The position numbers and the translations under genes were made by a program. From Actinomycetota bacterium (GTDB lineage: Bacteria > Actinomycetota > Actinomycetes > Streptosporangiales > Streptosporangiaceae), in assembly GCA_021324595.1 (NCBI GenBank), contig JAJPIV010000069.1:1-33089 (forward strand): a stretch of DNA of 33,089 nt. The letters are read 5' to 3'. Shown here piece after piece: positions 1-33,089 of this stretch; the stretch's first letter is position 1, and each line of letters starts with the position of its first letter. Under the pieces are notes generated by a model that saw only the letters and a list, made by a program, of their open reading frames with translations, was not told where the DNA came from and did no database searches.

Positions 1-669
1 GAGGTGACGATCTGCTACGGGATGACCGAGACCTCGCCGGTGTCGACCCAGACCGGCGCCGACGACGTCCTCGACAAGCGCGTCTCGTCCGTGGGCCGGG
101 TGCATCCCCATGTCGAGGTGAAGATCGTCGACCCGGCCAGCGGGCGGATGGTTCCCAGAGGGCAGCCCGGTGAGCTCCTGACCCGCGGCTACTCGGTCAT
201 GACCGGCTACTGGGAGGACCCGGAGCGCACCGCCGAGGCCATCGACGCCAACCGGTGGATGCACACGGGTGACCTGGCCACCATGGACGGGGACGGCTAC
301 GTGAACATCGTCGGGCGGATCAAGGACCTGGTGATCCGGGGCGGGGAGAACGTGTACCCGCGGGAGGTCGAGGAGTTCCTCTACACCCATCCCGCGATCG
401 AGGACGTGCAGGTGATCGGGGTGCCGGACGAGAAGTACGGCGAGGAGCTGTGCGCCTGGGTCAAGCTCAAGCCCGGCCAGGAGCTCACCGAGGAGGAGGT
501 CAGGGCCTTCTGCCGGGACAAGATCGCGCACTACAAGGTCCCCCGCTACGTGCGGTTCACCAGCGACTTCCCGATGACGGTGACCGGGAAGGTGCAGAAG
601 TTCAAGATGCGCGAGGTCTCCATCGCCGAGCTCGGCCTGCAGGCCGCCGCCCGGGCCAGGACCGCCTGA
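1..669 (+). CDS. Acyl-CoA synthetase (AMP-binding family), C-terminal part, 5' end outside window
   Basis: ATP-dependent acyl-CoA ligase of the ANL superfamily, which activates a fatty or related carboxylic acid to an acyl-adenylate and then to the CoA thioester. The frame is open from base 1, so the N-terminal half lies outside the window; 222 residues are visible. Seen motifs: YGMTETSP (the A5 motif) near visible residues 6-13, TGDL in the A7 region near residue 90, the hinge motif [20 protein letters not shown] around 106-125, and [15 protein letters not shown] near the end with the catalytic A10 lysine in GKVQK. The protein ends ARARTA followed by TGA, so the C-terminus is complete. It most resembles FadD-type medium- or long-chain fatty-acyl-CoA synthetases. 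Substrate cannot be decided because the binding pocket is mostly in the missing half. It stands apart from the next gene by 180 bp. Confidence 0.93.
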
Positions 670-849
670 CCGGCCGGCGCGGGGCCGGCGGGTGCGCCCG
701 GCCGGCCCCGGCCGGCCCCGGCGGGCCCGCGGGGCGCCAGCGGGGCAGCGCGGTGCCGCATGGCGCTGGCTGCCATGGCGTGACGCTGGCGGTCATCGGC
801 GGTCCCGGCGGCGTTCCTCACCGGGTGAGGGTTTCGCCCGCGGCCGGGC
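670..849. other. Intergenic region with GC-rich repeats, a hairpin and a 15-bp palindrome
   Basis: No gene is seen. Directly after the synthetase stop are GC-rich self-complementary stretches (two 10-bp ggccggcccc units in a row, about 700-720). A 6-bp perfect inverted repeat follows, CATGGC (759-764) and GCCATG (772-777) with a 7-nt loop. These could end transcription of the synthetase gene. At 816-830 lies the palindrome CCTCACC-G-GGTGAGG, listed separately. Confidence 0.5.
816..830. promoter_or_regulatory. 15-bp perfect palindrome, possible operator
   Basis: CCTCACC (816-822), one central G, then GGTGAGG (824-830): two perfect 7-bp arms. It lies just upstream of the double-propeller lipoprotein gene, in the expected place for a repressor or activator site. 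No regulator gene is nearby and I do not recognise the motif. Function is inference only. Confidence 0.35.
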
Positions 850-3135
850 GTGGCAGATTGCTTACGATCCGTAGTCACATCGGGGGTTCACGTTCACGGG
901 GATGACGCCGCGCGCGCGGCCGGCTGGCCGCGGCGCGCGCTCGCGAGACGGCCGGCGCGCCGGCGGGGCCCGGCCGGACTGGGCCTGGCCGTCCTGGTCG
1001 CGGCGGTCGCGGCCGGCGGCTGCGCGGGGAGCCCGGCGCGGATCGGAGACGCCGCGCGGATGCCCGCCGCGCGCCCGGCTGGCCCGGGAGTGGTGCTGCG
1101 GGTGGGCTGGACCGGCTACCAGCTCCCGGAGGCCATCTGCGACGAGGCCGCGGTCGCCGTTGGCCCGGTGGTGCTGCTCGCGGGCGGCGAACTCGGACGG
1201 CATCGCCGGCCCACCGCGACGGTGCTGCGGCTCGACCCGGTCACCGGCCGCACCAGCGCCGCCGGCCACCTGGCCGGGCCGGTGACCGGCGCCGCCGCTG
1301 CCCTGCTGGGCGGCGTCCCGGTGGTGTACGGCGGCCGGTCGCGCCCCGGCCTCGCGCTGGCACAGGTGCCCGCCGCCCGGTCACCGGAGCGCGCCGGGCG
1401 CGCAGCGGCGCCGTTCACAGCGCGAGCGCGGGCGGCCGCTGCGGCGGCGATTGCCGCTCGCCTTGCCGACTCGCCCGGTCGCCTGCCGTCCGCCAGGTAC
1501 GGCCTGGCCGCGGTGACCCTGGGCGCCCGCACCTACCTGGTCGGCGGTCAGGACGCGGCCCGCATCCTGCCCGCGGTCCTCAGCACGGGCGACGGCAGGC
1601 ACTTCTCGGTGGCCGCCAGGCTGCCCGTCCCGGTGAGCGAGGCGGGGGTCGTGGCCGCCGGCGGCGCGCTCTGGGTCTTCGGCGGCATGACACCGCGCGG
1701 GCCGACCGATGTGATCCAGCGGGTGGACCCGCGGACCGGGCAGGCCCGGGTGGCAGGCAGGCTGCCCCGCCCGCTCGCCGCCGCGAGCGCGTTCCGCATC
1801 GGCGGGAGGATCTTCCTCGCGGGCGGGCTGACCAGCGCGACGGCAGGCACCAGGCGCGCGCCGGCCGCGGGCCGGACGACGGCGACCGGCGCGGTCCTCG
1901 GCTACGACCCGGCGAGCGGCGCGACGTCAGATGCGGGAACCCTGCCGATGCCGCTCGCGCACGCCGCCGTCGCCGTGGTGCGCGGGACCGCGTACCTGAT
2001 CGGCGGCACGGACGGCCGCGCGGCGGTCCCCGCCGTCGTCGCGGTGCGGATGGCCGGGACGACGGCGGCCCGGCCGGCGGGGACCGCCGGCGGAGCCGCC
2101 GGCCCGCCGGCCCCGCGGGCCGTCACGCCCGGCCCGCTGGCCCCGGCCGCGAGCGCCGCGCCCTGGCTGGCCCCGGCCCGCGGCCGGGGGCATCTCGCGC
2201 CGGGCTCGGACCCGTCCGCCCTTCCTGCCGACGTGCTCATCGCCGACCACCTGAACAACCGCCTGATCATCGTGGACCCCCGCGGCCGCATCCGCTGGGT
2301 GTTCCCGCGCAAGGGCGACCTGGCCGCGGGGCAGCGCTTCCGGGTCCCCGACGACGCGTTCTTCTCCCCCGACGGCCGGTACATCATCGCGACCCAGGAG
2401 GACGACCAGGTCATCTCGGTGATCGACGTGGCGGCCCACCGCATCGTCTACCAGTACGGCCGGCCCGGGACCCCGGGCAGCGGGCCCAACCGGGTGGACA
2501 ACCCCGACGACGCGATGCTCCTGCCCGGCGGCGACATCCTGGTCGCCGACATCAAGAACTGCCGGATCCTGCTGATCAGGCCGCCGGCGCACCGCCCGCG
2601 CCGGATCATCGGCCGCACCTCGAGCGCCTGCTGGCACGACCCGCCGCGCCGCTTCGGCAGCCCGAACGGCGCGTTCCCGATGAGCGACGGGCACGTCCTG
2701 GTGACCGAGATCAACGGGGACTGGGCGAGCGAGGTGACGCTGCGCGGCCGCGTGCTCTGGTCGGCGCACCCGCCGGGCGTCGCCTACCCGTCGGACACCA
2801 ACGAGGTCTACCCGGGCCGCTTCATCACCGCGGACTACTCCGATCCCGGCCAGGTGGTCGAGTTCAGCCAGCGCGGGCGGCTGCTCTGGCGGTTCGGCGG
2901 CCTGAACCGGCCCTCGCTGGCGGTCCCCATGCCCAACGGCGACATCCTGGTGAACGATGACTTCAACGACCGCGTGATCGTCATCGATCCGGCCACCGGC
3001 GCGATCGTCTGGCAGTACGGCCACACCGGCGTCCCGGGCCGGGCGCCCGGTTACCTGAACGACCCCGACGGCCTTGACCTCGTCCCGCCCGACTCACTGC
3101 TCATCAGGAACGCCCCCGCCCTCGGCGGCCCGTAG
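850..3135 (+). CDS. Predicted lipoprotein with two beta-propellers (Kelch-like plus NHL/PQQ-like)
   Basis: Probably a surface-anchored scaffold or binding protein; no enzymatic motif is recognised. With the GTG at 850 the protein has 761 residues. It has an Arg-rich n-region, a hydrophobic stretch and a Cys after VAAGG (about residue 58), which resembles a lipobox. Residues about 85-400 contain repeated GG-centred strands (LLAGGE, VYGGR, YLVGGQ, WVFGGM, FLAGGL, YLIGGT), typical of Kelch blades. A Pro/Ala-rich linker covers about 405-460. Residues about 465-750 hold a second propeller with repeats such as DVLIADHLNNRLIIVD, GDILVADIKNCRILLI and GDILVNDDFNDRVIVID, similar to NHL or PQQ-like repeats. 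The start is uncertain: the first codons include a TTA and a GTA, unusual here, and no other ATG, GTG or TTG is in frame before the signal sequence. It stops with TAG. Confidence 0.75.
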   Translation: MADCLRSVVTSGVHVHGDDAARAAGWPRRALARRPARRRGPAGLGLAVLVAAVAAGGCAGSPARIGDAARMPAARPAGPGVVLRVGWTGYQLPEAICDEAAVAVGPVVLLAGGELGRHRRPTATVLRLDPVTGRTSAAGHLAGPVTGAAAALLGGVPVVYGGRSRPGLALAQVPAARSPERAGRAAAPFTARARAAAAAAIAARLADSPGRLPSARYGLAAVTLGARTYLVGGQDAARILPAVLSTGDGRHFSVAARLPVPVSEAGVVAAGGALWVFGGMTPRGPTDVIQRVDPRTGQARVAGRLPRPLAAASAFRIGGRIFLAGGLTSATAGTRRAPAAGRTTATGAVLGYDPASGATSDAGTLPMPLAHAAVAVVRGTAYLIGGTDGRAAVPAVVAVRMAGTTAARPAGTAGGAAGPPAPRAVTPGPLAPAASAAPWLAPARGRGHLAPGSDPSALPADVLIADHLNNRLIIVDPRGRIRWVFPRKGDLAAGQRFRVPDDAFFSPDGRYIIATQEDDQVISVIDVAAHRIVYQYGRPGTPGSGPNRVDNPDDAMLLPGGDILVADIKNCRILLIRPPAHRPRRIIGRTSSACWHDPPRRFGSPNGAFPMSDGHVLVTEINGDWASEVTLRGRVLWSAHPPGVAYPSDTNEVYPGRFITADYSDPGQVVEFSQRGRLLWRFGGLNRPSLAVPMPNGDILVNDDFNDRVIVIDPATGAIVWQYGHTGVPGRAPGYLNDPDGLDLVPPDSLLIRNAPALGGP

Positions 3136-3143
3136 CCGCGCCG

Positions 3144-3169
3144 CCGGCCTGGCAGCCGCGGCAGGCCGG
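3144..3169 (+). terminator. Hairpin after the double-propeller gene
   Basis: CCGGCCTG (3144-3151) and CAGGCCGG (3162-3169) are perfect 8-bp arms around a 10-nt loop, 8 nt after the TAG stop at 3133-3135. There is no T-tract, which is common for actinobacterial hairpin terminators. The function is inferred from position. Confidence 0.5.
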
Positions 3170-3247
3170 GTGCTCCCCGGCGCGGGCGGCCGGCGCGCGC
3201 GCCGCCCCGGGTACCGTGAGATGCGTTCCCCTGAACACGAGTGAGTC

Positions 3248-5773
3248 ATGACGCTTGCCGAGCTGGTACCCGACCCCGCCGATCCGGACTCCCTGTATGA
3301 GGCGTTCTCCGGCTGGGCCGCCGGCCAGGGACTGGCGCTCTACCCGCACCAGGACGAGGCGCTGATCGAGGTCGTCTGCGGCGCCAACGTGATCGTGTCC
3401 ACCCCCACCGGGTCGGGCAAGAGCCTGATCGCGACGGCGGCGCACTTCGCCGCGCTCGCCACCGGGCGCCGCAGTTACTACACCGCGCCGATCAAGGCCC
3501 TGGTCTCGGAGAAGTTCTTCGCGCTGTGCGAGGTGTTCGGGCCGCGCGCGGTCGGGATGATGACCGGGGACGGGAGCGTGAACGCCACGGCCCCGGTCAT
3601 CTGCTGCACCGCCGAGGTGCTCGCCAACATCGCGCTGCGCGACGGCGCCTGCGCCGACGCGGGCATGGTGATCATGGATGAGTTCCACTACTACGCCGAC
3701 CCGGAGCGGGGCTGGGCCTGGCAGGTGCCGCTGATCGAGCTCCCCCGCGCGCAGTTCGTGCTGATGTCGGCCACGCTCGGCGACGTCCGCCGGTTCGAGG
3801 CGGACCTGACCCGGCGGACCGGCCGGCCGACCGCGGTGATCCGCTCCGCGCAGCGCCCGGTGCCGCTGCTGTTCCGCTATGCCGGCACGCCGCTGCACGA
3901 GACCGTCGCCGAGCTGCTCCAGGCCGGCCAGGCGCCGGTCTACGTGGTCCACTTCACCCAGGCGGCGGCGGTCGAGCAGGCCCAGGCGCTGATGAGCGTC
4001 AACGTCTGCACCCGGGCGGAGAAGGACGAGATCGCGGCGATGATCGGCCGGTTCCGGTTCACCGCCGGGTTCGGCAAGACGCTCTCGCGGCTGGTCAGGC
4101 ACGGCATCGGGGTCCACCACGCCGGGATGCTCCCCCGCTACCGCCGCCTGGTCGAGACGCTCGCCCAGGCGGGCCTGCTCAAGGTAATCTGCGGCACCGA
4201 CACGCTGGGGGTGGGGATCAACGTGCCGATCCGCACGGTCCTGCTCACCGCGCTGTCCAAGTTCGACGGCAGCGTCACCCGGCTGCTCCAGGCCCGTGAG
4301 TTCCACCAGATCGCCGGCCGGGCGGGCCGGGCCGGCTTCGACCAGGCGGGCGCCGTCGTGGTGCAGGCGCCCGAGCATGTGATCGCGAACGAGCGGGCGC
4401 TGGCGAAGGCCGGCGATGACCCGGCCAGGCGCCGGAAGGTCGTGCGGAAGAAGCCGCCGCCCGGCTTCGTCTCATGGGGCCAGCCGACGTTCGAGCGGCT
4501 GGTCGCCGCCGAGCCGGAGCCGCTGAAGTCCAGCTTCAAGGTCAGCCACGCGATGCTGCTCAACGTGATCGCCCGGCCGGGTGACGCGTTCGGCGCGATG
4601 CGCCACCTGCTCACCGACAATCACGAGGAGCGGGCCGCCCAGCGCCGCCACATCCACCGCGCGATCGAGATCTACCGGGCGCTGCTGGCCGGCGGCGTGG
4701 TCGAGCGGCTCGGCGAGCCGGACGAGCTGGGCCGGCGGGTCCGCCTCACGGTGGACCTGCAGGAGGACTTCGCGCTGAACCAGCCGCTCTCCCCGCTCGC
4801 CCTCGCCGCGATCGGCCTGCTCGACAAGGCGGACCCGGGATACGCCCTCGACGTCCTGTCGGTGATCGAGTCGACGCTGGACGACCCGCGGCCGGTCCTC
4901 CTGGCCCAGCAGTCCAAGGCCCGCGGCGAGGCGGTCGAGCAGATGAAGGCCGAGGGCATCGACTACGAGACGCGCATCGAGCTGCTCGAGGAGATCACCC
5001 ACCCGCGTCCGCTCGCCGACCTGCTGGAGACGGCCTACGAGATCTACCGGCGCGGCCACCCGTGGGTCGCCGACTACGAGCTGTCACCCAAGTCGGTGGC
5101 CCGGGACATGTACGAGCAGGCGATGACGTTCACCGAGTACGTCGCCTGGCTCGGCCTGGCCCGGTCGGAGGGGCTGCTGCTGCGCTACCTCGCCGACGCC
5201 TACAAGGCGCTCCGCCAGACCGTGCCGGAGCAGTCCAGGACCGAGGAGCTGGCCGACCTGATCGAGTGGCTGGGCGAGCTGGTCAGGCAGGTCGATTCCA
5301 GCCTGCTCGATGAGTGGGAACGGCTCGTCCGCCCGGACGCGGCCGCGGCCGGGCCCGGCCCGGACGCGGCCGGCGGCCAGCCGGGCGAGGGGCCGCCCCC
5401 GGTGACCGCGAACGCGCGCGCCTTCCGGGTGCTCGTGCGCAACGCGCTCTTCCGCCGCGTGGAGCTGGCGGCGCTGCGCAAGTGGGAGGAGCTCGGCGCC
5501 CTGGACCGCGAGTCGGGCTGGGACGCCCGGGCCTGGGCCGAGGCCCTCGCGCCGTACTTCGCCCGGCACGGCGAGATCGGCACGGGCGCCGACGCCCGCG
5601 GCCCGGCCATGCTGATCATCGACGACGCGGACCCGGGCCGGTGGCAGGTGCGCCAGATCCTGGACGACCCCGCCGGCGACCACGACTGGGGGATCAGCGC
5701 GGAGGTCGACCTGGCCGGGTCGGACGCCGCCGGGGAGGCGGTGATCTGGGTCACCGGGGTCGGCTGCCTGTGA
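3248..5773 (+). CDS. DEAD/DEAH-box superfamily 2 helicase with DUF3516 C-terminal region
   Basis: ATP-dependent nucleic-acid helicase, probably acting on RNA in the cytoplasm. Visible motifs in the 841-residue protein: Walker A STPTGSGKS (51-59), DEFH box (144-147), SAT (174-176), motif V GTDTLGVGINVP (316-327) and motif VI QIAGRAGRAG (354-363). The motif VI form and the HHAGMLP segment (290-296) are typical of the Ski2/Mtr4/HelY group. The large remainder (about 390-841) matches the actinobacterial DUF3516 region, known only as a companion of such helicases. The length is normal for that group. The ATG follows a gagtgag Shine-Dalgarno-like stretch. The gene sits alone between two genes for exported proteins. 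Its exact substrate is not known from sequence. Confidence 0.92.
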   Translation: MTLAELVPDPADPDSLYEAFSGWAAGQGLALYPHQDEALIEVVCGANVIVSTPTGSGKSLIATAAHFAALATGRRSYYTAPIKALVSEKFFALCEVFGPRAVGMMTGDGSVNATAPVICCTAEVLANIALRDGACADAGMVIMDEFHYYADPERGWAWQVPLIELPRAQFVLMSATLGDVRRFEADLTRRTGRPTAVIRSAQRPVPLLFRYAGTPLHETVAELLQAGQAPVYVVHFTQAAAVEQAQALMSVNVCTRAEKDEIAAMIGRFRFTAGFGKTLSRLVRHGIGVHHAGMLPRYRRLVETLAQAGLLKVICGTDTLGVGINVPIRTVLLTALSKFDGSVTRLLQAREFHQIAGRAGRAGFDQAGAVVVQAPEHVIANERALAKAGDDPARRRKVVRKKPPPGFVSWGQPTFERLVAAEPEPLKSSFKVSHAMLLNVIARPGDAFGAMRHLLTDNHEERAAQRRHIHRAIEIYRALLAGGVVERLGEPDELGRRVRLTVDLQEDFALNQPLSPLALAAIGLLDKADPGYALDVLSVIESTLDDPRPVLLAQQSKARGEAVEQMKAEGIDYETRIELLEEITHPRPLADLLETAYEIYRRGHPWVADYELSPKSVARDMYEQAMTFTEYVAWLGLARSEGLLLRYLADAYKALRQTVPEQSRTEELADLIEWLGELVRQVDSSLLDEWERLVRPDAAAAGPGPDAAGGQPGEGPPPVTANARAFRVLVRNALFRRVELAALRKWEELGALDRESGWDARAWAEALAPYFARHGEIGTGADARGPAMLIIDDADPGRWQVRQILDDPAGDHDWGISAEVDLAGSDAAGEAVIWVTGVGCL

Positions 5774-5859
5774 CGGGACCCGAGCGCGGCGGCCGGCCAG
5801 GCGGCGCTCAGGCCCCAGGCGCCCGCGCGAGGCGCCGGGAAACCGTAAGGTAATGGGCC

Positions 5860-7947
5860 ATGCGCCATCGACTGCCAGGTTCTCGCCGACGGCTGGCCCG
5901 GCTGGGCGGCGCGTTCGCCGCGATCTGCGCGCTGGCCGCCGGCGCGGCCCTCATCGCCGGCTGGCGGGGCGCGTCGGGCCGGCCGGCCGTGATCCAGACG
6001 GTCACCACGGGAGGCACGCCGCAGCGGAACTCGATCATCGTCAACGGCGCGGCCCCCGGGCCGGTCTTCGACGGCGTGGGCGCGATCAGCGGCGGCGGCG
6101 GCAACAGCCGCCTGCTCATCGACTACCCGCCCAGGCAGCGCCAGCAGATCCTCGACTACCTGTTCAAGCCCCGCTACGGGGCAGCGCTGCAGATCCTGAA
6201 GGTCGAGATCGGCGGCGACGCGAACGCCACCGACGGCGCCGAGCCCTCCTACCAGCACGCCCCCGGGCAGCCCCCGAACTGCCGGGCCGGCTACGAGTTC
6301 TGGCTGGCCCGGCAGGCCCAGCGGCTCAACCCGCGCATCCAGGTCTACGCGCTGCAGTGGAACGCCCCGCACTGGGCCGGCGGCGCCCGCCAGGCCGCGT
6401 GGACCATCGCGGACGTGCGGAACGTGATCGGCTGGCTGGAGTGCGCCCGCCATGACGGGATCACGGTCAGCGAGGTCGGCGGCTGGAACGAGCACCTGCC
6501 GCACGGTCCCACGCCTGCCGTGCTCGGCTGGTTCGTCAGGCTCCGCCAGGCCCTGGACGCGCACGGCTTCTCGCGGGTCAAGATCATCGCACTCGACTCG
6601 TTCCCCCATGTCCATGGGCCGGACGTGGCGAAGTTCCTGGCCGGTGACGCGGCGTTCCGCCACGCCGTCGGCATCCTCGGCTATCACGACGTCTGCAAGC
6701 ACATGGCGCTCGCGCACCGGTGCCAGGTCCCCGCCGCGGCCCTGTCGTCGGGCAAGCCCATCTGGGTGACCGAGGTGGGGGCGCTGACCCCGCCGGGCGG
6801 GTACGCCGCGATGGCCAGGTCGATCAACAACGCCTACATCGAGGCCGGGGTGACCGGTACGGTCGAGTGGCCCATGCTCAGCTCGATGCCCGCCGACATG
6901 CCGGCGGAGGACCTGGGCCTGATCCGGGCCAGCCAGCCCTGGAGCGGCAGCTACCAGGTCGGGGAGCTGACCTGGGTGATCGCGCAGACCACCGAGTTCA
7001 CCGCCGCGGGCTGGCGGTACCCGCGCGGCGGCTCGGGGACGCTCGCGCGCGGCGGATCCTACGTCAGCTACGCGGCGCCCGGCCGCCGCGCGTGGACCGT
7101 GGTCGCCCAGACCAGCGACGCCCGGGCCGCCCAGGTGGTGACCGTCCACGTGGCGGGCGGGCTGCCCGCCACGGTGGTGCACGTGTGGAGCACCGACCTG
7201 CGGGCGCGCGGCAGGCGGGGCTGGTTCGTCTACCGGCGGACCATCCGCCCCTACCGCGGCATCTTCGGCTACCGGCTGCTGCCCGGGTACGTCTACACGT
7301 TCACCACCGCACCGGGCCCGCGGCGCCCGGGCGCCCGCCCGCCCAGGCCGGAGCCGATGCCGCTGCGCTACGCGGCCGTCCCCGACGCCGCGGGGATGCC
7401 GCGCGAGCTGGCGCCGATGGACGGCGCCTTCCAGTACCTGGGCACGTCGCGGACCGTCTTCGCGCAGACGGCGGCGGGCATGCCGGACTTCTGGCAGCCA
7501 CCAGGCCCGGGCCAGCCGGGCCGGTTCCCCTACGCGGTGCTCGGCGGGAGCACCTGGCGCGACTACACGGTGTCCGCGCAGGTCAGGTTCACCCGGCCGG
7601 GACAGCGCGCCGGCCTGATCGCCAGGTACGACCGCCCGTCGTTCCGGTGGCCGGCCGACCAGTTCAAGGCCTACGAGTTCGCGGTCTCCACCACCGGCGC
7701 CTGGCGGCTGCTGCGGAACCGGACCAGCGGCGCACCGGTCGTGCTCGCCCGGGGCCGCTCGCCCGCGCTGGGCGTGAGCCGCTGGCACACGCTGTCGCTG
7801 TCGGCGCACCACGCCACGCTGATCGCCCGCATCGACGGGCGCCCGGTCGCGCGGGTGCGCAGCGCCTCCTACCGCCAGGGCATCGCGGGCATCCTGACCG
7901 GCGGCTTCTACCAGGTCCTCTTCCGCCAGCTCCGGGTCAGCCCGTAG
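5860..7947 (+). CDS. Glycoside hydrolase family 59 (galactocerebrosidase-like) protein, copy 1
   Basis: Predicted retaining beta-galactosidase of the GH59 family, whose best-known member removes galactose from galactosylceramide. The 695-residue protein begins with an Arg-rich head and a hydrophobic segment (about 14-34), so it is exported or membrane-anchored. The catalytic barrel starts with FDGVGAISGGGGNSRLL, then ILDYLFKPRYGAALQILK and VEIGGDANATDGAEPS, strikingly like animal GALC. The acid/base is E211 in GGWNEHLPHG and the nucleophile is E305 in IWVTEVGAL. A beta-sandwich segment (about 330-480) and a C-terminal lectin-like domain (about 510-695) follow, and the total length is near that of human GALC. 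A second copy lies directly downstream. The natural substrate is unknown; a galactolipid or other beta-galactoside is possible. An AAGG sequence 9 nt before the ATG may be the ribosome site. It stops with TAG. Confidence 0.9.
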   Translation: MRHRLPGSRRRLARLGGAFAAICALAAGAALIAGWRGASGRPAVIQTVTTGGTPQRNSIIVNGAAPGPVFDGVGAISGGGGNSRLLIDYPPRQRQQILDYLFKPRYGAALQILKVEIGGDANATDGAEPSYQHAPGQPPNCRAGYEFWLARQAQRLNPRIQVYALQWNAPHWAGGARQAAWTIADVRNVIGWLECARHDGITVSEVGGWNEHLPHGPTPAVLGWFVRLRQALDAHGFSRVKIIALDSFPHVHGPDVAKFLAGDAAFRHAVGILGYHDVCKHMALAHRCQVPAAALSSGKPIWVTEVGALTPPGGYAAMARSINNAYIEAGVTGTVEWPMLSSMPADMPAEDLGLIRASQPWSGSYQVGELTWVIAQTTEFTAAGWRYPRGGSGTLARGGSYVSYAAPGRRAWTVVAQTSDARAAQVVTVHVAGGLPATVVHVWSTDLRARGRRGWFVYRRTIRPYRGIFGYRLLPGYVYTFTTAPGPRRPGARPPRPEPMPLRYAAVPDAAGMPRELAPMDGAFQYLGTSRTVFAQTAAGMPDFWQPPGPGQPGRFPYAVLGGSTWRDYTVSAQVRFTRPGQRAGLIARYDRPSFRWPADQFKAYEFAVSTTGAWRLLRNRTSGAPVVLARGRSPALGVSRWHTLSLSAHHATLIARIDGRPVARVRSASYRQGIAGILTGGFYQVLFRQLRVSP

Positions 7948-8113
7948 CGCGCCGCGGCCCGGCGATCTGCGCCATCGCTCACCGATGATGATCACGTTTG
8001 CGCTAATATCGCCGAATCGATTGCCCGGCCCCCCATGACGGGCTACAGTTTCCCGGCGCCGGTACCCGGGCACGGCCGCGAGGGCCTCCGGTCGGGCAAG
8101 GGAGTTCAGGCTG
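7948..8113 (+). promoter_or_regulatory. Intergenic promoter region of GH59 copy 2
   Basis: This 166-bp gap contains one of the few AT-richer stretches in the window (about 7981-8026). A good sigma-70-type match is present: TTGCCC at 8021-8026, a 17-bp spacer, and TACAGT at 8044-8049. Transcription would start near 8056, giving a leader of about 58 nt. A ggag sequence 9 nt before the ATG at 8114 is a likely ribosome site. The second GH59 gene can therefore probably be transcribed on its own. The AT-rich stretch upstream may hold a regulator site, but I see no clear palindrome. Confidence 0.5.
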
Positions 8114-10207
8114 ATGGGGAGCAGAGTCGCTCGTCCCGGTCCAGGCGCGGCCGGGATCAGGATCAGCCGCGGCCGCGCCATCGACCGGAGTCAGGGCCGG
8201 GCGTACCTGATCTACGGCGTGCTCGTCGTGCTCGTCGCCGGCGCGGTGGTGTTCGCGAGGAACGCGCTCGCCCAGCCGCACCGCACCAGCATCACGCTCG
8301 ACGGGGCACGGCTCGGGCCGGCGTTCCAGGGGGTCGGCGCGATCAGCGGCGGCGGCGGCAACAGCAGGCTGCTGATCGACTACGAGGCACGGCACGAGCG
8401 GCAGGCGCAGCAGATCCTGGACTACCTGTTCAAGCCCGGCTACGGGGCGGCGCTGCAGATCCTCAAGCTGGAGATCGGCGGCGAGGCTTACGCCACCGAC
8501 GGCGCCGAGCCGTCGATCGAGCACACCAAGGGCGCGATCAACTGCGACGCGGGGTACGAATTCTGGATCGCCGAGCAGGCCCGCAAGCTCAATCCGCGCA
8601 TCCAGATCTACGGGCTGCAGTGGAACGCGCCGCACTGGGTCGGCGGCGCGTGGAGCAAGGCGGACATCGGCTACCTTCTCGACTGGCTGAACTGCGCGAA
8701 GCAGGACGGCCTGGCGGTCAACTACCTCGGCGGCTGGAACGAGCACCTGCCCCACGGCATCACCCCTCAGGTCATGGGGTGGTTCATCAGCCTGCGCCGG
8801 GCGCTGGACGCGCACGGTTACCGGAACGTGCAGATCGTCGCGGTGGACTCGTTCGCCCATGAGAACGGGACTGACGTGGCGAACTTCCTCGCGCGCCACC
8901 CGGCGTTCCGGCGCGCGATCGGCGTCCTCGGCTACCACAACCTGTGCCGGTACCCGGCGACGGGCCGGACCTGCCTGATCCCGCGCGCCGCGCGGGCCTC
9001 GGGCAAGCCGATCTGGGAGTCCGAGATCGGCGCCCTGCGCCAGCACACCGGCGTGGCGGCGATGACCCGATCGATCATCAACGCGTTCATCCAGGTCGGG
9101 GCGACCGGCATGATCGAGTGGCCGCTGCTGGACTCGATGCCGGCGAACCTGCCGGAGGAGGACCGGGGCCTGGTCTTCGCCGACCAGCCGTGGAGCGGGC
9201 AGTACCACGTGAACCTGATGACCTGGGTGATCGCCCAGACCACCCAGTTCACCGAGCCCGGGTGGCATCACATCGGCGGGGGCAGCGGCAAGCTCGGCGG
9301 CCCGTGGGGCTCCTACACCAGCTACGAGCCCGCCGACCACTCGGCCTGGAGCCTGGTCGTCCAGACCACCGACGCCCCGGCGGCCCAGACGATCGCCGTG
9401 CACGTCGATACCGGGCTGCCCAGGTCGGCCGTGCACGTGTGGGCGACGAACGTGAGGTCCAAGAACCCTGCGGCCTGGTTCAGGCCGCAGCCGGGCATCC
9501 GCCCGTCCGGCGGCCGCTTCACCTACCGGCTCCGGCCCGGCTACCTGTACACGTTCACGACGACCACCGGGCAGGGCAAGGGCCGCGGGGTGAGCCCCGC
9601 GGCCGTGCCGATGGCGCTGCCGTACGTCGCGGTCCCCGACGCCTCGGGCGAGCCGGCGCTGCTCGGCCCGCAGGACGGCGCGTTCGAGTACCCCCGGGGC
9701 GCCGCGGCCAAGCCCGGCGACTACTTCGAGCAGACCGCGGTCGGGTTGCCGGTCTTCTGGCAGAATCCGGTCGCCTCGCGGTTCCCCTACGCGGTGGTCG
9801 GCGACCAGGGCTGGCGGAACTACACCGTGTCGGCCTCGGTCAGCTTCACAGCGCCCGGCCAGAGCGCCGGGCTGATCAGCCGGTTCCGCCACCTGAAGGC
9901 CAACGGGGTCGCGCAGCAGTTCCACGGGTACCAGTTCGTGGTCTGGCAGGACGGCCGGTGGAGCCTGATCAGGAACACGATCCGCGCGCGGCCGGCCGTG
10001 CTGGACTCGGGCACGCTCGGGCACGCGCTGCCGGTCGGAACGTGGATCCGGCTCTCGCTCACCGCATCCGGAAGCCGGCTGACCGCCAGCGTCAACGGCG
10101 CGGTGGTCGCGAGGGCCACCGACACGCGGTACTCCGGCGGGGACGCCGGGATCAGCACGGGCGGCTGGTACCACGTCAAGTTCCGCGACCTGACCGTCAC
10201 CCGCTGA
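8114..10207 (+). CDS. Glycoside hydrolase family 59 (galactocerebrosidase-like) protein, copy 2
   Basis: Paralogue of the preceding gene, 697 residues, aligning over almost the whole length. A single transmembrane segment (about 31-48, YLIYGVLVVLVAGAVVF) follows a basic head, predicting an anchored protein with its catalytic part outside. Family signatures: VGAISGGGGNSRLLIDY, ILDYLFKPGYGAALQILK and LEIGGEAYATDGAEPS. The acid/base E210 lies in GGWNEHLPHG and the nucleophile E304 in IWESEIGAL. The C-terminal third has the lectin-like GH59 fold (DGAFEY to the end). Compared with copy 1, the N-terminal anchor, linker and surface loops differ most, while the active-site segments are nearly the same. 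This suggests an old duplication with possible change of specificity. The gene ends facing dapB, only 71 bp away. Confidence 0.9.
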   Translation: MGSRVARPGPGAAGIRISRGRAIDRSQGRAYLIYGVLVVLVAGAVVFARNALAQPHRTSITLDGARLGPAFQGVGAISGGGGNSRLLIDYEARHERQAQQILDYLFKPGYGAALQILKLEIGGEAYATDGAEPSIEHTKGAINCDAGYEFWIAEQARKLNPRIQIYGLQWNAPHWVGGAWSKADIGYLLDWLNCAKQDGLAVNYLGGWNEHLPHGITPQVMGWFISLRRALDAHGYRNVQIVAVDSFAHENGTDVANFLARHPAFRRAIGVLGYHNLCRYPATGRTCLIPRAARASGKPIWESEIGALRQHTGVAAMTRSIINAFIQVGATGMIEWPLLDSMPANLPEEDRGLVFADQPWSGQYHVNLMTWVIAQTTQFTEPGWHHIGGGSGKLGGPWGSYTSYEPADHSAWSLVVQTTDAPAAQTIAVHVDTGLPRSAVHVWATNVRSKNPAAWFRPQPGIRPSGGRFTYRLRPGYLYTFTTTTGQGKGRGVSPAAVPMALPYVAVPDASGEPALLGPQDGAFEYPRGAAAKPGDYFEQTAVGLPVFWQNPVASRFPYAVVGDQGWRNYTVSASVSFTAPGQSAGLISRFRHLKANGVAQQFHGYQFVVWQDGRWSLIRNTIRARPAVLDSGTLGHALPVGTWIRLSLTASGSRLTASVNGAVVARATDTRYSGGDAGISTGGWYHVKFRDLTVTR

Positions 10208-10227
10208 ACCGGCCTGTCCGGCCTGCT

Positions 10228-10253
10228 CGGGCCGACGCGGCCTGCTTGGCCCG
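10228..10253. terminator. GC-rich hairpin between convergent genes
   Basis: CGGGCC (10228-10233) and GGCCCG (10248-10253) form a 6-bp stem in the 71-bp gap between GH59 copy 2 (plus) and dapB (minus). The rest of the gap is made of further GGCC/GGCCTG repeats. It could serve both directions. There is no T-tract, so the call rests on position and symmetry only. Confidence 0.35.
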
Positions 10254-10278
10254 GCAGCCTGCCCGGCCGGCCCGGCCC

Positions 10279-12361
<2,083 letters not shown>

Positions 12362-12365
<4 letters not shown>

Positions 12366-14725
12366 GAGTTGCCAGATCCGGCTGGCCCGCGGTCCCTGTG
12401 CCGGATCCGGTGGCGGTCACCCCGGTCACCGCCACGGCCGCCGCGGTCGGGCCGGCCGCCGCGGCCGGGGTCCCGGCCGTCCTCCCGGTCGCCGGGCCTG
12501 CTGGCCCGGTCACCACGGTCGCCGTCGAGGACCTCGCCCGCCGCCTCCCGCTCGATCACCTCGACGGGTACGAGCGACAGCTTGCCGCGATCGTCGATCT
12601 CCCGGATCTCGACCTGGATCTTCTCCCCGACCTTCAGCACGTCCTCGACGCTCTCGATCCGCGCGCCGCCGTGGAGCTTGCGGATCTGGGTGATGTGGAG
12701 CAGCCCGTCGCGGCCGGGCAGCAGGGAGACGAACGCGCCGAACGCGGTGGTCTTCACCACGGTCCCGAGGAACCGCTCGCCGACCTCGGGGACGTGCGGG
12801 TTCGCGATCGCGATGATCGCCGCCTTCGCCGCCTCGGCCGAGATGCCGTCGGTCGCGCCGATGTAGATCGTGCCGTCGTCCTCGATCGTGATCTCCGCGC
12901 CGGTCTCCTCCTGGATCGAGTTGATCACCTTCCCCTTGGGGCCGATGACCTCGCCGATCTTGTCCACCGGGACCTTGATCGTGATGATCCTCGGCGCGTG
13001 CTCGCTCATCGGCGCGGGCTCGCTGATCGCCTCGCGCATCACGCCGAGGATCGTCAGGCGCGCGTCACGCGCCTGGCGCAGCGCCGCCCCGAGAACCGAT
13101 GCCGGGATGCCGTCGAGCTTGGTGTCGAGCTGCAGCGCGGTGACCACGTCGCGCGTCCCGGCGACCTTGAAGTCCATGTCGCCGAAGGCGTCCTCGGCGC
13201 CGAGGATGTCGGTGAGGGTGACGTAGCGGCCGTTCTCGTGGATCAGGCCCATCGCGATGCCGGCCACCATGTCCCGCAGCGGGACTCCCGCGTCGAGCAG
13301 CGACATCGTCGAGGCGCACACTGAGCCCATCGAGGTGGACCCGTTGGACCCGATCGCCTCGGAGACCTGCCGGATCGCGTACGGGAACTCCTCCCGGGTC
13401 GGCAGGACCGGCAGCAGCGCCCGCTCGGCGAGCGCCCCGTGGCCGATCTCCCGGCGCTTGGGGGAGCCGACGCGGCCGGTCTCCCCGGTCGAGTACGGCG
13501 GCATGTTGTAGTTGTGCATGTAGCGCTTGGTGCGCTCGGGGCTGAGCGTGTCGATCATCTGCTCCATCCGGAGCATGTTCAGCGTGGTGACGCCGAGCAC
13601 CTGGGTCTCGCCGCGCTCGAACAGCGCCGAGCCGTGGACCCTCGGCAGCACGCCTGCCTGGGCAGACAATTGCCGGATGTCGGCGACGCCCCGGCCGTCG
13701 ATCCGCACGCCCTCGGTGATGATGCGCTCCCTGACCAGCTTCTTGGTCAGGGAGCGGAACGCGGCGCCGATCTCGCTCTCGCGGCCTTCGAACTTGGCGG
13801 CCAGCCGCTCCATGGCCAGGGCCTGGATGCGATCGGTCTGCTCGTTGCGCTCCTGCTTGCCGGGGATCGTCAGCGCGGCGGCGAGCTCGCCGGAGACCTC
13901 GGTGGCCAGCGCGTCGTACACGTCCTGGCCGTAGTCGGTGAAGAGCGGGAACGGGGCGATCTCCTTGGCCGCCTGGGCGGCGAGCCTGTCCTGCGCCTCG
14001 CACAGGGCCTTGATGAACGGCTTGGCGGCCTCCAGGCCATCGGCGACCACCTCCTCCGTCGGGCCGACGGCACCGCTCGCCGGGTCGGCGAGCAGGCGCA
14101 GCGCGCTCGGCGTCGACTCGGCCTCGACCATCATGATCGCGACGTCGCCGTCCGCGAGGACCCGCCCGGCGACCACCATGTCGAAGGTGGCCTCGGCGAG
14201 CTGGGCGTGGGCCGGGAAGCCGACCCACTGGCCCTTGATCAGCGCCACCCGCACCCCGCCGACCGGGCCGGAGAAGGGCAGTCCGGCGAGCTGGGTGGAC
14301 GCGGACGCCGCGTTGATCGCCACCACGTCGTACAGGTGCTCCGGGTGCAGGGCGAGCACCGTCTCGACGATCTGGACCTCGTTGCGCAGGCCCTTGGCGA
14401 ATGACGGGCGCAGGGGCCGGTCGATCAGCCGGCAGGTGAGGATCGCGTCCTCCGACGGCCGGCCCTCCCGCCGGAAGAACGATCCGGGGATCCGCCCGGC
14501 CGCGTACATCCGCTCCTCCACGTCGACGGTGAGCGGGAAGAAGTCCAGGCTCTCCTTCGGGTGCTTGGACACGGTGGTGGCCGACAGCACCACGGTCTCA
14601 TCGTCGAGGTAGACGACGGCCGACCCGGCGGCCTGCTTGGCCAGCCTGCCGGTTTCGAAGCGGATCGTGTGGATGCCGAGCGCGCCGTTGTCGATGACGG
14701 CTTCGGCGGTATACGCACCCTCCAT
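12362..14725 (-). CDS. pnp: Polyribonucleotide nucleotidyltransferase (PNPase)
   Basis: 3'-5' phosphorolytic exoribonuclease and RNA tailing enzyme acting in RNA turnover. In actinobacteria PNPase also adds heteropolymeric tails. The 787-residue protein contains two RNase PH-like domains (about 15-150 and 340-560). The second has [10 protein letters not shown] (515-524) with the metal-binding Asp residues and [12 protein letters not shown] (461-472). A KH domain follows with [10 protein letters not shown] (595-604), then an S1 domain beginning near [20 protein letters not shown] (649-668). The final 50 or so residues are rich in Arg, Gly and Asp (RGGRGG-like), probably a flexible RNA-binding tail. 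A GGAGGT ribosome site sits 8 nt before the ATG. It lies downstream of rpsO, as in most bacteria. Confidence 0.97.
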
Positions 14726-15102
14726 CGGGTGAGACCTCCTTGGCTGAGGTCCCGCGCCTGCCCGCCGTATGCGTGGAGCGTCGCCGCCCAGTGGCCCTGG
14801 GCCGTGCTGCGACCGGTCTTCGATCGAAGTCCCCGGCCCGGCGGGAGCGGCGGGCCCGCCGGTCGCCCGGCCTGGCCCGGCCGCGGAACGCCGGCCCGGG
14901 AACCACTACCGAGGACCGGCCCTCAGGCATCGTGAGCGCTCCGGGCCGGGGCCGCGGGACGTTGTGCCGGTTCATGCGGTGAGATGTGGCTATTCAGTTT
15001 CGCTCGGGCGGCCGGCTACCGGGCCGGACGCCCTGACCACCAATGTAGCGCCGCGCGCCGACAGCCAGCGACTCCTCGCCCGCAACCGCGGGCGCGCCGG
15101 GG
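14726..15102 (-). promoter_or_regulatory. rpsO-pnp intergenic leader with hairpins and candidate pnp promoter
   Basis: A 377-bp stretch without a convincing gene. Reading in the pnp direction: a hairpin just after rpsO (15077-15094, listed separately); a good -10 match TACATT (complement of 15042-15047) without a convincing -35; an AT-richer patch around 14983-15003; and a perfect 12-bp palindrome CTTCGATCGAAG at 14818-14829, flanked by further GG/CC pairing. In Streptomyces the rpsO-pnp interval is known to hold a pnp promoter and an RNase III-processed hairpin. By analogy this region may control pnp expression. That role is inferred. Confidence 0.45.
15077..15094 (-). terminator. Hairpin after rpsO
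   Basis: CGCCCGC (15077-15083) and GCGGGCG (15088-15094) form a 7-bp stem with a 4-nt AACC loop, 8 nt downstream of the rpsO stop. It lacks a T-tract. It may be a partial terminator or an RNase processing hairpin between rpsO and pnp. Confidence 0.45.
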
Positions 15103-15372
15103 TCAGCGGCGCAGCCCGAGCTTCTCGATCAGCGCCCGGTACCGGCCGATGTCCTCGCGCGCGAGGTACTGCAGCAGGCGCCTGCGGCGGCCGACGAGCA
15201 GCAGCAGCCCGCGGCGGCTGTGGTGGTCGTGCTTGTGCACCTTCAGGTGCTCCGTCAGGTCATTGATCCGCCTGGTCAGCAGCGCGACCTGGACCTCCGG
15301 CGAGCCGGTGTCACCCTCACTGGTCGCGTGCTCGGCGATGATCTCCCTCTTCGTGGCGGTGTCGAGCGGCAC
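15103..15372 (-). CDS. rpsO: 30S ribosomal protein S15
   Basis: Primary 16S rRNA-binding protein of the small subunit. The protein is read from the GTG at 15370-15372 as (M)[19 protein letters not shown] and has 89 residues, the usual S15 length. The GTG is preceded by a GAGGGAG ribosome site at 4 nt. A longer frame upstream would add residues not seen in S15. Signatures [36 protein letters not shown] and RRRLLQYL are clear. It is followed by pnp, and it lies downstream of a sialidase-like gene that interrupts the usual ribF-rpsO neighbourhood. A hairpin separates the two. Confidence 0.97.
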
Positions 15373-15477
15373 GATGCTCCCTCTGATCGCAGGTGATGGC
15401 GCCATCCCGCCCGCCGCGGCCCGCTCGCGCGGCCCCGGGGAGGCGGGTCCGGTCAGCCGCCTGAGGGCGCAGCCGAC

Positions 15478-15499
15478 CGGGCCAGCGATGCCTGGCCCG
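15478..15499 (-). terminator. Hairpin after the sialidase-like gene, ahead of rpsO
   Basis: CGGGCCAG (15478-15485) and CTGGCCCG (15492-15499) are perfect 8-bp arms with a 6-nt loop, 37 nt beyond the stop codon of the sialidase-like gene in its reading direction. It probably insulates rpsO from that gene. No T-tract is present. Confidence 0.55.
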
Positions 15500-15536
15500 T
15501 GTCACGGTACCACGCCCCGGGCCGGCCCGGTACCGC

Positions 15537-16880
15537 TCAGGGCAGGCCGGTCAGCGCCCGGGCGTAGATCTGGGACAGCGCGTGCCTGCCGCCGAGCGCG
15601 CTGCCCCAGCTCACCGCGAGGCCCGGCGCGCCGGGACCGGGGGGCGGGCTCACCGCCAGGCCGATCGTGTCCCCCGGCCACACGTGCCTGTTCCCGTAGC
15701 TGGGCGACACCCGGATCACCGAGGTCAGCCAGCCCCGCCGGGCCGAGAACACCCGCAGGTACTGCACGTACCCGCGGGCCGGGGCATCGGTCAGCCAGCC
15801 CACGTAGGCGATCCCCGGTCCGCCCCCGGCCACCTGGGTCAGGTGGACCGCCTGGTCGTTGTCGGGGGTGACCCGCACCGGCCGCGACCAGATCCGGCCG
15901 CCCGTGGTGGAGTAGGCCAGCCAGCCGATGTCGCGGCCGCCGCTCTGGCTGTCCCAGGTCGCGTAGAGGTGGCCCGCCGAGTCGATGCCGAGCGACCCGT
16001 CGATCCACCATTCGGCGGTGCTCATCCACAGGCGGGCCCCGCCCACCCGCTGCGGCCGGGACCACTTCAGGCCGTTGTCGGTGGAGGTCGTGAAGTAGTT
16101 GTGGGCGACGCCGAGCGCGAGAGTGGCCCGGTTGAGCACCTGGTATCCCTGGTACAGCACGTCGAGGCGGCCACCGGGCGCGACCACGATCGGCGCGCTG
16201 TCCGCGCCGCTCGCCGGGAAGCCCGGGCTGATCGGGATGATCGGGCTCCAGGTCCGGCCGCCGTCCTTGGACCGCTGGATGACCACGTTGACATCCCCGG
16301 CGCTGAACGAGCAGCTCCCGCTGGCGGAGCAGACGAACCTGATGTCGTCCTTCGGGCCGTAGTCCCAGGTCACGAAGATCGTGCCGAACCGGTTCACCGC
16401 GATGAAGTCCCGGTCGCCCCAGTTGCCCGCGCGCGGGGAGCCCAGCCTGCTGACCTGCCACCGGCCGCCCCGCAGGATGTCCACCACCGGGTAGATCCGA
16501 CGGCTCCGGGCGACCATGAACGCCGCGTAGACCGCGCCGCCCGGGCCGACCGCGATCGCCGGGTCCCAGGCGTGCCCCGATCCGGGCAGCTCGGCGGGCG
16601 GGCCGAAGCTCGCCCCGCCGTCGGAGGAGGCGGCGAAGCCGATGCCGCCGCAGCCCATCCACACGTCGTAGACCGCGTGCGCGGGGGCATAGGCCGCCGA
16701 CTCGACCTCGGCGCTCCCGCCCGGGCAGGCGCCGCTCACGTCGGCGACCGGGCCGCTGGCGGCGGGCGGGACGCCGGCCGCGGCGCGGGCGGCCCTTGCG
16801 CCGGCGACGCCGGGGCCCGCGGCCAGCACGACCGCCAGGAAACCGGTGAGCACGCGCCCGGTCCGCGCCAGGTGCCGCAC
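15537..16880 (-). CDS. Secreted sialidase-like six-bladed beta-propeller protein (Asp-box repeats)
   Basis: Exported protein of the sialidase/BNR-repeat superfamily. The 447-residue product starts with a signal peptide (basic MRHLARTGR, hydrophobic core, Ala-rich cleavage region ending near residue 34). Four Asp-box repeats mark the propeller blades: SSDGGASFG (85-93), SKDGGRTWS (204-212), STDNGLKWS (266-274) and the variant STTGGRIWS (324-332). I could not assign the Arg triad and Tyr/Glu pair of true sialidases with confidence, so it may bind or cleave another glycan, or be catalytically inactive. The GTG start is supported by an AAGGAG site 5 nt upstream. The gene sits between ribF and rpsO in a conserved core cluster, where such a gene is not expected. 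Confidence 0.8.
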   Translation of the reverse strand: MRHLARTGRVLTGFLAVVLAAGPGVAGARAARAAAGVPPAASGPVADVSGACPGGSAEVESAAYAPAHAVYDVWMGCGGIGFAASSDGGASFGPPAELPGSGHAWDPAIAVGPGGAVYAAFMVARSRRIYPVVDILRGGRWQVSRLGSPRAGNWGDRDFIAVNRFGTIFVTWDYGPKDDIRFVCSASGSCSFSAGDVNVVIQRSKDGGRTWSPIIPISPGFPASGADSAPIVVAPGGRLDVLYQGYQVLNRATLALGVAHNYFTTSTDNGLKWSRPQRVGGARLWMSTAEWWIDGSLGIDSAGHLYATWDSQSGGRDIGWLAYSTTGGRIWSRPVRVTPDNDQAVHLTQVAGGGPGIAYVGWLTDAPARGYVQYLRVFSARRGWLTSVIRVSPSYGNRHVWPGDTIGLAVSPPPGPGAPGLAVSWGSALGGRHALSQIYARALTGLP

Positions 16881-17025
16881 GGCCGCTCCTTCCGTCGATC
16901 ACGATGACCTGCGTGGCGCGGTGGCCATCCCGGCGGGCCGGCGGCTGCCTGCCGCGCCGCGGCGGCGCAGCCCGGGCCGTCCCCGGAAGGTCATCGTAGC
17001 GGCACGCCCCGGCGCCTACCGCGGG
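16881..17025 (-). promoter_or_regulatory. Upstream region of the sialidase-like gene with a 10-bp inverted repeat
   Basis: This 145-bp gap separates ribF from the sialidase-like gene. ACGATGACCT (16901-16910) and its exact complement AGGTCATCGT (16988-16997) lie 77 bp apart. The outer arm overlaps a -10-like TACGAT on the minus strand (complement of 16993-16998), although no good -35 is present. The paired sites could be regulator boxes or the base of a large RNA structure. This is inference. Confidence 0.35.
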
Positions 17026-17973
17026 TCAGCCGCCGACGATCCGCCGCGCCGCCGCCACGTCGGCGCGCATCTGGGCGGCGAGCTCGGCGGCCGAGGCGAA
17101 CCTCACCTGGCCGCGGATCCGCTCGGCGAACTCGATCGCCACGTGGACCCCGTACAGGTCGAGGTCGTCCCGGTCGAGCGCGTAGGCCTCCACGGTCCGG
17201 GCCGTGCCGTCGAACGTCGGGTTGGTCCCGACCGAGATCGCGGCGGGCCAGCGCTGCGTCTCCGCCCCCTCGGCATCCAGGCTGGCCAGCCAGCCGGCGT
17301 AGACGCCGTCGGCGGGCAGCGCGGTGAACGGCGGCGGCTCGGCGTTCGCCGTCGGGAAGCCCATGGCCCGCCCCCGCATGTGCCCGCGCACGACGACGCC
17401 CTCGACCCGGTGCGGGCGCCCGAGGTCGCGGGCCGCGGCCGCCACCTCGCCGGCGGCCAGCAGGTCCCTGATCCAGCTGGACGAGATCGTGACGCCGTGG
17501 TCGGTCAGCAGCGGCACGCCCTCGGCGGAGAACTCGTACTTCTCGCCCAGCTCGCGCAGGAGCGCGACCGTGCCCGCCGCCCGGTGGCCGAACCTGAAGT
17601 TCTCCCCGACCACCACGGCCGCCGCGTGCAGGCCGTCCACCAGCACGGCGCGCACGAATTCCTCGGCCGGCAGCTGGGAGAACTCGCGGGTGAACGGCAG
17701 CACGCAGACCGCGTCCGCGCCGAGCCGGCCGAGCAGCTCGGCGCGGTACCTGGGGGTGCACAGCAGCGGCGGGTGCGATCCCGGGCGCACCACCTCATCC
17801 GGGTGCGGGTCGAAGGTCACCACGACGACCGGCAGCCCGCGGCTGGCGGCGATGCTCGTGGCCGCGGCGACGATCTGACGGTGGCCGCGGTGCACGCCGT
17901 CGAAGACCCCGATGGTGACCACGGAGCGGCCCCAGTTCGCGGGCACGTCGTGGAGTCCATGCCAGCGGTACAC
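17026..17973 (-). CDS. ribF: Bifunctional riboflavin kinase / FAD synthetase
   Basis: Converts riboflavin to FMN and FMN to FAD. The 315-residue protein has the adenylyltransferase domain at the N-terminus with IGVFDGVHRGHRQIV (21-35), the TFDPHPDEV segment and SSSWIRDLL. It is followed from about residue 185 by the kinase domain with GRAMGFPTAN and SVGTNPTFDG. The length is normal for the prokaryotic bifunctional enzyme. The start is GTG at 17973, preceded by a GAGGGA ribosome site 8 nt upstream. It lies downstream of truB in the usual actinobacterial order. The 103-bp gap to truB contains the palindrome CGGACGG-C-CCGTCCG (17997-18011), perhaps a weak terminator. Confidence 0.97.
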   Translation of the reverse strand: MYRWHGLHDVPANWGRSVVTIGVFDGVHRGHRQIVAAATSIAASRGLPVVVVTFDPHPDEVVRPGSHPPLLCTPRYRAELLGRLGADAVCVLPFTREFSQLPAEEFVRAVLVDGLHAAAVVVGENFRFGHRAAGTVALLRELGEKYEFSAEGVPLLTDHGVTISSSWIRDLLAAGEVAAAARDLGRPHRVEGVVVRGHMRGRAMGFPTANAEPPPFTALPADGVYAGWLASLDAEGAETQRWPAAISVGTNPTFDGTARTVEAYALDRDDLDLYGVHVAIEFAERIRGQVRFASAAELAAQMRADVAAARRIVGG

Positions 17974-17996
17974 CGTCTCGTTCCCTCGTTCCTTCC

Positions 17997-18011
17997 CGGA
18001 CGGCCCGTCCG
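17997..18011 (-). terminator. Short palindrome between truB and ribF
   Basis: CGGACGG (17997-18003), central C, CCGTCCG (18005-18011). As RNA it would fold into a 6-bp stem with a 3-nt loop, 66 nt after the truB stop and 24 nt before the ribF start codon. It could attenuate transcription or be a protein site. The role is uncertain. Confidence 0.3.
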
Positions 18012-18076
18012 TCGCCGCGCCGGCCCGGCCGCGATCCCGGCGGCGCGCGCACGCCGGTCACCAGCCTACGGCCCGG

Positions 18077-19003
18077 CTAGGGCACGAAGACGGCCAGCGG
18101 GTGCATGCCCCCGTCACGCTCGGCCAGGAGCGCGATCAGCGTGCCGTCGGGGGCGAACGCCGCGACCGGGCCGGCCCGGGGCCGGGCGGCGTCCGGCCCG
18201 GCGCGCTCCCCGCCGGTCCCCGGCCCGCCCGGCAGCCGGACGCCGTGCGAGGCCAGCCTGGCCTGCTCGGTGTCCAGCCGGATGACGGGGAACGCGGCGG
18301 CCGCGGCCTGGGCCAGCGGGATCATCTCGAACGCCGTCGCGAGCCGGCCGAGCGTCCTGGCCATCCCGATGCCGTACGGGCCGACCCGGGTTCGGCGCAG
18401 CGCGGTCAGGTGGCCGCCGGTGCCCAGCGCCGCTCCCAGGTCGCGGGCGATCGCGCGGATGTAGGCGCCGCTGGAGCAGGTGACCTCGACGTCGATGTCG
18501 GCCAGCCCCCCCGCGCGGCGGACCGCGAGGAGGTCGAGCCGGCGGATCGTGACCGGCCGGGGCGCCAGCTTGGGGGCCGCCCCGGAACGGGTGAGCCGGT
18601 ACGCGCGCTCGCCGCCGACCTTGACGGCGCTGATCCGCGGCGGGACCTGCATGATCTCGCCGGTGAACCGGGCCAGCGCGGCGCGCAGGTCCTCGTCGGA
18701 CAGCGCCCCGGCCGGCCGGCCCGGCGGGTGCGGGGCGGGCAGGGCCTCCCCCTCGGCGTCATCGGTGACCGTGGACTGCCCGAGCCTGATCGTCGCGGAG
18801 TACTCCTTCTCCGCGAGCGTGAGGTGGCCGAGCAGCCTGGTCGCCTTCTCGACTCCGACCACCAGCACGCCGGTCGCCATCGGGTCGAGCGTGCCCGCGT
18901 GGCCCACGCGGCGGGTGCCAGCCAGCCGCCGCATCCTGGCCACGACGTCGTGCGAGGTCATCCCGGCGGGCTTGTCGACGATGACCAGCCCGGAGGCGGT
19001 CAC
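18077..19003 (-). CDS. truB: tRNA pseudouridine(55) synthase
   Basis: Makes pseudouridine 55 in the T-loop of tRNAs. The 308-residue protein shows the TruB N-terminus GLVIVDKPAGMTSHDVV, the catalytic motif GHAGTLDPMATGVL with Asp40, the KEYSATIRLG strand and the SSGAYIRAIARDLG segment. The C-terminal part carries a small extra domain (about 230-308), as in other actinobacterial TruB proteins. The start is GTG at 19003 and the stop is TAG. It lies 39 bp downstream of rbfA. The DHH-type oligoribonuclease gene often found between rbfA and truB in other bacteria is absent here. Confidence 0.97.
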   Translation of the reverse strand: MTASGLVIVDKPAGMTSHDVVARMRRLAGTRRVGHAGTLDPMATGVLVVGVEKATRLLGHLTLAEKEYSATIRLGQSTVTDDAEGEALPAPHPPGRPAGALSDEDLRAALARFTGEIMQVPPRISAVKVGGERAYRLTRSGAAPKLAPRPVTIRRLDLLAVRRAGGLADIDVEVTCSSGAYIRAIARDLGAALGTGGHLTALRRTRVGPYGIGMARTLGRLATAFEMIPLAQAAAAAFPVIRLDTEQARLASHGVRLPGGPGTGGERAGPDAARPRAGPVAAFAPDGTLIALLAERDGGMHPLAVFVP

Positions 19004-19042
19004 CAGCGCTCCGGCCCGCGGCGCCCCGGCGCGGGGTCACGG

Positions 19043-19480
19043 TCAGCCCTGCGGCGCATCGGCTCCCCCCGGCAGGCGATAGGGGTCCGGGTCGCCGGCC
19101 GGGACCGCGCCCGCCCGCGCCGCCGCGAGGCGCTCGTCGGCTGCCCGCGCCCTCGCGACGAGGTCCTCGATCACCCTGGCGCCCTCGGGCACCGTGTCCC
19201 GCCTGAAGGTGATCGAGGGCGTGTGCCTGAGGCCGGTCTGCCTGCCGACCTCGGACCGGATCACGCCGGTCGCGCTGGCCAGCGCCGCGGCGGTGTCGGC
19301 AGCCTCCCGCTCCGACCCATACACGGTGTAGAACACGGTGGCCTAGCGCAGGTCGCCGGTCACCCGGGTGCCGGTGACGGTGACGAAACCGAGCCGGGGG
19401 TCCTTGATCCGCCGCTCCAGCATCTCGGCGACGATCTGCATGATCCGCTCGCCCAGCTTGCGTGCCCTCGCCGGGTCCAT
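19043..19480 (-). pseudogene. rbfA: 30S ribosome-binding factor A, interrupted by an in-frame TAG
   Basis: RbfA helps mature the 5' end of 16S rRNA and the small subunit. The reading frame runs from ATG 19478-19480 to TGA 19043-19045, 145 codons plus stop, the normal length. Codon 46 (19343-19345) is TAG. Before it the sequence is clear RbfA ([37 protein letters not shown]). After it the same frame continues as ATVFYTVYGSE, GVIRSEVGRQTGLRHTPSITF and a normal tail. Actinobacterial relatives usually have DLREATV here, so one G-to-T change (GAG to TAG) explains the break. A GTG two codons later (19334-19336) could restart translation of the C-terminal 97 residues, but I see no good ribosome site. 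TAG serves as the ordinary stop in several neighbours, so recoding is unlikely. A sequencing error cannot be excluded. The gene starts 5 nt after the DUF503 stop. Confidence 0.9.
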
Positions 19481-19485
19481 CGCCC

Positions 19486-19785
19486 TCACTCCCCCTCGTC
19501 ACTGAACAGCCGCTGCCGTGCGGACAGCAGCTCGATCCCGGGCCGGGCGGCGACGTACCGCTCGCAGGCCTGGAGCACCTCGACGGCGTGCGCGGCCGTG
19601 GAGGAGACCAGGGCGACCCCGATCTCCGCCCTCCGGTGCAGGTCCAGGTGGCCGGTCTCGGCGACCGACAGCCCGGGGAACCGGCGGCGGACCTCCGCGA
19701 CGAGCGGACGGACCTCGGACCGCTTCTGCTTCAGCGACCGCACGTCACCGAGCAGCAGGTCCAGGGTCAACGCTCCCACGTACAC
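19486..19785 (-). CDS. DUF503 family protein
   Basis: Small protein of unknown function (99 residues), usually found between infB and rbfA in actinobacteria. Read from the GTG at 19783-19785 it begins (M)[21 protein letters not shown], the standard DUF503 start. The family signature continues with [25 protein letters not shown] and the C-terminal [16 protein letters not shown]. Longer frames upstream add only low-complexity Arg/Gly residues and were not used. A gagaggg stretch lies about 6 nt before the GTG. It is probably co-translated with the rbfA frame that begins just after its stop. A role linked to ribosome assembly is guessed from its neighbours only. Confidence 0.92.
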
Positions 19786-19859
19786 GCCAGGCCCTCTCGC
19801 TCTGGACTCGTCCCCGCGGCCCGGGCCCGGGCGCCCCGCGCCGGGGCGCCCGGTCCGCG

Positions 19860-22754
19860 TCATGCCCTCGGCTTCTCCCGCATCTCGAAGGTCTCGACGG
19901 TGTCCCCCACCTTGATGTCCGCGTATCCGAGCCCGATGCCGCACTCGTATCCCTCGCGGACCTCGGTGACGTCATCCTTGACCCGGCGCAGCGACTCGAT
20001 CGACAGGCTGTCGGCGACGACCACGCCGTCCCGGATGAGGCGGGCCTTCGAGTGCCGCGTGATCGTTCCCGACCGGACGATGCAGCCGGCGACGTTGCCG
20101 ACCCGCGGCACCCGGAAGACCTGCCTGATCTCGGCGGTGCCGAGCTGGACCTCCTCGAACTCCGGCTTGAGCATCCCCTTGAGCGCGGCCTCGATCTCCT
20201 CGATCGCCTGGTAGATGACCGAGTAGTACCGGATGTCCACGCCCTCGCGCTGGGCGAGCTCGGCGGCCCGCCCCGCCGGGCGGACGTTGAAGCCGATGAT
20301 CACCGCGTCCGAGGCGATCGCGAGGTTGACGTCGTCCTGGGTGATGGCGCCGACGCCCCGGCCGATCACCCGGAGCGCGACGTCCTCCCCCACGTCGATC
20401 TTGAGCAGCGAGTCCTCGAGGGCCTCGACCGATCCGGAGACGTCGCCCTTGATGATGAGCAGCAGCTCGCGGCGGGCACCGGACTTCAGGGCGGACTCGA
20501 GGTCCTCCAGCGTGACCCTCGGCCGGCGCTGGGCGAACTGAGCGGTCCGCTCCCGCGCCTCCCGCCGCTCGGCGATCTGCCTGGCCTTGCGGTCGTCGTC
20601 GACGACCAGGAAGCTGTCGCCGGCGTCCGGCACCGCGGTCAGGCCGAGGACCTGGACGGGCCGGGATGGCGGCGCCTCCGCCACCGGGGCGCCGTCCTCG
20701 TCGAGCATCGCCCGGACCCGGCCGTACGCCTCCCCGCAGACGATCGAGTCGCCCACGTGGAGCGTGCCGCGCTGCACGAGCACGGTCGCCACCGGGCCTC
20801 GCCCGCGGTCGAGGTGTGCCTCGATCGCCACGCCCTGGGCCGGCTGGTTCGGGTTCGCGCGCAGGTCGAGCTCGGCGTCGGCGGTGAGGATGACGGCCTC
20901 CAGGAGCTCCGGGATGCCCGCGCCGGTCTTCGCCGAGACATCGACGAACTGCGTGGTGCCGCCGAGCTCCTCGGCGACGAGCCCGTACTCGGTGAGCTGA
21001 GCCCGGACCCTGGCCGGGTCGGCGCCCTCCTTGTCGATCTTGTTGACGGCCACCACGACCGGCACGCCGGCGGCCTGGGCATGGTTGAGCGCCTCGGTGG
21101 TCTGCGGCTTGACGCCGTCGTCGGCGGCCACGACCAGGATCACCAGGTCGGTGGTCTCGGCGCCTCGGGCCCGCATGGCGGTGAACGCCTCATGGCCAGG
21201 GGTGTCGATGAACGTGATCGCCCGATCCTGGCCGTCCACGGTGGCCACCACCTGGTAGGCGCCGATGTGCTGGGTGATCCCGCCCGCCTCGTGCGCCTGC
21301 ACGTTGGTGTGCCTGATCGCGTCGAGCAGCTTGGTCTTGCCGTGGTCGACGTGGCCCATCACGGTCACCACCGGCGGCCTGGGCTCCAGGTCGGACTCAT
21401 CGCCGACGTCCTCGCCGAACTCGATGTCGAAGGCCTCGAGCAGCTCGCGGTCCTCTTCCTCCGGCGAGACGACCTGGACGTTGTAGTTGAGCTCGGCGCC
21501 GAGCAGCTGCAGCGTCTCGTCGTTCACCGACTGCGTCGCCGTGACCATCTCGCCCAGGTGGAACAGCACCTGGACCAGCGAGGCGGGGTTGACGCCGATC
21601 TTCTCGGCGAAGTCGCTCAGCGAAGCGCCCCGGGACAGGCGGATGACCTGGCCCTGGCCGCGCGGCACCGACACGCCGCCGATCGTCGGCGCCTGCATGT
21701 TGTCGAACTCCTGGCGCCGCTGCTTCTTCGACTTGCGCCCGCGGGACGGCCGCCCGCCGGGGCGCCCGAACGCGCCCTGGGTGCCCGGCCTGCCGCGCCC
21801 GGGCGCGCCCGGGCGCGCCGGGCCGGTGCCGACGCCGGCCCGGCCGCCAGCGCCGCCCGGGCCGCCCCGGCCCGCGCCCGGGGCGCCACGGCCCGCGGCG
21901 GGCCTGAGGCTTGCGCCGGGCCCGCCTGGAGCGCCACGACCGCCGAACGGCCGCGGCGGCATGCTGAACGGGCTTGGCCGGGGCCCGCCGGGCCTCCCCC
22001 CGTCACCCGGGGCAGGCCCGGCGGCGCCGGGCCTGCCCGCCGGACGCGGCGCCGGGGGCCGGGGAAGGGCCGTGCCCGCGCCACTTCCGGGGCGCGGGCC
22101 GCGCGGCGCTCCCATGCCGGTCGAGGTCGAGGCGAACGGGTTGTTGCCCGGCCGGGGACCGGGCCGTGGCGCCGGGCGCGGGGCCGGGCCAGCCGGTGCC
22201 TGGCCCGGAGCGCCCGGCGCCTGGCCTGGCCTGCCCGAGCCGGGAACCGGGCGTGGCCTGGCCGCGCCTGGCGCATGGGGCTCCGGAGGCGAGAACGGGA
22301 TCCTCGTCACGCCGGGGGATCCCGCCCGCCCGATGTCGCCGCTGACGGCAGGCCCGGCGGGCGCTCCCGGCCCGGCCGCGCCCCGCCGGGCGGTCGCCTG
22401 CGGTGCCGGCGATGACGGTGCCGGCGATGACGGTGCCGCCGATGACGGTGCCGCCGATGACGGTGCGGACGCCGGCGCTGGCGCCGGACGGCTGGCGGCA
22501 CCGTCCGGGACCAGCTGCCCGCCTGCGCCAGCCCGCCCGTTCACAGCCGACGCGGCCCCGGCCGCCTCCGGGGCCGCCTGCTTGGCCGCGGCCGCCTGGC
22601 CCGCGAACGCCTCCTTGAGCCTGCGGACGACCGGCGCCTCGATCGTTGATGACGCCGAGCGAACGAACTCGCCCATCTCCTGAAGCTTGGCCATCACGGC
22701 CTTGCTCTCCACACCGAACTCTTTCGCGAGCTCGTATACCCGGACCTTCGCCAC
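19860..22754 (-). CDS. infB: Translation initiation factor IF-2
   Basis: GTPase that brings initiator tRNA to the 30S subunit. The 964-residue protein starts (M)[13 protein letters not shown] at GTG 22752-22754, preceded by GGGAG at 4 nt. The IF2 N-terminal helix domain (1-50) is followed by a long disordered segment rich in Pro, Ala, Gly and Arg (about 60-370), typical of actinobacterial IF-2. This includes a Ser-Ser-Ala/Pro-Ala-Pro repeat coded by a 15-bp tandem DNA repeat. The GTPase motifs are GHVDHGKT (about 467-474), DTPGHE (about 516-521) and NKID (about 569-572). Domains II-IV follow, ending with [16 protein letters not shown]. It lies downstream of ylxR and upstream of DUF503, the normal order. 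Confidence 0.97.
22401..22460. repeat. 15-bp tandem repeat inside infB (4 copies)
   Basis: Four head-to-tail copies of CGGTGCCGGCGATGA, two with one base changed to give GCCGCC, with a further partial copy after 22460. The unit is a multiple of three, so copy-number change keeps the frame. It codes for the repeated Ser-Ser-(Ala/Pro)-Ala-Pro peptide in the disordered N-terminal part of IF-2. Confidence 0.85.
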
Positions 22755-22898
22755 TACGCTCCCTGCCTCGAGCCCGTCAACCGGGCCAGTCGGCCGGCCC
22801 GGGGCAGTGCGTGCTCCGGTCCGGCGCTAGTTCCTGCTGTTCATCGCCGCGTGCTCATCGAGCGCTCATCACAATCTCAGCCTGTCTCTCCCCGCACC
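22755..22898 (-). other. ylxR-infB spacer
   Basis: No gene is seen in these 144 bp. There is an 8-bp palindrome GAGCGCTC (22860-22867) flanked by two direct GCTCATC copies (22853-22859 and 22864-22870), which could be a regulator site. I found no convincing -35/-10 pair. Read-through from ylxR into infB is the simplest view. Confidence 0.4.
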
Positions 22899-23261
22899 TC
22901 ACACCGCCGGCTCTCCGTGCGGCCCGCGACGCGCGCGATCGCCTTCCGCCCGCCCGGCCGCCTGGCCGTCGCCCGCGCCCGTCAGGCTGCGGACGTAGCC
23001 GACCAGCCCGCCGTCGGCGAGCGGCCCGCTCGCGCGCAGCGCCCTCGGGATGGCCCGGCGGCGCCTGGCTCGCTCCACGCAGTCCTCCCGGGGATGCAGG
23101 TACGCTCCCCGGCCGGGCCTGCGCGCCGCAGGGTCGGCGACGGCCTCGCCGCCGACCGCCACCACGCGGAGCAAGTCTGACTTGGCGGCACGGACCCCGC
23201 AGCCGACGCACGTCCGGATCGGCGATCCGCGCACGCCGGCAGAGGAAGACCGCATAGCCAC
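22899..23261 (-). CDS. ylxR: YlxR family protein (DUF448, RNase P modulator RnpM type)
   Basis: Small RNA-binding protein encoded between nusA and infB in most bacteria; a Firmicutes member has been reported to bind RNase P RNA. Signatures seen: RTCVGCGVRAAKSDLLRVV (about 16-34), the GRGAYLHP motif (50-57), a Cys (about 61) and a basic helix ARRRRAIPRALR. The C-terminal 35 residues (Gly/Arg-rich) are beyond the conserved domain. The start may be GTG at 23261 or ATG at 23255, both in frame; neither has a strong ribosome site. It lies 43 bp after nusA. Confidence 0.92.
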   Translation of the reverse strand: MAMRSSSAGVRGSPIRTCVGCGVRAAKSDLLRVVAVGGEAVADPAARRPGRGAYLHPREDCVERARRRRAIPRALRASGPLADGGLVGYVRSLTGAGDGQAAGRAEGDRARRGPHGEPAV

Positions 23262-23304
23262 CTGCCATCAGCTTACAGGGCCGATCCGGCGGGGGCACCA
23301 GCCG

Positions 23305-24378
23305 CTAGCCGCCGAGCGTTCCGGCGACCGCGCTGGCGCCGGCCCCCGGGGCGCCGGCCGGGCCAGCGGGGGCGGCGTGGGCGGCCTCGGCGCGATCGCC
23401 CGGCGCCGCAGCCGTCTGGGTATCCGACTGGATGTCGATCCGCCAGCCGGTCAGCCGGGCGGCGAGCCTCACGTTCTGGCCCTCCTTCCCGATCGCCAGC
23501 GAGAGCTGGTAGTCGGGGACGATCGCCTGGGCGATCCGGCTGGCCGCGTCGATGACCCGTACTTCGTTAACGCGCGCCGGCGACAGCGCATGCCCGATGA
23601 ACTCCGCAGGATCATCCGAATAGTCGACGATGTCGATCTTCTCCCCGTGCAGCTCCGCCATCACGTTCCGCACCCGGCCGCCCATCGGTCCGATGCACGA
23701 GCCCTTGGCGTTGACGCCGGGCTCCCGCGCGACGACCGCGATCTTGGTGCGGTGCCCGGCCTCTCGCGCGATCGCGGCGATCTCCACCGCACCCGAGGCG
23801 ATCTCGGGCACCTCAAGCGCGAACAGCCTGCGCACCAGGTTGGGATGGGTCCGCGACAACGTGACCGACGGCCCGCGGAACCCCTTGCGCACGTGCAGCA
23901 CGTAGCACTTGATCCGCTCGCCGTGCACATAGCGCTCGCCGGGCACCTGCTCGGTCGGCGGCAGAATCGCCTCGATCCTGCCGAGGTCCACCAGCACGGC
24001 CCTGGGATCCTTGCCCTGCTGGATGACCCCGGCGACGACGTTCCCCTCCTGCCCGGCGAACTCGCCGAAGGTGAGCTCGTCCTCGGCGTCGCGCAGGCGC
24101 TGCAGGATGACCTGGCCCGCAGTCGTCGCCGCGATCCGGCCGAAGCCCGCGGGCGTGTCGTCGTACTCGCGCAGCACGGCGCCGTTCTCGTCGGTCTCCG
24201 CCGCCCACACGGTCACGTGCCCCGACCTGCGGTCCACCTCGACCCGCGCCGTCGGCGCCGAGCCCTCGGTCTTGTGGTACGCGACCAGCAGCGCCTCCTC
24301 GATGGCCCGGATCACCAGGTCCATCGAGATGTCCTTCTCGGCTTCCAGGCTCCTCAGGACCGACACGTCAATGTCCAT
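23305..24378 (-). CDS. nusA: Transcription termination/antitermination factor NusA
   Basis: RNA-polymerase-binding factor controlling pausing, termination and rRNA antitermination. The start is ATG at 24376-24378, giving 357 residues, because GAGGAGG lies 6 nt upstream and [12 protein letters not shown] is the typical actinobacterial start. A longer frame exists but overlaps rimP more. Domains in order: N-terminal polymerase-binding domain (1-110, with [14 protein letters not shown]), S1 domain (about 115-185, [10 protein letters not shown] and [18 protein letters not shown]), and KH1 and KH2 (about 190-320), with [19 protein letters not shown] and [22 protein letters not shown]. The tail is Ala/Gly-rich. 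Its start overlaps the rimP stop by 11 bases. It stops with TAG. Confidence 0.97.
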
Positions 24379-25054
24379 TCCGATCCTCCTCGTCCGCGGC
24401 ATCACCGCCGAGGCCGCCAGGCTCGCCGAGCCGGCCGAACTCGACCTGCACCCGGCCCGGCCCGAGATCGGCGTAGCCGAACGTGCGCCTGGTCCCGTCG
24501 ATCTCCAGCGTCACGCCCTGGTCATCGGCCGCCATGACCCTGCCCTCGATGTGAGCCGGGCCATCGTCCCGATGCCGCTGCAGACCCTGGTCGCCCGCTG
24601 CGAGCGCGACCGTGACCAGCCGCCCCGCCGCCCGGCGCCAGTGCCTCGGCTGGGTCAGCGGCCGGTCCACGCCGGGCGAGGAGACCTCCAGCGTGTAGGG
24701 CGCCTCGCCCATCGCGTTCCGCGCATCGAGCCGCGCGGAGACCTCCCTGCTGATCTCGGCGATGTCATCCAGCGTGATCCCGCCGTCGGCATCGACCACG
24801 ATCCGCAGCACCCGCCGCCGCCCGGCCGGCGAGAGCCGGACGGACTCAAGGTCCACGTCCATCGCCCGCACGACCGGCTCGATGAGGGTGGTCAGCCGGG
24901 CAGCCTCGGCGGCGCCGGCTCCGTCCGCGGCCCAGCCGGGCGCCATCGGGGCGGTGCCGCGGCGGGCCGAACCCCGGAACCGCGGGTCACGCCCGTTCCC
25001 GGTCCGCCCCGTCCGGGCCGGCCCGGGCGTGCCGCGGCGGGAATCCTCGCGCAT
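24368..25054 (-). CDS. rimP: Ribosome maturation factor RimP
   Basis: Assists 30S subunit assembly. The 228-residue protein is read from ATG 25052-25054, chosen because GAGGAGG lies 4 nt upstream. The first 50 or so residues are Arg/Gly/Pro-rich and not conserved. The RimP core begins at [21 protein letters not shown], then [27 protein letters not shown] and the signature [20 protein letters not shown]. The C-terminal SH3-like part ends with an acidic tail. It is the first gene of the rimP-nusA-ylxR-infB set and overlaps nusA by 11 bases. An alternative start at about 24947 (MAPGWAADG) would remove the odd head. Confidence 0.95.
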
Positions 25055-25312
25055 GGCGCCTCCTCGCGGCTCACCGATGTCGCTGCCCAGCAACCGCTGC
25101 CTAGCCTGCCCTCTAGCCTAGCCGCCACCGCGTAGTGCAGCCTTGACCTGTGACTCTTCGCGCCCGAGCCGCGCGCCCCGCCGCGGCGCCCCGCCGCGGC
25201 ACCCCGCCGCGGCACCCCGCCGCGCGCCCGCGCGGGCGGCATCGCCGGTGCCCGCGGCATGGCATGCTGGGTGCGGCGCAGACGGCCGGCGGCGGACGGG
25301 AGGCGAATTCAG
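25055..25312. promoter_or_regulatory. Divergent intergenic region between rimP and the ferritin-like lipoprotein gene
   Basis: This 258-bp region should contain the promoters of the rimP cluster (minus) and of the ferritin-like pair (plus). On the minus strand, TAGGCT-type -10 candidates occur in a CTAG-rich stretch (about 25105-25130), but no clear -35 is paired with them. A 13-bp tandem repeat fills 25176-25224. The ribosome site GGGAGG is at about 25299-25304, before the GTG at 25313. Confidence 0.4.
25176..25224. repeat. 13-bp tandem repeat (nearly 4 copies) in a divergent promoter region
   Basis: Units CCCCGCCGCGGC(G/A) at 25176-25188, 25189-25201 and 25202-25214, with a fourth partial unit at 25215-25224. 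Each unit contains the palindrome CCGCGG, so the array has regularly spaced 6-bp symmetrical sites. It lies outside genes. Confidence 0.85.
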
Positions 25313-25822
25313 GTGACGGCGGACCCCACGCGCCGGCTCGTGCTCGCGGCCGCCTCGTCCGGCTTGCTGCTGCTGGCAGGCTGCCGGGGCGTCGAGGCGC
25401 TCGGCCGCCCGCCGGGACCCGGGCCCGGCGTCGCCCAGCTGCGCCGGGCGATCACCGCCGAGGAGGCCATGGTCCGCACCTACCAGGCCGCACTTGCCGC
25501 CCTCGGCGGCCACGCGAGGGCCGCCGCGCTCGCGGGGGAGCTCCTGGCGCAGCACCAGGAGCACCTCGTGGCGCTGCGCTCCCGGCTGGTGCTGCCAGGC
25601 GGATCCCGCCTGGCGCGCCCGCCAGCGCCATCCGCGCCGCTGCCACTCGGCTCCGGCCGCCGTGCCGTGATCAGCGCCCTGGCCACCGCGGAGCGGGACG
25701 CGGCGGCCCGCCTGCTCGGGCTGCTGCCCGCCGCTCCACCTGAACTCGCCCAGCTCATGGCCAGCATCGGGGCGTCCGAGGCCGGGCACGCGGCCGTTCT
25801 GGACCCGGCGGCGCTCGCGTGA
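25313..25822 (+). CDS. Ferritin-like domain lipoprotein
   Basis: Predicted lipid-anchored protein with a four-helix ferritin-like fold; function unknown. Read from GTG 25313 it has 169 residues; the ribosome site GGGAGG is 8-9 nt upstream. The signal is MTADPTRRLVLAAASSGLLLLAGC with the lipobox LLAGC (Cys24). Helical segments follow: RRAITAEEAMVRTYQAAL, LLAQHQEHLVALRSRL and ISALATAERDAAARLLGLL, with the acidic and His residues expected of such folds, but I cannot prove metal binding. Its stop overlaps the GTG of the next gene (GTGA), so the two are coupled. A similar pair next to rimP occurs in other actinomycetes. Confidence 0.8.
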   Translation: MTADPTRRLVLAAASSGLLLLAGCRGVEALGRPPGPGPGVAQLRRAITAEEAMVRTYQAALAALGGHARAAALAGELLAQHQEHLVALRSRLVLPGGSRLARPPAPSAPLPLGSGRRAVISALATAERDAAARLLGLLPAAPPELAQLMASIGASEAGHAAVLDPAALA

Positions 25823-26301
25823 CCGCGGACGGGCGCGGCCAGCCGGCCAGGACCGCCAGCGGGACCCGCGCGGCGATCACCGCGCTGCAGGCGGCCCTCG
25901 CGGCGGAGCAGGCGGCCAGCTACGGCTACGGCATCGTCGGGGCGCACCTGTCCGGCTCCGGGTTCGCGCAGGCCTCCGCCGACTGCGTGGCCCACGAGCG
26001 GGCACGGGACGTGCTGGAGCAGCTGATCCTCGCGCTCGGTGGGTCGCCCCAGCCCGCGCCCGCCGCCTACGATCTGCCGGTGACCGTCCGCTCGGCGGCG
26101 GAGGCGGTCACCCTGGCGGTCCTGCTCGAGCATCAGGTGGCAAGGGCGTACCTGGCCATGGTTGCGCTCCCCGAGCCGCGGCTGCGCTCGCTCGGGGCGC
26201 GCGGGCTCCGGGACACCGCCGTTCGCGCCGCCCAGTGGACCGGCCGGCCGGAGGCGTTCCCCGGGCTGCCGCCCCCGGCGCGACGGCCGGGGCGGGGCTG
26301 A
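25819..26301 (+). CDS. DUF4439 ferritin-like domain protein
   Basis: 160-residue protein of the actinobacterial DUF4439 family, a ferritin-like helical bundle without known activity. Visible helices: ITALQAALAAEQAASYGYGIVGAHL (about 20-44), CVAHERARDVLEQLILAL (about 56-73), AAEAVTLAVLLEHQVARAYLAM (about 93-114) and the last helix with RDTAVRAAQW. There is no signal peptide. The start is GTG overlapping the previous stop by four bases. The last codons run into a 14-bp tandem DNA repeat, so the C-terminal tail ([10 protein letters not shown]) may vary between strains. Confidence 0.85.
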   Translation: MTADGRGQPARTASGTRAAITALQAALAAEQAASYGYGIVGAHLSGSGFAQASADCVAHERARDVLEQLILALGGSPQPAPAAYDLPVTVRSAAEAVTLAVLLEHQVARAYLAMVALPEPRLRSLGARGLRDTAVRAAQWTGRPEAFPGLPPPARRPGRG

Positions 26302-26349
26302 CCTCCCGGGGCTGGCCTCCCGGGGCTGGCCTCCCGGGGCTGGCTGCCC
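26294..26349. repeat. 14-bp tandem repeat (4 copies) at the end of the DUF4439 gene
   Basis: Units GGGGCTGACCTCCC (26294-26307), GGGGCTGGCCTCCC twice (26308-26321, 26322-26335) and GGGGCTGGCTGCCC (26336-26349). The first unit contains the stop codon region of the DUF4439 gene; the rest lies in the gap to a convergent gene. Each unit can fold on itself (GGG with CCC), so the array could act as a terminator between converging transcripts. Confidence 0.85.
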
Positions 26350-26408
26350 GCGGGGCCGCTCCCAGGCCGGGCTGGTCCGCAGCGGCCAGCGCGGGACTCG
26401 GCGCCGGC

Positions 26409-26741
26409 CTAGCCGTGGGCGCGGTCCTTGGTGCCGAGCACCTTGACGATGAGAGCAGCGGCCGACGGCAGGTCGTCGTCGGCGGCGATCCGCTCGGCCC
26501 ACGGCCACCAGAACCACCACAGGCCGTCCCTCGCCGGGGCGGCGTAGACGTCCTCGGCGAGCCGGGAGTTGCGCGGGTTCACGACGTGCAGGCTTGGCAC
26601 CCGCCCGGCGGGTGCCGTGAGCCTGGCGGTCAGGCCGCGCACGGCGAGCTCGCCGGCCAGCTGGTCGAGCAGCTCCGTGGCGCGCTGCGGTTCGGGAAGC
26701 GTGGCGTCTTCTCCTGCGGCTCGATCGGCAACCACGATCAC
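26409..26741 (-). CDS. Small conserved-looking protein with WWFWWPW motif
   Basis: About 110 residues from the GTG at 26739-26741 (another GTG at 26735 is possible). I recognise the type, small actinomycete proteins with a Trp-rich segment, but no function. The middle part has LLDQLAGELAVRGLTARLTAPAG, then VPSLHVVNP and VYAAPARDGLWWFWWPWAERIA, and a C-terminal helix AAALIVKVLG. In actinomycetes similar proteins often lie beside HTH regulators, but none is here. The promoter directly upstream would give a leader of only a few nucleotides, so the gene is probably translated from a nearly leaderless mRNA. It stops with TAG. Confidence 0.75.
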   Translation of the reverse strand: MIVVADRAAGEDATLPEPQRATELLDQLAGELAVRGLTARLTAPAGRVPSLHVVNPRNSRLAEDVYAAPARDGLWWFWWPWAERIAADDDLPSAAALIVKVLGTKDRAHG

Positions 26742-26751
26742 TCTGTCACTT

Positions 26752-26780
26752 TGAGTATTCGCAAGACTGCGGAGAGTCAA
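26752..26780 (-). promoter_or_regulatory. Near-consensus sigma-70-type promoter of the WWFWWPW gene
   Basis: On the minus strand: TTGACT (complement of 26775-26780), a 17-bp spacer, TACTCA (complement of 26752-26757). The expected transcription start is near 26745, only about 4 nt before the GTG at 26741. The surrounding 60 bp are clearly AT-richer than the window, another sign of a true promoter. Confidence 0.6.
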
Positions 26781-26854
26781 ACAACCTTTCAAGGATGCGC
26801 GGCACGACTGGCGCACCGCAAGGGGATCGCCAAAGTCGGCCGTCGTCCCCGGCA

Positions 26855-26877
26855 TTCTCCCCGCCGATCGGGGAGGA
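26855..26877 (-). terminator. Hairpin after the HelD-like gene
   Basis: CTCCCCG (26857-26863) and CGGGGAG (26869-26875) form a 7-bp stem with a 5-nt loop, extended by a wobble and an A-T pair to 26855-26877. It lies about 54 nt beyond the HelD-like stop in reading direction and just ahead of the next promoter. No T-tract is seen. Confidence 0.45.
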
Positions 26878-26930
26878 AGCGGCCCGGAGCCCGCGTCGCG
26901 GCCAGGCGGCGTGATCCTGGACCCTGGCGG

Positions 26931-29015
26931 CTACGCCAGCGCCGCCGGCAGCGGCTCGGAATGAAGCACGGTGAGCCGCGACACCGCCCGGGTCAGCGCC
27001 ACGTACAGCCGGTGCAAGCCGCGCACCTGGGCGGACGCGATCTCGGCGGGCTCGACGACGATCACGTGGTCGAACTCCAGCCCCTTGGCCAGCCCGGCAG
27101 GAACGACGAGCAGGCGGTGCCCGGTCGCGTCGCCCTCCAGCATGCCGTGAGCGATGCCCGCGCGGTGCAGCGCCGCCGCGGCACCGGCCACGTCGCCGTC
27201 GGCGGTGATCACCGCGGCTGAGCCCGGGCGGGCCAGGGCGTCGGCGCACGCCGCGGCCAGCGCGCCGCCCATGTCGCCGGGGCGGGCCCTGGTGATCGTG
27301 AGCGCGCCGGGCTCGTGCCGGAGGGACCGGCCCGGTGGCACGCCCGGCGCGATGCGCGGCAGGAGCCGGCTGGCGAATTCGAGGATCTGGCCCGGCACCC
27401 GGTAGCCCGCGGTGAGGGTCACGCTCTTGGCCAGCGGCTTGCCGAGGTGGACGAGGAGCTCATCCCAGCTCGTGGCCGCGGACGGCGTCGTCCCCTGAGC
27501 GATGTCGCCAAGGACGGTGAGCGAGCCGGTCTCGCACCGCCGCGCGATGGCGCGGCACGCCATGGGGGACAGGTCCTGCGCCTCGTCGATCACGATGTGC
27601 GCGAAGCTCGGGACGCGGTCGATCAACCCGGCGACCTCGTCGATGAGCACCAGGTCGGCCTCGGTCCAGCGGGCCTGCGCGGGCCCGCGCGGCGGCCGCG
27701 GCCAGGTGAGCGCGGCCTGCTCGGCGGGCGTGAGGACGCCGTCGGCGGCGCGGGCGAGCGCCGCGGGATCGGACAGGAGGGTGAACACCACGCGGACCGG
27801 ATCGGCCTTCGGCCAGATCGCCTCGATCGCCTTCCGCACCTGGCTCGTCCGGCGCACCGTCTCGTGGGTCCGGTCGTCGCAGGCCTCGCCTGCCGCCTCC
27901 ATCTGGCTCAGGATTAGGTGCGCGATGCGGTGGGAGAGCATCTCCCGGCCCGCGCCGTACCGCAGGCCGCGCCGCGCCAGCTCGCCGGCCAGGCCGCCCA
28001 GGAGGCCGGCGCCGATCCGCCACCGGCGGGAGCCGCGGGCCAGCGTGATCCCCTCCGCCGGCTCGCGCACCCGCTGCCACAGCGCCCGGCGCAGCACCTC
28101 CGCCATCCTGGCGTCGCCCTTGACCAGCGCCGTCTCCGGCGAGTCAGCACCGGAGACCGGGACCACGGCGAGCAGGTCGGCGAGCGAGGCCTGGGTGGCG
28201 TCCAGCTCACCGAGAGCGGGAAGCACGTTGGCGATGTAGGACAGGAACGCCCGGTTCGGGCCGAGCACGAGCATGCCGCCGCGGCTCATCCGCTCGCGGT
28301 GGGCGTACAGCAGGTAGGCCACCCGGTGCAGGCCGACGGCGGTCTTGCCGGTGCCCGGCGCCCCCTGGACGCGGATCGACTCGGTCACGTCCGCCCGGAC
28401 TATGTCATCCTGGTCGGGCTGGATGGTCGCGACGATGTCGCGCATCGCTCCGGAACGGGGCCGCTCGATCTCCTCCAGCACCAGCCGGCTGAGCGGCAGG
28501 TCGCCCGGCGCGGCACCCGGGGCGGCCGGCTGCGGTGCCCGGCCGAAGGCCTCGTCCTCGTACGCGGTCAGCTCGCCGCCTCGGAACCCGAACCTGCGCC
28601 GGCGCGTCAGGCCCATCGGATCGGACTGGCTGGCCCGGTAGAACGACCGGGAAACGGGTGCCCGCCAGTCGACCACCATCGGCCGCCGGTCCGGGTCGTG
28701 GACGTGCCGACGGCCGATGTGGAACCGCTCGCCCGGGCGGTCGAGCCTGCCGAAGAACAGCGGGGCGCCGGGCAGGTCCCGCAGCGACTCGGCACGGCGG
28801 TGCAGGCCGGCCTTGAGGTACTCCCGCGACACCGGGTCGCCGGCGAGGGCGGGCAGCGACAGCACGTCCTCGCGCATCAGTCGCAGGCACTCGCGGGACC
28901 GGGCCAGGTGCTCGCGCTCGGCGGCCAGCACCGGGTCCGCAGGCCCTCCCGGATCCTGCGGCCCGGCGAGGCCGTCACGCCCGGCGCGCTCCCCGTCGGC
29001 GGCGACGGCCGTCAT
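26931..29015 (-). CDS. HelD-like RNA-polymerase-associated superfamily 1 helicase/ATPase
   Basis: UvrD-like ATPase of the HelD family, which in other Gram-positive bacteria binds RNA polymerase and releases it from stalled complexes; some members (HelR) give rifampicin tolerance. The start is ATG 29013-29015 after GGGAG at 8 nt; the longer frame begins at the predicted transcription start and was rejected. The protein has 694 residues. Features: N-terminal coiled-coil-like region (AAEREHLARSRECLRLMRED), Walker A GAPGTGKT (about 219-226), IDEAQD Walker B, GYRVPGQILEF and the C-terminal LYVALTRAVSRLTVLH motif. The length fits the actinobacterial class. I see no clear rifamycin-associated element upstream, though I cannot be certain of its consensus. 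Confidence 0.9.
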   Translation of the reverse strand: MTAVAADGERAGRDGLAGPQDPGGPADPVLAAEREHLARSRECLRLMREDVLSLPALAGDPVSREYLKAGLHRRAESLRDLPGAPLFFGRLDRPGERFHIGRRHVHDPDRRPMVVDWRAPVSRSFYRASQSDPMGLTRRRRFGFRGGELTAYEDEAFGRAPQPAAPGAAPGDLPLSRLVLEEIERPRSGAMRDIVATIQPDQDDIVRADVTESIRVQGAPGTGKTAVGLHRVAYLLYAHRERMSRGGMLVLGPNRAFLSYIANVLPALGELDATQASLADLLAVVPVSGADSPETALVKGDARMAEVLRRALWQRVREPAEGITLARGSRRWRIGAGLLGGLAGELARRGLRYGAGREMLSHRIAHLILSQMEAAGEACDDRTHETVRRTSQVRKAIEAIWPKADPVRVVFTLLSDPAALARAADGVLTPAEQAALTWPRPPRGPAQARWTEADLVLIDEVAGLIDRVPSFAHIVIDEAQDLSPMACRAIARRCETGSLTVLGDIAQGTTPSAATSWDELLVHLGKPLAKSVTLTAGYRVPGQILEFASRLLPRIAPGVPPGRSLRHEPGALTITRARPGDMGGALAAACADALARPGSAAVITADGDVAGAAAALHRAGIAHGMLEGDATGHRLLVVPAGLAKGLEFDHVIVVEPAEIASAQVRGLHRLYVALTRAVSRLTVLHSEPLPAALA

Positions 29016-29054
29016 GGCTGCGCTCCCTCGGTGCGATGGGCACAAGGGCACCAG

Positions 29055-29083
29055 AGTCTAGCCCTCACCCCGCGGCCCGTCAC
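29055..29083 (-). promoter_or_regulatory. Candidate promoter of the HelD-like gene
   Basis: Minus strand: GTGACG (complement of 29078-29083), a 17-bp spacer, TAGACT (complement of 29055-29060). Each hexamer matches the sigma-70 consensus in four of six positions. Transcription would start near 29048, giving a leader of about 33 nt that contains the GGGAG ribosome site. Confidence 0.45.
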
Positions 29084-29093
29084 GCGAATTACA

Positions 29094-29118
29094 CCGGGGC
29101 GCCGGTCGTGGCGCCCGG
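29094..29118 (-). terminator. Strong hairpin after the GNAT gene
   Basis: GGGCGCC (29097-29103) and GGCGCCC (29110-29116) with a 6-nt loop, extended by two C-G pairs around a one-base bulge. It begins immediately after the TAG of the acetyltransferase gene and is followed in that direction by a T-containing stretch (ggtgtaattcg). A good terminator candidate separating it from the HelD-like gene. Confidence 0.65.
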
Positions 29119-29976
29119 CTAGAACAGCACCGACATGAAGGTCCCGACCTGGGTGAATCCCACCCGCTGGTACGCCGCCCTGGCCGGGGCGTTGAAGTCG
29201 TTCACATACAAGCTGACGACCGGCGCGAACCGCTGCCGCGCGATCGCGACGACCGCCGCCATGCCATGGGCGGCATGACCGCGCCCGCGCAGCAGCGGCG
29301 GCACCCACACGCCCTGGACCTGGCAGGCCGCCGGCGTGACCGCGCCGACGTCGGCCTTGAAGACCACCGTGCCGTCCTCGATTCTGGCGAATGACCGGCC
29401 GCTGGCCACGAGCTCGGCGACCCGGGCCCGGTAGGCCGCGCCCCCGTCGGCGCCGAGCGGGGAGACGCCCACCTCCTCGGTGAACATCGCGATGCTCGCC
29501 GGCAGGAGCGTGGCGACCTCCTCGGCCCGCACCTGCCGCACCAGCGGGTCGGGATCGATCAGCGGGCCCGAGGCGATCGCCAGCAGCGGCTGGTTCCCCC
29601 GGACCTCGCGGGGCCGGCCCCAGGACGGCGCGAGCTGGCTCCACAACTCGCGGACCGCGTCGGCCGGCCCGGCGATCGAGGAGCACCGCCGGCCCTGCAG
29701 CCTCGCCCGGTCGGCGAATGCGGCGATCGCGGCCGGGCCGGCCTCGACCGGGATCATGTTGGCGCCGACGTAGCACATCGACGTCAGCCGGTCACCATCC
29801 GAGAATCCCCACACCTGCGCGCCGAGCCTGAGCGGATCGAGTCCGAGGGACCGGATGCGCGAGGCGACGAACACGTTCGCGACCGGATCCCGGTCACACA
29901 GCTCCAGCGCCTCGCCGCGATCGCGATCGCTCAGCAGGCGAAGCGCGGACGACCGCCCCGCTCTGGTGCGCAGCAC
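29119..29976 (-). CDS. GNAT family N-acetyltransferase with DUF4081 N-terminal domain
   Basis: 285-residue protein. The N-terminal half matches DUF4081 (LCDRDPVANVFVASRI and FADRARLQGRRCSSIAGP), and the C-terminal half is an acetyl-CoA-dependent GNAT domain with the CoA loop LLRGRGHAAHG (about 229-239) and SLYVNDFNAPARAAYQRVGF near the end. Proteins of this arrangement are commonly encoded just downstream of ispG in actinobacteria, as here except for one intervening gene. The acceptor substrate is unknown. The start is GTG at 29976 and the stop is TAG, directly followed by a strong hairpin. Confidence 0.93.
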   Translation of the reverse strand: MLRTRAGRSSALRLLSDRDRGEALELCDRDPVANVFVASRIRSLGLDPLRLGAQVWGFSDGDRLTSMCYVGANMIPVEAGPAAIAAFADRARLQGRRCSSIAGPADAVRELWSQLAPSWGRPREVRGNQPLLAIASGPLIDPDPLVRQVRAEEVATLLPASIAMFTEEVGVSPLGADGGAAYRARVAELVASGRSFARIEDGTVVFKADVGAVTPAACQVQGVWVPPLLRGRGHAAHGMAAVVAIARQRFAPVVSLYVNDFNAPARAAYQRVGFTQVGTFMSVLF

Positions 29977-30096
29977 CCTTCAAGGGTAACGGCACGCAGC
30001 CCGGCCATCACCGGGACATCACCGACCGGGCCGCGCGCGCCGGGCCGGAGGGTTCCGCGGCGACGTCGCCGGGGAACGCGGGGGCTGGCCGTGCGC

Positions 30097-31689
30097 TCAG
30101 CCGCTCGGCGTGGGCGGCGGGAGGGCCGGGCAGGTCGCGTTGACCAGGCCCGGGCCTCCCGGCAGCGCGCCGCTGGCCAGGTACCGGTTCAGGTAGCCGT
30201 CCACGCACGCGTTCGGCGGGTAGGCGAGCGACTGGCCGTGGTTCCCGCCGCCGGCCACGACCACCATCCGGGCGGTCGGGAACCGGCGCCGGGCGTTGAG
30301 CGCCCCCCCGTAGGGGGTGGCGGCGTCCAGCGTGCCCTGGATCATCAGGATGCCGGGCAGGCCGGGCGCACCGACCCGCATCGGCCGGGCGGGGCCGTGG
30401 ACCGGCCAGAAGGCGCACGCCGCGTTGAACCAGGCGTTGTCCCACGCCTCGAACGGCGCCGCCGCGTAGACCCGCCTGGTGTCGGCGTTCCACCTCGCCC
30501 AGCTGCGCGGCCAGTTCACGTCCGCGCACTCGACGGCGTTGTAGACCGCGAACTCGTTCTCGCTCTGCCTGCCGACCTGGCGGAACAGCGTGATCAGCGG
30601 CTGGGCCGAGCCGCCGTGCAGGTAGGAGGATGCCGCGGCGGCCAGCCCGGGCCAGTACCCGTTGTCGTAGCCCCCGGCCAGGTAGGTGTCGTCGAACTCG
30701 TCCGGGCCGATGGCCGGGCCCGGGGGCTCGGCCACCGGGTGCGCGGCCAGGTCCGCCCGCATCGCGTACCAGGACCGCCGGACCGCGGCCGCGGTCGCGC
30801 CGAGCCGGTACACCCGGTCGTACCTGGCGGTCCACGCGTAGAACGCGTTCATGCGCTCCTGGAACGCGTAGTCCTGGGCGATGTTGTCCGCGTACCACAC
30901 GCCGGTCGGGTCCACGATGCTGTCGAGCACCATCCGCCGGACTCGGTGCGGGAACAGCGTGGCGTAGACCTGGCCGATGTAGGTGCCGTAGGAGTAGCCC
31001 AGGTAGCTCAGCGTGGGCCGGCCGAGCGCGGCCCGGATCCGGTCCATGTCCCTGGCGATGTTCACCGTCGTCATGTACGGCAGCAGCCAGCCGAACCGCC
31101 TCTGGCAGTCGGCCGCGTACGCCCTGGCCCGGTTCTCCATCACCTTCTCGGCGGCGGCGTTCGCCGGGATGTAGTTCGGGCGCTCGCGGGCGAAGAAGGA
31201 CCGGTCGCAGTGGAGCGCGGGCACCGACTGGCCGACGCCGCGCGTGTCGAAGCCGATGATGTCGTAGCGGGCCGCCACCGACGGGTCCAGGCCCTGGGCG
31301 ACGAAGCTCGCCATCCCCGTCCCGCTCGCGCCCGGTCCGCCGGGGTTGACCAGCAGGATGCCTAGCTGCTGGCTGGCCGGCGCGGTCGCGGGCACCTCGG
31401 ACAGGGCCAGCGTGATCATCCGGCCATGCGGGCGGGCATAGTCCAGCGGCACCCGGAGCGTGCCGCACTCCAGCCCCGCCTGGGACGCGCCGGAGCAGGG
31501 CTGCCAGTGCACGACGGGCACCGCGGCGCGCCTGCCCGTGCCGTGCGCCGCGGGGCCGGCCGCGCACCCGGCGGCTGCCAGCGCCAGCGCGGCCCCCGCC
31601 GCGGCGAGCGCCGCCGCGGGACGGCGCCGCGCGGTGGCGCGCCAGGCGGAGGGGCGGCCCCGCCGCGCGGCGGCCGGACCGTCAGCCAT
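30097..31689 (-). CDS. Alpha/beta-hydrolase lipoprotein, tripeptidyl-aminopeptidase (TAP) type
   Basis: Predicted surface-anchored serine peptidase of the actinomycete TAP/SlpD-SlpE group. The 530-residue protein has an Arg-rich n-region, an Ala/Leu core and a lipobox-like AAAGC (Cys42). Then come the oxyanion segment NPGGPGASG (115-123), [10 protein letters not shown] (146-155), the nucleophile Ser233 in GYSYGTY, Asp455 in [10 protein letters not shown] and His484 in GGGNHGQS; the triad is complete. Its ATG lies 8 bases inside the end of ispG, and no separate ribosome site is visible, so translation seems to depend on ispG. It sits between ispG and the GNAT gene, normally neighbours, so it looks like an insertion. 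Confidence 0.92.
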
Positions 31690-32830
31690 CGGACGGCGTC
31701 ATCGTGGCCGCGAGCTTCATGGCCTCCTCGATCAGCGTCTCCACGATCTTCGACTCCGGGACGGTGGCGATCACCTCGCCCTTGACGAAGATCTGCCCCT
31801 TGCCGTTCCCCGACGCGACGCCGAGGTCGGCTTCCCGGGCCTCGCCGGGCCCGTTCACCACGCACCCCATGACCGCGACCCGCAGCGGCACGTCCATCCC
31901 CTCCAGCGCGGCCGTCACCTGGTCGGCGAGCGTGTAGACGTCCACCTGGGCGCGCCCGCACGACGGGCAGGAGACGATCTCCAGCCCGCGCCGGCGCAGG
32001 CCCAGGGACTCCAGGATGGCGATCCCGACCTTGACCTCCTCGACCGGCGGTGCCGACAGCGAGACCCGGATCGTGTCCCCGATCCCCTCGGCGAGCAGGG
32101 CCCCGAACGCGACCGCGGACTTGATCGTCCCCTGGAAGGCCGGCCCGGCCTCGGTGACCCCGAGGTGGAGCGGGTAGTCGCACCGCTCGGCCAGCATCCG
32201 GCAGGCCTGGATCATCACCACCGGGTCGTGGTGCTTGACCGAGATCTTGATGTCGCGGAATCCGTGCTCCTCGAAGAGCGAGCACTCCCACAGGGCCGAC
32301 TCGACCAGCGCCTCGGGCGTGGCCTTCCCGTGCTTGGCGAGCAGGCGCCTGTCCAGCGACCCGGCGTTGACGCCGATCCGGATCGGCACCCCCGCGCCCG
32401 CGGCGGCGCGGGCGATCTCGCCGACCCGGTCGTCGAACGCCTTGATGTTCCCTGGGTTGACCCGAACGCCGGCGCAGCCTGCGTCGATCGCCGCGAACAC
32501 GTACTTCGGCTGGAAGTGGATGTCGGCGATCACCGGGATCGGGGACTTGCGGGCGATCTGCGGCAGGGCGTCCGCGTCGTCCTGGGAGGGGACGGCGACC
32601 CGGACGATCTGGCACCCCGCGGCGGTCAGCTCGGCGATCTGCTGCAGCGTGGCGTTCACGTCCGCGGTCAGGGTGGTGGTCATCGACTGGACCGAGACCG
32701 GGGCGCCGCCGCCGACCGGCACCGCGCGCTGCCCCTTCCCGAGCACGATCTGCCGGCTGGCCCGGCGGGGCGCCAGCTGGGCGCCAGCCTGGGGGGACGG
32801 CACCTCGGGAATGCCCAGGTTCACGCTCAT
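31682..32830 (-). CDS. ispG: 4-hydroxy-3-methylbut-2-en-1-yl diphosphate synthase (IspG/GcpE)
   Basis: [4Fe-4S] enzyme of the MEP isoprenoid pathway that converts MEcPP to HMBPP. The 382-residue protein has the TIM-barrel start [14 protein letters not shown] (46-59), [10 protein letters not shown] (101-110) and [10 protein letters not shown] (121-130). Cluster ligands are Cys288 and Cys291 in SCPSCGR, Cys323 in [10 protein letters not shown], and Glu330. The length is typical of the bacterial short form. It begins 50 nt after the site-2 protease gene, the normal dxr-rip-ispG order of actinobacteria, and overlaps the start of the next gene by 8 bases. Confidence 0.97.
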
Positions 32831-32880
32831 CGGATCACTCGCCTCACGTCACGGTCACTGCGGTCAGGGACGGTTGGTGC

Positions 32881-33089
32881 TCACTGTGGCAGGCTCAGCG
32901 GGTTGATGATGTCGGCGGCCAGCAGCAGCAGGCCGAGCGCGACCAGCAGCGCGAACACGCCGACGCTGACCGGGATCACCTTGGTGATGTCGACCCGGCC
33001 GGGGTCGGGCCGGCGCGCCAGCCTGGCCACGCTCGAGCGCGCCCGCTCGAAGATCACGATCGCCAGGTGGCCGCCGTCGAGCGGGAGCA
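32881..33089 (-). CDS. Site-2 protease (M50 family, RseP/Rip1 type), C-terminal end only
   Basis: Intramembrane zinc metalloprotease; only the last 69 codons are in the window and the N-terminal HExxH part lies beyond the right edge. The visible part starts LPLDGGHLAIVIFER, containing the LDG motif whose Asp is the third zinc ligand in this family. A basic loop and a final transmembrane segment follow (VIPVSVGVFALLVALGLLLL), ending ADIINPLSLPQ and TGA at 32881-32883. Its position before ispG is the usual one. Confidence 0.92.
   Translation of the reverse strand, partial: LPLDGGHLAIVIFERARSSVARLARRPDPGRVDITKVIPVSVGVFALLVALGLLLLAADIINPLSLPQ

What the first reader, a model, noticed from the sequence alone, without database searches (positions are those of the whole stretch)
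5860..10207. Tandem pair of GH59 galactocerebrosidase-like enzymes with intact active sites
Two adjacent paralogues keep both catalytic glutamates (E211/E305 and E210/E304) and long stretches almost identical to animal GALC, for example GAISGGGGNSRLL and ILDYLFKP. GH59 is best known from animals; bacterial members are much less studied. Both copies have an N-terminal membrane anchor or signal, and their non-catalytic parts have diverged, suggesting two substrates. Bacterial galactolipids or plant/fungal galactosides are possible targets.
Basis: partly seen in the sequence, partly recalled or inferred. Interest (0 to 1): 0.65.

Follow-up and report, generated by a model that had tools for sequence, protein, structure and literature searches.

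The report
Tandem bacterial GH59 galactosidase gene pair
Two neighbouring genes in an actinobacterium encode real, probably exported relatives of the animal enzyme missing in Krabbe disease (GALC); they belong to a genus-specific tandem array and more likely trim sugars from plant or microbial glycans than from galactolipids.

Summary
Confirmed: window 5860-7947 (A) and 8114-10207 (B) are two intact, 55%-identical GH59 genes. Full-length sequence matches are to mouse GALC; both catalytic glutamates and the core galactose-site residues are kept. GH30 is excluded by sequence.

The lipid reading is weak. All 35 actinobacterial GH59 sequences examined, these two included, lack the GALC loop carrying Arg380, which moves when substrate binds. 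Mostly ricin-lectin-bearing GH59 relatives sit beside GH54 arabinofuranosidase genes in 12 of 23 loci (six genera), which points to plant cell-wall glycans. The window's own genus lacks GH54 and GH127, and mostly galactokinase, so its exact substrate is open.

New here: the pair belongs to a genus-specific GH59 subclade with no ricin lectin and a six-residue insertion right after the acid/base glutamate. It occupies one core-genome slot (DUF3516 helicase | dapB). One congener has no GH59 there; another has six plus a beta-helix protein. A and B are not a recent duplication: each pairs with a different member of that six-gene array (AU p 8e-14 against A+B), so the ancestor had at least five copies. 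GH59 in actinobacteria is itself ordinary.

The parts
5860..7947 (+). GH59 gene A (695 aa): N-terminal hydrophobic segment, catalytic TIM barrel (res. 70-378), beta-sandwich, C-terminal GALC-type lectin domain; no ricin domain
8114..10207 (+). GH59 gene B (697 aa): same architecture, 55% identical to A
6490..6492 (+). A Glu211, acid/base (mouse GALC E182)
6772..6774 (+). A Glu305, nucleophile (mouse GALC E258)
8741..8743 (+). B Glu210, acid/base (mouse GALC E182)
9023..9025 (+). B Glu304, nucleophile (mouse GALC E258)
6496..6513 (+). A: six-residue insertion (LPHGPT) directly after WNEH; absent in GALC and lectin-bearing actinobacterial GH59
8747..8764 (+). B: six-residue insertion (LPHGIT), same place
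3248..5773 (+). left flank of the array slot: DEAD-box/DUF3516 helicase, syntenic in congeners
10279..11037 (-). right flank of the array slot: dapB, syntenic in congeners (then M16 peptidase, PNPase)

Best explanation
A and B are exported, probably cell-surface or secreted, retaining exo-beta-galactosidases of family GH59. As in GALC, the galactosyl pocket at subsite -1 uses Thr, Trp, Asn, an acid/base Glu and a nucleophile Glu for double-displacement hydrolysis (inferred from homology). The leaving-group side is rebuilt: the GALC loop carrying Arg380 is missing and an extra loop follows the acid/base. They therefore most likely release terminal beta-galactosyl (or the isosteric alpha-L-arabinopyranosyl) residues from soluble or wall-bound plant or microbial glycans, not from galactosylceramide. 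They are the two members kept by this species of a multicopy GH59 array in one chromosomal slot. Shown: family, active-site conservation, loop differences, array, phylogeny. Inferred: activity, sugar, substrate, location.
For: GH59 by Pfam and by PDB sequence. T93, W135, N181, E182, E258 and W291 equivalents are kept in both; residue roles from PMC12429000 and PMC5764952. The Arg380 loop is absent and the acid/base insertion present. In relatives of several genera GH59 sits within about 10 kb of GH54 in 12 of 23 loci, with GH127 in 2 and a GH141-like beta-helix protein in 7. GH54-positive genomes checked have 2-7 copies in 7-11 Mb, so chance adjacency is about 1% per locus. Array: empty slot in G276, six GH59 in G298. 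Hydrophobic N-termini.
Against: No activity data. The context evidence comes from other, mostly lectin-bearing branches. The window's genus lacks GH54 and GH127, and 4 of 5 genomes show no galactokinase signal, so use of released galactose as food is doubtful. The window genes have housekeeping neighbours, so there is no local substrate clue.
Confidence: 0.6

Rival explanations
1. They are bacterial galactolipid hydrolases (galactosylceramide, MGDG or bacterial glycolipids), i.e. functionally like GALC.
For: Full-length GALC architecture including the lectin domain; identical core of the galactose site; GALC pocket has no defined +1 sugar subsite (PMC6637243).
Against: The GALC loop with Arg380, which moves when substrate binds (PMC5764952), is absent in all 35 actinobacterial sequences. 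GALC needs saposin A for lipid, an animal partner. No alkaline ceramidase found in the genome, though that search had no positive control. Relatives sit with arabinofuranosidases.
Confidence: 0.15
2. They act on the organism's own or a neighbour's envelope glycans or on a secreted metabolite (remodelling or defence), not on food; the array diversifies under such pressure.
For: Multicopy, fast-diverging array in one slot with copy number 0, 2, 6 between congeners; galactokinase not detected in 4 of 5 genomes of the genus; no polysaccharide-utilisation neighbours; G276's single GH59 lies beside an NRPS-type gene cluster.
Against: No direct evidence for any envelope target; galactokinase absence rests on one short domain model; diversity could equally reflect varied plant oligosaccharides.
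Confidence: 0.2
3. The sequences belong to another clan GH-A family such as GH30 and only resemble GH59.
For: The poor AlphaFold model of B also matches GH30 structures, as expected within one clan.
Against: PF02057 at about 280 bits against a cut-off of 27, with no GH30 model hit; sequence search of the PDB returns GALC only; Foldseek ranks GALC first, about 20 orders of magnitude better than GH30.
Confidence: 0.01

Closest known systems
Mammalian galactocerebrosidase GALC (GH59; PDB 3zr5, 4ccc, 5nxb)
   Same: TIM barrel, beta-sandwich and C-terminal lectin domain; catalytic Glu pair; Thr93, Trp135, Asn181, Trp291 equivalents; 39-40% identity in the barrel
   Different: No Arg380 loop, Ser261 is Gly, six-residue insertion after the acid/base, 21-31% identity in the sandwich and 21% in the lectin domain, N-terminal hydrophobic segment, no saposin
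Actinobacterial GH59 with C-terminal ricin-B (CBM13) domain (e.g. L005, L008, L054)
   Same: GH59 core, no Arg380 loop; about 51% identity in the barrel (B against L005)
   Different: Those carry a ricin lectin domain, score about 390 against 283 bits, lack the acid/base insertion and often lie beside GH54/GH127/GH141-like genes; the window clade has none of these
GH59 array of the congener G298 (JOPF361, L003/L047/L048)
   Same: Same slot, same insertion, orthologues of A (57%) and of B (70%)
   Different: Six GH59 genes with a YccF-like gene and a beta-helix protein between them

Membership tests
GH59 | Match to the catalytic-domain model PF02057 above its curated cut-off | tested here: met
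   280 bits each against 27
GH59 | Acid/base and nucleophile glutamates at GALC E182 and E258 | tested here: met
   A E211/E305, B E210/E304
GH59 | GALC-type C-terminal lectin domain (PF21708) | tested here: met
   B 41.9 bits, above the cut-off of 27; A 25.3 bits, just below, but alignable with B over the whole domain
GH59 | GALC fold in three dimensions | tested here: inconclusive
   models too poor (pLDDT 53 and 47, only 5 sequences); B's best Foldseek hit is still 3zr5, E 1.7e-35, but TM only 0.31
GH59 | beta-galactosidase or galactosylceramidase activity | not testable with these tools
   needs purified protein
Galactocerebrosidase (GALC function) | Arg380 in the beta-sandwich loop at the leaving-group side | tested here: not met
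   loop absent in all 35 bacterial sequences
Galactocerebrosidase (GALC function) | Saposin A-assisted lipid presentation | not tested
   animal partner; not searched for here
GH30 | GH30 catalytic model match | tested here: not met
   no GH30 Pfam family in the scan

The most novel reading that the evidence does not exclude
A genus of Streptosporangiaceae-type actinobacteria has turned a GALC-type enzyme into a fast-diversifying tandem array at one core-genome slot, with a reshaped acid/base loop giving the paralogues different glycan or envelope targets unrelated to galactolipids: a GH59 subfamily with new specificities.
Probability: 0.3. Interest if true: 0.6.

Novelty: new variant of a known kind. 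Interest (0 to 1): 0.37.

Why it matters
GH59 is known almost entirely from GALC and Krabbe disease. A bacterial subclade that keeps the galactose pocket but lacks the Arg380 loop offers a natural contrast for asking which parts of GALC serve the lipid. The neighbourhood survey of relatives (GH54, GH127 and GH141-like partners) gives a concrete, testable substrate class for bacterial 'galactocerebrosidases', which a Streptomyces genome survey files under animal glycan/proteoglycan (PMC11475409).

Tried and rejected
Antisense ORFs over the region (5200-8181 -, 8003-10174 -) were rejected: not selected as genes by codon-position G+C. A recent A/B duplication was rejected: AU p 8e-14. Synteny-based orthology of A with the first GH59 on G298 contig C496 was rejected: AU p 3e-4. 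AlphaFold models were too poor to use for the active site. dN/dS by Nei-Gojobori (0.4-0.7) was not interpreted because GC3 is 0.86-0.97 and synonymous sites are biased. The beta-helix protein in the G298 array is not a relative of the GH141-like proteins. The plasmid collection gave one distant Kitasatospora relative. NCBIfam named neither protein. No paper describing a characterised bacterial GH59 was found in the open library; absence there is not proof. One search call failed on coordinates and one script failed on a file name; the useful parts were redone.

Full report
Check of the observation. Window 5860-7947 and 8114-10207 (+) hold two open frames of 695 and 697 residues. They show the codon-position G+C of genuine genes, and the long antisense frames were not selected. 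Both match PF02057 at E about 1e-83 and, just below (A) or above (B) its cut-off, the GALC lectin domain PF21708. The only PDB sequence matches are mouse GALC, over nearly the whole length. The two proteins are 55% identical. They are the only GH59 genes found in the genome.

Active site. Mouse GALC was aligned with 35 bacterial proteins. E182 and E258 of mouse fall on E211/E305 (A) and E210/E304 (B). Thr93, Trp135, Asn181 and Trp291 are kept as well. The substrate and catalytic residues of human GALC are Thr109, Trp151, Asn197, Arg396, Glu198 and Glu274 (PMC12429000), i.e. mouse numbering plus 16; Trp291 comes from memory of the GALC structure. Two differences lie on the leaving-group side. 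First, the loop bearing Arg380, which with E182 moves when substrate binds (PMC5764952), is missing in every bacterial sequence, and Ser261 is Gly in all but one. Second, A, B and five of the six G298 array members carry six or seven extra residues (LPHGxT-like) directly after the acid/base WNEH; the sixth member has a shorter, different insertion, and GALC and the lectin-bearing bacterial enzymes have none. The distance of this loop to the substrate cannot be measured here because the AlphaFold models are poor.

Distribution. In a sample of the same order, 39 of 297 genomes carry a near-full-length GH59 (my count of rows with E below 1e-70), most with a higher score than the window's. In a phylum-wide sample 4 of 396 do, the window's own genome included. 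So GH59 in actinobacteria is an established, patchy trait. Four of the five relatives scanned from outside the window's genus add a C-terminal ricin-B lectin; the window clade does not.

The array. The backbone kelch protein - DUF3516 helicase - dapB - M16 - PNPase is conserved. In G276 dapB and the helicase are about 0.55 kb apart with only a small YccF-like frame between them and no GH59 (YccF is my reading of the sequence, not a database match). In G298, contig C409 runs helicase - four GH59 - end, and contig C496 starts with an exact 197-base overlap of C409's end, then a beta-helix protein, two GH59 and dapB. The slot thus holds 0, 2 or 6 GH59 genes in three species. The tree groups B with the dapB-adjacent G298 gene and A with the third gene of C409, each with strong support. 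A tree joining A and B is rejected (AU p 8e-14), and so is A with the first GH59 of C496 (p 3e-4). Reconciling the branches gives at least five copies before the species split, with at least three lost in the window's lineage (inference from tree shape; horizontal exchange is an alternative). The window genome is 97% complete.

Function. Around 23 GH59 loci in related genomes outside the window's genus, a GH54 alpha-L-arabinofuranosidase lies within about 10 kb in 12 (six genera), a GH141-like beta-helix protein in 7, and GH127 in 2. GH54-positive genomes checked carry 2-7 GH54 copies in 7-11 Mb, so chance proximity is about 1% per locus; relatedness inflates the count but not the six-genus spread. 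This makes plant cell-wall arabinose/galactose glycans the likely setting for actinobacterial GH59. The window's genus is different: no GH54, no GH127, no galactokinase signal in four of five genomes, and the only carbohydrate-type companion seen is a beta-helix protein in G298 that is unrelated to the GH141-like ones. I therefore commit to exported retaining beta-galactosidases on glycans at 0.6, with an envelope or competition role at 0.2 and lipids at 0.15.

The family call and the residues are right. 'Diverged non-catalytic parts suggest two substrates' does not follow, since orthologues diverge in the same way. Lipid targets are disfavoured. GH30 is refuted.

Noticed in passing
L077, L079, L080, L081, L083, L085, L089, L090, L092, L094, L097, L098: Actinobacterial GH59 genes of other genera, mostly with a ricin lectin domain, co-locate with GH54 arabinofuranosidases (12 of 23 loci, six genera), suggesting a plant-glycan gene cluster for 'galactocerebrosidases'.
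   Followed up: partly
L049:475-11877 (G276 contig C105): The lone divergent GH59 of a congener (N181 equivalent is Asp) lies between a thioesterase/KASIII/haem-oxygenase-like group and an NRPS (C-A-PCP-TE) gene.
   Followed up: partly
L003:297-1484: Right-handed beta-helix protein inside the G298 GH59 array; relatives in G298 C47 and G289, and a broken copy in G276.
   Followed up: partly
genomes G000, G272, G276, G298: No galactokinase (PF10509) signal in four of five genomes of the genus although it rings in G297 and in outside relatives.
   Followed up: partly
window 15540-16880 (-): BNR-repeat protein (PF13088) set among translation/RNA housekeeping genes (PNPase, ribF, truB, IF-2, nusA, rimP).
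   Followed up: no
window 850-3135 (+): Kelch/PQQ-like repeat protein next to the AMP-binding enzyme and DUF3516 helicase; syntenic in G276 (partly matched) and G218.
   Followed up: no
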